NCBI RefSeq assembly: GCF_020622265.1
Contig: NZ_JACNMQ010000004.1
Span: forward strand, 186,001-250,000
Source: Halomonas sp. M20
GTDB lineage: Bacteria > Pseudomonadota > Gammaproteobacteria > Pseudomonadales > Halomonadaceae
Direction of reading: 5' to 3'
DNA length: 64,000 bases
In this document: positions 1 to 64,000 of the stretch, piece by piece
Position numbering within the stretch: the stretch's first letter is position 1
How the letters are laid out: each line of letters opens with the position of its first letter
The notes under the pieces: generated by a model
The model's database searches: none
The model's input: the letters and a program-made list of their open reading frames with translations, nothing else
What the model was told of the DNA's origin: nothing
Program-made: the position numbers and the translations under genes

Positions 1-43
1 ATTCGGGTAAACGCCATCCCGATATGAGCACGACTTGATGTAA

Positions 44-66
44 GGGGAGGCAAATGCCTCCCCTTT
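44..66 (+). terminator. Rho-independent terminator of an upstream gene
   Basis: An 8-bp perfect stem (GGGGAGGC / GCCTCCCC) with a four-base AAAT loop is followed by TTT. It sits at the window edge, so it most likely ends a gene lying to the left. The rest of 67-253 is AT-richer and holds the slyB promoter region; I see no gene there. Confidence 0.7.
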
Positions 67-253
67 GTCATTATTTAGCTGTTCTTTTTTTACGGCCTAT
101 AGCGCTTGGACTGACAGTCTCTTCCAAACGACGACTTCGCCTCGCACCATTGCTTAACTGCGTGGTCTATTAATAAGTAGCAAATCCAGCCTGTTCGCGT
201 TAGACTTTTAACAAAACACTGTTTCTAAACAAACCTGCTTTGGAGATCAATCC

Positions 254-727
254 ATGAAGTTGACTCATTATCTCCCAGTAATCGCGTTGGGACTGTTGAC
301 GCTCGGTGGCTGCGCCAATAGCGATCTTTACTCTGGCGATACCTATCGGGGTAGCCAGGCCAAGACCGGCCAATCGGTAACTTACGGCACCATCGAGGCC
401 TTGCGTCCGGTCAATATTCAGGCAGACGGCCCAAATCAGGGCGTACTCGGAGGACTGGGCGGCGCAGTGATGGGCGGCTTGTTGGGCAACCAGATTGGTG
501 GCGGGTCAGGTCGTACAATTGCCACCGCCGCAGGCGCCATCGGTGGCAGTATCGCTGGCAAGAAAGTCGAAGACAGTGCGAACCGCGTCAATGCCGTGGA
601 AATGGAAATACGCCGGGATAGCGGTGGTTCGGTAATCGTAGTGCAAAAAGCCGATCGTAACTGGCAAATAGGTCAACGCGTGCGCTTGATTGGCAGCGGT
701 TCCAACATGAGCGTGGCACCTTATTGA
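254..727 (+). CDS. slyB: SlyB-like outer-membrane lipoprotein (glycine-zipper 2TM)
   Basis: A 157-residue precursor with a lipoprotein signal peptide: positive start, hydrophobic core and lipobox LGGC with the acylated Cys at residue 20. Residues about 63-103 form a glycine zipper (repeated GG, GxxxG) typical of the 17-kDa antigen/SlyB (Rick_17kDa_Anti) family. The C-terminus ends in a small basic domain with VRLIGSG, as in SlyB. Family members stabilise the outer membrane and belong to the PhoP regulon in enterics; that regulation is not visible here. The start has a GGAG ribosome site 8 bases upstream. It is monocistronic, followed by a strong terminator. Confidence 0.85.
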   Translation: MKLTHYLPVIALGLLTLGGCANSDLYSGDTYRGSQAKTGQSVTYGTIEALRPVNIQADGPNQGVLGGLGGAVMGGLLGNQIGGGSGRTIATAAGAIGGSIAGKKVEDSANRVNAVEMEIRRDSGGSVIVVQKADRNWQIGQRVRLIGSGSNMSVAPY

Positions 728-768
728 GCCATGACATGACCCGTTGAATCATGATGCGTCGAATAATG

Positions 769-799
769 AAAAGCCTCGCCCAATCTGGGCGAGGCTTTT
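769..799 (+). terminator. Bidirectional terminator between slyB and the convergent membrane gene
   Basis: A 13-bp perfect inverted repeat (AAAAGCCTCGCCC / GGGCGAGGCTTTT, loop AATCT) has A and T runs on both sides, so it can end slyB (+) and the leftward gene at 861-1139 (-). Confidence 0.9.
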
Positions 800-860
800 C
801 ATTTTAAGCGATTGGTGATGAGACAGATGTTGTCCAAGCGCCTGCTCACGACCCAAACAG

Positions 861-1139
861 TCAGTGGGCCTTGGAAAGGCCCCAGCGTACCAGCTTGCTC
901 ACGACCCAAACGATGAGCGCCAGCAGTAGCAGCGTCATCAACATCGAAATCGGCTTCACGATGAAGGTGGCGCCCAGCACCGCCAATGCAATCCCCCAGA
1001 TCCAGCGATCCTCTCGACTGCTCTTGAACGCGGCTGGCATGTTACGCTCGAAGAACTTTCCCAAGCCCCCGTCCCACCCTTTGATTACCAATGTCAGAAT
1101 GAGGGCGAACGCGATCAACCAAATCAAGGTTACGGTCAT
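861..1139 (-). CDS. Small inner-membrane protein, function unknown
   Basis: 92 residues from the ATG at 1139, chosen over an upstream ATG at 1178 because a CAGGAG ribosome site lies 7 bases before it and the protein then opens directly with a membrane helix (TVTLIWLIAFALILTLVI). One or two further hydrophobic segments occupy residues about 45-80, separated from the first by a basic loop (KSSRED). No catalytic motif is visible and I do not recognise the family. It converges on slyB with a shared terminator. Confidence 0.6.
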   Translation of the reverse strand: MTVTLIWLIAFALILTLVIKGWDGGLGKFFERNMPAAFKSSREDRWIWGIALAVLGATFIVKPISMLMTLLLLALIVWVVSKLVRWGLSKAH

Positions 1140-1378
1140 GGCATAACTCCTGGCAGGAAAAGGATAAAGGGTACTCAAAAGATGACGGCAGGGTACTCCA
1201 GGCCTTCTTGTCCGCGCAATAGCGACCGATGCATTGCCATTTATCGATCGAGGGAATCATTCTTGAATCATTGTCATTTAGAACCCATCACACATGAAAA
1301 TTATTTGCACCCCCTGACAGGCTGGAAATGGCACGTTACCATTGACGGCACATATCTTGTCGAAAGGTTCTCCTTAAC

Positions 1379-1861
1379 ATGCAGATTGCGCAAAACTCAG
1401 TTGTCGCATTTCACTACACGCTGACCAACGATACTGGTGAAGTACTAGACAGTTCGGAAGGCCGTGAACCGCTTACCTATCTTCATGGTTCCGGTAACAT
1501 CATTCCGGGTCTGGAGAAGGAGCTGGAAGGGCATCAGGATGGCGACAAGTTGCAAGTAACCGTTACGCCTGAAGAAGGCTATGGTGAAAATCAGCCCGCA
1601 CTCGTCCAGGAAGTGCCGCGCGATTCCTTCCAGGGGGTAGAGTCCATCGAGCCGGGTATGCAGTTCCAGGCCCAGACTCAAGGGGGCCCACTGATGGTTA
1701 CCGTGACCAAGGTGGAAGGCGATACCGTCACCGTCGATGGTAACCATCCCTTGGCAGGCCAGAAGCTGAATTTCGACGTTGAAATTTCTGAAGTACGCGA
1801 TGCGACCGAAGAAGAAGTCGAACATGGCCATGTGCACGATGGAAGTGAACATCAGCACTGA
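1379..1861 (+). CDS. slyD: FKBP-type peptidyl-prolyl cis-trans isomerase, SlyD
   Basis: 160 residues. The N-terminal FKBP half contains VAFHYTLTNDTGEVLDSS and PLTYLHGSGNIIPGLEKEL, the SlyD signature. Residues about 70-130 form the inserted IF chaperone flap, then the FKBP fold closes (HPLAGQKLNFDVEI). The tail is His-rich (HGHVHDGSEHQH) and should bind nickel, though it is shorter than the E. coli SlyD tail (196 residues in total). SlyD acts in the cytoplasm as a proline isomerase, chaperone and metal carrier for hydrogenase and urease maturation. It stands alone and ends in a terminator. The start lacks a good Shine-Dalgarno but matches the family N-terminus. Confidence 0.92.
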   Translation: MQIAQNSVVAFHYTLTNDTGEVLDSSEGREPLTYLHGSGNIIPGLEKELEGHQDGDKLQVTVTPEEGYGENQPALVQEVPRDSFQGVESIEPGMQFQAQTQGGPLMVTVTKVEGDTVTVDGNHPLAGQKLNFDVEISEVRDATEEEVEHGHVHDGSEHQH

Positions 1862-1939
1862 TTTCCTGCTTTACCTTATTTACTTGCAGTGTAGGGCACA
1901 CAGCCGGTTACAGATCATCGATTGATGATTGGCTGAAGG

Positions 1940-1970
1940 GGGCGGCTTAGGCCGCCCTTTTTGCGTTTTT
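1940..1970 (+). terminator. Rho-independent terminator after slyD
   Basis: GGGCGGC / GCCGCCC stem with a TTAG loop, followed by TTTTTGCGTTTTTT. Confidence 0.9.
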
Positions 1971-1983
1971 TCATTCGCCTCCA

Positions 1984-2655
1984 CTACTTGGGACAGGTAG
2001 GTGGTTCCGCCGATGCGGAAAAGCGCAGGCCACTAAACCAGGCGGTAGCATCGCCGCCGGCATTGTCACCGTCGCTCATTAGCGCGACGCCATCCACCTC
2101 GTCGAGGCGGCTACCGAACAATCTATTGAAATCCTCGCGCACATCACGCACCTCGGCGATCCATTGCCCTACATCCTGTCTGCCGCTTTGCAGAGCCAAA
2201 AGCTGAGCCCGGTCGGTGAAGGCATTGACCCAGTGCGTATCGAGGGGCTGATTATTCGACCAGACGTAGTTCACCGCCTGAACCTGCCAGGGCAAGATCC
2301 CGGTCTTGTGGGCCACATAGACCCGGGCCGGATAATCGTCGCCTGCCTTGGTGGTCTCGTCGAGCCCCGGGTAAATATGTCCTACCTTCCAGCACCAGCT
2401 TAGATATGGCGTTCTGGTCAGGTCGATTTCCTGCTCAAGATATTTGGCGGACGCCCGGCCATTGGCCTCCGCCTGAAGCACCTGCTGCCCCGCCTGGGTG
2501 ACCAAGGAGTAGCGAGTTTCACCCTCAAAGGAGCGTGTCGGCCAACCGGCGATATCTGCCGCACTGAATTCCAGCGATTGTGCTTCGGCCGCTGAAGAAA
2601 TCATCAACATCAGACCGCCCGCCCAGCAACACCCGGCGTAATTCATGGTCATCAT
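1984..2655 (-). CDS. DUF3047 family exported protein
   Basis: 223 residues with a signal peptide ending near AEA (residue 25), so probably periplasmic. The body matches the DUF3047 pattern as I know it: an N-terminal GW...F.G.T.Y sheet, a central YLSWCWKV, DDYPARVYVA and a conserved VNYVWSNNQP, and a C-terminal DVREDFNRLFG and D-x-V-D-GVALMSDGDNAG segment. Function is unknown; the fold looks like a carbohydrate-binding or glycosidase-like beta-sandwich, an inference only. Its ATGATG start overlaps the stop of the upstream CDP-alcohol transferase gene, so the two are translationally coupled. Confidence 0.75.
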   Translation of the reverse strand: MMTMNYAGCCWAGGLMLMISSAAEAQSLEFSAADIAGWPTRSFEGETRYSLVTQAGQQVLQAEANGRASAKYLEQEIDLTRTPYLSWCWKVGHIYPGLDETTKAGDDYPARVYVAHKTGILPWQVQAVNYVWSNNQPLDTHWVNAFTDRAQLLALQSGRQDVGQWIAEVRDVREDFNRLFGSRLDEVDGVALMSDGDNAGGDATAWFSGLRFSASAEPPTCPK

Positions 2656-3287
2656 GTGTGGTCTTGCCTTGATTCACGTTGGTTGAGTGTACGGTAGCCT
2701 CCCCATAGTCGGGTTATCGTCGTAATGATGCAGGCCGCGGCAAAGATGATCGCCAGTAGCGCAAAATGCCGAGGCCAAAGACAAAAGGCGACAAAGGCCA
2801 GAATCGTTTCGGTACCTTCGGTCAGCCCGTCGAGATAGAAAAAGGCCTTGTGCGTGAAATGGGGCCGCTCGATAGCATGCTTGGCCGCCATGATCGCAAA
2901 AGCCAGAAACGAGCTACCGGTGCCGACGAAGGCAAACAGTAACAGCGTTGCCGCGAGCGCATTGGCTTCAGGGTTCGCCAGCGCAAAGCCCAGCACTACC
3001 GCCGCATAAAAGACGAAATCCAGCCCAATATCGAGAAAGCCACCCGCGTCGCTCTTGGACCGAGTGTGTCGCGCCAGAGCGCCATCCAATCCATCCATCA
3101 GCCGATTGATCAGGATGACAACCAACGCGGCACCGTAGGCCTGCATGGACAATAACGGCAATGCCAGCAGGCCGATGACGAAGCCTGCCAGAGTCACCTG
3201 ATTCGGCGTGATGCGCCGCTTGGCCAACGCCATCGCAAGCCGCGTCAGCGGCGGCTGTACCCAGCGCATCGTCCAGCGATCAAGCAT
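2652..3287 (-). CDS. CDP-alcohol phosphatidyltransferase family membrane protein
   Basis: 211 residues with about six hydrophobic helices. It carries the family signature D-G-x2-D-G-x2-A-R-x8-G-x3-D-x3-D (DGLDGALAR... then GGFLDIGLD), whose aspartates bind the two metal ions. Members join a CDP-activated lipid to an alcohol acceptor (phosphatidylglycerol, phosphatidylserine, inositol lipids and others). The acceptor cannot be told from sequence; it is not an obvious PgsA or PssA. A GTGGAG ribosome site precedes the ATG at 3287. It forms an operon with the DUF3047 gene downstream. Confidence 0.85.
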   Translation of the reverse strand: MLDRWTMRWVQPPLTRLAMALAKRRITPNQVTLAGFVIGLLALPLLSMQAYGAALVVILINRLMDGLDGALARHTRSKSDAGGFLDIGLDFVFYAAVVLGFALANPEANALAATLLLFAFVGTGSSFLAFAIMAAKHAIERPHFTHKAFFYLDGLTEGTETILAFVAFCLWPRHFALLAIIFAAACIITTITRLWGGYRTLNQRESRQDHT

Positions 3288-3335
3288 GCGCTACTCCACT
3301 TCTCTTTTTATCGCCATTCCATTCACGCCTAATGG

Positions 3336-5504
3336 CTATTTGCGGCCATTGCTGCGACCGCGCCGGCGCCAGACAAAGTAGCGCTCAAGCCAGCCCAGCA
3401 CCCGCTCCGGCTTGTGGGCATTCTTCCACAAGCCGGCGCTTGCCTTGGCAGCTTCCGAGAAGGTCGGGTAGGGATGAATCGTCCCAAGCAGCTTATTGAG
3501 ACCGATCCCCTGAGTCATGGCCAGGGTGAATTCAGCCAACAACTCCCCGCCATGATCGCCAACGATACTTGCCCCCAGAATACGATCCTTGCCCGGCACC
3601 GTAAGCACTTTGATGAACCCTCCTGTTTCGCCTTCGGCAATGGCGCGATCGAGTTCGGCAAACTCGTAGCGGGTGATTTCGAAGGCAATATTCTGAGCCG
3701 TGGCGTCGCGCTCATTGAGCCCGACCCTGGCCACCTCGGGCTGGGTGAAGGTTACCGCCGGCATATTGCGATAATTGACGCGAAAGCGCTTGAGCTCGCC
3801 GAACAGTGCATTGACCGTTGCGTGCCAGGCCTGGTGGGCGCTGGCATGGGTCAATTGATAAGGCCCCGCCACGTCGCCACAGGCCCAGATATTGGGATGC
3901 AGGCTGCGCAGGGTGTCATCCACATCCAGCGTGCCCCGGGGGGTGGTAGCGATACCCAATCCTTCCAGGCCCAGCCCGGTTACATTGGCTTCTCGGCCAA
4001 CGGCCACCAGCAGTCGATCGAAGACGAGCCGGTCCATCTTGCCATCGCACTCCATGACCAGCACCTTGCCGTCATCGCCGTGACTTGGCCCTGGTTCGAT
4101 TGCTGTCGCCCTGGTGCCAAGATGCACCCCGATGCCTTCGCCGCGCATCTGCTGTAACAATACTTCTGCAACATCCGCGTCTTCTCGCGGCAGCAGCTGG
4201 TCGGCCTGTTGTACGATGGTGACCCGGCTGCCGAGTCGGGCAAAGGCTTGCCCCAGCTCACAGCCGATGGGCCCGCCCCCCAGCACCGCCAGGCGTCCGG
4301 GCAATGACTCGATCTGCCAGAGATTTTCCGAGGTCAGCACCTCGATCGAATCAAGACCGGGTAGTTCAGGCACCTTGGGGCGCGCACCGCTGGCAATGAT
4401 CACATGCCGAGTGTTCAACACCCGGTCGTCGACCCGCACTTCCCAGGGAGTCTGAAGATGGGCCTCCCCCTTTATCACCTCGACGCCCAAGGACTCATAG
4501 CGCTCCGGGCTATCGTGGGGTGCAATCTCGTCTATCGCCCGGTGCACGTGAGTCATGACCTGTTTGAAATCGATCCGCGGCGCCTCGGAGTGAATACCGA
4601 AGCGCCCGCCGTCACGTACCGTGTGGGCAATACGGGAGGCGCGGATCAGCGCTTTGGAGGGCACACAGCCGGTATTGAGACAGTCGCCCCCCATGCGATC
4701 CCGTTCGATCAAGGCCACCCGGGACTTGACGGCGGCAGCAATGTAGCTTGCTACCAGTCCCGCGGAGCCGGCGCCGATAACCACGATGTCGTAATCGAAC
4801 CCCTGGGGCTTGCCATAGCGCTGCGCCATGCGGCGGCGCTTGACGAGATCCACGATCCAGCGCGCCAGCAAGGGGAAGATGCCGATCAACACGAAGGAGG
4901 CAATCAGCCCTGGTGAGAGAATGCCGCCAAGGCTTTGCAGCTCCCCCAGTTCTCGGCCTGCGTTCACATAGACAAGAGTGCCCGGCAGCATGCCCACCTG
5001 ACTGACCCAGTAGAATGTCAGGGTACGCATGCGGGTCAAGCCCATCACCAGGTTGATGATGAAGAACGGGAAGATCGGTACCAGACGCAGGGTAAACAGA
5101 TAGAAAGCGCCTTCCCGCTCGATACCTCGATTGATGCTGGCAAGCTGCCGGGAAAAGCGGCGTTCAAGCGGCTTCTGAGCCAGGAGTCGCGCAATCAGGA
5201 AAGCCAGAGTCGCACCGATGGCACTGGCGAAGGAGACGATCAGAAGCCCCCAGCCCAGCCCGAACAGCGCCCCGGCAAGCAATGTCAGCAAGGCCGCGCC
5301 GGGTAACGACAGCGCCGCCATGGCCACATAAATGGCAAAGAAGCCACCGGCGACCAGCCACGGATCCGTAGCGAACCAGCCTTGAAAACGCGCCTGCTGG
5401 TTCTTGATGTTGTCCAAGGTCAGCGCCTCATTGGCGCCACTGGCAAAGAACAGAACGATTGCCAGGATGATGACGGCGAGAATAATTAGACGCTTTCGGT
5501 TCAA
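3336..5504 (-). CDS. TVP38/TMEM64 (DedA-like) membrane domain fused to a mercuric-reductase-like flavoprotein
   Basis: 722 residues in two parts. Residues 1-225 are a polytopic VTT/SNARE-associated domain with the F-x3-R motif region (FTLRLVPIFPFFIINLVMG). Residues about 237-715 are a complete class I pyridine nucleotide-disulfide oxidoreductase: FAD Rossmann VIGAGSAGL, redox disulfide GGDCLNTGCVPSK, NAD fold VLGGGPIGCELG, second FAD motif ACGDVAGPYQLTH, and dimerisation domain ending near HPYPTFSEA. It lacks the HMA domain and C-terminal vicinal cysteines of true MerA, so mercury is unlikely to be the substrate. The start is TTG with AGGAAG 8 bases upstream. Such fusions exist elsewhere; electron transfer to a membrane quinone or lipid is speculation. 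Confidence 0.85.
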   Translation of the reverse strand: MNRKRLIILAVIILAIVLFFASGANEALTLDNIKNQQARFQGWFATDPWLVAGGFFAIYVAMAALSLPGAALLTLLAGALFGLGWGLLIVSFASAIGATLAFLIARLLAQKPLERRFSRQLASINRGIEREGAFYLFTLRLVPIFPFFIINLVMGLTRMRTLTFYWVSQVGMLPGTLVYVNAGRELGELQSLGGILSPGLIASFVLIGIFPLLARWIVDLVKRRRMAQRYGKPQGFDYDIVVIGAGSAGLVASYIAAAVKSRVALIERDRMGGDCLNTGCVPSKALIRASRIAHTVRDGGRFGIHSEAPRIDFKQVMTHVHRAIDEIAPHDSPERYESLGVEVIKGEAHLQTPWEVRVDDRVLNTRHVIIASGARPKVPELPGLDSIEVLTSENLWQIESLPGRLAVLGGGPIGCELGQAFARLGSRVTIVQQADQLLPREDADVAEVLLQQMRGEGIGVHLGTRATAIEPGPSHGDDGKVLVMECDGKMDRLVFDRLLVAVGREANVTGLGLEGLGIATTPRGTLDVDDTLRSLHPNIWACGDVAGPYQLTHASAHQAWHATVNALFGELKRFRVNYRNMPAVTFTQPEVARVGLNERDATAQNIAFEITRYEFAELDRAIAEGETGGFIKVLTVPGKDRILGASIVGDHGGELLAEFTLAMTQGIGLNKLLGTIHPYPTFSEAAKASAGLWKNAHKPERVLGWLERYFVWRRRGRSNGRK

Positions 5505-5730
5505 TTTATAGTCTTCCTAGGATGTTGATTAAGATGGCAGTGATCGAAAGAATATTTATCAAAAGACACCGATTGAATGTGCCGTTGTTATGTCAGGCTT
5601 TAATACAGTCGCAGACAGCGATCAAACCTTACGTATCATCGTCAACGCCAAAGAAAAATTGCATCAAGGAACTAGACGCGGCAAAACGTTTCCAATCAGT
5701 ACCCTACAACACCCATTCCTGGAGAAAAAT

Positions 5731-6339
5731 GTGCGCAAGTTACTGCTTCCTTTGGCGTTGACACTGGCAGCGTCTGCCTTTTCCACCCTTACCCAGGCCG
5801 AGAATGCCAAGGCGATCTTCGCCGGTGGCTGTTTCTGGTGCATGGAAGAGGCCTACGATGAAATCGAGGGAGTCAAGGCTACCACGTCGGGCTATATCGG
5901 TGGTGAAAAGTCAAACCCTAGCTATCAGCAGGTTTCACGAGGCGAGACCCGGCATACCGAAGCTGTCGAGGTCGAATACGACCCCCAGACCGTGGACTAT
6001 GCCACCCTGCTGGAAGCCTTCTGGCACAACATTGATCCCTTCGTCGAGAATCGCCAGTTCTGTGATAGCGGCCCCCAGTATCGCAGCGCCATCTTCTATC
6101 AGAACGACGAGCAGAAACGGCTGGCCGAGAAAACCAAGGCTGAACTCGAAGAGCGCTTCGATCAAACGATCGCTACCGAGATCGTTCCCGCCAATCAATT
6201 TTGGGAAGCGGAGGGCTACCATCAGGATTATTACAAGAAAAACCCGGTGCGCTATCGTTTCTACAAGGCGGGCTGTGGCCGTACCGACCGGCTAAAAGAA
6301 GTCTGGGGCGATCAGGCCGGCCTGCCCGGCAACAAGTAG
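5731..6339 (+). CDS. msrA: Peptide methionine sulfoxide reductase MsrA, exported form
   Basis: Reduces the S epimer of methionine sulfoxide. The catalytic motif GGCFWCMEEAYD is intact, followed by GYIGGE, VEYDP and the conserved FCDSGPQYRSAIF. The start is set at GTG 5731 (GGAGA 6 bases upstream), giving 202 residues beginning with a clear signal peptide (RKLLLPLALTLAASAFSTLTQA, cut before ENAKA). Upstream in-frame ATGs would bury that signal in an unlikely 47-residue leader. It therefore probably works in the periplasm, repairing oxidised envelope proteins. Two Cys near the C-terminus could recycle the active site. Monocistronic, converging on an MFS gene. Confidence 0.9.
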   Translation: MRKLLLPLALTLAASAFSTLTQAENAKAIFAGGCFWCMEEAYDEIEGVKATTSGYIGGEKSNPSYQQVSRGETRHTEAVEVEYDPQTVDYATLLEAFWHNIDPFVENRQFCDSGPQYRSAIFYQNDEQKRLAEKTKAELEERFDQTIATEIVPANQFWEAEGYHQDYYKKNPVRYRFYKAGCGRTDRLKEVWGDQAGLPGNK

Positions 6340-6368
6340 CGGCTTCTGCGGTTCACGTAACGGTGCCT

Positions 6369-6398
6369 TGGCTATGGCGCAGTGTGGCGCCATAGCCA
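6369..6398. other. 12-bp perfect hairpin at convergent gene ends
   Basis: TGGCTATGGCGC / GCGCCATAGCCA with a 6-base loop lies just after msrA and overlaps the last codons of the leftward MFS gene. There is no U-run on either side, so it is a poor Rho-independent terminator; it may stabilise the 3' ends or help factor-dependent termination. Confidence 0.5.
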
Positions 6399-7550
6399 CA
6401 GGGTCAGGCTCAATGTTCCCAATAGCACCAGCCAGGAAGCCAGCGCTACTCCTTGCCAGCCGGCCATGGCCCAGAATGGCTCGAGATAGAAACCACCCAG
6501 ACTCGCCCCCAGGTAATAGAACACGAGATAAAGTGCCGTCGCACTGCCCCGGGAGTGGGTCGCCTGGCGCCCTACCCAGCTCGAGGCCATGGAGTGGCAT
6601 ACAAAGAAGCCGAAGGCGTTGATCACGAGTCCCAGCAGAATGATCGGCAGCGATGCGCTCAGAGTCACCAGAGTGCCGCCCATCAGGATCAGGATACCCA
6701 GCATCATGCACATCGGCTGAGGTAGACGCTGGGACAGCCTGCCAGACAGCGCCGACCCGAACGTCCCCCCTAGATAGGTCACGAAGATCATGCCTAGCCA
6801 CTGCATCGACAGGGAGTAAGGCGCTTCATGCAGGCGAAAGGTGATATAGCTGTATTGATTGATGAAAATGAAGAAATTCAATCCGCCAATCAAATAAGCC
6901 GATAGCAGCAGCGGGTTGCGAAGATGATCGGCCAGTGCCTGGAGGGCAATCTTCAAACGAAACGGGCGCGACTCGAAATGACCTGCCCGCGGCAATAGCC
7001 ACCAGAAGATGGCGACACAGGCCACGCTGAGCAGCCCTACGGCCATGAAGCTTGCGTGCCATCCGCCGTACTCGCCGGCAAAGCCGCCCAGGACACGCCC
7101 GCCGATACCCCCCAGGGTATTGGCGCTGATATAAAACCCCACTGCCAGCATCAAGGCGCGGTGATCGAACTCGTCCCCCATCCAGGCAATCGCCACCGCC
7201 GGCAGCCCTCCCAGCACCATACCTTGAAGCGCTCGTACGATGAGCAGCAGCGTGAAATCATCGACGAACATCAAGGACAGCGAACAGAGCGCTGTCGCCA
7301 GCAAGGTAAAGCGCATGATGCGATCGCGCCCGATGGCATCGGACAGCGGACCGAATATAAGCAGCGAACAGGCAAGCGTCACCAATGCCGCCGACATCAC
7401 CAGAGAGGCCTCGAGGGTAGATACGCCGAACTCGAGACGCAATTCAGGCAGCAGCGGTTGAACGGCATAGAGATTGACGAAGACGATGAAGGAGCCCAGG
7501 CACAAGGCCAGGGTCGCTCGCCACCAATCTCGGCTATAGGCTTCGATCAT
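6372..7550 (-). CDS. MFS transporter, YnfM-like efflux family
   Basis: Twelve-helix major facilitator of about 392 residues. The first loop carries a GPLSDAIGRDRIM motif (MFS motif A: G-x3-D-x2-G-R) after helix 2, and RALQGMVLGGLPAVAIAW in helix 4 resembles the YnfM/YgaY (arabinose-efflux-like) group. The substrate is unknown. I chose ATG 7550; a TTG at 7559 overlaps the stop of the preceding DUF1266 gene and would add three residues, so coupling to that gene is likely either way. Confidence 0.8.
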   Translation of the reverse strand: MIEAYSRDWWRATLALCLGSFIVFVNLYAVQPLLPELRLEFGVSTLEASLVMSAALVTLACSLLIFGPLSDAIGRDRIMRFTLLATALCSLSLMFVDDFTLLLIVRALQGMVLGGLPAVAIAWMGDEFDHRALMLAVGFYISANTLGGIGGRVLGGFAGEYGGWHASFMAVGLLSVACVAIFWWLLPRAGHFESRPFRLKIALQALADHLRNPLLLSAYLIGGLNFFIFINQYSYITFRLHEAPYSLSMQWLGMIFVTYLGGTFGSALSGRLSQRLPQPMCMMLGILILMGGTLVTLSASLPIILLGLVINAFGFFVCHSMASSWVGRQATHSRGSATALYLVFYYLGASLGGFYLEPFWAMAGWQGVALASWLVLLGTLSLTLWLWRHTAP

Positions 7551-7555
7551 GGGAT

Positions 7556-10141
7556 TCAATGCAGCGTGCGGCTATCGCCGCTGAGCGTATCGATATGGGT
7601 AAGCGCCCAATGGCGCGGCCTGGAACCGGGAAAATCCAGACTTGACCAGGGTCCAGCCAAGGGCGGCGCTCCGCATAACCAGGCAACCAGTCCCTCGCGA
7701 AAATCCCGCAGAAAGGTTTCACGCTCTTCGGTTTCGCCCATGAAGAAGGCAAAACCCGCATAGAGCCCTTCCGCATAGGTCTGCCAACTTGCGTAATGCT
7801 GTTGAGCCTTGGCCATCGCCTTATCGAGCACCCGTTCCAGGGCCCCTGCATTCAGCCAGCCGACAATGCGCCCGGTGACTGCCAGATCGACGGCCTGGGC
7901 CAGATCCCAGGCGGTCATATCGGTGTCGTTACAGCGAGTATCGTTATCGCGCACTCGCTGCAGCCGCAAGAGATGATGACGCTCTTCCTGGGAGCACTCC
8001 CCGGATTCGAGGATGGCTATTTCTTCTATCAAGCGGGCCCGGTTCAAGGTGTAAGGGGCGTAGTTGATCTGGTACTCCTGGCGATCCCCGGCCTCGAGCA
8101 GGAACGTCAGGAATTCCTGCAGCTCACTCGCGCCATGCAAGCCATAATGGCTGGACAACCATTGGCGGGCCGCCTCGTTTTCCAGCGCACTCTCGCATTG
8201 AGGCTTGTTCCATATTCCCGGATTGAGCGGCCCAGTCAACGCCAGGGCGGTAAATTGATGCAGCGTAGGTCGGGGGCCGGGCTCCTGCCAGTACGTACAC
8301 TGCCAGTCGAGCCAGTGAAAACAGCTTCCAGGGTCGTCCCGATGCCAGCGTATTTCATGCACCAGCGTATCGTCGGACATTTCCGGCAATACGGTTTCCC
8401 AGGCAATCCAGGCTTCGAGAAGCTTCTTGGGATTTTCATAAAGATGACACAACACACTGCGCAAGGATTGGGCGAGCGTCCTGGTCTCTCGGCCATCGAA
8501 ATCACCGCTGTCATCCGCCATCAGTACATAAAACGCATATTTCTCCGCCATGTGAATGGTGGCGGCATGCCGTGAGCAGGATGCCAGTGAATTTCGGGCA
8601 TACTGAGCCTCCAGGGAGGGCTGTCCAAATACGGTTTTGCTTGGCGGCAGCATGTTGTGTGCTGCGTCTGCGGCCAGCTGATTGAGGTGGTGAGACTGGG
8701 CCGGCAGCCAGTAACGCGCCAGCCCCTGTACGCCTTCATCCGCGAACAGTCCCAGGGTCTCGGTGAGATAATGCTGGGCGTCCTGGCGTCGCGACTCGTC
8801 TTTCTCATGGGGTATCGCACCGGGGATTCCCTGCCTGTAAAGCAGTTCGGGCTCTCGTACCGATGCCAATGCCAATACCCAGTGCCAGGCATCGCGCCGC
8901 CAGTCCAGCATGGCGTTGCGAGAGGCCTCACGCTGCGCATCGCTGATCAGCTCCGAGAGCGGCAAGCGCCAGGGAGATACCGGTGAATGAAGCAACAGAG
9001 CCGTCTCTTCATCGAATAGCTTACGAACAGACGGCTGACCTTCGAACAGGGCACGCCCGCGCTGATAGGCTCGCATGAGCGCCGTCCAGTCGCTATAACG
9101 CGTGGTCAGCAGATCGATGCCATGCAGCGCAAAATGCTCGGCTTCGCTGCTATCCAGCCACCCCAGAACCCAGCCGGCATAGGCCAGGTCGATCACCCGT
9201 AGCCAGTCCCAGGCCGCCCATTCCAATGGCTCCCCCTGGTCGATGAACGCCAGCAATGCTTCACCGTAACGACGTTGATCAACGAGTCCGGCCAACCAGG
9301 CCTGACGCTCGGCCCCCTCCTGCTCCAACAGCCTCGCCACGTCGAGATCCCAGCCATAGCGATGGCCCTGGGCCGCCAGCCACAGCAGTGTGCGGATCAT
9401 GTCCTCACGCCCCCGTACCTGCCATACCTGCTCGAGCCAGGCAGCGGCATCGGGCCAGTCATGCAACTGGTCCGAAGACTCCATCAAAAGCGGCGCGAAT
9501 AGCGCCCTGGGGAGCCAGACCCTTGCAGCCGGAGTATCCGGCCACAAGGGTTCGTCATTGCGCGTGGCCAGGTGATCACCCAGCAATTGCCAGGTAACGC
9601 CCTGCCCTTCATGTTCCAGAGTCGCCAGCACTTCGCTGTACCTGACAAAGGCCTCATCCCCCTGAGCCCAGCCCCGATCGAGACGGGCGTCACGCAATGC
9701 TGCCAGCCATTCATCCAGGCTGGCATAACGCGCCTGAAGATCCTTTGCAAGGCGCAATACCCAGGCCTCGGCACGCTCGGCGCTCAACCAGCCGGCTGCC
9801 ACAGCCAGCGCCAGCAACTCGATGACCGCCAGTTGGCGCTGAGGGTCGGGCTTTTCGGCAGGAAAAGCCTCGAGCAATCGCCATCCGAGTTCGCCGCGCT
9901 CGGTAATACCAAAGACGGTCAGTCGCGCCAGCGCTTGGGATTGCTCTACGGCAACCGGATCGGGCTCGAAGGCCCAGCCACACAGCACCAACTGCTGCGA
10001 CCACCATGCATTCAGTGGGTCTACCAAATTACACCTCAGATGCTTACGCCGCTGACAATGGAAGAAATGACATAGTGTAACGGAAAGCGGCACGACCGCC
10101 GATGCCCCTGCACTTGCACTTGCACTTGGTGCATTGTGCAT
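7556..10141 (-). CDS. Very large DUF1266 protein
   Basis: Up to 861 residues, apparently cytoplasmic and rich in Trp, Leu and Ala. Segments of the type W-D-x2-R/Q-A-x-D-L-A-x2-G-x3-G-W-L recur (near residues 310-340 and 770-800, with weaker copies elsewhere), the hallmark of DUF1266 (E. coli YbeR/YbeU group). Function is unknown. The first ATG (10141) has no ribosome site and begins with a low-complexity SASASAGASA run. A TTG at 10027 has GAGGTG 4 bases upstream and starts at LVDPLNAWW, so the real protein may be 823 residues. The downstream MFS gene overlaps its stop. Confidence 0.7.
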   Translation of the reverse strand: MHNAPSASASAGASAVVPLSVTLCHFFHCQRRKHLRCNLVDPLNAWWSQQLVLCGWAFEPDPVAVEQSQALARLTVFGITERGELGWRLLEAFPAEKPDPQRQLAVIELLALAVAAGWLSAERAEAWVLRLAKDLQARYASLDEWLAALRDARLDRGWAQGDEAFVRYSEVLATLEHEGQGVTWQLLGDHLATRNDEPLWPDTPAARVWLPRALFAPLLMESSDQLHDWPDAAAWLEQVWQVRGREDMIRTLLWLAAQGHRYGWDLDVARLLEQEGAERQAWLAGLVDQRRYGEALLAFIDQGEPLEWAAWDWLRVIDLAYAGWVLGWLDSSEAEHFALHGIDLLTTRYSDWTALMRAYQRGRALFEGQPSVRKLFDEETALLLHSPVSPWRLPLSELISDAQREASRNAMLDWRRDAWHWVLALASVREPELLYRQGIPGAIPHEKDESRRQDAQHYLTETLGLFADEGVQGLARYWLPAQSHHLNQLAADAAHNMLPPSKTVFGQPSLEAQYARNSLASCSRHAATIHMAEKYAFYVLMADDSGDFDGRETRTLAQSLRSVLCHLYENPKKLLEAWIAWETVLPEMSDDTLVHEIRWHRDDPGSCFHWLDWQCTYWQEPGPRPTLHQFTALALTGPLNPGIWNKPQCESALENEAARQWLSSHYGLHGASELQEFLTFLLEAGDRQEYQINYAPYTLNRARLIEEIAILESGECSQEERHHLLRLQRVRDNDTRCNDTDMTAWDLAQAVDLAVTGRIVGWLNAGALERVLDKAMAKAQQHYASWQTYAEGLYAGFAFFMGETEERETFLRDFREGLVAWLCGAPPLAGPWSSLDFPGSRPRHWALTHIDTLSGDSRTLH

Positions 10142-10275
10142 CGACAGTAGAGAAGTGCAGGAACGGCATCATGAAACGCTTGGCGCTGTGTTCAAAATAA
10201 TACACACTGCGTTTTAGATGATGATCGTTCATCCATCCTCAATGCGCTCGTTGATTTAACCCGGGAGGTTTTACC

Positions 10276-11574
10276 ATGAACAATGCTGAACTCAACGAAC
10301 TCAAGCAGCGCTACGTAGCCAATGGCGCCGCAAGCCCCGCTCCACACTTCGCCGAGCGTGCCGAAAATGCGGAAATCTGGGATGCGGACGGTAAGCGTTT
10401 CATCGATTTCGCCGGCGGTATCGGCGTTCTCAATATCGGCCATCGCCATCCCAAGGTCGTTGAAGCGGTCAAGGCACAGCTCGACAAGGTGATGCACACC
10501 TGCCAGACCGTCATGCCCTATGAAGGCTACGTCAAGGTCGCGGAAAAGCTCAGCCAGATCACGCCCGTGCGTGGCCATGCCAAGGTCATGCTGGCCAACT
10601 CCGGCGCCGAGGCACTGGAAAATGCCGTCAAGGTGGCTCGCGCCGCCACCGGCAAGACCAATGTGATCTGTTTCGACGGCGGCTATCACGGCCGTACCTT
10701 CATGACCATGGCGATGAATGGCAAGGTCAATCCCTATCAAACGGATTTCGGCCCCATGCCGGGTACGGTCTTCCGCGCCCCCTACCCGGTGCCCTATCAC
10801 GGTGTCAGTGAGGACGAAGCGCTACGCGGACTCAAGATGGCCTTGAGAACCGATGCCAACCCCAAGGATACCGCCGCGATCATCCTGGAACCGGTGCTCG
10901 GCGAAGGCGGCTTCTATCCGGCGCCGACGAGCTTTCTGAAGGCGATTCGCGAGATCTGCGACGAACACGGCATGCTGATGATCATCGATGAGGTGCAAAG
11001 CGGCTTCGGGCGCACCGGCAAGATGTTCGCCATCGAGCATAGCGGCGTGGAACCGGACATCATGACCATGGCCAAGAGCATGGGTGACGGCATGCCGATC
11101 TCTGCCGTCGTGGGTACCGACAAGCACATGGACGCCTCCGGCGCCAACTCCCTGGGCGGCACCTACAGCGGTAGCCCGGTCTCCTGTGCGGCGGTATTGG
11201 CAGTATTTGACGTCTTCGAGCAGGAAAACATCCTCGAGAAGAGCCAGGCGCTTGGCGACAAGCTGGCCAAACGCTTCGGCCAATGGCAGCAGGATTTCGA
11301 CTGTATCGACAACGCGCGCAACATGGGCGCCATGGCGGCCTTCGATGTCGTCTCCGACAAGGCCAACCATACCCCGGATGCGGAGCTGACTGCCGCCCTG
11401 TGCAAGAAAGTCCGGGAGAACGGACTGATCCTGCTCTCCTGCGGCATGTACGGCAACACGGTTCGCCTATTGATGCCCGTCACCATCGAGGACAAGGTGC
11501 TGGAAGAGGGTCTCGATATCATCGAACAGGCTCTGAAGGAGTTGGTGGGCAGCAAGCAGACCGCCAGCGCCTGA
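10276..11574 (+). CDS. gabT: 4-aminobutyrate aminotransferase
   Basis: 432-residue class III PLP transaminase converting GABA and 2-oxoglutarate to succinate semialdehyde and glutamate. Visible signatures: FAGGIGVLNIGHRHP, the PLP-phosphate loop NSGAEALENAVKVAR, GGYHGRT, the metal/PLP Asp in MLMIIDEVQSGFGRTG, and the Schiff-base lysine in TMAKSMGDGMP. The family also contains 5-aminovalerate and diaminobutyrate enzymes; GabT is the best fit over the full length. GGGAGG ribosome site. No gabD partner is adjacent. Confidence 0.88.
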   Translation: MNNAELNELKQRYVANGAASPAPHFAERAENAEIWDADGKRFIDFAGGIGVLNIGHRHPKVVEAVKAQLDKVMHTCQTVMPYEGYVKVAEKLSQITPVRGHAKVMLANSGAEALENAVKVARAATGKTNVICFDGGYHGRTFMTMAMNGKVNPYQTDFGPMPGTVFRAPYPVPYHGVSEDEALRGLKMALRTDANPKDTAAIILEPVLGEGGFYPAPTSFLKAIREICDEHGMLMIIDEVQSGFGRTGKMFAIEHSGVEPDIMTMAKSMGDGMPISAVVGTDKHMDASGANSLGGTYSGSPVSCAAVLAVFDVFEQENILEKSQALGDKLAKRFGQWQQDFDCIDNARNMGAMAAFDVVSDKANHTPDAELTAALCKKVRENGLILLSCGMYGNTVRLLMPVTIEDKVLEEGLDIIEQALKELVGSKQTASA

Positions 11575-11600
11575 TCAACGCCAACGTGAATCGATGAAAA

Positions 11601-11636
11601 AAAACCCCTGCTACCGTCACCGATAGCAGGGGCTTC
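11601..11636. terminator. Bidirectional terminator between gabT and katE
   Basis: CCCCTGCTA / TAGCAGGGG (9 bp, 11605-11632). On the minus strand it is followed by eight Us, making it a strong terminator for the leftward catalase gene; on the plus strand the tail (CTTCTGATTGCTTTT) is weaker. Confidence 0.85.
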
Positions 11637-11687
11637 TGATTGCTTTTATCAAAGAGTTCTAACAAGAGACGTTTGAACGCGAACCGT

Positions 11688-13844
11688 TTAGGCCGGCATG
11701 TCGTTGGCCTTCGAGTCCCGAGACCACACGCGATGCTCCCCCACGGCCTGGGCAAAGGGTTCGAATACCGACTCTACCCCATCCTCGACGAATATCCCGT
11801 CTTCACCGATAGGCACTCCCGCGGCATCGAGTAGCGCTCTGCCTTCCCCGAGGGCGGCAATTGCCTTGAGGTGCTTGTAAGCCTCCTGGACGTAATAGCG
11901 TCCCAAACCGGAGCCCGCCAATGCCTGGGCACTGCCTTCGCCACCGGCGACGATGACCGCATCCACGGTCACGGAGGGCAGACCATTGACCATGCCGTCC
12001 GGGGTGACGGCCTGGCCGTTGCTGGCCTTGACCGGAGCCATGCTCGGTGCAATGACCATACCTTGAGCCCCCTGCTCGGACAGCTTCACCTTGAGCGCTT
12101 CCACCTGTTCGCCATCGACACCATCTGCCACCAGGATGGCGATCTTGCGGTACTTGATATTGCCCGGTAACCGCGCCATCAGGCTCAGCGCCTCGGACGC
12201 CTCTTGGGAACTCTTGCCCAGTTCGCCTTCCGGTGCAGTCGGCTCCCCAGGGGCTTCTATTCCGTGGTTCTCGCCGACACGACGTGCCAGTTCCAGATCG
12301 ATATTGGGCAGAATCTCCTTGATCTGTCGCTCTCGGATGTAGGGTCGCGCCACCTTGGAAAGCTCGAAGGTGTAGGCGGCGATGATGTGCTCCTTCTCCA
12401 CCTCGGTCTGGCTGTTCCAGAACAGTCGTGCCTGGGAGTAGTGATCGCCGAAGGAGTCGCTGCGCGCCCGCACCTTGTGAGCATCGACCCGTTCGTAATG
12501 GCTCTCGTACCCGCCGTTTTCTTCCGCCGCTGGGGTCTGCTTGGGCCAGCCGCCATCGATGGAGTTGGGCTCGTAGGAGGCCTGACCCTTATTGATGGTC
12601 TGGCGGTGCGGCGCATCACGCTGATTGTTGTGGAACGGGCACACCGGGCGGTTGATGGGAATCTCGTGGAAGTTCGGCCCGCTCAGGCGCAGCATCTGGG
12701 TATCCAGATAAGAGAACAGACGCCCTTGCAGCAGCGGATCGTTGCTGAAATCAATGCCCGGCACCACATGGCCGGGGCTGAAGGCCACCTGCTCGGTCTC
12801 GGCGAAGTAGTTGTCCGGGTTGCGGTTGAGCACCATCTTGCCAATCGGCGTGACCGGCACCTGCTCTTCAGGAATCAGCTTGGTGGCGTCGAGAATATCG
12901 AAGTCGAAGTTGTGCTCGTCCTGTTCCTCGACGACCTGGATGCCCAGCTCGAATTCAAGGAAATCGCCGTTCTCGATGTCTTCCCACATACCACGACGGT
13001 TGAAGTCCGGATCGCGGCCCCAGAGCTTCTGGGCTTCATCCCAAATCAATGAGCAGGTGCCCGCCAGCGGCTTCCAGTGGAACTTGACGAAGCGTGCCTT
13101 GCCCTGTCTGTCGATCATGCGGAAGGTATGCACACCAAAGCCTTCCATGTTGCGGTAATGGCGCGGGAAGGCGCGATCCGACATGGTCCACAGCACCATA
13201 TGGGCGGATTCGGGGAACAGCGAGACGAAGTCCCAGAAGGTATCGTGGGCAGACTGCCCCTGGGGGATCTCGTTGTGGGGTTCGGGCTTCACCGCGTGGA
13301 CGAAATCGGGGAACTTGGTGGCATCCTGCATGAAGAACACCGGCATGTCGTTGCCGACCAGATCCCAGTTGCCTTCCTCGGTGTAGAACTTGACAGCGAA
13401 ACCGCGCACGTCACGAACGGTGTCGTTGGAACCACGCCCGCCCTGCACCGTGGAAAAACGGGTAAATACCGGCGTCTTCTTGCCGGCTTTGCTGAACAGC
13501 GCCGCCTTGGAGTATTGGGAAGCGCCGTCGTAAGCCTCGAAATAGCCGTGAGCCGCAGCGCCCCGGGCGTGGACAATACGCTCGGGAATGCGCTCATGGT
13601 CGAAGTGATTGAGCTTCTCACGGAGAATGAAATCCTCCATCAGAGTCGGCCCACGCTCGCCAGCCTTCAGCGAATTGTGGTTGTCGGCAATGCGTACACC
13701 CTGATTGGTGCGCAGGTCATGCCCTTCGGCATCGCTACGAAACTGCTCCAGACTCTCCGATTTGCTGTGCTCGGTGGTCTTGAATTTCGTATCGTGAGGG
13801 CCATCGCTATTGGGTTGGGTATAGGGGCTGTTACTGGTGGCCAT
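11688..13844 (-). CDS. katE: Large-subunit catalase HPII
   Basis: 718 residues, the size of HPII clade 2 catalases. The N-terminal arm ([29 protein letters not shown] with the catalytic His) leads into the beta-barrel core. The proximal heme ligand is in [14 protein letters not shown], followed by [12 protein letters not shown]. Residues about 560-718 form the extra flavodoxin/DJ-1-like domain found only in large-subunit catalases. It breaks down hydrogen peroxide in the cytoplasm, usually in stationary phase or under osmotic stress. GAGGAG ribosome site. A 12-bp palindrome lies about 110 bases upstream. Confidence 0.95.
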
Positions 13845-13953
13845 GCTGGTTTCTCCTCATTCCTGAAACGAAGGGAAGACCGCAATACGGTTATCCTTTC
13901 GCAAGCATATTTGACGTCTTCCTTGAAGTACTCGGAAACTCAGCGAGTACGAT

Positions 13954-13965
13954 TTACCTAGGTAA
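13954..13965. promoter_or_regulatory. Palindrome TTACCTAGGTAA upstream of katE
   Basis: A perfect 12-bp palindrome about 110 bases before the katE start, in the 200-base gap between katE and the GlsB-like gene. It could be an operator. No matching regulator is identifiable in the window. Confidence 0.3.
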
Positions 13966-14048
13966 GTGACTACCAATCTTCAATTTAAGCCTATTCATCA
14001 GAGTAGGCAAATGGCCTGGGGCATTGCACCGCAGGCCTTGCCGTCGAC

Positions 14049-14294
14049 CTAAGGCTTGCGCACCATGGACACGATCCAGAGCAGCAATACCGCACCCACG
14101 ATGGCCGTTACCAGCGAACCGATGATACTGTAGGAGGCGATACCCAGCAGGCGAAACACCAAGCCGCCTAGTACCGCGCCAACGATACCGACACCAATAT
14201 TACCCAGGATGCCGAAACCGCCACCGCGCATGATATTGCCGGCAATCCAGCCTGCCAGTCCGCCGATGATCAACCACAAGATTAAACCCATCAT
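14049..14294 (-). CDS. GlsB/YeaQ/YmgE family stress membrane protein
   Basis: 81 residues, three glycine-rich membrane helices: GLILWLIIGGLAGWIAGNIM, a central GILGNIGVGIVGAVLGGLVFRLLG, and a C-terminal VTAIVGAVLLLWIV. This is the full transglycosylase-associated (PF04226) pattern. Members are general-stress inner-membrane proteins of unknown mechanism. AAAGGAG ribosome site; first of two ATGs chosen. It lies next to katE, which fits a stress setting. Confidence 0.9.
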   Translation of the reverse strand: MMGLILWLIIGGLAGWIAGNIMRGGGFGILGNIGVGIVGAVLGGLVFRLLGIASYSIIGSLVTAIVGAVLLLWIVSMVRKP

Positions 14295-14385
14295 ACTTCT
14301 CCTTTAAATATCTTCCATGAAAACTGCCTGCCTAGCCTGCCACAAACGGATTCAGCCATACATCGATTAATCAACCGTACATCGA

Positions 14386-14934
14386 TTAGAAAGACGAACC
14401 GGGTTGCTGTAGAAACCCCTTTTCCTCAGCGCTGGATTCTCGTCCGAGTATCTCGTTGCGATGCGGATAGCGCCCGAAACGCTCGAGGATTTCCCGATGG
14501 CGTCGCTCATGCTTTAGATTGTTTTCCAAACCTGCCTGGTCGAAAAGCCGCAGCGCCTCATCATGAATGCGCAAGGATTCACTGTGCATGTAAGGCATAT
14601 AGAGAAACGCTCGCTGCACCATCTTGAGATGACGATCGGCCCGGGCGGCGACGGCCTCCTGGGCCAATGTCAGCGCCTGGGGGTCCTGAGCAAACGCCGC
14701 TGCACGATTACGATGAATGTTGCGTGAAAACTGATCGAGTACCAGAATCTCTGCCAGACGTCCTTGCGGGGAGCAGCGCCACATCCATAATTCCCCCGCG
14801 ATGGCAGCCTCGAGCGTCGAGGAAAAGCGTTCGGATACTTGACGATCGAAAGCCTCATCCTTGCTAAACCACTGACGAGAAGCCGTCTCGTCGAACCAGA
14901 AGTGCAGTATCGCTTGTGCAGGGGTGTCGGGCAT
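14386..14934 (-). CDS. DUF924 family protein
   Basis: 182 residues with the family motifs ILHFWF (N-terminus), QWFSKDEAFDRQV, a central EILVLDQFSRNIHR and AFLYMPYMHSE, and a C-terminal HERRHREILERFGRYPHRNEILGR. It is an all-alpha TPR-like cytoplasmic protein of unknown function. The start is preceded by GGAG at a long (10-base) spacing. Single gene. Confidence 0.88.
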   Translation of the reverse strand: MPDTPAQAILHFWFDETASRQWFSKDEAFDRQVSERFSSTLEAAIAGELWMWRCSPQGRLAEILVLDQFSRNIHRNRAAAFAQDPQALTLAQEAVAARADRHLKMVQRAFLYMPYMHSESLRIHDEALRLFDQAGLENNLKHERRHREILERFGRYPHRNEILGRESSAEEKGFLQQPGSSF

Positions 14935-15041
14935 AGGATTGGAACTCCATCAGTTTGCTATGGGCAGTAGCATCAGGTTAGTCGAAGCGCGTCCTGGACC
15001 CAACTTTCGTTTCACCACAATCACTCTACTCTGGAGTCACG

Positions 15042-15263
15042 ATGTCTTTCGCCCAATTCATGGCAATGGCCGGTTACCTATTGAACGTCATCGGCATTGT
15101 GGTCTGTCTAGTGGGCTTGTCTCTGGCACGACGCCCTTCCCGTCGCACCCTGGGGTATTGCCTTGCGGGTCTAGGATTTCTCATCGCTGCCAGTCCACTT
15201 TTCGCGCAGCTGTTTGGATTGATACCGCCACCAATGCCAGCCTCGACCTTGCCACCGGGATGA
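15042..15263 (+). CDS. Small two-helix membrane protein, unknown
   Basis: 73 residues. Two hydrophobic helices (about 7-27 and 37-60) flank a short basic loop (ARRPSRRT), and a proline-rich tail follows. A CTGGAG ribosome site 8 bases upstream and tight spacing to the next gene support expression. I do not recognise a family. Confidence 0.55.
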   Translation: MSFAQFMAMAGYLLNVIGIVVCLVGLSLARRPSRRTLGYCLAGLGFLIAASPLFAQLFGLIPPPMPASTLPPG

Positions 15264-15354
15264 GGTAAAAAGCCGCATTCGCGCGCCTGCTGCGACCCCG
15301 GTATGCTGTAGGCCTGATACCATGTATCAACAAAAACACACAAGGATGTAAAAA

Positions 15355-16950
15355 ATGCACACCCTGACCCTTTTGTCGTTTCTGTTCTTTACCGGGCTGG
15401 TCGCCCTCATTACCTGGTTCATTACTCACCGGGACGATCATAGCAGCACCCGCGGCTACTTCCTGGCCGGACGTAGCCTGACCTTCCCGCTGATTGCCGG
15501 CTCGCTCTTGATGACCAATCTTTCCACGGAACAGATGGTGGGACTCAACGGCGCAGCATTCACCGACGGCTTGAGCGTCATGGCCTGGGAAGTCGTGGCG
15601 GTCATCGCTCTGGTGGCATTGGCGCTGTTCTTTCTGCCTCGTTTTTTGCGTAGCGGCATTGCCACGGTACCTCAGCTGTTGAGGATTCGTTTCGATGGCA
15701 CGACACAGCTGATCTGCAACATCATTTTCCTGATTGCCTATGCGGTGATCCTGCTGCCGATCATTCTCTACTCCGGCGCCGTTGGGCTGCAGGGCATGCT
15801 CGATCTCAAAGGCCTGACAGGAATCGAATCGAGCAGCGTTCTGCTATGGTCAACGGTATGGATCGTCGGCATCATCGGCTCGATCTATGCCCTGTTCGGC
15901 GGCTTGCGCACCGTTGCCGTCTCGGACACCCTCAATGGCGTGGGCCTGCTGATCGGCGGCTTCGTGATCGTCTATTTTGGCCTGCAGGCTGTGAGCGATG
16001 ATGGTGGAATCATGGCAGGCTGGGAAGCGCTCAAGCAGAGCAATCCCGAGAAGCTGAAGTCCATTGGCGCCGAGGATCAGCAGGTGCCCTTCGCCACTCT
16101 TTTCACCGGCGTTCTTCTGATCAACCTGTTCTACTGGACCACCAACCAGCAGATCATTCAGCGCACCCTGGCCGCCAAGAATCTTGCGGAAGGTCAGAAA
16201 GGCGTACTGCTGACAGGCCTGTTCAAACTTCTGGGGCCGCTATATCTGGTACTGCCCGGCATCATCGCCTATCAACTCTATGCGGGCGATGGCATTCGCG
16301 CCGACGAAGCCTACGGCCATCTGGTGTTCAACGTGCTGCCGCCCTATCTGACGGGCTTCTTTGCAGCGGTCATGGTCGGTGCCATTCTTTCCTCCTTCAA
16401 CTCGGCACTCAACAGTACCACCACACTCTTCAGCCTGGGTTTGTACAAGGAGGTCTTCAACAGGCAGGCCAGCGAAGAACAGATCGTGCGGGTGGGCAAG
16501 ATTTTTGGTTGGATCATGGCCGTTGCGGCCATGATCATTGCCCCGCTTCTGGCCGGCCAGGAAAGCCTGTTCGGTTATCTTCAGAAAATGAATGCCATGT
16601 ACTTCATCCCCATTCTTGCGGTGGTGCTGGTCGGGCTCTTGACTAAGCGGGTGCCGGCGATCGCCGCCAAGATCGCCCTTGTCGCTGGCTGTGCGATCAT
16701 CGGCCTCGTCTATTTCGTGCCGCCCTTCACCGGTCTGCTGGAGGTCGTTCACGACTTCCATTTCGTGGCGCTGGTTTTCCTGGCACTGGTGATCATGATG
16801 CTGCTGTTCGGCAAGCTGCGCCCCCGCCAGACGGCCTGGGTCCATGAAGATAGCGGTAAAGTCGATCTCACCCCCTGGAAGGGCGCGGTTCCGGCGGGCA
16901 TCCTGCTGGTAATCCTGGTGATCGCGATATACGTTGCCTTCGCAGGATGA
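15355..16950 (+). CDS. Sodium:solute symporter (SSS family, YidK/SglT-like)
   Basis: 531 residues, about 14 transmembrane helices. The SSS core is recognisable: [32 protein letters not shown] at helix 1, [22 protein letters not shown] after helix 2, and [32 protein letters not shown] at the conserved helix 8 sodium-site region. Overall it is closest to the sugar-type YidK/SglT group, but the substrate is not determined. AAGGATG ribosome site. A second carrier gene begins 16 bases downstream, so they may be co-transcribed. Confidence 0.85.
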
Positions 16951-16966
16951 ATGTCGGGGCCAAGAC

Positions 16967-18145
16967 ATGCCGTTGACCGTCACTCTATTGTCTCTATGTC
17001 AGGCACTGCTGGTCAGCGGCAACATCCTTCTGATCGCAGTGTCACCCCTGATTGGCGCCGAGCTGGCCCCCGGTCCCAACTGGGCTACCGCGCCGGTAGC
17101 CATGCAGTGGCTGGGCCTGATGTGCGCCACCATTCCGGCGTCGCTGATAATGGGTCGGCTGGGGCGCAAGCGGGGCTTCATGCTGGGCAACCTGATCGGC
17201 CTGGGCGGGGTTCTGGTCGCCGGCCTGGCATTGGTAGGCGAGCAATTCGGCACCTTCATGCTGGGTACCTGGCTGATCGGTATCGGTATCGGATTTGGCA
17301 TGCTCTATCGCTTTGCCGCGGTGGAAGCCGCAACTCCTGAGCTGAAGGATCGCGCCATCGGACTCGTCATGGGCGGCGGCGTACTGGCAGCCGTGCTTGG
17401 CCCCTGGCTCGCCCGCTCCAGCCAAGGTTTGTTCGAGACACCCTTTCTCGGCAGCTTCCTGGGGCTGGGATTACTCTACGTCATAGCATTGATCGTGCTG
17501 GCCTTCACCCGGCTACCGCCGCCGCAAACGACCCATGACGACGGCCCCGCCCGACCGCTGTCCGAGATAGTGCGTCAGCCGACATTCATCGTCGCGGCGC
17601 TGACCGGTCTGATCGGCTATGGCGTGATGAACCTGGCCATGACCGCAACGCCTCTTGCCATGCATCGGGCCGGCTTTCATTTCGATCACGTGGCCACCAC
17701 CATTCAATGGCATGTACTGGCCATGTTCGTGCCTGCCTTTTTCACCGGGCGCTTGACGGCGTACTTCGGTGCGCGACCCATGATCGTAGTGGGTTGCCTG
17801 TTATTGGCCGCCTGCGGTTTGCTGGCGCAATTATCCGTCACCCTTTACGGCTACTACTCGGCCTTGATGCTGCTTGGCCTCGGCTGGAACCTGACCTTCC
17901 TACCCGCCACGGGGCTTCTGACCGTGACCTATCGCACATCGGAAAAGGCGCGCACCCAGGCAACCAATGAATTCTTGGTGTTCACTACCGTTGGATTGAC
18001 TTCGCTGCTGGCAGGACCGCTGGAGGCCAGCCTCGGCTGGGCCGGTCTCAATGCGGTGTTGTTGCCTCTGGCGCTGATACCCATCGTTGCCCTGCTCTGG
18101 CAGCGACTTGCCAATAGCGCCGATAGCCCCCAGATTAAACACTAA
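16967..18145 (+). CDS. MFS transporter
   Basis: 392 residues from ATG 16967, chosen because an upstream ATG at 16934 lies inside the symporter gene and would add a hydrophilic stub. Twelve predicted helices; motif A in loop 2-3 is present (SLIMGRLGRKRGFMLG) and a weaker copy is in loop 8-9 (TGRLTAYFGARPMIVVG). The substrate is unknown. It follows the symporter and is itself followed 25 bases later by ycjX. Confidence 0.78.
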   Translation: MPLTVTLLSLCQALLVSGNILLIAVSPLIGAELAPGPNWATAPVAMQWLGLMCATIPASLIMGRLGRKRGFMLGNLIGLGGVLVAGLALVGEQFGTFMLGTWLIGIGIGFGMLYRFAAVEAATPELKDRAIGLVMGGGVLAAVLGPWLARSSQGLFETPFLGSFLGLGLLYVIALIVLAFTRLPPPQTTHDDGPARPLSEIVRQPTFIVAALTGLIGYGVMNLAMTATPLAMHRAGFHFDHVATTIQWHVLAMFVPAFFTGRLTAYFGARPMIVVGCLLLAACGLLAQLSVTLYGYYSALMLLGLGWNLTFLPATGLLTVTYRTSEKARTQATNEFLVFTTVGLTSLLAGPLEASLGWAGLNAVLLPLALIPIVALLWQRLANSADSPQIKH

Positions 18146-18170
18146 ATTTTCGATTCGGAACATTAGCGCC

Positions 18171-19577
18171 ATGCGCCAGACCCTGGCCCGCGAATTCAGC
18201 AATCTCATCGAACGTGGCTGGGACCGTCAGCTACGCTTGGCAGTCACCGGTTTGTCCCGAGCCGGCAAAACGGCTTTTCTCACCTCCCTGGTCTATCAAC
18301 TGCGCCACGCCGGGCTGGAAGCCCGCCTGGACTTGTTCCCGGCGGCTCGGGAAGGACGCCTGATGGGCGCTCAGCGCATCGCCCAGAAGGACCTTGGCGT
18401 GCCCCGCTTCCCCTACGATAACGCCATGGCCAGCCTCGATGGCACGCCGCCCCGATGGCCGGAGCCGACCCGGGGGATCAGTGAACTGCGCCTGCATATC
18501 CGCTATCGCCCTCAGCGCAGCGGCGTACTTGGCGCCTTGGGGAGCAGCAACGCCACCCTGACGCTTGATCTGTTCGATTACCCCGGGGAATGGCTACTCG
18601 ACCTGCCGCTGCTGGAGCACGACTATCTGAGCTGGAGCCAGCGGCAACAGATGACCTTGACTCCCGAGCGCCGCGCCATGGCAAAGGAGTGGCTGAGCGC
18701 CATGGAAACCCTCGACCCGGCCGCGGAGGCGGACGAAGCGGAGCTTGCCACCATTGCGGAACACTATGCGCAGTCCTTGCGCTCGGCCCGGGAAGCCGGT
18801 TTCGCCGATTTGCAGCCAGGGCGATTTCTTCTGCCCGGCGATCTCGAGGGCGCTCCGGTATTGCAATTCTTTCCCCTGCTGGATCTGACTCGGGACGACA
18901 GAAGACGTCTCGAGGCGCTGCCTCAACAAAGCGTTTACCGCACCCTGGCGCGGCGTTTTGCCTATTATCAGCAGCATGTGGTCAAACCCTTCTACCGGGA
19001 GCATTTTCGCCGCTTCGATCGTCAGATCGTGCTAGTGGATGTACTCGGCGCCCTCAACGCAGGGCCGGAACGCTTCGAGGATCTGTCCCGTGCGCTGGCC
19101 ACGCTGATGCAAAGCTTCGACTACGGCCAGCGCAGCCTGTTCACGCGCATGTTTTCGCCCCGCATCGATCGCCTGGCGATTGCGGCAACCAAGGCGGATC
19201 ATGTCACCCCGGATCAGCACCCTAATCTGGTTGCCCTGCTCGAAGCATTGCTCGCCGAGCCGATCAAGGATCTGCGCTTCGCCGACGTGCCGGTCAAGGC
19301 GCTGTCCCTGGCGTCGATTCGGGCGACCCAGGCCCATGAAGTGGAGCAACAGGGTAAGCGGATTCAAGCACTGCGCGGCGTAACGCTGGAAGGGGAAGAA
19401 ACGCTGATATTTCCCGGTGAGGTACCCCCTCACCTGCCCCAACATGATTTCTGGGCCCGTCAGGGTTTCGCTTTCCATGGCTTTCGCCCGCTTTCCCGAG
19501 ATACCCGGGGAGAAGGCTTGCCCCACATTCGCATGGATGCCGCTCTCGACTGGCTCATCGGAGACAAACTGACATGA
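18171..19577 (+). CDS. ycjX: YcjX-family GTP-binding protein
   Basis: 468 residues from ATG 18171. The P-loop is GLSRAGKTAFLTSL near residue 28, and FDYPGEWLLDLPLL serves as the switch II/DxxG region; VLVDVLGALNAGPE and AATKADHVTP (NKxD-like) complete the family pattern. In enterobacteria ycjX and ycjF follow pspABCDE and are envelope-stress induced; no psp genes are adjacent here. It overlaps the next gene by ATGA (4 bases), a conserved pair. Confidence 0.9.
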   Translation: MRQTLAREFSNLIERGWDRQLRLAVTGLSRAGKTAFLTSLVYQLRHAGLEARLDLFPAAREGRLMGAQRIAQKDLGVPRFPYDNAMASLDGTPPRWPEPTRGISELRLHIRYRPQRSGVLGALGSSNATLTLDLFDYPGEWLLDLPLLEHDYLSWSQRQQMTLTPERRAMAKEWLSAMETLDPAAEADEAELATIAEHYAQSLRSAREAGFADLQPGRFLLPGDLEGAPVLQFFPLLDLTRDDRRRLEALPQQSVYRTLARRFAYYQQHVVKPFYREHFRRFDRQIVLVDVLGALNAGPERFEDLSRALATLMQSFDYGQRSLFTRMFSPRIDRLAIAATKADHVTPDQHPNLVALLEALLAEPIKDLRFADVPVKALSLASIRATQAHEVEQQGKRIQALRGVTLEGEETLIFPGEVPPHLPQHDFWARQGFAFHGFRPLSRDTRGEGLPHIRMDAALDWLIGDKLT

Positions 19578-20623
19578 ACGATCCCCGGCCCCAACAGCGC
19601 TTCACTCTGGATGAGCCTGGCTCGGCGACCCTACGGGACCCCCGCCCTGCCGAGCACTATGCCGTCGAGCTGAGTTCAACGCCCCTGGAAGACGAATATG
19701 TTCCCGAGGATACCGATACGGCGCTGGCCCGCAGCCTTGCACGCCCGCGCAAGCGTCGCTGGGGGTTGCTGGCCCTGTTGACCGGCACTGTGACCCTCGG
19801 CGTCGTGGAACTGGGCGAAACGCTTTATACGTCGTCGATGAGCGGCGATCTCTTGAGCGGCGCCTGGAGTCTGCTTGGCATTCTAGCTCTGGGGCTTGGG
19901 GGCATGGCGTTGATGCGGGAATTATGGCGGCTACGTCGGCTGCGACGCCACGCGGCACTACGCCGGGATCTGGAAACCCTGGAAGGAAGCCCGGGGCGCG
20001 ACGGGCGCAAGCTGGCGAATCATCTGCGCGAACAGATGCACATCGACAAGGACGACCCGCACTGGCAAGCCTTTCTGCAGGCCCATGAATCCCATCACGA
20101 TGCCCGGGAGACACGTCAATTGCTGGCGCATCACCTGCTTGCTCCACGAGACCGTGAGGCACGTCGACTGATCTCTCGCATGGCCAGCGAAACCGCGGTG
20201 CTGGTCGCCATCAGCCCATTGACGCTAATCGACATGCTGCTGGTGTCCTGGCGCAATTTGGCAATGCTCGACCGCATTGCCGCGCTCTACGGACTCGAAC
20301 TCGGCTACGCCAGTCGCCTTCGCTTGTTTCGCAATGTGTTGTCCAACATGGCTTTTGCCGGTGCCAGCGAAATGGCCGCGGATGCCAGCATGGACCTGCT
20401 TTCGATGAATGTTGCCGGCAAGCTGTCGACCCGGGCCGGCCAAGGGCTTGGTGTCGGACTTCTGTCAGCAAGGCTTGGCCTGCGCGCTTTGAGAGTGACG
20501 CGGCCCTTGCCCTTCGATGAAGGCGAGGCGCCGCGCATGGCGGATTTGCGCAGCGAACTCTGGCATCGACTCAGACGCTTGGAAACCCCGTCCTCCACGG
20601 GTAAAAACACACCATCCACATGA
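19574..20623 (+). CDS. ycjF: YcjF/UPF0283 membrane protein
   Basis: 349 residues. N-terminal 65 residues are hydrophilic, then two transmembrane helices (WGLLALLTGTVTLGVVEL and LLGILALGLGGMALM), then a cytoplasmic helical domain. The C-terminal half contains TAVLVAISPLTLIDMLLVSWRNLAML, conserved in the TIGR01620 family. The gene always partners ycjX; the pair probably forms a membrane-anchored GTPase module whose role is unknown. Confidence 0.88.
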   Translation: MNDPRPQQRFTLDEPGSATLRDPRPAEHYAVELSSTPLEDEYVPEDTDTALARSLARPRKRRWGLLALLTGTVTLGVVELGETLYTSSMSGDLLSGAWSLLGILALGLGGMALMRELWRLRRLRRHAALRRDLETLEGSPGRDGRKLANHLREQMHIDKDDPHWQAFLQAHESHHDARETRQLLAHHLLAPRDREARRLISRMASETAVLVAISPLTLIDMLLVSWRNLAMLDRIAALYGLELGYASRLRLFRNVLSNMAFAGASEMAADASMDLLSMNVAGKLSTRAGQGLGVGLLSARLGLRALRVTRPLPFDEGEAPRMADLRSELWHRLRRLETPSSTGKNTPST

Positions 20624-20713
20624 CCCGCTCTTGATTGGAATCATGTTGATAGGCACTCTGAGGCAGTAGACTGAATCTGTGAGTTACGCATTCTGACGCT
20701 GATGGAGGTGTGC

Positions 20714-21154
20714 ATGTTCAAGAAGATTCTAGTTCCCGTGGACGGGTCCGAAGGTGCCAAGAAAGCGCTGGACGTGGCCTGCAAGCTAGCGAAGGTGGAT
20801 AACGCCTCCCTGCACATCCTTCACATTCCCGAGCGTCTTTCCCGTGAAACCATGCTGGTCTGGGGCATGAGCGCGGTGGCCATGGAAGCCTCTGGGGAGG
20901 AACTCGAACATGCCGGGCGCAAATCGCTCGAGGCAGCCAAGCAAGCCGCCGAAGAGCGCGGCATGACGGATGTCCAAGGATCGCTTGGCCAAGGTGACCC
21001 TGCTCGAGTCATCATCGAAGAGTCCAAGAACGTCAATGCAGATACGATCGTGATGGGCAGCCGTGGTCTGAGCAACATCACCGGCTTGATTGTCGGTAGC
21101 GTTTCGCACCGTGTTGCGCACACGGCGAAATGCAACGTGATCACCGTGCGCTGA
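20714..21154 (+). CDS. Universal stress protein, UspA family
   Basis: 146 residues from ATG 20714 (GGAGGTG 5-10 bases upstream; the ATG at 20702 is too far). It opens with KKILVPVDGSEGAKKALD and ends with the ATP-binding G-x2-G-x9-G-S/T signature (MGSRGLSNITGLIVGSVSHRV), so it is an ATP-binding Usp. Monocistronic. Confidence 0.9.
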   Translation: MFKKILVPVDGSEGAKKALDVACKLAKVDNASLHILHIPERLSRETMLVWGMSAVAMEASGEELEHAGRKSLEAAKQAAEERGMTDVQGSLGQGDPARVIIEESKNVNADTIVMGSRGLSNITGLIVGSVSHRVAHTAKCNVITVR

Positions 21155-21200
21155 GCATAGATAACTTAATAGTTTCTTGATACGTTCTTGATGCTTTCTT

Positions 21201-21225
21201 GAAGAGAGGGGATCACCCTCTCTTC
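21201..21225. terminator. Hairpin between converging usp and permease genes
   Basis: GAAGAGAGGG / CCCTCTCTTC, a 10-bp perfect stem with a 5-base loop. It lacks U-runs, so termination is possible but unproven; it overlaps the last codons of the leftward gene. Confidence 0.5.
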
Positions 21226-22289
21226 CCGAGTTGCGCTTTCCCCGAATCCTCCGAGCCCTGGGCGTTGTCTTCTTCCTTCCCAAGAAATCCTTGAATGTAG
21301 AATCGCTGCACACAGAGCATGGTCAATACGATCAGAGGCTCCGAAAGCAGTAGCCCCAATAGTCCCGCATAGAAGCTCAGCCACAGCTGCACGATCAACA
21401 GCAGCGCGGGGGGGATGCTGACGGCCTGACGTTGCACCAACGGAGTAACGACATTGCTTTCCAGAAACTGGATGACCAGATAGAGGATGAACACGTACAG
21501 CATGGTATCCGGGGACTGCGTAAAGGCCACCAGAAGCGCAGGAATGATGGCAAGCACGGGCCCAAGGTAGGGAATGAAAGACAATACCCCCGCCAGTATC
21601 CCCAAGGACAAGGCCATTGGCACACTAAGGACCCAAAGGCCGACACCGAACAATAGACCGATAATGGCCATTGAAATGAGCCGACCAAACAGCCACCAGG
21701 TCATCTTCTTTTCCACCAGGTTCAGGAACGACTTGAGATTTTCCCGCTTGCCTTTGGGCGCCAGCGCCAACACCCCCTTCCTGTAGAAATCCGGCTCGAT
21801 GGCCACGAACAGCCCGACCAGTATCACCGCTATGGTGTTGAGCAGCATACTCAGGGTGCTCGAGAACACCGAGGATAAACCGGAGGACCAGCCTGTGAGC
21901 ACCTTTTCGGGTTCAGGTAGCCGATCGACCTGTTCGGCCAGCTCCTCGGCAAAGGGAAACTGACTCGACCAGTCCTTGAAGGCCTCCAAGGAGTCAGGCA
22001 GCAGATCGATCAGTCGTTCGAATTCTCGACTCAGATTCGCGGCAAAATTCATGCTAAAAATTACCGCTGCCCCGATGATAACAAGCAACACCACAAGCAG
22101 AGACAACCCCCGAGGCAGGAAAGTGTGCTTGTACAGCCAGTTGGTCGGTAGCGATAGCAGCAAGGTTAGCAGCAACCCCGCAAACACCATCAAAAGCGTG
22201 GTGAGACTAAGCCATAGCAGTGTTACAAGCCCCGCCATCAAGGTCACGATACCGACAGCGATCCATACCCGGCGCGTGTAGTCGCTCAT
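21213..22289 (-). CDS. AI-2E family (PerM/YdiK) membrane permease
   Basis: 358 residues from ATG 22289. The start follows AAGG and gives a basic N-terminus (SDYTRRVWIAV). About eight helices occur in the usual pattern: two pairs at the N-terminus, a central amphipathic region (FERLIDLLPDSLEAFKDW), and the C-terminal conserved block LGILAGVLSFIPYLGPVLAIIPALLVA and FLESNVVTPLVQRQAVSIPPALLLIVQL. Members have been linked to autoinducer-2 export and to Na+/H+ antiport in halophiles; which applies here is open. Confidence 0.85.
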   Translation of the reverse strand: MSDYTRRVWIAVGIVTLMAGLVTLLWLSLTTLLMVFAGLLLTLLLSLPTNWLYKHTFLPRGLSLLVVLLVIIGAAVIFSMNFAANLSREFERLIDLLPDSLEAFKDWSSQFPFAEELAEQVDRLPEPEKVLTGWSSGLSSVFSSTLSMLLNTIAVILVGLFVAIEPDFYRKGVLALAPKGKRENLKSFLNLVEKKMTWWLFGRLISMAIIGLLFGVGLWVLSVPMALSLGILAGVLSFIPYLGPVLAIIPALLVAFTQSPDTMLYVFILYLVIQFLESNVVTPLVQRQAVSIPPALLLIVQLWLSFYAGLLGLLLSEPLIVLTMLCVQRFYIQGFLGKEEDNAQGSEDSGKAQLGKRG

Positions 22290-22587
22290 ATTCGAGCCTT
22301 TCAATTCTGACACGATGACACTCCTTGTCTTTTGGCTTTCCCTTGCCTGGTCAATCAATCATAGCCTTTCATGCTCTTTCAAATCGCCCCTGATTGCTAA
22401 ACTGGATCTAAGCCTGCAATTTCAACAATTGAGGAGCCGGCATTTCGACCCCAACTGTTAGCAACATTCACTGATATCCAGGATCGATTGCTTGAAGAGG
22501 TGAACGCTTTGAATTCTTGCCGGCCCTTGATTCGATCAAATTGGCCCGCATGAATGAAGAACGTTGTCTATCGATAGAGAGGTCACA

Positions 22588-23217
22588 ATGAAAACACTGG
22601 TCATTGGTGCCAACGGTCAGATCGGCCGTCAATTCTGTGAACTGGCCAAGGCTACCGGCGTACCGGTGAGAGCCATGATTCGCGACAGCAACCAGCAGCG
22701 CTGGTTCCAGGAGCGCAGCATCGAGACCGTCATCGCCGATCTCGAGGGCAGTCTTCGCCATGCCTTTTACGGCTGTGATCAGGTGGTGTTCGCTGCGGGC
22801 TCCGGGCCGCACACCGGCCCCGACAAGACACTGATGATCGATCTCAATGGCGCGGTGCGCACTGCGGATCTGGCCAGCGAGTTGGGCTTGTCGCGAGTGA
22901 TTCAGGTCAGCGCAATACGCGCCGAAGAGCCCCTAAAAGCCCCGGACAATATGCGCCCCTACATGGCCGCCAAGAATGCAGCGGATGCTCATCTGCGCGC
23001 CGCCCAGATCCCTCATGTAATCCTGAAACCGGGACGGCTGACAGACGAGCAGGCCACCCAACTTGTCGCGACCTCTCTGGAAGAGGCCGGTGACAATCAT
23101 GTTTCCCGGGCCAATGTCGCCCATGTCCTGCTGCACCTGGTCCAGAATCGGCAGCTGTTCAATCGTGAATTCACGTTGCTTGACGGCGATCGAGCAATCG
23201 CCGATGCAATCGTCTGA
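22588..23217 (+). CDS. NAD(P)-binding sugar-epimerase-like protein (atypical SDR)
   Basis: 209 residues from ATG 22588 (GAGAGG ribosome site). It begins with the Rossmann motif TLVIGANGQIGRQF and continues as the YwnB/SDR_a5 type (VIADLEGSL, VVFAAGSG, LSRVIQVSA, ILKPGRLTDE). The catalytic Tyr-x3-Lys is seen only in degenerate form (YMAAKNAAD). These proteins are probable NADPH-dependent reductases or sensors; the substrate is unknown. Divergent from the permease gene, with about 300 bases between. Confidence 0.82.
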   Translation: MKTLVIGANGQIGRQFCELAKATGVPVRAMIRDSNQQRWFQERSIETVIADLEGSLRHAFYGCDQVVFAAGSGPHTGPDKTLMIDLNGAVRTADLASELGLSRVIQVSAIRAEEPLKAPDNMRPYMAAKNAADAHLRAAQIPHVILKPGRLTDEQATQLVATSLEEAGDNHVSRANVAHVLLHLVQNRQLFNREFTLLDGDRAIADAIV

Positions 23218-23364
23218 TGGTAATTGCCAAATTCGCCTGCTTTGGGTTTGCTGGGTTGCCGTCTTGCAATGACTGCAGGGTTATAGTTACAGAGGCAGGA
23301 TTGGCGACGACCGCCCAAATCCGTATAGTGGCGCCCTACTCCCGCCAACCGTAACGACGTCCTC

Positions 23365-25305
23365 ATGCTGCAGAACAACGCGCTGCTGGCGCAGCTCAAG
23401 CAACAGATTCGTGAAACCACTCCTCGCGTGGAAGGTGTCATCAAAGGCACCGATCGTGGTTTCGGCTTTTTAGAAACCGATAACGGCGAATCCTATTTCG
23501 TGCCGCCCCCTGCCATGAAGCAGGTTCTTCATGGCGATCGCGTCGAAGCGGTCCTCAAGGAGGAAGGCGACAAGAAGTCCGTCGAACCCGAAAAACTGAT
23601 CGAGACCGGGCTGGATCGTTTTATCGCCCGAGTACAGAAGCGGGATGGTCGCCTGGCGGTAGTTCCGGATCATCCTTCGATCAACAATGTACTCAAGGCG
23701 CGCATCAAGCGTAGCCTGGATGAAGACAGCATCGAAGATGGGGACTGGATCGTGGCCCGCCTGGTACGTCATCCCCTCAAACCCGATGACCGTGCCTTCT
23801 TCAGTCAAATCGATGAACTGATTGCCAAACACGATGATCCGGCAGTGCCTTGGCGTGTCACTTTGGCACGGCACGCGCTAGAACAATCCTCGCCTCAATC
23901 CGATGAGGACTGGGCGCTGGCCGACGAAGGCCTCGAGCGTAAGGATCTGACCGACACGCCCTTCTTCACTATCGACGGTGAAAATACCCGGGACATGGAC
24001 GATGCACTGTATATCGAATCGCGTTCCAACGGTGGCTGGCGATTGAGCGTGGCGATTGCCGACCCCACCGGCTATGTCGCCGAAGGGCACGCCGTGGACC
24101 TGGAAGCGCAGACCCGCGCTTTCACGGTTTATTTACCAGGCCAGAACGTGACGATGCTGCCGGAAGTACTGGCGGACGACCTCTGCTCACTCAAGGAAGG
24201 AGAGGAACGCCCCGTGCTGGTCTGCGAGTTGAACATCGCCGCAGACGGCAGTCTGGGCGACTATCGCTTCTTCGCCGCCACCATGCGCTCTCACGCGCGC
24301 CTGGTTTACGACAAGGTCTCGGACTGGTTGGAAAACCAGGGAGATTGGGCACCGGAGAAAGCGATTGGTAGTCAGCTTCAGGCTCTGGCAGCCATGACCG
24401 AGGCACGTACCGGCTGGCGGACTCAACATGCGTTGGTTTTCAAGGACCGGCCGGATTACGCCTTCGATCTCGATGCCGCCGGCAACGTGCTCGATGTGCG
24501 CATCGAAGAGCGGCGCATCGCCAATCGCATGATCGAGGAATCGATGATCGCCGCCAATGCCTGCTGCGCCGATTTGCTGGCCGATAAGGTGGGGCATGGT
24601 ATCTTCAACGTGCATCGCGCCTTCGAACCTGAAAAAGCCGATGCGGCGCTGGAATTCCTTACCGCTCAGCAGATTGAGGTTGCCCGGGAAGCCTTGCTCG
24701 AGCTGCCTCGCTATCGTGAATTAAAGCGCGCTCTGGAAGAGCGCAACGACGCCTGGCTGGATGCGCGCCTGCGTCGATTCCAGGGGTTTACCAGCATGGC
24801 AGCCCGCCCTGGGCCTCACTTTGGCCTGGGTCTCGCCTCCTATGCAACCTGGACCTCCCCGATCCGTAAATACGGTGACATGGTCAACCATCGACTCATC
24901 AAGCGTGTACTCAAGAACGAGCGGGCACCCGCCGAGGCCAGTGAAGTGCTGACCGAGCAACTCACCGAACGGCGCAAGCTCAATCGTATGGCGGAGCGGG
25001 ACGTCAAGGACTGGCTCTATGTGCGCTATCTTACCCCAGCAGCAAAGGCACAACAGACCTTCGAGGCGGAGATCATCAATGTCAATCGCGGCGGTATGCG
25101 CGTACGGCTTGCCGCCAATGGCGCCACTGCCTTCGTTCCCGCACCATTGATGCATTCCGACCGCGACAAGGTAGCGATCGACGATAAGGAAGGCCGTGTA
25201 CACATCGAGGGCGAAGAACGCTTCAAATTGGGTGATGATATTCAGGTAATACTCACCGAGGCCCGGGAAGACACTCGTTCCCTGGTAGCACGTCCGGATT
25301 TTTGA
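23365..25305 (+). CDS. rnb: Exoribonuclease II
   Basis: 646 residues, matching E. coli RNase II (644). N-terminal cold-shock domains (GVIKGTDRGFGFLETDNGESYFVPP), the catalytic RNB domain (TIDGENTRDMDDALYIE with the four metal-binding aspartates), and the RPGPHFGLGLASYATWTSPIRKYGDMVNH block, then an S1 domain (FEAEIINVNRGGMRVRL). It is the processive 3'-to-5' hydrolytic nuclease of mRNA decay. No strong Shine-Dalgarno is seen before the ATG. Ends at a Rho-independent terminator. Confidence 0.94.
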   Translation: MLQNNALLAQLKQQIRETTPRVEGVIKGTDRGFGFLETDNGESYFVPPPAMKQVLHGDRVEAVLKEEGDKKSVEPEKLIETGLDRFIARVQKRDGRLAVVPDHPSINNVLKARIKRSLDEDSIEDGDWIVARLVRHPLKPDDRAFFSQIDELIAKHDDPAVPWRVTLARHALEQSSPQSDEDWALADEGLERKDLTDTPFFTIDGENTRDMDDALYIESRSNGGWRLSVAIADPTGYVAEGHAVDLEAQTRAFTVYLPGQNVTMLPEVLADDLCSLKEGEERPVLVCELNIAADGSLGDYRFFAATMRSHARLVYDKVSDWLENQGDWAPEKAIGSQLQALAAMTEARTGWRTQHALVFKDRPDYAFDLDAAGNVLDVRIEERRIANRMIEESMIAANACCADLLADKVGHGIFNVHRAFEPEKADAALEFLTAQQIEVAREALLELPRYRELKRALEERNDAWLDARLRRFQGFTSMAARPGPHFGLGLASYATWTSPIRKYGDMVNHRLIKRVLKNERAPAEASEVLTEQLTERRKLNRMAERDVKDWLYVRYLTPAAKAQQTFEAEIINVNRGGMRVRLAANGATAFVPAPLMHSDRDKVAIDDKEGRVHIEGEERFKLGDDIQVILTEAREDTRSLVARPDF

Positions 25306-25339
25306 CTTTTTTATAACATTTCTTGTTGCTCTTTCTCTG

Positions 25340-25370
25340 ATGGATATCGAATTTTCGGTATCCATTTTTT
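25340..25370 (+). terminator. Terminator after rnb
   Basis: ATGGATATCGA / TCGGTATCCAT, an 11-bp stem with one G-U pair, followed by six Ts. Confidence 0.85.
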
Positions 25371-25805
25371 ATGTTCGCGCCTTCATCGACAAAATTTATC
25401 AACGCCGAGCATCCAGAAAAGTCAGCATTTATGTTACATAGTGTGTTTTATTACTATTATTCTGTATTTTGGTATTATTATAAATTAATATTTTTTCATT
25501 AGTTTAATAGTTATAAAAAATCATAAAACATGAAAAACAGCTAGTTACAAAAAATTAGTTTTTTAACATTATCTTATGTTAATTTTTTAACAAATTTGCA
25601 TCACACACACACCGGACGTAGCATCCACAGCAACTCGTCTTCACTCCACGGACTGGGCCTAAGGAACAGGTATAGAAGACAGGTTCGACACGAGCTTTAT
25701 GCCGTGTCTCGTACCAAGCGCTATTTGGAGGCGCATTAGTACGGAAATGAACCTGGCACAACTACCTGTTTTTTTGTGCCTTCACTCGTCTGTTGGAGAT
25801 TCCGC
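25371..25805. other. AT-rich intergenic region upstream of the RTX gene
   Basis: No gene is visible. From about 25430 to 25600 the DNA is exceptionally AT-rich, with runs such as TTATTATAAATTAATATTTTTT, in strong contrast to the GC-rich neighbours. Such DNA commonly binds H-NS-type silencers and holds promoters. GC content recovers from about 25600. A GGAG ribosome site at about 25794 serves the RTX gene. Confidence 0.5.
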
Positions 25806-27968
25806 ATGAGCGGTAGCAAGATCATCAAAGCTGGTACCAAAATCAGCGCACAAGAACTCGAAGAACTCATCAACGAAGCACCGAAAGGCGCCACCATCGA
25901 ACTCTCGTCGGGCAATTACAGTTTCGACGATGCCATCAATATTACCCGTTCCGATGTCTCCTTGATTGGTGCCGGTTCGGACAAGACTACGCTTACCTTT
26001 ACTGACAAGGCGCTCCAGAACAACAATGAATACGCCATTCATCTCGACGGATATAACAAGAAAGACATGGGTCGTCTGGAAGGTGATATCGATGAAGGCG
26101 ATCGCACGTTAAAGATTGATCGCGATCACGATTTCGAAGAAGGCGACACCATTCGCATCTGGCAGGAAAACGACTCGGACTTCTTCAAGGAGATTGGTGA
26201 CGACTCTTGGCAGAAGACCAAGTACGCCGAACTGCGTACCAGCATGGCCAAGGTCACCGAGGTGAATGGCGATAAAATCACACTGGATCGTGGCGTCAAG
26301 TTCGACTTCGACGACAATGACACCCAGATTCAGCGCTTGGACACCGTCGATAACGTTACCCTCGAAGGGTTCAATGTCGAATACGAACTGGGCTCGCCAG
26401 ACGATGCCAAGTTCTCGAATACTCGTTCTGCCTATGACGACTATCGGGCAATATTCCTCGAAGGCACGGTAAACGCCGAAGTGAAGGATATCGAGGTTCA
26501 TGATGGGCCTTCCACCGCATTCCGCTTCTCTAAAGCACTGGATCTCGATGTAGACAATATCGAAGCTCATGGCGCCTTCAACAAGGGCGGTGGTGGCAAC
26601 GGCTATGCCTACGAGCTGCACGAAAGCTACGACGGGGACTTTACCAACCTGTCCGACAGCGGCATGCGCCATAGTGTCATCTTCGCTTCCTGGCGCTCTT
26701 CAGTGGACAACGATATCCAGGTCGACTCCACGGACCGCGACATCAACTTCCACGGCGGGCGCGATCATGGCAATACCGTGCATGTCGAGCGTTCGGTACG
26801 CGATGCGGATGCGGACAAGATGTCCACCACGCTATGGATCAATTCCGGCGGCGAGAGCTTCGGCGCCATTACCGATGCCGACGCCAATGAAGTGACTTTC
26901 GAACATGTCGTAGGCTCGCGTCGCGATGACACCCTTCAGGGGTGTGACGAAGACAACTATCTCGCCGGTGAGCGTGGCAATGACACCATCCATGGTGGCG
27001 ACGGTGACGACAAGCTGGAAGGCGGTCAAGGTGACGATGAATTGAACGGCGGTGATGGCAATGACACCGCTATTTACTCCGGTGACTACGACGACTACGA
27101 CATCGACTTCAAGGACGATGGTCGCGTGATCATCGAAGGCGACGATGGTCGCGACGAGCTCAAGAACATGGAGAAGGCGAAATTCGGCGATGGCAAGGAA
27201 CTGCGCCTGAGCAGCGGTGACGAGGAGGAGGTTTCCGCCGCCGTCTCTGAGCCAGTAAGTCAGGAAAGCAGCGAACCGAGCCGGGAAGCCGACGATCCCG
27301 GCTTCGAAATCACCGGCAATATCACCAGTGAATGGTCAACCGGCTACGTCGCCGAAGTCTTCGTCACCAATACCTCCCACAGCGATCTCGTCAACCCGGT
27401 AATAAGCTTCGAGCTAGGCGCCGAGTTGCACACGGTATGGAACGGCGAATTCGAGGGTAGCGATGGCCGCTACCGGGTCAATGACGACGACGCGATCACC
27501 CTGGCCCCCGGAGAAACCTGGCGTTTCGCCTACAAGGCCTACGGTGACGAAAAAACGCTACCCAAGAGCGCCAGTGTGCAGGGCAGCGAAGAGGAAACCG
27601 CAAGCGTCGAGCCCGCCCTTGCACTCAGTGGCCAGATCACCAGCGACTGGTCCAACGGTTACGTCGCGGAGATTTTCGTCGAGAATATCTCAGAGGACGC
27701 TATTGTCGTTCCCGAGCTTCAGTTCGATCTCGATGCCAACCTGCACACGGTATGGAACGGCGAGTTCGAAGGCAGCGACGGCCGCTACAGCGTCACCGAC
27801 GATGACGCGATCACACTAGCCCCTGGCGAGGTATGGCGCTTTGCCTATAAGGCCTACGGTGATGAAGGCGACCTGCTCGAGAACGTCACCGCGCAAGATG
27901 CCAACGGCGACAGTCTGGGCGTCGAACTGGTGGGCATGAACACCGCAATGATCGTTGACGCCGCCTGA
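25806..27968 (+). CDS. RTX right-handed beta-helix protein with two CBM2-like repeats
   Basis: 720 residues from ATG 25806 (GGAG upstream). No signal peptide. Residues about 1-370: parallel beta-helix with repeats such as DNVTLEGFNVEYEL, VKDIEVHDG, LDVDNIEAHGA, as in pectate-lyase-like or mannuronan-epimerase-like enzymes. Residues about 370-420: RTX nonapeptides (GNDTIHGGDGDDKLEGGQGDDELNGGD region) that bind calcium. Residues about 499-585 and 605-693: two tandem domains, each with ITSxWSxGYVAE, then LHTVWNGEFEGSDGRY and TLAPGExWRFAYKAYGDE, resembling cellulose-binding CBM2. Highly acidic, halophile-like. It is probably secreted by a type I exporter not in the window and may act on or bind a polysaccharide; the catalytic activity is not established. 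Confidence 0.75.
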   Translation: MSGSKIIKAGTKISAQELEELINEAPKGATIELSSGNYSFDDAINITRSDVSLIGAGSDKTTLTFTDKALQNNNEYAIHLDGYNKKDMGRLEGDIDEGDRTLKIDRDHDFEEGDTIRIWQENDSDFFKEIGDDSWQKTKYAELRTSMAKVTEVNGDKITLDRGVKFDFDDNDTQIQRLDTVDNVTLEGFNVEYELGSPDDAKFSNTRSAYDDYRAIFLEGTVNAEVKDIEVHDGPSTAFRFSKALDLDVDNIEAHGAFNKGGGGNGYAYELHESYDGDFTNLSDSGMRHSVIFASWRSSVDNDIQVDSTDRDINFHGGRDHGNTVHVERSVRDADADKMSTTLWINSGGESFGAITDADANEVTFEHVVGSRRDDTLQGCDEDNYLAGERGNDTIHGGDGDDKLEGGQGDDELNGGDGNDTAIYSGDYDDYDIDFKDDGRVIIEGDDGRDELKNMEKAKFGDGKELRLSSGDEEEVSAAVSEPVSQESSEPSREADDPGFEITGNITSEWSTGYVAEVFVTNTSHSDLVNPVISFELGAELHTVWNGEFEGSDGRYRVNDDDAITLAPGETWRFAYKAYGDEKTLPKSASVQGSEEETASVEPALALSGQITSDWSNGYVAEIFVENISEDAIVVPELQFDLDANLHTVWNGEFEGSDGRYSVTDDDAITLAPGEVWRFAYKAYGDEGDLLENVTAQDANGDSLGVELVGMNTAMIVDAA

Positions 27969-28012
27969 ACCGCGAATCAAGCAAGCGCTCAAACTAAACC
28001 AAGAGTTCTACA

Positions 28013-28044
28013 AAAAGAAAGGGCGCCCGCGGGCGCCCTTTTTT
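28013..28044. terminator. Bidirectional terminator between the RTX gene and sucD
   Basis: GGGCGCCC-GC-GGGCGCCC (28021-28038), flanked by an A-rich left side and six Ts on the right. Confidence 0.9.
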
Positions 28045-28065
28045 ATCGACTGTCAATAATGTCTT

Positions 28066-28938
28066 TTACCAGCCAGTGACCTGCTTGAGCGCATCGCCGA
28101 TCTCGGCCAGAGAGCGCACGGTCTTGACGCCAGCCGATTCGAGAGCGGCAAACTTCTCGTCTGCGGTGCCCTTGCCGCCGGCAATGATAGCGCCAGCGTG
28201 GCCCATACGCTTGCCGGGGGGTGCGGTGACACCGGCAATATAGGCGACTACCGGCTTGGAGACATGCTCCTTGATATAGTCAGCCGCTTCTTCCTCAGCA
28301 GTACCACCGATCTCACCGATCATGACGATCGCTTCGGTCTTGGGATCCTTCTCGAACAGCTCAAGAATATCGATGAAGGTGGAACCCGGGATCGGATCGC
28401 CACCAATACCCACGCAGCTGGACTGTCCAAAGCCATGATCGGTGGTCTGCTTGACCGCTTCATAGGTCAAGGTGCCAGAGCGTGACACGATGCCCACACG
28501 ACCTGGCTTGTGAATATGCCCTGGCATGATGCCGATCTTGGTTTCACCCGGCGTGATCACGCCCGGGCAGTTCGGTCCGATCAGGCGCACGCCCAACTCG
28601 TCGCACTTGATCTTGGCTTCGAGCATATCAAGGGTCGGGATACCTTCGGTGATGCATACGATCAGCTTGATGCCGCCATTGGCAGCCTCGAGGATCGAAT
28701 CCTTGCAGAACGCGGCCGGTACATAGATGACCGACGCTTCGGCGCCGGTCTTCTCGACTGCTTCTCTGACAGTATTGAACACCGGCAGGCCCAGGTGTTC
28801 CTGGCCACCCTTGCCCGGGGTCACACCGCCCACCATCTGAGTGCCGTAGTCGATCGCCTGCTCAGAGTGGAAAGTACCTTGGCCACCGGTAAACCCTTGG
28901 CAAATGACCTTGGTGTTTTTATCGATCAGGATACTCAT
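28066..28938 (-). CDS. sucD: Succinyl-CoA synthetase alpha subunit
   Basis: 290 residues. CoA-binding Rossmann domain ([29 protein letters not shown]), a [10 protein letters not shown] motif, and the phosphohistidine loop [20 protein letters not shown] near the C-terminus. With SucC it makes succinate and ATP or GTP from succinyl-CoA. Its ATG overlaps the stop of sucC by one base. Confidence 0.96.
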
Positions 28939-30104
28939 TACTTGCCCTCCGCCGCTTTAACCACCTGCTGTGCAGCGTCAGACAGGCTGGTAGCCGCGAT
29001 GATATTCAAACCACTGGACGCCAGCTTGTCGGCACCCAACTCGGCATTGTTGCCTTCCAGACGAACCACGACCGGCACATTGACGCCGACCTGCTCGACC
29101 GCCCCGATGATGCCCTCGGCAATCATGTCGCAGCGCACGATGCCACCGAAAATATTGACCAGAACCGCTTTTACCGACGTGTCCGAGAGGATGATCTTGA
29201 AGGCCTCGGCAACGCGCTCCTTGGTAGCACCGCCGCCGACATCGAGAAAGTTCGCCGGCTGGCCGCCATTAAGCTTGATGATGTCCATGGTACCCATGGC
29301 CAAACCGGCGCCATTGACCATGCACCCGATGTTGCCGTCGAGCGCGACGTAATTGAGCTCCCACTTCTGGGCATCGGCTTCACGTTCGTCTTCCTGGGAA
29401 GGATCGCGCATGGCCTGCAGATCCGGATGACGATAGAGCGCATTGCCGTCGAGACCAATCTTGGCGTCCAGGCAGTGCAGATTGCCCTGCTCGTTAATCA
29501 CCAATGGGTTGATCTCGAGCAGCGCAAGATCCTTGTCCTGGAACATCTTGGACAGCCCCAGAAATATCTTGGTGAACTGCTTGATCTGATCGCCCTTCAG
29601 CCCAAGCGCAAAGGCCAGTTCACGCGCTTGATAGGGTTGTGCGCCTACCAGCGGGTCGATCTCTGCCTTAAGAATCTTTTCGGGCGTTTCTTCGGCAACC
29701 TTCTCGATCTCGACACCGCCTTCCGTGGAGGCCATGAAGACTACGCGACGCGTGCCACGATCGACAACGGCACCCAGATACAGCTCGTTGGCAATATCGG
29801 TGCAAGTTTCGACCAGGATCTTGGAGACCGGCTGACCTTTTTCATCGGTCTGGAAAGTAACGAGATTCTTGCCCAGCCACTGTTCGGCAAAAGCCTTGGC
29901 TTCATCGGCGCTCTTGACCAGCTTGACGCCACCTGCCTTGCCTCGGCCTCCGGCATGGACCTGGGCTTTGACGACCCACATGTCGCCGCCGATCTTCTTG
30001 CACGCTTCCGCCGCTTCGCTAGGAGTGTCTACGGCGAAGCCTTTGGATACTGGCAAGCCGTAGTCGGCAAACAGCTGTTTGCCCTGATATTCGTGAAGGT
30101 TCAT
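28938..30104 (-). CDS. sucC: Succinyl-CoA synthetase beta subunit
   Basis: 388 residues from ATG 30104, exactly the E. coli length; longer starts add a non-conserved leader. ATP-grasp fold: [48 protein letters not shown] and the ligase motif [28 protein letters not shown]. It follows lpd after a 150-base gap that could hold its own promoter; I could not define one. Confidence 0.96.
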
Positions 30105-30256
30105 CGTGTCATGCCATTGGTTGCATGTGCTCGAATGACGGCCAGGGGCAAGCACTTTTCAGGCTTGTCTTGACCGTCCCCTTCGCCCGCAAATGCGGAC
30201 GATATTCAATGAAGGATCAATCCTTTCGAGTATGATCCCTTTTAGTTTTAGGCCTT

Positions 30257-31738
<1,482 letters not shown>

Positions 31739-33406
31739 TTACACGTCCAGGATCAGGCGTGCCGGATCTTCGAGCAATTCCTTGATCGCGACCAGAAACT
31801 GCACCGCATCCTTGCCGTCGATCTGACGATGATCATAAGACACGGCCAGGTACATCATCGGGCGTATCTCGACCTGACCATTCACCGCCATCGGGCGTTC
31901 CTGAATCTTGTGCATACCCAGAATGGCGGTCTGCGGCGGATTGATGATCGGTGTGGACATCAATGAACCGAAGATACCGCCATTGGTGATGGTGAAGGTA
32001 CCGCCTTGCATCTCCTCGATACCCAGCTTGCCATCTCGAGCACGCTTGCCGAAGTCGACGATGGTTTTTTCCACGTCGGCAATCTTCATGCTATCGGTAT
32101 CGCGCAGCACGGGAACGACCAGACCGCGGGGAGTAGAAACCGCCACCCCGATATCCTGGTAACCATGATAGACGATGTCGGTGCCGTCGATGGAGGCGTT
32201 GACATCCGGGAAACGCTTGAGTGCCTCGCAGGCCGCCTTGACGAAAAATCCCATGAAACCAAGTTTGGTATCATGCGTTTTCTGGAACGTTTCCTTGTAC
32301 TGGGCACGCAGCTGCATGACCGCGGTCATGTCCACTTCGTTGTACGTGGTCAGCATGGCAGCAGTCTGCTGGGCTTGCACCAGCCGCTTGGCGATGGTCT
32401 GGCGCAGACGACTCATGGGCACGCGCTTCTCGGGACGTTCGCCCTCTACATCCGGTGCCGCCTGAGCCGCTGCCTTCGTGGTCGCCTCCGATGAAGCTGA
32501 AGTCGACTTGGCATTGGAGGAAGACTTCTTGGCGTTGCCTTCGGAAACCGCCTTTTGCACATCCTCCTTGAGAATGCGCCCGCCTTTGCCGGTGCCTTCG
32601 ATCTTGTTGGCATCCAGGTCATGCTCGGCAATCATCTTGCGCGCAGCCGGCGCGACTATCTTGTCGCCGACCTTGGCATCATCTTCTTCTTGAGCACTAT
32701 CATCCTGCTTGTCCTTGCCGCTGGACTCATCCTTCTGCTTGCTTTTACCGCTCTCGGCGGAACCACCTTCGCTACCGCCGCCTTCGGCGAAGATGGCCAG
32801 TACCGCTTCAGATTCGACCTGCTCGCCTTCTTCGGCCTTGATTTCCGCGAGGGCGCCATCGGCGGGAGCGACAACTTCCAGCACTACCTTATCGGTTTCG
32901 ATATCCGCCAGCACTTCATCGCGCTTGACGGATTCACCCACTTTCTTGTGCCAGGTCGATACCGTACCTTCCTGGATCGACTCAGGGAAGGAAGGCGCCT
33001 TGACATCGTGCTTCTTGCCTGAGGAAGCGGCTTTCTCGCTCTTTTCGGAAGCCTCCTGTTCGTCGGCTTCGTCGGAATTATCCTCGGACTCGGCATTGGC
33101 AGAATCATCCTCTTCCTGCTTGGACGATTCCTCATCTTCCTGCTTGTCGCCACTCTCCTTGCTTTCCTGAGCGTCGCCGATCATGCCCAACACCTGTTCC
33201 GATTCACAGGTATCGCCCTCTTCGACCTTGATCTCGGAGAGGGTCCCCGCGTCCTGAGCCACCACCTCGAGAACCACCTTGTCGGTTTCGATCTCGACAA
33301 TCAGCTCGTCTCGCTCAACGCTGTCACCAGGTTTCTTGTGCCAGGTAGCCACTGTCCCTTCGTTGATGGACTCAGGGAAACTGGGCGCTTTGATCTCAGT
33401 AGCCAT
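31739..33406 (-). CDS. sucB: Dihydrolipoyl succinyltransferase (E2) with two lipoyl domains
   Basis: 555 residues, well over the usual 400-odd for SucB. Residues 1-75: lipoyl domain with ETDKVVLE (Lys 43). Then a Ser/Glu/Asp-rich linker. Residues about 137-212: a second, near-identical lipoyl domain ([25 protein letters not shown]). A second acidic linker is followed by the E1/E3-binding domain ([32 protein letters not shown]) and the catalytic domain with [16 protein letters not shown]. It transfers succinyl from lipoamide to CoA. Two lipoyl domains are more usual in pyruvate dehydrogenase E2, but the catalytic domain and neighbours are clearly oxoglutarate type. Confidence 0.94.
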
Positions 33407-33447
33407 TTGCTTTCCTTAAAATATTCTTTCGTCCCGGTGAAAGTGCC

Positions 33448-36282
33448 TCAGGCATTGAAGGCGTCTTCGACCAATTGACGCTGCTGTTCGATATGTACAG
33501 ACATATAGCCGGCGGCGGGTGCTGCTGAGGCAGGTCGGCCTGCGAACTTCAAGTCTCGACCCAGACCATTGGACAGCATGTCGGCTACCACGCGCAGGTG
33601 GTGCTGACTTTGATACCAGGCCCCCTGGTTCAGTGGCTCTTCCTGACACCACACCACTTGTTCCAGATTCGGGTACATCTTGAGCGTTTCGTGAAGCTCG
33701 TCCTTGGGGAAAGGATAAAGCTGCTCGACACGAATGACGGCCGTATCATCACGCTCCTTGTCGCTGCGATATGCCGCAAGGTCGTAATATACCTTGCCTG
33801 AACACAGCACTGCCCGCGTAACTTTCTGGGCATCGAGCTTGCCCTGGTCTTCCAGCACCATTTCAAAACGGCCGTTGGCGAGTTCTTCAAGACTGGAAAC
33901 CGCTTCCTTGTGACGCAACAGACTCTTGGGTGACATCACAATCAGAGGCTTGCGCAAGGGTCGAATCACTTGGCGGCGCAGCAAATGGAATATCTGTGCT
34001 GGCGTAGTCGGCACACACACCTGCATGTTGTGCTCAGCGCAAAGTTGCAGGAAGCGTTCGAGGCGTGCCGAAGAGTGCTCGGGCCCTTGCCCTTCATAGC
34101 CATGGGGCAGCAACAGAGTCAAGCCGCAAAGGCGCGCCCACTTGGATTCACCCGAGGAGATGAACTGATCGATCACCACCTGGGCGCCATTGGCGAAATC
34201 GCCAAACTGGGCTTCCCAGATGTTGAGCGCACTAGGCATGGTGGTGGCGTAACCGTACTCGAAGGCCAGTACGGCTTCTTCCGAAAGGAAAGAGTCGTAG
34301 ATGGAGAACCTTGGCTGCCCTTCGCGGATATGCTGAAGCGGTACGTAGGTCGTTCCATCTTTCTGGTTATGAATCACCGCGTGGCGGTGAGAAAAAGTAC
34401 CACGTCCGGTATCCTGGCCGGTGAGACGTATCGGGTGCCCTTTATCGAGCAGCGTTGCATAAGCCAGGGTTTCGGCAAAGCCCCAGTTGAGCGCCATGCC
34501 TCCGGCATGCATCTTGCGCCGATCTTCATAGATCTTGGCAACCTGGCGTTGGACCTGAATGCCATCCGGAATTTCACACATGCGTGCAGCTAGCTTTTGC
34601 ATGCGCTTCATGTCGATGCTGGTGTCCGCATCCCCTGTCCACTCATGGCCGATATAAGGCGTCCAGTCGACGAATAGCTCCGTATTGGGCTTCTTCACCA
34701 ACGCGTCCGCCACGTGATTCCCCGCCTGAAGATCGTCCCGATACTTCTCGGTCATGGCCTTGACGGTCTCTTCATCCACGACGCCTTCCTTGATCAGGCG
34801 AGACGCGTAGATTTCCCGGGCACTCTTATGCTTCTTGATCTTGCTGTACATCATAGGTTGAGTGCCAGAGGGTTCATCGGCTTCGTTATGCCCACGCCGG
34901 CGGTAGCACACCATGTCAATGACGACATCCTTGTGAAACTGCTGACGATAGTCGACCGCCACCTGGGTGGCATGTAGTACCGCATCCGCATCATCGCCGT
35001 TGACGTGAAAGATCGGGGCCTGAACCATCTTGGCAATGTCGGTGCAATACTCTGTGGAACGGGTGTCCTCCGGGTGTGATGTGGTGAAACCAACCTGATT
35101 ATTGATGACGATGTGCAAGGTGCCGCCAGTACGATAGCCCCGGGTCTGGGACATCTGGAAGGTTTCCATGACGACGCCCTGGCCTGCAAAGGCGGCGTCG
35201 CCATGCACATTGATCGGCAACACCTTGTCGCCTTCGAAATCTTCGCGGCGATCCTGGCGTGCCCGAACGGACCCTTCGACGACCGGTGCGGAAATTTCCA
35301 GGTGAGACGGGTTGAAGGCCAGCGCAAGATGAACTTCACCGCCTGGCGTCATGACGTTTGAACTGAAGCCCTGGTGGTACTTGACGTCCCCGGAGCCTTT
35401 CTCGATGATCTTCTTGCCATCGAACTCCTCTATCAGTTCTGACGGGCTCTTGCCAAGAATGTTGACCAGCAGGTTAAGACGACCTCGGTGAGCCATGCCA
35501 ATGACGATTTCCTTGGCTCCATACCCGCCGGTACGCTGAATGATTTCATCCATCATCGGGATGAAGTTTTCACCGCCTTCAAGACCAAATCGCTTGGTTC
35601 CGGGATACTTGGAGGCCAGATAACTCTCCAGACCTTCCGCCGCGGACAATCGCTCCATGGTGTGCTTACGCACATCATCACTGAACTTCGGCTGAGAACG
35701 TACCGATTCGAAACGCTGCTGGAGCCAGCGCTTCTCTTCAGTGTCAACGATATGCATGAACTCGCAGCCGATGCTGCGGCAATAGGTCTGATTCAGCGCA
35801 TCATAGATTTCCTTCAAAGGCGCCTTGTCTTTGCCTAGAAAGAATGAGCCAGTCTGGAATTCGGTATCCATGTCAGCTTGGGACAGCTGATGGAAGGACA
35901 GATCAAGATCGGGTACAGGCGCCGGATTGCGCAAATCCAGAGGATCGATATCCGCTTTTTGATGCCCCCGGAATCGGTAGGCATTGATCAGCTGTAGAAC
36001 TTTGACCTGCTTTCGATTCTCGCCACCGCCGTCGCTATCGCTGGCGTGGCCGTTGCGACGGCTGCGTGCCAATTGATAGAACTGCTCGCGAATCGGACTT
36101 AGGGGTATGTCGTGGGAGGGACTTCCCTCGGGACGTGGCAATTTATCGAAGTAATTGCGCCACTCATCCGGAATCTCATTGGGATCAGTCAGATACTGCT
36201 CGTAAAGTGCTTCTACGTAGTGGGCGTTGCCACCGCTCATGTGGGAGGTACGCCACATCAACTCCATTATGCCTTCTTGCAT
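33448..36282 (-). CDS. sucA: 2-oxoglutarate dehydrogenase E1 component
   Basis: 944 residues from ATG 36282, chosen because AGGTG lies 8 bases upstream and the N-terminus (MQEGIMELMWRTSHMSGGNAHYVEALYEQYL) matches the Pseudomonas SucA start. Contains GMAHRGRLNLLVNILG, thiamine-diphosphate residues HGDAAFAGQGVVMET and NNQVGFTT, RRRGHNEADEPSGTQPMMY, and the C-terminal transketolase part (LTGQDTGRGTFSHRHAV, GYEGQGPEHSSARLERFLQL). Decarboxylates 2-oxoglutarate and succinylates SucB. A hairpin terminator precedes it after sdhB. Confidence 0.96.
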   Translation of the reverse strand: MQEGIMELMWRTSHMSGGNAHYVEALYEQYLTDPNEIPDEWRNYFDKLPRPEGSPSHDIPLSPIREQFYQLARSRRNGHASDSDGGGENRKQVKVLQLINAYRFRGHQKADIDPLDLRNPAPVPDLDLSFHQLSQADMDTEFQTGSFFLGKDKAPLKEIYDALNQTYCRSIGCEFMHIVDTEEKRWLQQRFESVRSQPKFSDDVRKHTMERLSAAEGLESYLASKYPGTKRFGLEGGENFIPMMDEIIQRTGGYGAKEIVIGMAHRGRLNLLVNILGKSPSELIEEFDGKKIIEKGSGDVKYHQGFSSNVMTPGGEVHLALAFNPSHLEISAPVVEGSVRARQDRREDFEGDKVLPINVHGDAAFAGQGVVMETFQMSQTRGYRTGGTLHIVINNQVGFTTSHPEDTRSTEYCTDIAKMVQAPIFHVNGDDADAVLHATQVAVDYRQQFHKDVVIDMVCYRRRGHNEADEPSGTQPMMYSKIKKHKSAREIYASRLIKEGVVDEETVKAMTEKYRDDLQAGNHVADALVKKPNTELFVDWTPYIGHEWTGDADTSIDMKRMQKLAARMCEIPDGIQVQRQVAKIYEDRRKMHAGGMALNWGFAETLAYATLLDKGHPIRLTGQDTGRGTFSHRHAVIHNQKDGTTYVPLQHIREGQPRFSIYDSFLSEEAVLAFEYGYATTMPSALNIWEAQFGDFANGAQVVIDQFISSGESKWARLCGLTLLLPHGYEGQGPEHSSARLERFLQLCAEHNMQVCVPTTPAQIFHLLRRQVIRPLRKPLIVMSPKSLLRHKEAVSSLEELANGRFEMVLEDQGKLDAQKVTRAVLCSGKVYYDLAAYRSDKERDDTAVIRVEQLYPFPKDELHETLKMYPNLEQVVWCQEEPLNQGAWYQSQHHLRVVADMLSNGLGRDLKFAGRPASAAPAAGYMSVHIEQQRQLVEDAFNA

Positions 36283-36400
36283 CACTCGATCACCTGCACT
36301 GATGAGGCATTGTCGTCGCCCGGTACGAGCACGCATCGGCGACACCCTTGCCCTGCCGTTGAAACCTGGCCTCGACGTTAGTATCACGGCAGTAATGGCT

Positions 36401-36430
36401 AAAAGCCGGTGCACCCGGGCACCGGCTCTT
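36401..36430 (-). terminator. Hairpin between sdhB and sucA
   Basis: GCCGGTGC / GCACCGGC with an extra AAGA..TTTT context; on the minus strand the stem is followed by TTTT. It probably trims sdhCDAB transcripts while allowing read-through into sucA. Confidence 0.75.
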
Positions 36431-36507
36431 GGCGCGTAGGCCTGTTCCTTGGCGAGTCATCGCTGAAAAGGAAGCTGTCACCATGATAGCAAGCTACGAG
36501 CCACGAT

Positions 36508-37212
36508 TTAAGTGGCATTCTCCATCAGCAGCTCGCGAATCTTGCCTATTGCGCGAGTCGGATTGAGCCCCTTGGGACATACGGCCACGCAATTCATGAT
36601 GCCACGGCAGCGAAAGACACTGAACGGATCTTCAAGTTCGGCCAATCGCTCTCGTGCGGCGGTATCACGACTATCGGCCAGAAAGCGATATGCTTGAAGC
36701 AAACCGGCAGGCCCCACGAACTTGTCCGGATTCCACCAGAACGACGGACAGGAAGTGGAACAGCAGGCGCACAGGATGCACTCATAGAGCCCATCGAGTT
36801 TATCGCGCTCTTCCGGTGACTGCAGTCGTTCGATGGCCGGCGGGGTCGTGTCGTTCTGCAGATATGGCTGGATACGCTCGTACTGCTTGTAGAAAATACC
36901 CATGTCGACCACCAGATCGCGCACGACCGGCAGGCCAGGCAAAGGACGCAATGTCAGCTTGTTGTCCTTGACCACGGCAGAAAGCGGCGTGATACACGCC
37001 AGGCCGTTGGTGCCGTTGATATTCATGCCATCAGAGCCGCACACCCCTTCGCGGCAGCTGCGCCGATAGGCCATGGAGCTGTCCTGCTGCTTGATGAGCT
37101 CGAGGACATTGAGAACCATTACGTCACGGCCCTGAGTGTCAACCTGGAACTCTTGCATGTAGGGGGCGGAGTCGGTCTCCGGATTGTAACGATATATGGA
37201 TACTTGAAGCAT
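36508..37212 (-). CDS. sdhB: Succinate dehydrogenase iron-sulfur subunit
   Basis: 234 residues. [2Fe-2S] site CREGVCGSDGMNING, then [4Fe-4S] and [3Fe-4S] sites CILCACCSTSCPSFWW and CRGIMNCVAVCPKGLNP. It carries electrons from SdhA to the quinone site. GGGAGG ribosome site. Confidence 0.97.
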   Translation of the reverse strand: MLQVSIYRYNPETDSAPYMQEFQVDTQGRDVMVLNVLELIKQQDSSMAYRRSCREGVCGSDGMNINGTNGLACITPLSAVVKDNKLTLRPLPGLPVVRDLVVDMGIFYKQYERIQPYLQNDTTPPAIERLQSPEERDKLDGLYECILCACCSTSCPSFWWNPDKFVGPAGLLQAYRFLADSRDTAARERLAELEDPFSVFRCRGIMNCVAVCPKGLNPTRAIGKIRELLMENAT

Positions 37213-37223
37213 GACAGCCTCCC

Positions 37224-38996
37224 TCAGTAAGTCCGGATTTTAGGCTCGAAGGTATCGACGGTCTTGGGTGTGAAGTTCACATCGCGCTTGCCCAGCTTCT
37301 TTTCAGTGGGGAAGTAGACGGAATGCTTCAACCAGTTGACATCGTCGCGATCCGGGTAATCATAGCGCGAGTGCGCGCCGCGGCTTTCTCTACGCTCGAA
37401 TGCGGAAATAGCGGTAGCCTCGGCGACCTCGAGCAGGTTATCGAGCTCGAGGGCTTCAATACGTGCCGTGTTGAACGTATCGGACTTGTCACCCAGCTGT
37501 GCATTCGCGATTCGTTCGCGCAGTTCAGCGAGTTTCTTGACGCCGCTCTGCATGTTTTCCTCTTTGCGGAAAACCCCGAAGTCGTTTTGCATGACTGCCT
37601 GCAGATCTGTCTTGAGCGTCGCCACGGCTTCGCCGTCATTCGATTCGTTCCAGCGATTCATGCGAGCCATGGAAGCATCGATATCCGACTGAGAAGCATC
37701 CATGTAATCGATGCCTTCATTGAGCGCACCTTCGATGAACATGCCAGCCGCCCGGCCGAACACCACAAGGTCAAGCAGCGAATTGCCGCCCAAACGATTG
37801 GCGCCATGTACGGAAACACAGGCAACTTCGCCGCAGGCAAACAGGCCATTGACGATATGATCGTTGCCTTCAGCATCTGGCATGATGGCCTGACCGTGTA
37901 CATTGGTCGGTATGCCGCCCATCATGTAGTGACAGGTTGGCACAACCGGAATCGGATCCTGAGCCGGGTTCACGTGGGCAAAAGTTCTGGCCAACTCGAC
38001 GATGCCAGGCAGACGCTTCTGCAGAACCTCTTCGCCCAGGTGATCGAGCTTGAGCATGACATGATCGCCGTTCTCGCCACAGCCACGCCCTTCGAGCATC
38101 TCCATGACCATGGAGCGTGCAACGACATCGCGACTGGCAAGATCTTTCGCATTAGGCGCATAACGCTCCATGAAGCGCTCGCCATCCTTGTTGATCAGGT
38201 AGCCGCCTTCGCCGCGGCACCCTTCGGTAACCAGGGTCCCCGCGCCATAAATGCCCGTCGGATGGAACTGCCACATCTCCATATCCTGCATGGGGAAGCC
38301 GGCGCGTAGCGCCATGCCGATACCATCGCCGGTATTAATTAAGGCATTGGTAGTCGAGGAGAAAATACGGCCTGCGCCACCGGTCGCGAGAACCGTCGCC
38401 TTGGACTTCACATGAACGACTTCGCCGGTCTCGATGCACAAGGCAATACAGCCAACCACATCACCCTTCGTATTCTTGACCAGATCGACGGCATACCACT
38501 CGTTGAGAAAGACGGTGTCATTCTTCAGGTTGTTCTGATAAAGCGTATGTAGAAGCGCATGGCCTGTACGGTCCGCAGCTGCGCAGGTACGTGCTGCCTG
38601 ACCGCCTTCGCCAAAATTCTTGGACTGTCCGCCGAAGGGACGCTGGTAGATGCGTCCATTGTCGAAGCGAGAAAACGGCAAGCCCATGTGTTCGAGTTCG
38701 AACACCGCCTTAGGACCCTCGGTACACATGTATTCCGCAGCGTCCTGGTCAGCGATATAGTCGCTGCCCTTGACCGTGTCGTACATGTGCCAGCGCCAGT
38801 CGTCATTGGGGTCGGCAGAACCGATGGCGCAGGTGATACCCCCCTGAGCCGAGACCGTATGGGAACGAGTTGGGAATACCTTGGAGAGTACGGCGGTCTT
38901 CTTGCCGGACTTGGCAAGCTCGAGTGCAGCCCGCAAACCGGAGCCACCCCCACCGATGATAATGGCATCGAAGGATAAATTACGCATAGCGGACAT
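37224..38996 (-). CDS. sdhA: Succinate dehydrogenase flavoprotein subunit
   Basis: 590 residues. FAD fold [18 protein letters not shown], covalent FAD histidine in [28 protein letters not shown], active-site [10 protein letters not shown] and [27 protein letters not shown]. It oxidises succinate to fumarate on the cytoplasmic face. Starts 4 bases after the sdhD stop with a GGGGAG site. Confidence 0.97.
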
Positions 38997-38999
38997 GGA

Positions 39000-39347
39000 T
39001 CAGGCTCCCCAGAGGATTTGTATGGCCCATACCAGGAACACGAAGATGGCGACAATCAATACAACTTGTGCACCAAAGCGTATTCTAGTGGGCTTTATAT
39101 AATCGGTGATGACGGTCCATAGGCCGACCCAGGCATGCGCCGATAGTGCGATGAAAGCCAGTAATGAGAAAATGCGCATCCAGGTCTGAGAAAAGAGCCC
39201 ATGCCAGGTTATATAATCCAGTTCGGGATGAAGTAGAAAATACCCCACCATGAAAAGCGTATAGAGCGCGAGGATGGCTGCCGACACCTGCTGGATCAGC
39301 CAATCAGACAATCCACTACGACTGAAGTTCGTTACGTTGGTTACCAT
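39000..39347 (-). CDS. sdhD: Succinate dehydrogenase membrane anchor SdhD
   Basis: 115 residues, three helices. The conserved HAWVGLWTVITDYIKP region contains the heme-ligand/quinone-site neighbourhood. Overlaps the end of sdhC by 7 bases. Confidence 0.93.
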   Translation of the reverse strand: MVTNVTNFSRSGLSDWLIQQVSAAILALYTLFMVGYFLLHPELDYITWHGLFSQTWMRIFSLLAFIALSAHAWVGLWTVITDYIKPTRIRFGAQVVLIVAIFVFLVWAIQILWGA

Positions 39348-39718
39348 ACCCAGACTCCTGCCAGAATCACCAGTACCGCGGCGGCAATGAAGGTAATCTT
39401 TGATGTTTGCACACCCCCTTCCAGATCGATGCCGATATCAAAATCCATCAGCAGATGCCGTACACCTGCGACAAAATGAAACGACAACGCCGACAACAAC
39501 CCCCAGGCAATGAGCTTTGCCAGGAAGTTGTATTCCAGGGCCTCCCGTACTGCCTCGAACCCCTGTGGCGAAGAGAGCGATGCATCGAGTGCCCAGAAGG
39601 CAAAAATCAGACCGACAAAGAGAATGACGCCGGTAACACGATGAGTGATGGAAGTCAGGGCAGGAAGAGGAAACTTTATAGTGGAGAGATCGAGGTTTAC
39701 GGGTCTTTTGCTATTCAC
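39341..39718 (-). CDS. sdhC: Succinate dehydrogenase cytochrome b556 subunit
   Basis: 125 residues with a GTG start. RPVNLDLSTIKFPLPALTSITHRVTGVILF is the classic SdhC signature, and SFHFVAGVRHLLMDFDIG holds the heme histidine. Three transmembrane helices. First gene of sdhCDAB; the promoter lies in the 39719-40273 gap. Confidence 0.94.
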   Translation of the reverse strand: MNSKRPVNLDLSTIKFPLPALTSITHRVTGVILFVGLIFAFWALDASLSSPQGFEAVREALEYNFLAKLIAWGLLSALSFHFVAGVRHLLMDFDIGIDLEGGVQTSKITFIAAAVLVILAGVWVW

Positions 39719-40273
39719 GGCTCGTCACACACCCTATTGGCCCACTTGTTTAATCACGGTCGATTAGAGTGGGTAGTGATTTTGAGGAAGGTTTCCAGTA
39801 ATACGCCAGATGGCGCGACCGATTTTCGATGGCTGGTCAGTCGCGTGATGAAGATTATAAGGGATGGAAGCGAAGTCTGACAAATCGTTACCGGCCTAAC
39901 ACGACCATGGTGTTACTCTGGGTAACGTCGCTACAGGTAGCCGCAAAAAGGTCGTTGAAAGGTATCAGAGCGGCTATCATCGTGTTACCTGGGTTCTATC
40001 GACAAGGTCGCAATCGCGATATCGTAACCTTGCAACCACCAACGATGAATTGACAAAACCAACGACACTTTTATAGTGAGAGAGCAATTGCTGCTTCGCA
40101 GCAATTCCGAGTTGGTATTTCAAGACTTGTTCGAGCCCCGCCTATTACGCAGGAAAAGGCTAACACCTGACAATGAAGCGACATTTACGGGCGTGACCTG
40201 ACCAACGCCTGGTAAACACGCACCGAATCGTGAACAGGTTCTTACCAGTAATCGAAACCGCAGGAGACCTAGC
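39719..40273. promoter_or_regulatory. Divergent control region between sdhC and gltA
   Basis: 555 bases with no convincing gene. It holds several GTTAC/GTAAC words: 39886, 39911, the dyad GTTACTCTGGGTAAC at 39912-39926, 39983 and 40023. A 9-bp hairpin lies at 40086-40106. Both promoters must lie here; I could not fix -10/-35 boxes. An AGGAGA ribosome site precedes gltA. Confidence 0.55.
40086..40106. other. Perfect hairpin in the gltA leader
   Basis: AATTGCTGC-TTC-GCAGCAATT, a 9-bp stem with a stable TTC loop, about 170 bases before gltA. There is no U-run, so it is not a simple terminator; it could be an mRNA leader structure or protein site. Confidence 0.4.
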
Positions 40274-41560
40274 ATGGCTGATAAAAAAGCGCATTTGACC
40301 ATTGACGGCGTAGATGAAGCCATTGAATTTCCAATCTACTCAGGCACGCTCGGCCCAGATGTCATCGATGTACGCGAACTGACTGAAATGGGTCATTTCA
40401 CCTTCGATCCTGGTTTCGTGGCTACCGCAGCCTGTGAGTCTGGCATCACTTACATCGACGGTGCCGAAGGCGTGCTGCTGCATCGCGGCTACCCTATCGA
40501 CCAGCTGGCACAGAATTCCAATTTCGTCGAGCTGTGCTACTTGCTGCTGTTTGGCGATCTGCCCAACGATGAGCAGTATGCAAAATTCGAAGGCACCATC
40601 AGCAAACACACGATGGTGCACGAACAGATCGTCAATTTCTTCAAGGGGTTCCGTCGCGATGCCCACCCGATGGCCATCGTCTGCGGCGTGGTAGGCGGCT
40701 TGGCTGCTTTCTATCACGACAATCTGGATATTTCCGACGAAAGACAGCGCCGGGTAAGCGCTATTCGACTGATCGCCAAGATGCCGACCATCGCGGCAAT
40801 GAGCTACAAGTACAACATCGGCCAGCCTTTCAACTACCCGCGCAACGATCTGAACTATGCCGAGAACTTCCTTTACATGATGTTCAGCAACCCGTGTGAA
40901 GAGTTCAAGATCAACCCGGTATATGCCAAAGCCATGGATCGTATTTTCATGTTGCATGCGGACCACGAACAGAACGCCTCTACCTCGACGGTGCGTCTGG
41001 CGGGCTCCACCGGCGCCAACCCTTTCGCCTGTATCAGTGCCGGCATTGCTGCCCTCTGGGGCCCTGCACATGGCGGTGCCAACGAAGCAGTGCTCAATAT
41101 GCTCGACGAGATCGGCGACGAATCCGAAGAGAATATTCAGCGCTTCATCGACAAAGCCAAGGACAAGGACGATTCATTCAAGCTCATGGGCTTTGGCCAC
41201 CGGGTTTACAAGAATTTCGACCCGCGCGCCAAGGTCATGAAAGAGACCTGCGACGAAGTTCTCGAAGAGCTGGGGCGGGCTGATGATCCCAAGCTAAAAA
41301 TTGCCAAGCGTCTTGAACAGATCGCTCTGGAAGACGACTACTTCATCGAGCGCAAGCTTTATCCCAACGTCGATTTCTATTCCGGCATCATTCTCAATGC
41401 AATTGGCATTCCAACCAACATGTTTACGGTCATATTTGCCGTGGCACGTACCATCGGCTGGATTTCCCACTGGAATGAGATGCTCAGCAACGATTATCGT
41501 ATCGGTCGTCCGCGCCAGCTTTACACTGGACATACCAAACGCGACTACCCAACCAAGTAA
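40274..41560 (+). CDS. gltA: Citrate synthase
   Basis: 428 residues, the hexameric type II size. Visible: [27 protein letters not shown], catalytic-loop [47 protein letters not shown], and [18 protein letters not shown] with the second active His; the Asp follows in PNVDFYSG. It condenses acetyl-CoA and oxaloacetate. Type II enzymes are usually inhibited by NADH. Divergent from the sdh-suc cluster. Confidence 0.97.
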
Positions 41561-42128
41561 TTCTGCTCCGCAGGAGGCCGCCCACAGGGCGGCTTGTCGT
41601 TCGATGACAACAGCAAGCTCCGCCTCCCCTGCATACACTCGATCGTTATTTCTCATGGGCTGAAAAGAGCACTTTTAATCGCCTCTTTCGTGCTTCCGTG
41701 CTCTTGTACAAGACGTAACATCCATATTCTCTGGCGCTTTTTTAACCCGCGCTACCTTTTCCACACTTTCTGTGGATAAGGCTGTTCACAACCTTTAGAG
41801 AACGTCACATAATCGCCATGTTTAGCGGCCTGGCTACAAATTGACTAATTTTTAACCACAAGTAAGTTTTTGATTTTAAAGATATTTATATAAAACCCAA
41901 CAACCATGAGGCCTTACCGCGCTCTATACACAGGGTGCCGATGGATAAAGCGAAGGCAGGGGAAAAATTTCTTTCTGTCAACCCTGTTCAGAAAAAATAA
42001 AGCACTTATTGACTAGATAAATAGTCTTGCAAATACTAGATTAATAATACACATACGCGAAAGCGCCGATCGGGATTCGGGCTGGTGACGCGGATGATGA
42101 GAAAGCAGATTAAGGCATATAAAGAGGG
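41561..42128. other. AT-rich intergenic region after gltA
   Basis: No gene seen. A GC-rich hairpin (GCCGCCC / GGGCGGC) lies directly after gltA (41578-41594) and may end it. At 41771-41779 there is a perfect DnaA box (TTATCCACA on the minus strand), with near-matches at 41924-41932 (CTATACACA) and 41942-41948. Between them runs an AT-rich block (41845-41900). A palindrome GACTAGATAAATAGTC lies at 42011-42026 and, on the minus strand, is followed by an A/T-rich run, possibly ending the tRNA transcript. Confidence 0.45.
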
Positions 42129-42204
42129 TGGCGTCCCATAGGGGGTTCGAACCCCTGTTACCGCCGTGAAAGGGCGGTGTCCTGGACCACTAGACGAATG
42201 GGAC
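42129..42204 (-). tRNA. tRNA-Glu (anticodon TTC)
   Basis: 76 nt with encoded CCA. Acceptor GTCCCAT / ATGGGAC, anticodon stem CCGCC-CTTTCAC-GGCGG, T-loop GTTCGAA. It lies 12 bases downstream of tRNA-Ala in one transcript. Confidence 0.97.
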
Positions 42205-42216
42205 GTTGCAGTGTGG

Positions 42217-42292
42217 TGGTGGAGCCTACCGGGATCGAACCGGTGACCTCGACGCTGCCAGCGTCGCGCTCTCCCAGCTGAGCTAAGGCCCC
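42217..42292 (-). tRNA. tRNA-Ala (anticodon GGC)
   Basis: 76 nt with encoded CCA. Acceptor GGGGCCT / AGGCTCC, D-arm AGCTCAGCTGGGAGAGC, anticodon loop in GACGCTGGCAGCGTC, T-loop GTTCGAT. It follows gltX by about 80 bases and is probably co-transcribed with it and tRNA-Glu. Confidence 0.97.
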
Positions 42293-42370
42293 TTTCCAAA
42301 AAGCAATTCTATGCTTCAAGAACGGGGCATATGCTACTCATACGCCCCTGATCGGTCAACGATTTTTTAT

Positions 42371-43855
42371 TCATTCGAACTCGCGAAACGCCTTCTCGAA
42401 TGCCTTGGTCTGCTTCTTGGAAATACCGCCTAGCACCATGATGGCATGGCGAAGTCGTGCTCGCGTCATATCGGATCCCAGAATGGCCATCGCATCCATG
42501 ACGGAAGTCGAAGTCGTCGACCCCGTAATGGCAATGAAAACAGGCGCTAGGAATGCCTTCATCTTGAGTTCGAAGTAATCGCTTAGCCGTTTTACCTCCG
42601 GCAAGAGACTCTCCTTTTCCCAGGGCGATACCCGCTCCAGACGCCAAACCAGGAACTGCAGCAGCTTGAGCAACTCGCCTCGCTCGAGCGGAACATTGGC
42701 AAAGCTATCTTCGTCAATAGATGGCATGCCTGAAAAGAAGTGCCCCGCCAACGGTGCGACATCGGACAGTGTTTCGATCCGCGGGCGTACCTGGGGCAGT
42801 ATCTGGCTGACGTATTCTTCATTGAATGCCCATTCACGCAGCGCAATCAGCAGACTCTGATCGTCCAGATCCTCGCGTATGTAAAGGCCGTTCAACCAGG
42901 TCAGTTTTTCCAGATCGAACACCGGCCCACCCAAGGAGACGCGCTGGATATCGAACTGCGCCATCATCTCATCGAGGCTGAACTTCTCGCGTTCGTCAGG
43001 CATCGACCAGCCCATGCGCCCCAAATAGTTGGTTAACGCCTGGGGCAGAAACCCCATGCGTCGATAGTAGTTGATCGACGTTGGATTCTTGCGCTTGGAA
43101 AGTTTGCTTTTATCCGGGTTACGGAGCAGCGGCAAATGACACAGCACTGGCATCTGCCAGTCAAAATATTCATAGAGCAGTTGATGCTTGGGAGCGGAAT
43201 TGATCCACTCTTCGCCCCTCAGGACATGAGTGATGCCCATCAGATGATCGTCGATCACATTGGCCAGATGATAGGTGGGCATGCCATCGGACTTGAGCAG
43301 AACCTGCGCATCGACCTGGGTCCAGTCGACTTCAATGCTACCGCGCAGCATGTCTTCGATGACACAGACGCCCTTTTCCGGCACATTCATGCGTACTACA
43401 TAGGGCCAGTTTTCGGATTCACGCCGCTCGACCTCATCTTGCGGCAGCGCCAAATCGCCTGGCTTGAATGCCCCATGCAGCCCTTCGGCCTTGCGGTGCT
43501 CACGTAATTCGTTCAGTTCGTCGCTGGTGCGATAACACTTGAAAGCGTGTCCTGCGTCGAGCAATTGCTGGGCGTAGCGCGCATAGACATCGCCGCGCTC
43601 GCTCTGGCGATAAGGGCCATGAGGCCCGCCGATATCTGGTCCTTCATCCCACTCAAGCCCCAGCCAGCGCAGCGAATCGAGAATCATCTGCTCGGATTCA
43701 GGCGTCGAGCGCTCTCGATCCGTGTCCTCGATGCGCAGAATGAATTGGCCGCCATGCTGACGAGCAAAACACAGATTGAACAAGGCCACATAGGCGGTCC
43801 CCACGTGAGGGTCCCCGGTCGGCGATGGGGCGATGCGGGTACGTACGGTAGTCAT
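42371..43855 (-). CDS. gltX: Glutamyl-tRNA synthetase
   Basis: 494 residues. Class I motifs: [13 protein letters not shown] (HIGH variant) at the N-terminus and [11 protein letters not shown] (KMSKS variant). [31 protein letters not shown] and [13 protein letters not shown] are typical of the bacterial enzyme. The C-terminal helical domain reads the anticodon. The encoded tRNA-Glu gene lies just downstream, tying enzyme and substrate in one locus. Confidence 0.96.
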
Positions 43856-44021
43856 GGCATCCGTTCCGTTGGCTTGAAGGATGGCCGCATTATACGCACC
43901 TGGCGCGTACTCGACAGTCCGACTCAGCGGCTTGGCTTGGCCAATTGACTCAACAGGCCAATGCCTTGGCGACAGTCATCTATATTTCTTTTTATCAGCA
44001 TCTATTAATCAAGGAGTCGTC

Positions 44022-44762
44022 ATGCTCAGGCAACTACCCGATGATTTCAGCGCTCTCGTACTGGGCGCCTCAGGAGGCATTGGCCATGCAGTACTCAAGG
44101 CTTTGCTGGACAGTCGAAAACCAAAGCGCATCATTGCAGTCAGCCGCCACGCGCCGGGACTGGAGGATTCTAGACTGGAATGTCTGGCCCTGGATATCAC
44201 GACTCAGGAAGGACAAGACACTCTCGCCGCGCATTTGAAAGACGCCCCACTTCATCTAATCTTCAATGCCATCGGGATGCTCCATGACGGCAACGCGGGC
44301 ATCGCGCCGGAGAAGCGCTTCGAAGATCTAGACTTTGATGCGCTGGCGCGTCTCTTTCACGTCAACGCTGCCACTCCCGTCATGCTATTCAAGACACTCA
44401 AAGGCTCGTTGCTGGGCAAGCACCCGATCATCTTTGCCAGTCTTTCCGCCCGAGTGGGCTCCATCGAAGACAATGGCTTGGGAGGCTGGTATGCCTACCG
44501 CGCCAGCAAGGCGGCTCACAACATGTTCTTGAAGACGGCCGCCATAGAGCTTAAACGTCTCAATCGGCAAGCCATCGTTCTATGCCTGCATCCAGGAACT
44601 ACCGATACCGACTTGTCGCAACCTTTTCAGGCCCGGGTACCAGAAGGCAAACTTTTTACCGCGAGCTTTGTCGCCGAACATCTATTGGACGTCATGGACC
44701 GTCGTACACCGGATGATAGCGGCAGTTTCTGGGATTGGGCCGGCGAGCCTATTGTCTGGTAA
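44022..44762 (+). CDS. Short-chain dehydrogenase/reductase, C-factor-like
   Basis: 246 residues from ATG 44022 (AAGGAG site). Rossmann motif VLGASGGIGHAV, NAIG (NNAG variant), catalytic Ser in FASLSARVG, and YAYRASKAAHN (Y-x3-K). HPGTTDTDLSQPF after the active site is typical of the CsgA/C-factor group. The substrate is unknown. It diverges from gltX, about 170 bases apart. Confidence 0.85.
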   Translation: MLRQLPDDFSALVLGASGGIGHAVLKALLDSRKPKRIIAVSRHAPGLEDSRLECLALDITTQEGQDTLAAHLKDAPLHLIFNAIGMLHDGNAGIAPEKRFEDLDFDALARLFHVNAATPVMLFKTLKGSLLGKHPIIFASLSARVGSIEDNGLGGWYAYRASKAAHNMFLKTAAIELKRLNRQAIVLCLHPGTTDTDLSQPFQARVPEGKLFTASFVAEHLLDVMDRRTPDDSGSFWDWAGEPIVW

Positions 44763-44937
44763 AAAGAGAAACTTTTTGTTTTACTAACTATTAACCTATG
44801 TTAATAGAAGCAGTGCTCTTCAAAAGTGATTCAATCCGCGGAAAGTTCTCGAAGTTCCTCATAGAAGCCTGATAATCCTAAACAAACTTCGACTCATTTT
44901 CTCTATGCTGGCACGAATGAAATCGTGAGATATCTTG

Positions 44938-45573
44938 ATGGAAGCCTTGGGTGCTCGAATAAAACAATTACGCCAACAGGCCAAGCTCAGCAAAGCGGCT
45001 TTGGCACGCAAAGTAGGCGTATCCGATGTGTCGATCTCCTATTGGGAGTCCGGCACCATCCGCCAGGTTGGTCACGAACGTCTTGTAGCCCTGGCTGACG
45101 CGCTGGGATGCAGTCTTGAAGACTTACTCAAGACGCCTATTTCTCAACCTCAACCTCAGCCTCAGCCTCAGCCTCAGCGAGTACTCTATATCCAGGTACA
45201 TCAACCGCCTCCCTGGCTTCAGCAAGCCGCCCCGATCTCCATCCTCGGTGACATTCCCGTGCCCAATCTGGACGATGACTGTCATTTGGTCACGCCGGCC
45301 CCTGGTGAAAGATTCGACTTCATCGACACCGGTGATTTGGCCGCAGTGCTGCCGACCAATACGTTTGTGCAAGATGGGTTGTACATACTCGAGCGCTTCG
45401 GCAGGTTGATCGTACGCTATCTGTCTCATACCGATAACGGCGATATCGACATCAGCGACGAATCCAAGCATATGGAACAAGCTCCGATGAGCGATCTACC
45501 CTATAAATTGCTTGGTCAGATTCGCACTCTATGGCAACTCACCGAAATACATAAGGAGACGTTTTACGATTAG
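44938..45573 (+). CDS. XRE-family regulator with degenerate S24 domain
   Basis: 211 residues. Residues 4-60: helix-turn-helix (IKQLRQQAKLSKAALARKVGVSDVSISYWESG). A (Pro-Gln)5 linker at residues about 70-80 joins a C-terminal domain with LexA/CI-like layout (RFDFIDTGDLAAVL, QDGLYILERFGRLIVRYL). The expected S-M serine is absent and the Lys position reads Arg, so self-cleavage is unlikely. It resembles phage repressors but lies about 800 bases outside the prophage border; it could be a remnant or a host regulator. No clear ribosome site. Confidence 0.75.
   Translation: MEALGARIKQLRQQAKLSKAALARKVGVSDVSISYWESGTIRQVGHERLVALADALGCSLEDLLKTPISQPQPQPQPQPQRVLYIQVHQPPPWLQQAAPISILGDIPVPNLDDDCHLVTPAPGERFDFIDTGDLAAVLPTNTFVQDGLYILERFGRLIVRYLSHTDNGDIDISDESKHMEQAPMSDLPYKLLGQIRTLWQLTEIHKETFYD
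45148..45177 (+). repeat. Five tandem CCTCAR hexamers
   Basis: Encodes the (Pro-Gln)5 linker of the XRE regulator. Because the unit is 6 bases, slippage changes linker length without breaking the frame. Confidence 0.85.
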
Positions 45574-46369
45574 AGAGTGTGATGCGATCGCGTGTCCACG
45601 CGACACGGCGATAGGTAGTTGATTCAACCGGTGGTGTAAATAATGACGTACATAAAAGTAGGCCCAGCCATTTCTGGCCGGGCCTTGCAGAGAAACGTAC
45701 TCTGCTGAACGAAGAGTCCTCTGGTTCCTTGGCATCAAGGGCTTCCTGCCTGGATTGCCTCCTTCCCTTACACTGATCGTCCTGATCACGCACATCCTGT
45801 GCTTGCAGCCACTCATTGGCCACTGCTCTTCGCTTGAATACTCCAATCGCCTTGATGATGATCACGGCTCCATGCACAGCAGATATCTAATGATACTGCA
45901 TACCTTCCTTGGTATTTTTTGATGCAACTTGGAGCGAAACCAGCTTATTGGCTGCTTTCTAGTGCCATGCGTCCTGCAGGCAAATCGAACGACTCCTTGC
46001 TCGATGGAGAGCATTATGTCTTATTTGAACTATTTTTTACTTAATCTATATTAATTGATGACCATCGATCGTGTAAGCAAAGAGCGGCATATTGTGTAGG
46101 TTATTTCTTACAAAACATGCACAAAAGCTAATATCTCTTAGTGACAAGGCCACTGAATCGCCATACACGGCCATGGTGTATGCATCATACGATCTCGAGC
46201 TCTGCATGGCGTGCCCGGAACGCATCCGAAATGCTCGTCGAAGTATAAAGACCGCTCCATGGCTATCTTCACCTCTGCAAGGCTCAGTTACCCGGGAAGG
46301 GCATGCGAGGCCAGACTATATATGCGAAACTGCCATCTATCCGATGCCGTCTTTAGCATACCCCTTGAA
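45574..46369. other. Host intergenic region left of the prophage
   Basis: About 800 bases without a convincing gene. It holds an imperfect hairpin GGCCCAGCC / GGCCGGGCC (45664-45688) that could end the XRE gene, and a short ATACC / GGTAT hairpin followed by T6 (45900-45920). A 112-codon leftward frame (45539-45877) lacks a ribosome site and crosses the first hairpin, so I do not call it. Confidence 0.4.
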
Positions 46370-46438
46370 ATGAATCTTCCAGAATTTGACAGAACCTTCT
46401 CCGTCGCGCCGATGATGGATCGGACTCTAATGCCGTAG
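46370..46438 (+). pseudogene. dusA: 5' fragment of dusA (tRNA-dihydrouridine synthase A)
   Basis: The frame reads MNLPEFDRTFSVAPMMDRT then random residues and a stop. FSVAPMMDWTDRH is the near-invariant N-terminus of DusA; identity breaks at Trp (here Arg) and then completely. This is what remains when a prophage inserts into codons 15-20 of dusA. DusA reduces U20/U20a in tRNA. The intact or restored gene should lie at the right prophage end, outside the window. Confidence 0.75.
46397..46425 (+). other. attL: Predicted attL in dusA
   Basis: The stretch encoding FSVAPMMD(R)T spans the most conserved dusA codons, which dusA-targeting integrases use as core site. Sequence to its left looks host-like; to its right begins AT-variable phage DNA. 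The exact core cannot be fixed without attR. Confidence 0.6.
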
Positions 46439-46473
46439 TGGTAGGCTTCGCAGCGCTCAAGTACCAAATATGT

Positions 46474-46504
46474 GCCAACAGTATCCAGCTGCTGGCATTT
46501 TTTT
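46474..46504 (+). terminator. Terminator just inside the prophage
   Basis: GCCAACAG / CTGCTGGC (one mismatch) with a TATCCAG loop and ATTTTTTT tail. It would stop host transcription that enters through the cut dusA promoter. Confidence 0.75.
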
Positions 46505-46611
46505 GTCCTTGAAGAAGCTGAGCGGGAATAGTCGCGAGAGTGACGAGAGAAGAAGCATGTATGACTTGCGTGTGCGCGGGCGCGTTGAAGGGGGCTATCA
46601 GAATGTTTGGG

Positions 46612-46916
46612 GGGCTCGGAAAAAGGTAACAAAGGTAATGCTTTCTCAAATATCGTCATATCTTATTGTTTTGTATGTATTTAAAACGGTCGTTCAAAAG
46701 GTAACATAAAGGTGATGTAAAGGTGATGCGTTACCTTTTTAAATGGTAATTATCGTATTTTTATAAATCTATATATATCAATATCTTAGGAAAGCATTAC
46801 CTTTTGCAGTACCAAACGTTACCTTTTTAGGGTAATTTTTTTATCCTTTAATATCATTAACTTAATACCTAAAAACATGGCGCGTTACCTGCATTACCTT
46901 TTTCCGAGGACCCCCC
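46612..46916. repeat. Two-fold symmetric array of AAAGGTRAY repeats around an AT-rich core
   Basis: At least ten copies of a 9-10 base word. Plus orientation: 46622, 46631, 46697, 46708, 46719. Minus orientation: 46730, 46795, 46818, 46884, 46892. Two weaker copies sit at 46742 and 46829. All good copies left of about 46730 point right and all to the right point left. The outer ends form a longer inverted repeat (GGGGxCTCGGAAAAAGGTAA at left; its complement, with CCGAGGACCCCCC, at right). The centre (46745-46795) is nearly pure A/T. This looks like initiator-binding iterons flanking an unwinding element, or a large operator. No gene overlaps convincingly. Confidence 0.8.
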
Positions 46917-47080
46917 TGGCTTATAAACTGCCCTTTGGCCGCTGTGGCTGCTCTCATAGCCATTTAAAACGAAGGATTCCGAAGCAAAAACAGCATCTTA
47001 TCGCTGTCCGTCAGCCGCTCTGTGTGAGCGCTCTAGCGGGCATTGAGGAAGTGAATAAAAACTGACCTACAAAGCGCGCA

Positions 47081-47099
47081 GGCGGGGCGGGGTGTCGAC
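47081..47099 (+). other. cos: Candidate cos site
   Basis: GGCGGGGCGGGG (47081-47092) differs by one base from the first 12 bases of P2 cos as I recall it (GGCGAGGCGGGG). It is in the same orientation and the same place, just beyond the 3' end of the leftward Q gene. The last seven bases of the 19-base P2 site do not match. Confidence 0.5.
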
Positions 47100-47162
47100 G
47101 GCGCGCGGTGGGGCGCCAGGGACTTTAGTAGGGGTGGCTGGTAGGACCTGAGCGGCAGGCAC

Positions 47163-47186
47163 AAAAAAGCCGCTCAGATGAGCGGC
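47163..47186 (-). terminator. Terminator after the Q gene
   Basis: GCCGCT / AGCGGC stem; on the minus strand it is followed by six Us. It ends the P-Q transcript before cos. Confidence 0.85.
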
Positions 47187-47215
47187 AAGCCAGGGAGAAC
47201 TTGGGGGCGTGGTGA

Positions 47216-48304
47216 TCAGCGCGAGGGATCGAGGCCGGCGCCGCCGGGAGCGTCGAGGGAGTAGGGATTGAAGCGGATGATCTCTTCGCCCATCCGCTCG
47301 TTGATCTCCATGAAGGTGGCCTGCAGCGGTTCGAGCTCATTGGCGACGAAGACCCGGGCGGCCTTCTCGACATCGCCGAAGCCGCCAGTGTTCTGCGGAA
47401 TGATGCCCATCAGCTGCGGCGGGATGCGGTGGCCGGCGAGCTGATCGTCCCGGGTGATGTTCTTGATGTTCCAGAACTCGTCCTTGGCCGCCACCTCGGA
47501 CACCGGGATGATCTGCACCCCGTCCTTCTTTCCCTTCGGCGAATAGAGGAACAGGTTGCGAAAGTTGCCCGGGCCCTTGCTTTCGCGCAGCGCCTGACGC
47601 ATGGCGTCGATGTCCTTCTGATCGTGGGCCTCGTCGTTGACGTACATGATGAAGCCGGCATGGCTGCCGTTGAGGTAGTAGCGGCGCCGGAACAGCGTCG
47701 CGCTCTCGTTGAGCCAGGCCGACTGCAGCGAGCCCAGATAGTCCGGCAGCCCATAGACGGTCTGATCGATATCCGGCTCGAGCAGATGCACCACCCTGCC
47801 CTTGGGCAGCTCGGTCTTATCCAGATAGTTGGGCACCCACCAGTAGCGGTTCGCCTGCTTGCCGCCGCGCCGCATGTACTTGGCCGGTAGATGGCGGAAC
47901 GGCAGGCGCTTGCCGAGTCGCCCTTTCACCTCTTCCAGGTAGCAGTTGCCGAACACCAGATGATCGAGGGCCAAAGCGCTGAACGCCTGGCGGCTAAGCA
48001 GTGGATGCGGCTGGAAGGTGCGCAAAAGAATGTTGCGCTTCACCTGCAGCGCGCTGCCATGATGCGCGGTCGACCGATAGGATTGAGCCAGCACGCTGAA
48101 CGGCACCGGTGGCTCGTACCACTCATCCGGGCTCAACCACACGCCCTCGTAGAACACATCGCGCAGGCTTGTCACCGGCTCGGGATCGCCGAACGAGAAC
48201 GCCTCGGCTCTCGCCTTGCCAGGCGTTGGTTCCGGCGCGGCTTCGCCCTGCTTACTGTACGCCGGCACTCGAATCCGGGGCTTGTCGGCGATGTTATCGC
48301 TCAT
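47216..48304 (-). CDS. Q: Phage portal protein (P2 gpQ family)
   Basis: 362 residues. It builds the dodecameric portal through which DNA enters the capsid. Family features: GVWLSPDEWYEPPVPFSVLAQSYRSTAHHGSALQVKRNIL, YMRRGGKQANRYWWVPNYL and the DDQLAGHRIPPQLMGIIPQNTGGFGDVEKA block. Its start overlaps the P stop (ATGA), with a GGAG site. Confidence 0.93.
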   Translation of the reverse strand: MSDNIADKPRIRVPAYSKQGEAAPEPTPGKARAEAFSFGDPEPVTSLRDVFYEGVWLSPDEWYEPPVPFSVLAQSYRSTAHHGSALQVKRNILLRTFQPHPLLSRQAFSALALDHLVFGNCYLEEVKGRLGKRLPFRHLPAKYMRRGGKQANRYWWVPNYLDKTELPKGRVVHLLEPDIDQTVYGLPDYLGSLQSAWLNESATLFRRRYYLNGSHAGFIMYVNDEAHDQKDIDAMRQALRESKGPGNFRNLFLYSPKGKKDGVQIIPVSEVAAKDEFWNIKNITRDDQLAGHRIPPQLMGIIPQNTGGFGDVEKAARVFVANELEPLQATFMEINERMGEEIIRFNPYSLDAPGGAGLDPSR

Positions 48305-50079
48305 TCGAAGATCTCCATCATTGATTGACCGGTACCGGAATCATCCGGGCCCTCGATCGGTTCTTTGTGCAGGGCGTGCATCGTGGCCCAGGCGAGATCC
48401 GCATGGCCGGTCTGCTTGTTACGCCCCGAGGTATAGGTGAACTGGCGACCGCTGGCGGTGAGTTCCTTCTTGATCGCCATGAAGGACTGGGCCAGATCCG
48501 CCCAGCCCGCGTCGAATTCCAGGCGGTTCTTGCGCACGATCTGCTGGGCCTGCATGACCATGGTGGACTTGAGCTCCGGCGTGTAGCGGTAGCGCTCGAC
48601 CAACGGGAACCACTTGGCCACGTACTCTGCCACGGCGCCGCCGAGCCCGGTGGTATCGATACCGATATGCTCGATGCGATAGCGCTCGCGGAACGACTTG
48701 ATGAAGTCCGCCTGGGCTTCGTAGTCGTCGCCCTTGAGCCGGTGGCGTTCCAGGATTCGGTGTTTCTCGCCGACGGAGCGGGCCGGGAGAATGACCACCA
48801 GACCCGCGCCGTCGCCATCCTCGCCGGTACCGGTGGGGTCGTAGCCGATCCACACGCCACGATCCCCCACCGGTCGCGGGGCAAAGGGTCGGTAGTCGTC
48901 CCACACCTCCCAGCTATCGACCATGCAGTTCTGCAGTGCCGACAGCGGGAAGGCGCTCTGGCTGTCGTCGACGAACTGACACATCAGTAGGTTATCGAAC
49001 TCATCCGGACTGTATTCCAGGCGTAGCTGCTCGATGTCGAACAGGTCACAGCCGCCGGCGATGGCATCCTCCACCGTGACGATCTGCCGCCAGTGCCCAT
49101 CCGGGCATAGCGCCCCCGCCGCCAGGGCCGCATGGCTGACGTCGAACTCCTTGCGGTCGGCCTTGGTGCGACGCTTGTTGAACAGATCCCCGGTCCAGAA
49201 CGGATAGGCCTCATGGCCGATGCTAGAGGGCGTGGAAAAATAGGTCTGCCGCCACTTCTTGTGCATGGCCATGCCGCTGGTGACCTTGCGGAATTCCTGG
49301 AAGCGGTGGATCCAGAAATACTCGTCCAGGTAGACGTCACCGTGATAGCCCTGGGCGGTCTTCGAGTTGGTGCCCAGAAAGTGCAGCTCCGCGCCGTTGT
49401 CCAACACGATCGGGTCGCCCTTGAGATCGACGTCGGTGATCTCCTTGACGAACTGGACGATATAGTTGCGGAAGATATGCGCCTGGGCCTTGGACGCCGA
49501 GAGGAAAATCTTGTTACGCCCATGCTCGAAAGCATCGACGATCGCCTCGCGAGCGAAGAAGAACGTTGCGCCGATCTGGCGGCTCTTGAGGATGTTGCGG
49601 ATGCGGTGCTTCTGGCCGGCGTCATACCACTGCCGTTGGTAGGCGAAGGCCGTTTCCAGGAACGCCGTTTTCAGCGCCGCGATCTGCTCATCGTCCAGGG
49701 CATTGCGGCGTGGCTTCTTCTTCGGCCCCGCGTTGCGCGCCTCGATGTTCGGATTGAGGTCCGATTCCTTTCCGCTGCCCTCGTACTTGTGCACTCGGGC
49801 AAGCCGTTCGATCTGGCGGCCCAGCAGGTCGATCTCCTTGAAGTCGCGACCTTCCTTTTCCTCCTTGCCGATCAACTGCACCAGGCGCGCTTCGAGCGCC
49901 CCTTCCACGCGCTGGGTCGGGCTCGCCTCCGCCCAGCCGTCCCGGGCCTTCCAGGTGTGCACCGTCGCCGGCTTCTCGTCGAGAAATTCGGCGATACGCG
50001 CAATTCGCCACCCCTGCCAGTAGAGGTGGCGGGCGGTTACCCGGGGGGAGTCGAGAGTGTCGGGGGGCATCGTCGTCAT
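48301..50079 (-). CDS. P: Terminase large subunit, ATPase/nuclease (P2 gpP family)
   Basis: 592 residues. N-terminal helix-turn-helix (GWRIARIAEFLDEKPATVHTW), Walker A-like KSRQIGATFFFAREA, Walker B VYLDEYFW, coupling motif TYFSTPSSIG, and a C-terminal RNase H-like nuclease with acidic GYDPTGTGEDGDG and IGIDTTGLGG. It packages DNA from cos with gpM. The ATG at 50079 is exactly where transcription is predicted to begin, so the mRNA may be leaderless; no Shine-Dalgarno is seen. Confidence 0.93.
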   Translation of the reverse strand: MTTMPPDTLDSPRVTARHLYWQGWRIARIAEFLDEKPATVHTWKARDGWAEASPTQRVEGALEARLVQLIGKEEKEGRDFKEIDLLGRQIERLARVHKYEGSGKESDLNPNIEARNAGPKKKPRRNALDDEQIAALKTAFLETAFAYQRQWYDAGQKHRIRNILKSRQIGATFFFAREAIVDAFEHGRNKIFLSASKAQAHIFRNYIVQFVKEITDVDLKGDPIVLDNGAELHFLGTNSKTAQGYHGDVYLDEYFWIHRFQEFRKVTSGMAMHKKWRQTYFSTPSSIGHEAYPFWTGDLFNKRRTKADRKEFDVSHAALAAGALCPDGHWRQIVTVEDAIAGGCDLFDIEQLRLEYSPDEFDNLLMCQFVDDSQSAFPLSALQNCMVDSWEVWDDYRPFAPRPVGDRGVWIGYDPTGTGEDGDGAGLVVILPARSVGEKHRILERHRLKGDDYEAQADFIKSFRERYRIEHIGIDTTGLGGAVAEYVAKWFPLVERYRYTPELKSTMVMQAQQIVRKNRLEFDAGWADLAQSFMAIKKELTASGRQFTYTSGRNKQTGHADLAWATMHALHKEPIEGPDDSGTGQSMMEIFE

Positions 50080-50146
50080 GTCGCCAGCGTACCCGTGCGC
50101 GTGGCTTGCCTAACGCACCGCAAGTTGTAAGCGCTGGATATACAAC
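50079..50146 (-). promoter_or_regulatory. Late promoter P_P
   Basis: Reads leftward from the GTTGTA-N11-TACAAC dyad at 50124-50146. The -10-like TACGCT is at 50091-50086 and predicted +1 falls at about 50079. It aligns base for base with P_V and P_F (GGGTACGCTGGCGAC against GGGCAAGCATGGCGGC). Confidence 0.65.
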
Positions 50147-50191
50147 CGCATTTTGTTGAGCCCCTGCCCCCGGGCGCGGAACCTGACGGCA
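50124..50191 (+). promoter_or_regulatory. Late promoter P_O
   Basis: Shares its dyad with P_P. Downstream it aligns without gaps with P_V: GAGC at positions 12-15, C-run at 21-24, -10-like GAACCT at 50179-50184 and predicted +1 near 50191, about 40 bases before gene O. In P2 such dyads are bound by the zinc-finger activator Ogr. Confidence 0.7.
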
Positions 50192-50232
50192 GCAATCGCC
50201 CATGAACCGCCCATGTAACCCGAGGACACTCC

Positions 50233-51054
50233 ATGCCCTGGTTCCGAGTCGCCACCCAAGGCGCTACCACCGACGGTCGAGAAATCTCGCGTGACTGGAT
50301 CACGCAGATGGCCGGCAACTACGATCCCAAGAAATACGGCGCCCGTGTGTGGATGGAACACATGCGTGGTCTGTTCGCCGATGGCCCCTTCCCTGCGCTG
50401 GGTGACGTCAAAGCCGTCAAGGCAGAAGAGGTTGAAGAAGGCAAGATGGCCCTGTTTGCCGATATCGACCCGACCGACCAGCTCAAGGAGATCAATGGAA
50501 AACGCCAGAAGGTCTACACCAGCATCGAGGTAAATCCCAATTTTGCCGACACCGGCGAAGCCTACCTCGAAGGTCTTGCGGTTACTGACTCCCCGGCATC
50601 GCTGGGCACCGAGATGCTCAAGTTTTCGCGGAGTGCGGGCACTGCCTCACCGCTGGCCCATAAGAAGCAACACCCGGATAACGTCTTCTCGGAAGCGGTC
50701 GAGACCGATCTCGACTTCAGCGAGCCAGCTCCGGCAACTGAACAAGGCCCGAGCCTCGCCGATCGCGTCAAGGCGCTGTTCAAGAAGCACGACGCCAAGA
50801 CCAACCAGGGCTTCGCCGACTTCCGCGCCGAACTCGAAACCACGCTCGAGCTGTTCGTGCAGAAGCACGCCGATCAGGCCGCCAAGATCGACGCCTTGCC
50901 CGACGAGAACGACTTCAACGCGCAGCGCACCGCGCACGACGAGTTGAAGGCCCGCTTCGATGAGCTGTACACCAAGCTCGACGACACCCCGGACACCCCC
51001 AATCGCCCCACCGCCACCGGCGGCAACGGCGGCACCGAACTCACCGACTGCTAA
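50233..51054 (+). CDS. O: Capsid scaffold/maturation protease (P2 gpO family)
   Basis: 273 residues. N-terminal serine protease: DGREISRDWITQMAGNYDP, WMEHMRG (catalytic His) and VTDSPASLGTEML (catalytic Ser). C-terminal half is a helical, charged scaffold (residues about 165-250). It guides procapsid assembly and cleaves gpN, gpQ, gpL and itself. GAGGA ribosome site. Confidence 0.92.
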   Translation: MPWFRVATQGATTDGREISRDWITQMAGNYDPKKYGARVWMEHMRGLFADGPFPALGDVKAVKAEEVEEGKMALFADIDPTDQLKEINGKRQKVYTSIEVNPNFADTGEAYLEGLAVTDSPASLGTEMLKFSRSAGTASPLAHKKQHPDNVFSEAVETDLDFSEPAPATEQGPSLADRVKALFKKHDAKTNQGFADFRAELETTLELFVQKHADQAAKIDALPDENDFNAQRTAHDELKARFDELYTKLDDTPDTPNRPTATGGNGGTELTDC

Positions 51055-51066
51055 GGACCGCCGCAC

Positions 51067-52077
51067 ATGCGCAACGATACCCGCATCGCCTTCAACCGCC
51101 TGAAAGAGCGCATCGCGCAGCTTTCCGGCGTCACCTCCGCCACCGAGAGCTTCGCGGTGGAGCCCAGCGTCCAGCAGACCCTGGAATCCAAGATTCAGGA
51201 ATCCAGCGAGTTCCTGGGTCGCATCAACATCGTCGGCGTCGACGAACTCAAGGGTGAAAAGCTCGGCCTCGGTGTTACCGGACCCATCGCCGCGCGCACC
51301 GACGTCAGCGCCAAGGATCGCCAGCCCCGCGACATCACCGGGCTGGACGCCAACAGCTACGAGTGCGTCTCCACGGAGTTCGACACCTATCTGCCTTGGT
51401 CGAAGCTCGACGCCTGGGCCAAGTTCCCGGACTTCCAGACCCGCGTGCGCAACGCCATCATTCGCCAGCAGGCGCTGGATCGCATCATGGTCGGTTTCAA
51501 TGGTACCGCCGCAGCCGTCGAGACGGATCGCGTCGCCAACCCGCTGCTGCAGGACGTCAACGTCGGCTGGCTGCAGAAGTATCGCAACGACGCCCCGGCC
51601 CGGGTGCTCAGCGAGGTGGTCAGCGCCTCAGGCAAGGTCAATGTTGGTTCCAGCGGCGACTACGCCAACCTGGACGCCCTGGTGTTCGACGCGGTCAACG
51701 AGATGATCGAGCCCTGGTTCCGGGAGTCCACCGACCTGGTCGCCATCATGGGTCGCAAGCTGCTCGCGGATAAGTATTTCCCGCTGATCAGCCAGCATGC
51801 CGATACCCCCACGGAAGCCCGCGCCCTGGACCTTATCGTCAGCCAGAAGCGGGTCGGCGGACTGCAAGCGATCCGCGCCCCCTTCGTACCGGACGGTGCC
51901 ATCTTCATCACCAGCCTCGAAAACCTCTCGATGTACTACCAGCTCGGCAGCCGTCGTCGCTACATCAAGGACAAGCCGGAGCGCAAGCGTGTCGAGAACT
52001 ACGAGTCCAGCAACGACACCTACGTGGTCGAGGACTACGGCTTCGGCTGCCTGGTCGAGAACATCACCTTCGTATAA
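51067..52077 (+). CDS. N: Major capsid protein (P2 gpN family)
   Basis: 336 residues. N-terminus MRNDTRIAFNRLKERIAQLSGV is the cleavable segment seen in gpN. Conserved parts: NIVGVDELKGEKLGLGV, WAKFPDFQTRVRNAIIRQQALDRIMVGFNGT and YYQLGSRRRYIKDKPERKRVENYESSNDTYVVEDYG. HK97-type fold. AAGGA ribosome site. Confidence 0.95.
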   Translation: MRNDTRIAFNRLKERIAQLSGVTSATESFAVEPSVQQTLESKIQESSEFLGRINIVGVDELKGEKLGLGVTGPIAARTDVSAKDRQPRDITGLDANSYECVSTEFDTYLPWSKLDAWAKFPDFQTRVRNAIIRQQALDRIMVGFNGTAAAVETDRVANPLLQDVNVGWLQKYRNDAPARVLSEVVSASGKVNVGSSGDYANLDALVFDAVNEMIEPWFRESTDLVAIMGRKLLADKYFPLISQHADTPTEARALDLIVSQKRVGGLQAIRAPFVPDGAIFITSLENLSMYYQLGSRRRYIKDKPERKRVENYESSNDTYVVEDYGFGCLVENITFV

Positions 52078-52086
52078 GGAACGCCC

Positions 52087-52767
52087 ATGACGAGCCCCGC
52101 CCGTCGCCACTACCAGCGCATCACCGCCGCGAAAGCGGCGGGTGATGCCCAGAGTGGCCAGCCGCAAACCGGCGAACAGTACGAACTGCATGCCGCCGCC
52201 CTGTGGGAAGCCCGGCGCACCCTGAAGAACATCAAGTCCGTGGCCGCCAAGATAGACAAGAAGCGCGAACTGCTGCCGGAGTTCGACAGCTACGTTGCCG
52301 GCGTGATCGAGGCCGGCAACGGCGCCCAGGACGATGTGCTGATGACCATCATGGTGTGGCGCATCGATACCGGCGACATCGAAGGCGCCCTGGCCATTGC
52401 CGAGTACGCCTTGCACAACGGCCTGGACACCCCGGACCGCTACGAGCGCGATACCGCCTCGCTGGTCACCGAGCAGATCGCCGAGGAAGCCCTCAGCGAG
52501 ATCGAAAGCGACGATGCGCAAGCCTACCGCCTGGCGCCGCTGCTCGAGCACCTGAACACACTGACCGCGGACATGGACATGCACGATCCGATCCGCGCCA
52601 AGCTGCACAAGGCCCTGGGCTATGCGCTGCGGGAATCCGGCGCCGGTGAGAGGGCGCTGGATCACCTAAAGCAGGCCCTTTCGCTCAACGAGCGCATCGG
52701 GGTCAAGAAGGACATCGAGAAGCTCGAACGCTTCATCAAGCAACAAAACGAGCGCGACCAGGGCTAA
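52087..52767 (+). CDS. M: Terminase small subunit (P2 gpM family)
   Basis: 226 residues, mainly helical. N-terminus SPARRHYQRITAAKAAG and the DDVLMTIMVWRIDTGDIEGALAIAEYAL segment match gpM. It recognises cos and recruits gpP. AAGGA ribosome site 8 bases upstream. Confidence 0.92.
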   Translation: MTSPARRHYQRITAAKAAGDAQSGQPQTGEQYELHAAALWEARRTLKNIKSVAAKIDKKRELLPEFDSYVAGVIEAGNGAQDDVLMTIMVWRIDTGDIEGALAIAEYALHNGLDTPDRYERDTASLVTEQIAEEALSEIESDDAQAYRLAPLLEHLNTLTADMDMHDPIRAKLHKALGYALRESGAGERALDHLKQALSLNERIGVKKDIEKLERFIKQQNERDQG

Positions 52768-52887
52768 CCCGGCCTGATCGCATCCACCGAGTCGCACGCC
52801 GACGTCAAGGGGGCGCGACGCTAGAGCAGACCCTCTCCCTGCTCGAACCGTCGCCCACCCCCTTCCTTACACCACCGGAGGTCCGTC

Positions 52888-53355
52888 ATGTCACTGGTCG
52901 CCTACGGCACCGCCACCGCCACGGATGCCCCGGAGCTTGCCAACAACGGCTTTTGGCCGCCCCTCGATCCAGACGACTTCCGCGAGCAGCACCGACTCGA
53001 CACCACCGTCACCGCGCCGCGCCTGGTGACGGCGTTGAGCATCGCCATGGCCAGCGTCAACCGGCAACTTAGCGACTTCCAGGCCGAGCAGATGGACGCC
53101 CAGCGCGGCACCGCCGATCTCATCCCCATCGAACCCTGGCAGATTCCCGGCCATCACGCCCTGCTGTATGTGCGGGCCGTTTTCGCCGAGGCCCATGCCC
53201 AGCTGCTGGAACGCTATCGGGACTATAGCGCGACGGATGTAGGCGACGAGCGGGGCGAGGCCAAGGCGGACGCCGCCGAGGATTACCGCCGGGACGCCCG
53301 CTGGGCGGTGGCGGAGATTGTCGGGCGTAACCACACAACCGTGGAACTCATTTGA
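52888..53355 (+). CDS. L: Head completion protein (P2 gpL family)
   Basis: 155 residues. FWPPLDPDDFREQHRLDTTVTAPRLVTALSIAMASVNRQL and YLRAV-like LLYVRAVFAEAHAQLLERYRDYSATDVG are typical of gpL, which fits under the portal. GGAGG ribosome site. The 120 bases before it hold no gene. Confidence 0.92.
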   Translation: MSLVAYGTATATDAPELANNGFWPPLDPDDFREQHRLDTTVTAPRLVTALSIAMASVNRQLSDFQAEQMDAQRGTADLIPIEPWQIPGHHALLYVRAVFAEAHAQLLERYRDYSATDVGDERGEAKADAAEDYRRDARWAVAEIVGRNHTTVELI

Positions 53356-53570
53356 TGCAACGTAGCGTTCGCGCCCATCAATACGACACCGTCGATGCGA
53401 TCTGCCAGCGGGTGTTCGGGCGCACCGCCGGCATCACCGAGCAGGTCATCGACATGAATCCCGGGCTGGCCGATCTCGGCCCGGTATTGCCCCAGGGCAC
53501 CCTGGTCACGTTACCCGACGTGGCCACACAACAACCTAGCCGCACGCGAACCGTGCAGCTATGGGATTAA
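53355..53570 (+). CDS. X: Tail protein X with LysM-like fold
   Basis: 71 residues from ATG 53355, overlapping the L stop as TGATG. VRAHQYDTVDAICQRVFGRTAG...VIDMNPGLADLGPVLPQGTLVTLPD is the gpX/LysM-like pattern. Structural tail protein at the tail core. Confidence 0.9.
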   Translation: MQRSVRAHQYDTVDAICQRVFGRTAGITEQVIDMNPGLADLGPVLPQGTLVTLPDVATQQPSRTRTVQLWD

Positions 53571-53607
53571 CAACGCGCCGACCGAGCGCGAGTACGCAGA
53601 GGAAACC

Positions 53608-53652
53608 ATGCACGACACCACAAGCCGACCGTCATGGGGACTAGACGGATGA
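53608..53652 (+). CDS. 14-codon leader peptide (putative)
   Basis: ATG 53608 has a good GAGGAAA site 4 bases upstream and encodes MHDTTSRPSWGLDG; its TGA overlaps ATG 53649 of the next gene (ATGA). This is a standard coupling layout, so it may regulate translation of the lysis-cassette gene that follows. Confidence 0.35.
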   Translation: MHDTTSRPSWGLDG

Positions 53653-53987
53653 TCGAGGACACAACCGACGTGAAACCCTCTGTATTCGAGCGACACATGC
53701 AAACCGCCATTCAGGTCATTCTCGTGCTGCTGGTGGGCTGGGCCGGCATGAAGCTGGTCACCATCGGCGAGAGCAGCGCCGTACTGCGGGAACGGCTGCT
53801 GTACCAGGGCGAGCAGATCGAGCGCCTGCGCCGCGACCTGCGCGACTGGAGCAACGTCTACTACACCAAGAGCGACGCGGACCGAGAGATCGGCAGCCTG
53901 AAGTCTTCCGTGGAGAGCATCAAATCCTCGGTGTCCGGCCTGCGCGACCGCATCACCGTCATCGAGGGTAAAGCCAATGATTCTTGA
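53649..53987 (+). CDS. Lysis-cassette membrane protein with coiled coil
   Basis: About 112 residues (117 if ATG 53634 is used). One transmembrane helix (TAIQVILVLLVGWAGMKLV, residues about 16-35) is followed by a charged helical coiled coil (LRERLLYQGEQIERLRRDLRDW, then YTKSDADREIGSLKSSVESIKSSVSGLRDRITVIE). N-in, C-out topology is plausible, as in an i-spanin, but no outer-membrane partner is visible; it could equally be a holin accessory. It overlaps the endolysin start. Replaces P2 gpY at this position. Confidence 0.55.
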   Translation: MIEDTTDVKPSVFERHMQTAIQVILVLLVGWAGMKLVTIGESSAVLRERLLYQGEQIERLRRDLRDWSNVYYTKSDADREIGSLKSSVESIKSSVSGLRDRITVIEGKANDS

Positions 53988-54774
53988 ATTCGGCGATACC
54001 GGCTATCGGGTCGAATCCCTGCAGCGGGATCTGGTGCGTGCCGGCTATACCATTGAAGTGGACGGATGGTTCGGCGACGAGACCGAAGCCGCCGTGCGCC
54101 AGGTGCAGTTCGATCACGGCCTGGTGCTGGATGGCCTTGCCGGCCCCAAGACCCGCCAGGCCCTGCAGCAGGGTCGCGCGAATAGTAAACACCTGCGCCA
54201 GATCGACCTGGTGCTGGCTGCCGAATACCTCGGCGTCGATGTGGCCACCATCATGGCGGTCAATGAGATCGAGTCCCGTGGCACAGGCTTCCACCCCACC
54301 GGCGAGCCGGTCATCCTGTTCGAGCGGCACATCATGCGTCGCCGCCTGATCACTCACGGCATCAATCCAGTGCCCTATCAGCATCAACAGCCCGATATCG
54401 TCAACCACAAGCCCGGCGGCTATTTCGGCGGTATTCGTGAGCAAAATCGGCTAGCGAAGGCCTACGAAATCCACGCCCCGGCGGCATTGGAGTCTGCGAG
54501 TTGGGGGCTTTTTCAGATCATGGGGTTTCATTGGCAGGATTTGGGTTATGACTCCGCCAGCGCCTTCGTTATCGCCATGGGCCAGGATGAATCGGCCCAA
54601 CTGGATGCCTTCATACGCTTCATTGAGTTCAACGGGCCCATGCACGCGGCCTTGAAGCGCCTGGACTGGCGAGACTTCGCCCGCCGCTACAACGGCCCGG
54701 CCTACGCCCGCAACGACTACGACACTCGACTGGCTGCCGCCTATCGGCGTCACAGCCAGGCCATGGCCGCCTGA
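53977..54774 (+). CDS. Endolysin: PG-binding domain plus N-acetylmuramidase
   Basis: 265 residues. Residues about 1-60: PG_binding_1 repeat (LEFGDTGYRVESLQRDLVRAGY, VDGWFGDETEAAVRQVQ). Residues 75-260: DUF3380 muramidase with NEIESRGTGFHPTGEPVILFERHIMRRRL (catalytic Glu in NEIESRG), SASWGLFQIMGFHWQDLGY and WRDFARRYNGPAYARNDYDTRLAAAYRR. It cuts peptidoglycan glycans. No signal peptide, so it needs a holin. Unlike P2 gpK. Confidence 0.9.
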   Translation: MILEFGDTGYRVESLQRDLVRAGYTIEVDGWFGDETEAAVRQVQFDHGLVLDGLAGPKTRQALQQGRANSKHLRQIDLVLAAEYLGVDVATIMAVNEIESRGTGFHPTGEPVILFERHIMRRRLITHGINPVPYQHQQPDIVNHKPGGYFGGIREQNRLAKAYEIHAPAALESASWGLFQIMGFHWQDLGYDSASAFVIAMGQDESAQLDAFIRFIEFNGPMHAALKRLDWRDFARRYNGPAYARNDYDTRLAAAYRRHSQAMAA

Positions 54775-54786
54775 CAGGAGAAAACA

Positions 54787-55296
54787 ATGGACTGGAAAGG
54801 CATTGTAAAAACCGTAGCACCGGCACTTGGCACCGCTTTGGGGGGTCCGCTTGCCGGCGCGGCCATTCGCGAGATGGGGGATCGCTGGCTGGGTAATCCA
54901 GATGCCGATCGTGTCCAGGTGGAACAGGCAGTGCTCAATGCCTCACCAGAGCAGCTATCCGAGCTACGCAAGCTCGATGCGGAGTTCAGGGTACGCATGC
55001 GCGAACTTGATATCGACCTCGAAAAGCTAGAAGTCGAGGACCGTAAGAGCGCCCGCGATCTATTCTCGGTCAATATCTGGCCGCAAATCCTTCTCTCTTC
55101 AGTGTTCGGCGTCGGCTACTTTTGCGTGCTGTATATTTTCATGTCGAAAAACGTGACGGTCGATGACTCTTTGCGCGACGCATTCAACATCATCCTCGGT
55201 GTGCTCACTGCAGCCATCAACAGCATTCTGCAGTTCTGGTTCGGCTCTAGTCTTGGATCCAAGGAAAAGACCCGACAAATGAGGGTGAACCGATGA
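54787..55296 (+). CDS. Holin-like protein (3TM holin type)
   Basis: 169 residues. First hydrophobic segment VAPALGTALGGPLAGAAI (about 9-26), then a charged helix (EQLSELRKLDAEFRVRMRELDIDLEKLEVEDRKSARDLF), then two strong helices (ILLSSVFGVGYFCVLYIFM and FNIILGVLTAAINSILQFWFGSSLGSKEK). The WFGSSxGSK ending is characteristic of the family. It probably makes the membrane hole releasing the endolysin. It overlaps gene R by 4 bases. Confidence 0.75.
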   Translation: MDWKGIVKTVAPALGTALGGPLAGAAIREMGDRWLGNPDADRVQVEQAVLNASPEQLSELRKLDAEFRVRMRELDIDLEKLEVEDRKSARDLFSVNIWPQILLSSVFGVGYFCVLYIFMSKNVTVDDSLRDAFNIILGVLTAAINSILQFWFGSSLGSKEKTRQMRVNR

Positions 55297-55775
55297 AAAA
55301 GCTCACCGCCCTGCGCAACCATCTGCTCGCCAGCGTCCCTGGCCTGGCCAACGACCCGGACCGGCTGCTGACCTTCGTCCAGGACGGCAGCATCCAGTTC
55401 CACCGCGGCCAACACCTGTCTCACCAGTACCTGGTGCCCGCCCAGATCGTACTCACCGACTACAGCGGCGAGCTCGATGCGGTGATCATCCCGCTGCTGC
55501 AGTGGCTGTCACACTACCAGCCGGATCTCGACCCGGACGAGGCGGTGCGCTTCGAAGCCGAGATCCTCGCCAACGACCGTTGGGATCTCGCCCTGAGCGT
55601 CACCCTCACTGAGCGGGTCGTTGCCCTGGTGGACTGCGCTGCCGGCAGCATCAAAAGCGAACATCGCATGCCGGAGTTCCCGATCGACGCCTGCCCTGCC
55701 ACCGACTGGCAGCTGTACACCCAGGGGCCGAGTGACGCCGATTACACTCTCACCAGCGAATGGCAATCGCCCTGA
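55293..55775 (+). CDS. R: Tail completion protein (P2 gpR family)
   Basis: 160 residues. MKKLTALRNHLLASVPGLANDPDRLLTFVQDGSI and YLVPAQIVLTDYSGELDAVIIPLLQWLSHYQPDL are diagnostic of Phage_tail_R. Closes the tail at the head-proximal end. AGGGTG site; its TGA overlaps the S start. Confidence 0.92.
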   Translation: MKKLTALRNHLLASVPGLANDPDRLLTFVQDGSIQFHRGQHLSHQYLVPAQIVLTDYSGELDAVIIPLLQWLSHYQPDLDPDEAVRFEAEILANDRWDLALSVTLTERVVALVDCAAGSIKSEHRMPEFPIDACPATDWQLYTQGPSDADYTLTSEWQSP

Positions 55776-56227
55776 TGGACGATCTCGACGCCCTGGCGGA
55801 TTGGGTCGCGCCGCTACTCGCCAAGGTGGAGCCCAAGCAGCGCCGGGCCTTGGCCCGCAAGGTCGCCCGCGACCTTCGGCGTAGCCAGCGCGAACGCATC
55901 AAAGCCCAGCAGAACCCGGACGGCACCGCCTACGCCCCCCGCAAGCCGCAGCACCGGGCCAAGCAGGGTGCCATTCGGCGCAAAGCGATGTTCTCGAAGA
56001 TCCGCACCGCCAAATACCTCAAGGCCAAGGGCAGCCTGGAAAGCGCCGAGGTCGGTTTCGTCGGTCGCGTGGCGCATATCGCCCGCATCCACCAGAAAGG
56101 CTTGCGGGACAAGGTCGACAAGGACGGCCCTCGCTACAAGTACCCAGAACGTATCCTGATCGGATTCAGCGCCGCCGATCGCGAACTGATACAGGACGCC
56201 CTACTCAAGCACCTCACCGAGTTGTAA
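55775..56227 (+). CDS. S: Tail completion/virion morphogenesis protein (P2 gpS family)
   Basis: 150 residues from ATG 55775, which overlaps the R stop (TGATG); this start matches P2 gpS (LxxLxxWLxPLL). An ATG at 55760 would add five residues. RRALARKVARDLRRSQRERIKAQQNPDGTAYAPRK and VGFVGRVAHIARIHQKGLRD are family motifs. Its last codons overlap the V promoter dyad. Confidence 0.92.
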   Translation: MDDLDALADWVAPLLAKVEPKQRRALARKVARDLRRSQRERIKAQQNPDGTAYAPRKPQHRAKQGAIRRKAMFSKIRTAKYLKAKGSLESAEVGFVGRVAHIARIHQKGLRDKVDKDGPRYKYPERILIGFSAADRELIQDALLKHLTEL

Positions 56228-56288
56228 AACCCCGCCATACAACCCGTTTTACTAGAGCTGCAGCCCCGCGCGGGCAAGCATGGCGGCA
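56221..56288 (+). promoter_or_regulatory. Late promoter P_V
   Basis: Dyad GTTGTA-N11-TACAAC at 56221-56243 (the left half is made from the S stop region), TAGAGC at 56253-56258, -10-like AAGCAT at 56276-56281, and predicted +1 at about 56288, the ATG of V. Confidence 0.72.
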
Positions 56289-56944
56289 TGACACCGAACC
56301 CCTCGCATAGCGCCGCCGAACTACTGCGCCTCATCCACAACCTGATCCGCCTGGGCACCATCGCCGAGGTGGATCACAAGGCCGTGCGCGTGCGCGTCGC
56401 CATCGGCGAGCTGCTAACCGACTGGCTGCCCTGGATCGAGCAGCGCGCCGGCACCACCCGCGACTGGAACCCGCCGACCATCGGCGAGCAGGCCATCGTA
56501 TTCTCGCCGGGCGGCGATATTGCTGCCGCCGTGGCGCTCTCCGGCATCAACAGCGCCGCTCATCCGGCGCCCTCGAGCAGCCCGGATAAATGGCTGAGGA
56601 AATTCCCGGACGGCGCGGTGATCGAATACGATCACGCGGCAAGCCACCTGCAAGCCACCCTCCCGGGGTCTGCTGGTATCAACGCCCAGGGCGCGGTTGA
56701 AATTACCACCGCCGCGACCCTAACCGCCACCGCCAGCGGCGGCGCGACGCTCAACGCCAACACCATCATCAACGGCAACCTGACGCTGAACGGTAATTTC
56801 AGCCAGCCCAGCGGCCAGACCGCCACCATGGCCGGCGATGTCGCCTTCACCGGCGCTGTCACCAGCAACGGCAAGGACATCAGCGCGAACCACAAGCACA
56901 AAGGCGTCCAGTCCGGCTCAAGCAACTCGGGAGGTGTCGTTTAA
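56288..56944 (+). CDS. V: Baseplate spike protein (P2 gpV family)
   Basis: 218 residues. N-terminal OB-like domain (LIRLGTIAEVDHKAVRVRVAIGELLTDWLPW), RFPDGAVIEY-like KFPDGAVIEYDH, then a beta-helix of T/A-rich strands (ITTAATLTATASGGATLNANTIINGNLTLNG). HKHKG near the end is the metal-binding HxH tip region. It pierces the host envelope. Start equals that of P2 gpV; there is no ribosome site. Confidence 0.92.
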   Translation: MTPNPSHSAAELLRLIHNLIRLGTIAEVDHKAVRVRVAIGELLTDWLPWIEQRAGTTRDWNPPTIGEQAIVFSPGGDIAAAVALSGINSAAHPAPSSSPDKWLRKFPDGAVIEYDHAASHLQATLPGSAGINAQGAVEITTAATLTATASGGATLNANTIINGNLTLNGNFSQPSGQTATMAGDVAFTGAVTSNGKDISANHKHKGVQSGSSNSGGVV

Positions 56945-57294
56945 TGCCCGGCATGAACGCCCAAACCGGCCGCCGCATCGACGGCCTCGATCATATCCGC
57001 CAGTCCGTGCGCGATATTCTCACCACGCCTATCGGTTCCCGGGTCATGCGCCGCGACTACGGCAGCCTGCTGCCCGATCTCATCGACCAGCCGCTGCACG
57101 ACGCCACCCTGCTGCAAGCCTATAGCGCCGCCATCATGGCCCTGCTGCGCTGGGAGCCGCGTATCCGCGTGCAGGCCATTCGCAAGAGCGTCAGCACCAC
57201 CCAGCCCGGCACCGCGACGCTCGAACTCGACGCCATCACCGCCGAGGGTGACGAGATCACGCTGGCAATACCGGTAACAGGAGCCAGCGCATGA
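56944..57294 (+). CDS. W: Baseplate protein W (gp25-like)
   Basis: 116 residues. GLDHIRQSVRDILTTPIGSRVMRRDYGSLLPDLIDQPL is the W/gp25-like lysozyme-fold signature. Starts inside the V stop (TAATG). Confidence 0.94.
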   Translation: MPGMNAQTGRRIDGLDHIRQSVRDILTTPIGSRVMRRDYGSLLPDLIDQPLHDATLLQAYSAAIMALLRWEPRIRVQAIRKSVSTTQPGTATLELDAITAEGDEITLAIPVTGASA

Positions 57295-58202
57295 GCAACC
57301 CCATCGATCTATCACGCTTGCCGGCCCCCACGGTCGTCGAAACGCTGGATTACGAGACCATACTCGACGAACGCAAGGCCGCCCTGGTCGCTCTGTACCC
57401 CAGCGACGAGCAGGCTGCCATCGCCGCCTTGCTCGAGCTCGAATCCGAGCCGCTCGCCAAGCTCTGCCAGGAAAACGCCTACCGCGAATTGCACTGGCGG
57501 CAGCGCGTCAACGAAGCGGCCAAGGCGGTGATGCTGGCGTTCTCGAAGAACGGCGACCTCGACCAACTCGCCGCGAATTACAACGTTGAGCGTCTCACCA
57601 TCGACCCCGGCGACCCGGATGCCGTGCCGCCGGTGCCGCCGACTTATGAAAGCAACGACGATCTGCGCCTGCGCGCTCAAAGGGCCTTCGAAGGGCTCAG
57701 CGTCGCCGGCCCGCGGGGCGCCTACATATTCCATGCACTGAGCGCCGATGGTCGTGTCGCCGATGCCACCGCCATCAGCCCATCGCCAGCCGCCGCGCTA
57801 GTGACGGTGCTTTCGCGGCTGGGCGATGGCACCGCAACGCAAGATCTGCTCGATGTTGTCACGGCCGCGCTATCGGCGGAAGACGTGCGCCCGGTCGGGG
57901 ACCGGCTCACGGTGCAATCTGCCGCCATCGTCAACTACAGCGTCGATGCCACCCTCTACGTCTACCCCGGTCCCGAGCAAGAGCCGATCCTCGCCGCTGC
58001 CGAGGCTGCCCTGGATGCGTATGTGAGCGCCCAGCGACGCATCGGACGCGACATTCGCCTGAGCGCCCTCTATGCCGTATTGCACGTCGAGGGCGTGCAG
58101 CGCGTCGAACTCACCGCGCCGCTGGTCGATGTGGTACTCGACGAGACCCAGGCCGCGCATTGCACCGGCACGAGTGTCGTGATCGGAGGCATCGATGAGT
58201 AA
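57291..58202 (+). CDS. J: Baseplate protein J
   Basis: 303 residues. IDLSRLPAPTVVETLDYETILDERKAAL at the start and GAYIFHALSADGRVADATAISPSPAAALVTVLSRLGDG in the middle are diagnostic. Wedge component of the baseplate. Overlaps W and I by ATGA-type junctions. Confidence 0.95.
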   Translation: MSNPIDLSRLPAPTVVETLDYETILDERKAALVALYPSDEQAAIAALLELESEPLAKLCQENAYRELHWRQRVNEAAKAVMLAFSKNGDLDQLAANYNVERLTIDPGDPDAVPPVPPTYESNDDLRLRAQRAFEGLSVAGPRGAYIFHALSADGRVADATAISPSPAAALVTVLSRLGDGTATQDLLDVVTAALSAEDVRPVGDRLTVQSAAIVNYSVDATLYVYPGPEQEPILAAAEAALDAYVSAQRRIGRDIRLSALYAVLHVEGVQRVELTAPLVDVVLDETQAAHCTGTSVVIGGIDE

Positions 58203-58815
58203 TTCGTTGCTGCCACCCAATGCCACGCCGCTGGAACGTCATGTCGCCGAGGCCCTGGCCGAGATTCAGCGCGTACCGGTGCCGTTGCGTCAATTGTGGA
58301 ACCCGGACACCTGCCCGGCGCATCTGCTGCCCTACCTTGCTTGGGCATTCAGCGTCGATCGCTGGGACACCACCTGGTCGGAAGCCACCAAGCGCGGCGT
58401 CGTGCGCGCCGCGTTCTACGTCCACCAGAAGAAAGGCACGATCTCGGCGCTGCGCCGGGTCGTCGAGCCCTTGGGTTATCTGCTGGAAGTCGATGAATGG
58501 TGGGAACAGGTGCCAGAGGGCGAGCCCGGCACCTTTGCCCTGCGCATCGGCGTGCTCGACACCGGCATCACCGACAGCATGTACACCGAGCTCACCCGGC
58601 TCGTCGATGATGCCAAGCCGCTCACCCGGCACATCACCGGGCTGGACCTTCTCGGCGAGTCGCGCGGCCCGCTGTATCTCGGCTCGGCCGTCTACGACGG
58701 CCACGAAACCACCGTCTACCCGTACACCGCCCCCGACACCCAGAGCAGCGGCCCGCTCTACATCGGCGGCGCGCTCGATGTCATCGACACAACCACCGTT
58801 TACCCTCAACCGTAG
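58195..58815 (+). CDS. I: Tail protein I
   Basis: 206 residues. LLPPNATPLERHVAEAL, LWNPDTCPAHLLPYLAWAFSVDRWD and KRGVVRAAFYVHQKKGTISALRRVVEPLGY match the gpI family. Links the baseplate to the tail fibre. The C-terminal 40 residues (GPLYLGSAVYDGHETTVYP, GPLYIGGALDVIDTTTVYP) form a repeat pair. Confidence 0.93.
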   Translation: MSNSLLPPNATPLERHVAEALAEIQRVPVPLRQLWNPDTCPAHLLPYLAWAFSVDRWDTTWSEATKRGVVRAAFYVHQKKGTISALRRVVEPLGYLLEVDEWWEQVPEGEPGTFALRIGVLDTGITDSMYTELTRLVDDAKPLTRHITGLDLLGESRGPLYLGSAVYDGHETTVYPYTAPDTQSSGPLYIGGALDVIDTTTVYPQP

Positions 58816-58823
58816 GAGCGCCC

Positions 58824-60017
58824 ATGGCCCAGTTCTACACACTGCCCACGGCAATCGGCGAAGCGAAGATCGCCAACGCCATCGCCTTGGGCACGAGCAT
58901 CACCATCACCGACCTCGCCATCGGCGATGGTGGCGGGGTCACGCCGGTGCCCGACAGCGACCGCACTATGCTGGTCAACGAGGTGCGCCGCGCCCCGATA
59001 AACACCAGCGTGGTGGACCCGGACAACCCTAACTGGATCGTTGTCGAGCAAGTGTTACCCCCTGACGTCGGTGGCTGGACCATACGCGAGATCGGGCTCT
59101 ATGACGCCGACGGCGATCTCATCGCCTATGGCAACTACCCCGAGACCTACAAGCCGCAATTATCTGAGGGGTCGGGAAGGACGCAAACGATCCGCTTCGT
59201 GATGCAGGTTTCGGACACGGCGACGGTCACCCTTAAAGTGGATCCGTCCGTCGTGCTGGCCACGCGCAAGTATGCCGACGATGGCGTCGCGGCGCACGAG
59301 CAAGATCCTCAAGCCCATACCGACGACCAGATCGCGCTTAGCGCCGATATACCGCAGGCCCCGGGAGCTACCAACGTCGGCGCCGCCCTGGCGGCCCTGG
59401 GTGATTTTGCAGCTGATGGCTATCAAAACATCGCCGTGTTCGACGCCCCAGGCGTTACTGCGTGGCCTGTGCCTCAAATGCTGAAAGATGGCATCCGCAA
59501 GGCGAATGTAACCGTACTTGGTGGAGGTGGTGGTGGGGCGCTGTCTAGCGACGCTCAGTCGTCGTATGGTGGTGCTGGCGCAGGTGGTGCATCCATATCG
59601 CTGCTGGATCTCACTGGTGTTAGCACGGTCACAGTGACCGTTGGAGCGGGTGGCGCTGGTGCCGCTAATGCTGGTAATCCTGGCACGAATGGCGGGAGTT
59701 CCTCGTTTGGTGCATATTTGTCGGCCTCGGGAGGGGACGGCGTCAGTACCGCATCTCTCGGGTTTGGAGCAGAGGGCGGCATTGGTACAGGCGGTCTTAT
59801 CAACGTCAACGGGGGAAACGGTTATCCAGCGACATCTACTGTCAACAGCGCCGCGAACTATTGGGGCGGTCAGGGTGGCGATTCGATTTTAGGCGGCGGC
59901 GGAAGGGGTGGGTCCAATGCATTTTCTACTCCTGGGACCGGTGCTGGTGGTGGATCAAAATACATCGCGGGCTCTGTGCCAGACGGTGGTGACGGCATTG
60001 TAATAGTGAGGTGGTGA
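58824..60017 (+). CDS. H: Tail fibre (P2 gpH position) with glycine-rich tip
   Basis: 397 residues, shorter than P2 gpH (669). Residues 1-150: conserved baseplate-attachment domain (FYTLPTAIGEAKIANAIALGTSITITDLAIGDGGG, GWTIREIGLYDADGDLIAYGNYPETYKP). Residues about 215-397: a Gly-rich domain with VTVLGGGGGGALSS, GAGAGGASIS, VTVGAGGAGAAN and IVIVRW, like the polyglycine sandwich adhesins. Tip DNA (59450-60017) has clearly lower GC than upstream, suggesting recombination of the receptor-binding end. GGAG site. Confidence 0.88.
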   Translation: MAQFYTLPTAIGEAKIANAIALGTSITITDLAIGDGGGVTPVPDSDRTMLVNEVRRAPINTSVVDPDNPNWIVVEQVLPPDVGGWTIREIGLYDADGDLIAYGNYPETYKPQLSEGSGRTQTIRFVMQVSDTATVTLKVDPSVVLATRKYADDGVAAHEQDPQAHTDDQIALSADIPQAPGATNVGAALAALGDFAADGYQNIAVFDAPGVTAWPVPQMLKDGIRKANVTVLGGGGGGALSSDAQSSYGGAGAGGASISLLDLTGVSTVTVTVGAGGAGAANAGNPGTNGGSSSFGAYLSASGGDGVSTASLGFGAEGGIGTGGLINVNGGNGYPATSTVNSAANYWGGQGGDSILGGGGRGGSNAFSTPGTGAGGGSKYIAGSVPDGGDGIVIVRW

Positions 60018-60018
60018 T

Positions 60019-60552
60019 ATGTGGGCACGAATTCATGATGGCACCGTGGCCGAAATCACGGACAAAGACCCCGAAGGGCGGTTTCATCCGTCCATCGAGT
60101 GGGTCGTCTGTCACGCCCAGGTCGTGCCGGGCTGGTCCTTCGATGGCGCAACTTTCGCAGCACCGCCCGCCGCGTCGCTCGGCGACTTGGCTGCCGCCGC
60201 CATGGGCCGCATAAACGACGGCTATACCCGGGCCCTGGGGGGCATTCTCGACGAGTACCCCGCCGCCGAAACGCCATCGTTCGATAAACAGGAGCGCGAA
60301 GCCCGAGGCTGGCAGGAATGGCATGCTGCTGGCGCCGACCCCGGCACCGAGCCGCCAACGCCCTACCTCGATGCGATGCTCGCCGAGCGTCCCATCGGCA
60401 AAGCCGAGCTGGTCGGTCGCATCATCGCCAAGGCCGACGCCTACGTTACGGCGCACGGCAGCGCCACGGGCCGGCGTCACCGGCTCGAAGACGACGTCAA
60501 AGCCGCGCAGCTTGCCGAGGACCGCGCCGCGCTGGAAAAAATCGACTGGTAA
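60019..60552 (+). CDS. Tail-fibre-associated protein in the G position
   Basis: 177 residues. N-terminal MWARIHDGTVAEITDKDPEGRFHPSIEWV, VVPGWSFDG, a disordered central part, and a helical C-terminus (HGSATGRRHRLEDDVKAAQLAEDRAALEKIDW). This resembles fibre-assembly or DUF4376-type proteins that follow fibre genes; no strong match to P2 gpG. GAGGTGGTGAT ribosome site overlaps the H stop. Confidence 0.6.
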   Translation: MWARIHDGTVAEITDKDPEGRFHPSIEWVVCHAQVVPGWSFDGATFAAPPAASLGDLAAAAMGRINDGYTRALGGILDEYPAAETPSFDKQEREARGWQEWHAAGADPGTEPPTPYLDAMLAERPIGKAELVGRIIAKADAYVTAHGSATGRRHRLEDDVKAAQLAEDRAALEKIDW

Positions 60553-60568
60553 CCGCTGCCCTCACCCT

Positions 60569-60592
60569 AGCCCGCCGCCCGGCGGGCTTTTC
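60569..60592 (+). terminator. Terminator ending the V-to-fibre operon
   Basis: AGCCCGCC / GGCGGGCT with a GCCC loop, then TTTTCC, just before the P_F dyad. Confidence 0.85.
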
Positions 60593-60603
60593 CTGCCTTA
60601 CAG

Positions 60604-60671
60604 GTTGTAAACCGACCATCTACAACCCCAATCACTAGAGCCTCGCGCCCGCGCGGGCAAGCATGGCAACA
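60604..60671 (+). promoter_or_regulatory. Late promoter P_F
   Basis: Dyad at 60604-60626, ACTAGAGC downstream, and GCGCGGGCAAGCATGGC (60651-60667) identical to P_V; -10-like AAGCAT at 60659-60664, predicted +1 near 60671. Confidence 0.75.
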
Positions 60672-60713
60672 CGCAATGCATTGCCAATCGCTCACCCTGC
60701 GCAGGAGCCCATC

Positions 60714-62228
60714 ATGGCCCAGGATTACCATCACGGCGTTCGCGTCGTCGAAGTCAACGAAGGCACCCGACCGATACGCACCGTCAGCACCGCCGTGGTC
60801 GGTGTGATCTGTACCGCTCCCGAAGCCGCCGCCGGCGTGGCCGCCGCCTTGACTCTAAATTTCGCCGCAGCCTATACCGGCATCACCTACACCGCCGCTT
60901 CGGCAGGCACCGACGGTAACGCCATCCGCGTTCGCTATCTCGATCCCGACGACGTCTCCCAGGCGCTGGCGGTCAGCGTCAGCGGCAAGGACATCACCGT
61001 CCGCCTTGCCACCGACATCGAGGGCGCCATTACCAGCACCGCCGCCGAGGTGGCTACGGCCATCAACGGCGCGCCGGAAGCCGCGGCCCTGGTCACCGCC
61101 ACCGAGGACGGTAGTGGTGCGGGCGTGGTCTCCGCCATCGGTTACCAGAACCTGACAGGCGGCCAGGACGAACCCCTGCCGCTGGATACACCGGTGCTGG
61201 TCACGGATATCTACGCCGCCATCGCCAATGCCGGCGAAGAGGGAACGCTGGCCCGCTCGCTGGATGCCATCGTCAAGCAGACCAAGACCCTGGTGGTAGC
61301 GGTTCGGGTCGCGGAGGGTGTCGACGACGCCGAGACCAAGGCCAACGTCATAGGCGGTGTCGACCCACTCACCGGCAAGAAGACCGGCATGCAGGCGCTG
61401 CTGGCCGCCGAGCAGCGCTTCGGCGTCAAGCCGCGCATTCTCGGCGTGCCGGAGCTCGACGACGCGGACGTGACCAGCGAGCTGATCGCCATCGGCCAGA
61501 AGCTGCGCGCCTTCGTCTACGCCTCCGCCGGCGACAGCAAGACCAAGGAAGAAGCGGCCATGTACCGCGAGAACTTCGGCGCTCGCGAGGTCATGGTGAT
61601 CTGGCCGGACTTCACCGGCTTCGACACCGTTACCCAGTCCACCCGCACGCACAGCGCCGTAGCCCGGGCGCTGGGTCTGCGCGCCAAGCTCGACAACGAA
61701 ATCGGCTGGCACAAGACGCTCTCCAACATCGCGGTCAACGGCGTCAGCGGCATCAGCCAAGACGTGTTCTGGGATTTACAGGATCCGGCCACCGATGCGG
61801 GCTATCTCAACAGCCACGAGGTGACCACGCTGATCAATCGCGGCGGCTACCGCTTCTGGGGCTCGCGCACCTGCTCAATCGATCCGCTGTTCGCCTTCGA
61901 GAACTACACCCGCACCGCCCAGGTACTCGCCGACACCATCGCCGAGGCGCACCTCTGGGCCGTGGACAAGCCGATGCATCCGAGCCTGGTCAAGGACATC
62001 GTCGAAGGCATCAACGCCAAGTTCCGCGAACTGATTCGGCTCGGCTACCTGCTCGGTGGCGAAGCCTGGTTCGACGAAGAGATCAACAGCCCCGAGGTGC
62101 TCAAGGCGGGCAAGCTCTACATCGACTACGACTACACCCCGGTGCCGCCGCTGGAGAACCTGATGCTGCAGCAGCGCATCACCGACCGCTACCTGGTCGA
62201 CTTCGCCGACCGTGTCGCCGCCGCTTAA
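60714..62228 (+). CDS. FI: Tail sheath protein (P2 gpFI family) with an inserted domain
   Basis: 504 residues from ATG 60714 (AGGAG site), about 108 more than P2 gpFI (396). MAQDYHHGVRVVEVNEGTRPIRTVSTAVVGVICTAPEA is followed by an extra block of about 100 residues (43-145; TYTAASAGTDGNAIRVRYLDPDD, TSTAAEVATAINGAPEAAALVTATEDGSG), then the sheath continues at LPLDTPVLVTDI. The C-terminal YIDYDYTPVPPLENLMLQQRITDRYL is intact. The insert should lie on the outside of the tail. Confidence 0.95.
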   Translation: MAQDYHHGVRVVEVNEGTRPIRTVSTAVVGVICTAPEAAAGVAAALTLNFAAAYTGITYTAASAGTDGNAIRVRYLDPDDVSQALAVSVSGKDITVRLATDIEGAITSTAAEVATAINGAPEAAALVTATEDGSGAGVVSAIGYQNLTGGQDEPLPLDTPVLVTDIYAAIANAGEEGTLARSLDAIVKQTKTLVVAVRVAEGVDDAETKANVIGGVDPLTGKKTGMQALLAAEQRFGVKPRILGVPELDDADVTSELIAIGQKLRAFVYASAGDSKTKEEAAMYRENFGAREVMVIWPDFTGFDTVTQSTRTHSAVARALGLRAKLDNEIGWHKTLSNIAVNGVSGISQDVFWDLQDPATDAGYLNSHEVTTLINRGGYRFWGSRTCSIDPLFAFENYTRTAQVLADTIAEAHLWAVDKPMHPSLVKDIVEGINAKFRELIRLGYLLGGEAWFDEEINSPEVLKAGKLYIDYDYTPVPPLENLMLQQRITDRYLVDFADRVAAA

Positions 62229-62242
62229 ACAGGAGATAGACC

Positions 62243-62752
62243 ATGGCACTTCCCAAGATTCTGAAAGATTTCAACCTGTTCGGCGACGGCGACAACTGGC
62301 AGGGCCAGATTCCGTCCCTCACGCTGCCGGAACTCGCCCGGCGCATGGTCGAGTACGAGGGCGGCGGCATGGAAGGCCCCATCGAAGTCGACCAGGGCGC
62401 CCAGCTGCAGGAGTTCGAGTGGACCGCCGGTGGCATGATCGCCGAGATCTTCGACAGCTACGGCTCACCGATCCACGACGCCGCCCTGCTACGCATGACC
62501 GGCAGCTACGAAAGCGACGAGACCGGCGAGACGTTCCCGGTGGAGATCGTCGTGCGCGGACGCCACAAGACCATCGCCATGGGCGAAGCATCAAAGGGCG
62601 ACAACAACACTATCTCGGTCACCACCACCGTCAGTTACTACAAACTGACCGTCGACGGCGAGGATCTTATCGAGCGCGACGTGCCCGGCATGGTGTTCAA
62701 GGTGCGCGGCGTAGACCGCTACGCCCAACGCCGCCGGAATCTCGGCGTATAA
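62243..62752 (+). CDS. FII: Tail tube protein (P2 gpFII family)
   Basis: 169 residues. ALPKILKDFNLFGDGDNWQGQIPSLTLPELARRMVEYEGGGM and TMGE-like KTIAMGEASKGDNNTISVTTTVSYYKLTVDGEDLIERDV are full-length matches. AGGAGA site. Confidence 0.95.
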   Translation: MALPKILKDFNLFGDGDNWQGQIPSLTLPELARRMVEYEGGGMEGPIEVDQGAQLQEFEWTAGGMIAEIFDSYGSPIHDAALLRMTGSYESDETGETFPVEIVVRGRHKTIAMGEASKGDNNTISVTTTVSYYKLTVDGEDLIERDVPGMVFKVRGVDRYAQRRRNLGV

Positions 62753-62830
62753 GCGCCCATCGATCCATCCAGCGCCGGCCAGCAGGCCGGCCCAGCAATA
62801 CAAGCCATCATCAACCCCCAGGAGAAACCC

Positions 62831-63172
62831 ATGAGCGAGCAGGAACAGAAGCAAGCCCCGGCAGCGTCAAGCGTCACCACCGAAACCGTCGAGCTCGACA
62901 CACCCATCCAGCGTGGCTCGAAAAGCGTCGCCACCATCACCGTGCGCAAGCCGCTGGCCGGCGCCCTGCGCGGCGTCAGCCTGACGGACGTGCTGCAGAT
63001 GGACGTATCGGCGCTATGCAAGGTGCTGCCGCGTATCACCGACCCGGCATTGACCGATGCGGAGCTGCGCAACCTGGACCCGGCGGACATGGTGCAGCTG
63101 GGCGGCGTGGTGGCGGGTTTTTTGCTACCGAAGCGGGCCAAGGGGGAGAACCCGGATTACCTCGAAGCGTAG
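62831..63172 (+). CDS. E: Tail assembly chaperone gpE
   Basis: 113 residues. VELDTPIQRGSKSVATITVRKPLAGALRGVSLTDVLQMDVSALCKVLPRITDPALTDAELRNLDPADMVQLGGVVAGF is the P2 gpE pattern. AGGAG site. A slip site near the end makes the longer E' form. Confidence 0.93.
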   Translation: MSEQEQKQAPAASSVTTETVELDTPIQRGSKSVATITVRKPLAGALRGVSLTDVLQMDVSALCKVLPRITDPALTDAELRNLDPADMVQLGGVVAGFLLPKRAKGENPDYLEA

Positions 63173-63306
63173 ACGATGCCATGGCGGACCTTGCCATGGT
63201 GTTCCACTGGCGGCCGGAGGACATGGCCGCCATGCCCCTCACCGAGCTGATGGAGTGGCGTGAGCGCGCCAGAATCCGCAGCCAGACCGATCAACCGAAA
63301 CGCTAA
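62831..63306 (+). CDS. E': Frameshifted fusion gpE-E' (158 residues)
   Basis: Reading E to base 63124, slipping back one base at T-TTT-TTG (63118-63124), then reading 63124-63306 gives a 158-residue product ending ...LMEWRERARIRSQTDQPKR. The second frame is open, protein-like (DDAMADLAMVFHWRPEDMAAM) and follows the conserved tail-chaperone frameshift known in P2 and lambda. Confidence 0.88.
63118..63124 (+). promoter_or_regulatory. Slippery heptamer TTTTTTG for -1 frameshifting
   Basis: In the E frame it reads ggT TTT TTG. This is the same heptamer as in P2 gene E. No need to assume any upstream stimulator. Confidence 0.85.
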
Positions 63307-63314
63307 GGACCGAC

Positions 63315-64000
63315 ATGGCCCGCGATCTCAAGCTGCAAGTCATCCTCGACGCAGTCGACCGGGTCACCGGTCCGCTCAAGAACATCACCCGCGGCAGCGG
63401 CAAGACCGCCGAGGCATTGAAGGCCAGCCGGGAAGAACTCAAGCGACTCAATCAACAGCAGCGCGACGCCAAGACCCGCATGGATCAGGCCGGCGGCGCC
63501 ACGGATCGCTACGCGGACGAGCAGCGTGCGCTTGCCGCACGGATAAAAGACGTCAACGCCCATATCAAGACCCAGCAGGAGCGGCTTTCCAAGCTCGCCC
63601 AGAAGCAGAAGGCGGCCCGGGACGCCAGCCGACGCTATTCTCGCGATCTCAACCGCGCCCAGGCCATGGCCGGCACCGGGGCTGCTGGTCTGGCAACCGG
63701 CGGAGCTGCCCTCTATGGCGGTGCCCGGCTGCTCGCCCCCGGAGTGGACTACGGTGCGGCAATGTCCCGCGTGCAGGCCCTGACCCGATTGGACAAGGAC
63801 GACCCGCGCCTGCAGGCGCTGATGGATCAAGCCCGGGAACTGGGCTCGACCACGTCTTTCAGTGCCACCGAGGCCGCCGGAGCACAGGGCTTTCTGGGTA
63901 TGGCGGGCTTCGACCCGGAGGCGATACTTGCCGCCATGCCGGACATGCTGGCCCTGGCCAAGGCCAGCAACGCGGAGCTTGGCAGGACGGCGGACATTGC
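63315..64000 (+). CDS. T: Tape measure protein gpT (5' part, runs off the window)
   Basis: At least 228 residues. ATG 63315 with AAGGA upstream. Begins ARDLKLQVILDAVDRVTGPLKNI, then a long coiled coil (residues about 30-115), a Gly/Ala hydrophobic hinge (MAGTGAAGLATGGAALYGGARLL) and the conserved VDYGAAMSRVQALT, ELGSTTSFSATEAAGAQGFLGMAGF. It sets tail length. Open to the last base. Confidence 0.93.
   Translation, partial: MARDLKLQVILDAVDRVTGPLKNITRGSGKTAEALKASREELKRLNQQQRDAKTRMDQAGGATDRYADEQRALAARIKDVNAHIKTQQERLSKLAQKQKAARDASRRYSRDLNRAQAMAGTGAAGLATGGAALYGGARLLAPGVDYGAAMSRVQALTRLDKDDPRLQALMDQARELGSTTSFSATEAAGAQGFLGMAGFDPEAILAAMPDMLALAKASNAELGRTADI

Follow-up and report, generated by a model that had tools for sequence, protein, structure and literature searches.

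A two-fold iteron array as the probable replication origin of a P2-like temperate phage encoding its own primase-helicase

Which function is served by a dense cluster of short, opposed repeats lying at one edge of a Halomonas prophage? The window analysed in this work is a stretch of 64,000 nucleotides from Halomonas sp. M20, and is part of contig C10 in a genome of 3.89 Mb. An earlier note had pointed to a two-fold array of the word AAAGGTRAY, and had proposed that it could be a phage origin with iterons set around an unwinding element, a partition site or a multi-operator switch. Of these, the first option is backed here, as a primase-helicase is present in the prophage, and the array accompanies the primase gene among relatives. 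Very probably, the array is where replication of this P2-like temperate phage begins, and its proposed reader is the 893-aa primase-helicase of the phage itself.

Between 46622 and 46901, a motif scan of the window identified AAAGGTRAY ten times when one mismatch is allowed, nine of the copies being exact. Exact copies are found at 46622, 46631, 46697, 46708 and 46719 on the + strand, and at 46730, 46796, 46818 and 46893 on the - strand. Two weaker copies with two mismatches each, 46828-46836 (+) and 46884-46892 (-), were read by eye, and the former count of ten good and two weak repeats thus stands. The mirror centre of the array is 46761.5. The longer inverted ends already noticed measure 33 bp (46609-46641 and 46882-46914), and are 82% complementary. 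The parts of the array, numbered by slots relative to the centre, are as follows.

46609-46914, no strand: whole two-fold array with its longer inverted ends, proposed replication origin, conserved in the related prophages G002 and G008
46622-46639, + strand: left outer iteron doublet, slots -135 and -126
46697-46727, + strand: left inner iteron triad, slots -60, -49 and -38, in 11-bp steps
46730-46738, - strand: outward-pointing iteron, slot -28, one of the two copies that give polarity
46739-46795, no strand: A+T-rich core between the arms (sequence, A+T profile), proposed unwinding element
46742-46750, + strand: weak iteron with one mismatch, slot -15
46796-46826, - strand: right inner iterons, +38 and +60 exact, the +49 slot having no called site here
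46828-46836, + strand: weak outward-pointing iteron, slot +71, second polarity-giving copy (read by eye; site call)
46884-46901, - strand: right outer doublet, +126 weak and +135 exact

The arms had been described as five copies pointing right and five pointing left. They are mirrored indeed, but the outward copy at 46730 and the weak one at 46828 breach the rule, and the breach itself is conserved. The core, formerly taken as AT-only, is A+T-rich instead. Chance origin of the array is excluded by shuffles. In 1000 dinucleotide-preserving shuffles of 46600-46930 no more than two exact copies, or four with at most one mismatch, were obtained, in keeping with the small probability assumed at the outset; a geometry score of 6 (on a detector with ten slots and a threshold of 7 or more) was reached in 0 of 40 shuffles of 45001-48500. 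One further exact AAAGGTRAY occurs in the window, as a single copy at 6837. Four pairs of exact words at most 30 bases apart on one strand occur in the 3.89-Mb genome, every one inside the array. The caveat that the word might be common throughout the host genome is thus refuted for word pairs. A scan of the whole prophage (G000) with the array's own word returned this one array.

The array belongs to a 34-kb prophage bounded by a 38-bp direct repeat (46388-46425 and contig 266607-266644), on the left of which reside host genes for citrate synthase and a glutamyl/glutaminyl-type tRNA synthetase. Left to right, the prophage reads attL, array, G+C-rich block, portal, terminase, scaffold, capsid, tail genes, primase, integrase, attR. 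Virion genes of P2 type cover portal, terminase, scaffold, capsid and head-tail functions, and a tail gene of the D type is present too. The attL and cos assignments below are putative, and derive from the sequence.

46388-46425, + strand: putative attL core, 89% direct repeat and copy of the 5' part of the insertion-site gene, presumably dusA, a name given from its protein motif; the attR core (contig 266607-266644) lies outside the window
46453-46479, + strand: repeat common to the attR side and unlike the array word, candidate integrase/excisionase arm site
47073-47116, no strand: G+C-rich block, 93% conserved in G008, candidate cos from its place alone
47216-48304, - strand: portal protein gene, P2 Q type (phrog_68, E 3e-149)
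48301-50079, - strand: terminase large subunit gene, P2 P type

Integrases acting at dusA are the subject of PMC4482086. In the G002 prophage the portal gene is separated from the cos-like block by an insert (L008:2-1104), which encodes a BRO-type antirepressor-like protein, so named from its sequence.

A primase-helicase or initiator in the right arm had been indicated as worth searching for, and one is present. Its gene (contig C10:256986-259667) lies beyond the window and specifies an 893-aa Toprim primase/ATPase, which phrog_1139 matches over its whole length. In alignment the protein retains a zinc-finger-like cysteine set, the Toprim motif and the Walker A motif. Array and primase gene are ~24 kb apart by coordinates in the integrated state; in the excised circle the array falls, by arithmetic, ~7 kb downstream of the gene. 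The fold was modelled on L035, a relative taken from a virus record and sharing 71% identity with the 893-aa protein over the best segment, with 33 aligned relatives (pLDDT 87, pTM 0.68). Top matches of this model in a Foldseek search of the PDB are SCCmec Cch (5dgk, E 2.4e-14) and SaPIbov1 Rep (8tch, E 1.1e-12), with TM values of 0.55-0.60 by target length; DnaG primase domains (E 6e-7), PriRep1 (E 2e-6) and D5 are among those ranking next. On the relative's model, the 893-aa protein is most readily understood as a fusion of a DnaG-type primase with a Rep/Cch-like helicase. Fold and phrog_1139 profile link the helicase half to DUF927, direct sequence comparison being weak (BLASTP E 0.015, hhalign E 0.15); the second half of phrog_1139 is matched, with E 7e-87, by a DUF927 protein of another genome (L134:1345-3114). 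The profile hence also catches stand-alone helicases, such as this protein, and no array was seen in the ~1.5-kb flanks covered by L131-L135. The primase of a phage recorded as infecting Bacillus pumilus (L017, OR820920) shares 93% identity with its counterpart in a Halomonas phage, and the host label looks odd.

The array gave no blastn match against phages and plasmids. Since words diverge between relatives, blastn was replaced by a word-free detector, for which the best null score is -6.7 (five coding stretches) and eight array controls range from -9.8 to -16.7, and by the geometry detector. The primase was found by tblastn in 21 phage records; ten were taken, and nine have a repeat array. 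No array was found in the tenth, BpuZY1, a record that starts and stops with a gene, so that the interval may be missing. Within the genus, the array resides in three of 14 genomes, the same three in which the primase is full-length, and three more genomes show partial primase matches, to the second half only. The earlier note had suggested looking for the same word in related prophages. The array is kept in same-genus prophages inserted at the same dusA site (G002) and at another site marked by a 42-bp direct repeat (G008), but the words of relatives differ, and the spacing is what they share with M20. The G008 insertion site reads as tRNA-like, but ARAGORN finds no tRNA there.

Geometry scores of at least 7 were obtained for 8 of the 9 public phage records scanned, for 11 of 19 prophages of bacterial genomes, to which G159, G245 and G028c35 were added by a word score of -9 or lower, and for 14 of 34 ends of virus records with the primase (15 of 34 with extra stretches). 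Five of these 34 records extend less than 1 kb past the portal gene (G404, G407, G412, G413, G422), nine have nothing credible in the stretches scanned (G408, G411, G424, G426, G428, G429, G433, G434, G439), and five show hints below threshold (G427, G431, G435, G437, G440). Hints below threshold were also given by four bacterial prophages with primase (G225, G076, G138, G357); in the G033 prophage, where the primase is present, the detectors found no array. When 80 virus loci centred on the primase were scanned for exact 7-mers, clear arrays emerged in two alone, L035 and L044; the 34 records are those, among the 80, whose far ends were examined afterwards. Noise at the threshold is illustrated by L090 and L092, two primase records that reach 7 with G+C-rich words, scores taken to be coding noise. 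Words are clustered with poor geometry fit in phi3 (-16.2), where the array has 16 copies and another geometry, in G028c50 (-21.8) and in G028c35 (-9.3).

Additional clusters were met along the way. The G028 C50 prophage hosts two with unlike words (L169:10164-10396 and 12799-13067), the first of which fits the geometry in 7 of 10 slots. G076 (L143:18252-18469) and G225 (L154:1525-1742) share, on the primase side, a TCAACTGA cluster with word scores of -9.4 and -9.1, separate from their GTAATTT-type words. A smaller TGTGGACG cluster lies beside the integrase gene of ESSI2_ev239 (L020:26742-26965), apart from its TGTGATG array. An IMG/VR record of 46962 bases carries two AGCGATA-type arrays ~36 kb apart (L315, centre 1754; L062, centre 17726), both inside a 1.5-kb direct repeat with 97% identity.

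Slots were compared in 40 arrays, corresponding to the 42 sited arrays minus phi3, G028c50 and G435, plus D14A; these arrays are mutually related, in some cases closely (Dobby, Sirocco, D14A), and the slot fit is poor in three (V044, G159, G225). Inward sites recur at -135, -126, -60, -49 and -38 and at the mirror images of these positions. Setting the primase gene rightward, outward copies fall at -28 and +71. Polarity is of the forward type in 38 of 40 arrays and of the reverse type in none, and both outward copies are found in 28. The A+T content peaks (0.82) off centre, at +10 to +19. Words are variable, and include AAAGGTAAY, GGTAATT, CGTCACA, CTGTCAG, GTTACA, CCGTTAC, GGTTAGG, ACCTAACA, CCTGACC and AGCGATA. 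In a side branch, in which primases are ~30-35% identical to that of M20, repeats start 30-81 nt past the primase stop codon in seven of the nine loci measured, and at -33 and 487 nt in the other two. L124 and L126, which belong to the seven, are weak calls.

The P2 replicon is a rolling-circle origin served by gpA. A replication plan other than that of P2 had been surmised for the M20 phage, and this fits the data: gpA (PF05840) was found in 0 of the 12 genomes or records searched (G000, G002, G008 and nine phage records), even though virion and packaging genes are of the same type as in P2. Among 45 virus records with neighbouring portals, four have the primase, 34 gpA and none both. The array geometry was detected in three of the four primase records, in 0 of the 34 gpA records and in one of the seven with neither gene (L240); the Fisher probability for 3/4 versus 0/34, calculated by hand, is ~5e-4. 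The gpA controls were scanned over ~19-21 kb around the portal gene, and 13 of them reach a score of 6, which is noise, none 7. If word score is the sole criterion, -9 is passed by L308 (gpA present, -9.1) and by L260 (neither gene found, -11.9).

Word similarity was also correlated with that of proteins in phages with a portal locus (36, of which 34 used; Smp131 was dropped, and no portal was found in G112). Sirocco, phi3, V044, G138 and both G028 phages were among those left out. The rank correlation is higher for the portal (0.57) than for the primase (0.48); partial correlations are 0.37 (permutation p 0.001) and 0.13 (p 0.12), respectively. Covariation hence provides no proof that the word is read by the primase. 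No window clearly stood out when primase segments were compared with the word in sliding windows (36 of 42 primases, leaving out phi3, G028c50, Smp131 and Sirocco, and G138 and G028c35, which are without word). GC skew gave no support, its extremes not falling at the array in 11 phage genomes. In favour of the origin reading are the association of the array with the primase rather than with gpA, the conserved polarity, and the fold match to Cch and Rep. The observations comprise the sequence of the array with its geometry and polarity, its co-occurrence with the primase gene, the lack of gpA and the fold match; from them we infer origin activity, iteron binding by the primase-helicase, melting, loading and the direction of the forks.

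The surroundings of the array suggest other roles. It could be a packaging or cos-side element bound by the terminase or another virion-side protein, as the candidate cos block is ~170 bases away, those virus-record ends that contain the array have it past the portal gene, and words correlate more closely with portals than with primases. Yet, none of the 34 gpA records with related portals shows the array, so that P2-type packaging does not need it, and one branch carries it directly behind the primase gene. Moreover, UFJF and G421 have unlike words at 82% portal identity, their primases being 50% identical. A packaging role is accordingly judged unlikely. The attL core is only ~200 bases from the array, which might then provide attP arm sites for integrase and excisionase. 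This is very unlikely, because a different repeat, present on either side of the core, is a better arm-site candidate, the array keeps its form in G008 despite the other insertion site, and the side branch has it behind the primase gene.

Clustered words can also be operators, and HTH-type genes are annotated in related phages; a switch controlled by a repressor or activator would moreover agree with a promoter-like site in the core (46781-46752, - strand), the one found by scanning 46200-47400, though the count is no higher than in shuffles (1.4 expected). The same scan revealed a terminator-like site behind the portal gene. However, the nearest HTH gene (44935-45573) is outside attL, and it is the 3' end of the portal gene that faces the array. 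A fixed polarity across about twelve sites in 280 bp would be unusual for operators, and the array accompanies the primase, not gpA. There is little to recommend a multi-operator switch. Some plasmids use iteron arrays for partition, D14A has a ParB-domain gene, and a phi3 gene is annotated as partition ATPase, but the M20 prophage is integrated, and no ParA/ParB family was among the matches of those prophage proteins that were searched. A parS-like or plasmid-incompatibility site is thus hardly credible. The imperfect 33-bp terminal inverted repeats recall a mobile element of the MITE type landed in the phage. The array is single-copy in the genome, and inner spacing and polarity are the same in relatives with differing words, which reduces the probability of a MITE to almost nothing.

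A replication origin, the reading preferred here, has parallels in known systems. The alpha protein of P4 combines primase, helicase and origin recognition, and acts on iterons at ori and crr, the latter being a second cis-acting repeat site with which the origin works. The comparison with P4-type origins made in the earlier note is right in kind, as both systems would rely on iterons and one primase-helicase protein with origin recognition; in contrast to the M20 phage, P4 is a satellite, and its word differs. PICI/SaPI origins and their Rep helicases are closer. According to passages of Fillol-Salom et al. 2018 (PMC6092414), the replication module of these islands consists of a Rep initiator helicase and an iteron origin; PICI origins lie behind rep (passages of PMC6092414 and PMC7581432), and the origin repeats are recognised by the C-terminal domains of SaPI Rep and Cch2 (passages of PMC7581432). 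As far as these sources describe them, PICI/SaPI origins resemble the M20 array in overall layout, with iterons in opposed sets on either side of an A+T-rich region. Judging from the relative's model, the M20-type initiator folds as SaPIbov1 Rep and Cch. The proposed origin is located just behind the initiator gene in the side branch, as in PICIs, but far from it in the M20 prophage. Further differences are that the primase domain is of the DnaG/Toprim type and fused in the M20 phage, whereas the primases of SaPIbov1 and SaPI5 belong to the AEP family (passages of PMC7581432), and that the M20 module sits in a full-size P2-like phage rather than in a satellite. The M20 element is not a PICI, because it carries P2-type virion genes. 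By analogy, the best reading is that the array may work like a PICI/SaPI origin. A published origin for such P2-like phages was not found among the open-access matches listed.

The mechanism proposed follows the analogy with SaPI Rep and Cch2 (passages of PMC7581432). Once the phage is excised, the protein would use its Rep-like part to bind the outer doublet and the inner triad of iterons on each side, the triad copies being spaced so as to lie one helical turn apart. Two oligomers may come to oppose each other on either side of the A+T-rich core and melt it. The same oligomers would be loaded as helicases, while the fused DnaG-type domain would lay primers, and replication could start without a nick by a gpA-type protein. 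The outward copies at -28 and +71 would make the site directional, setting the side that opens first.

On a wider scale, the chances seem evenly balanced that, in a large branch of P2-like phages, the rolling-circle gpA was replaced by an initiator that resembles SaPI Rep and is fused with a primase of the DnaG type. The origin would be in this case a fixed, directional scaffold of 280 bp that takes different words, and lineages would drift into replication-specificity groups with the architecture unchanged. That a module of this kind occurs in full phages, its initiator fold related but its primase different, bears on the source of the replication module of satellites. With the conserved spacing as a ready map, candidate origins can be sought elsewhere among P2-like phages, and the polarity kept among relatives raises a testable question, that is, how two helicases are loaded.
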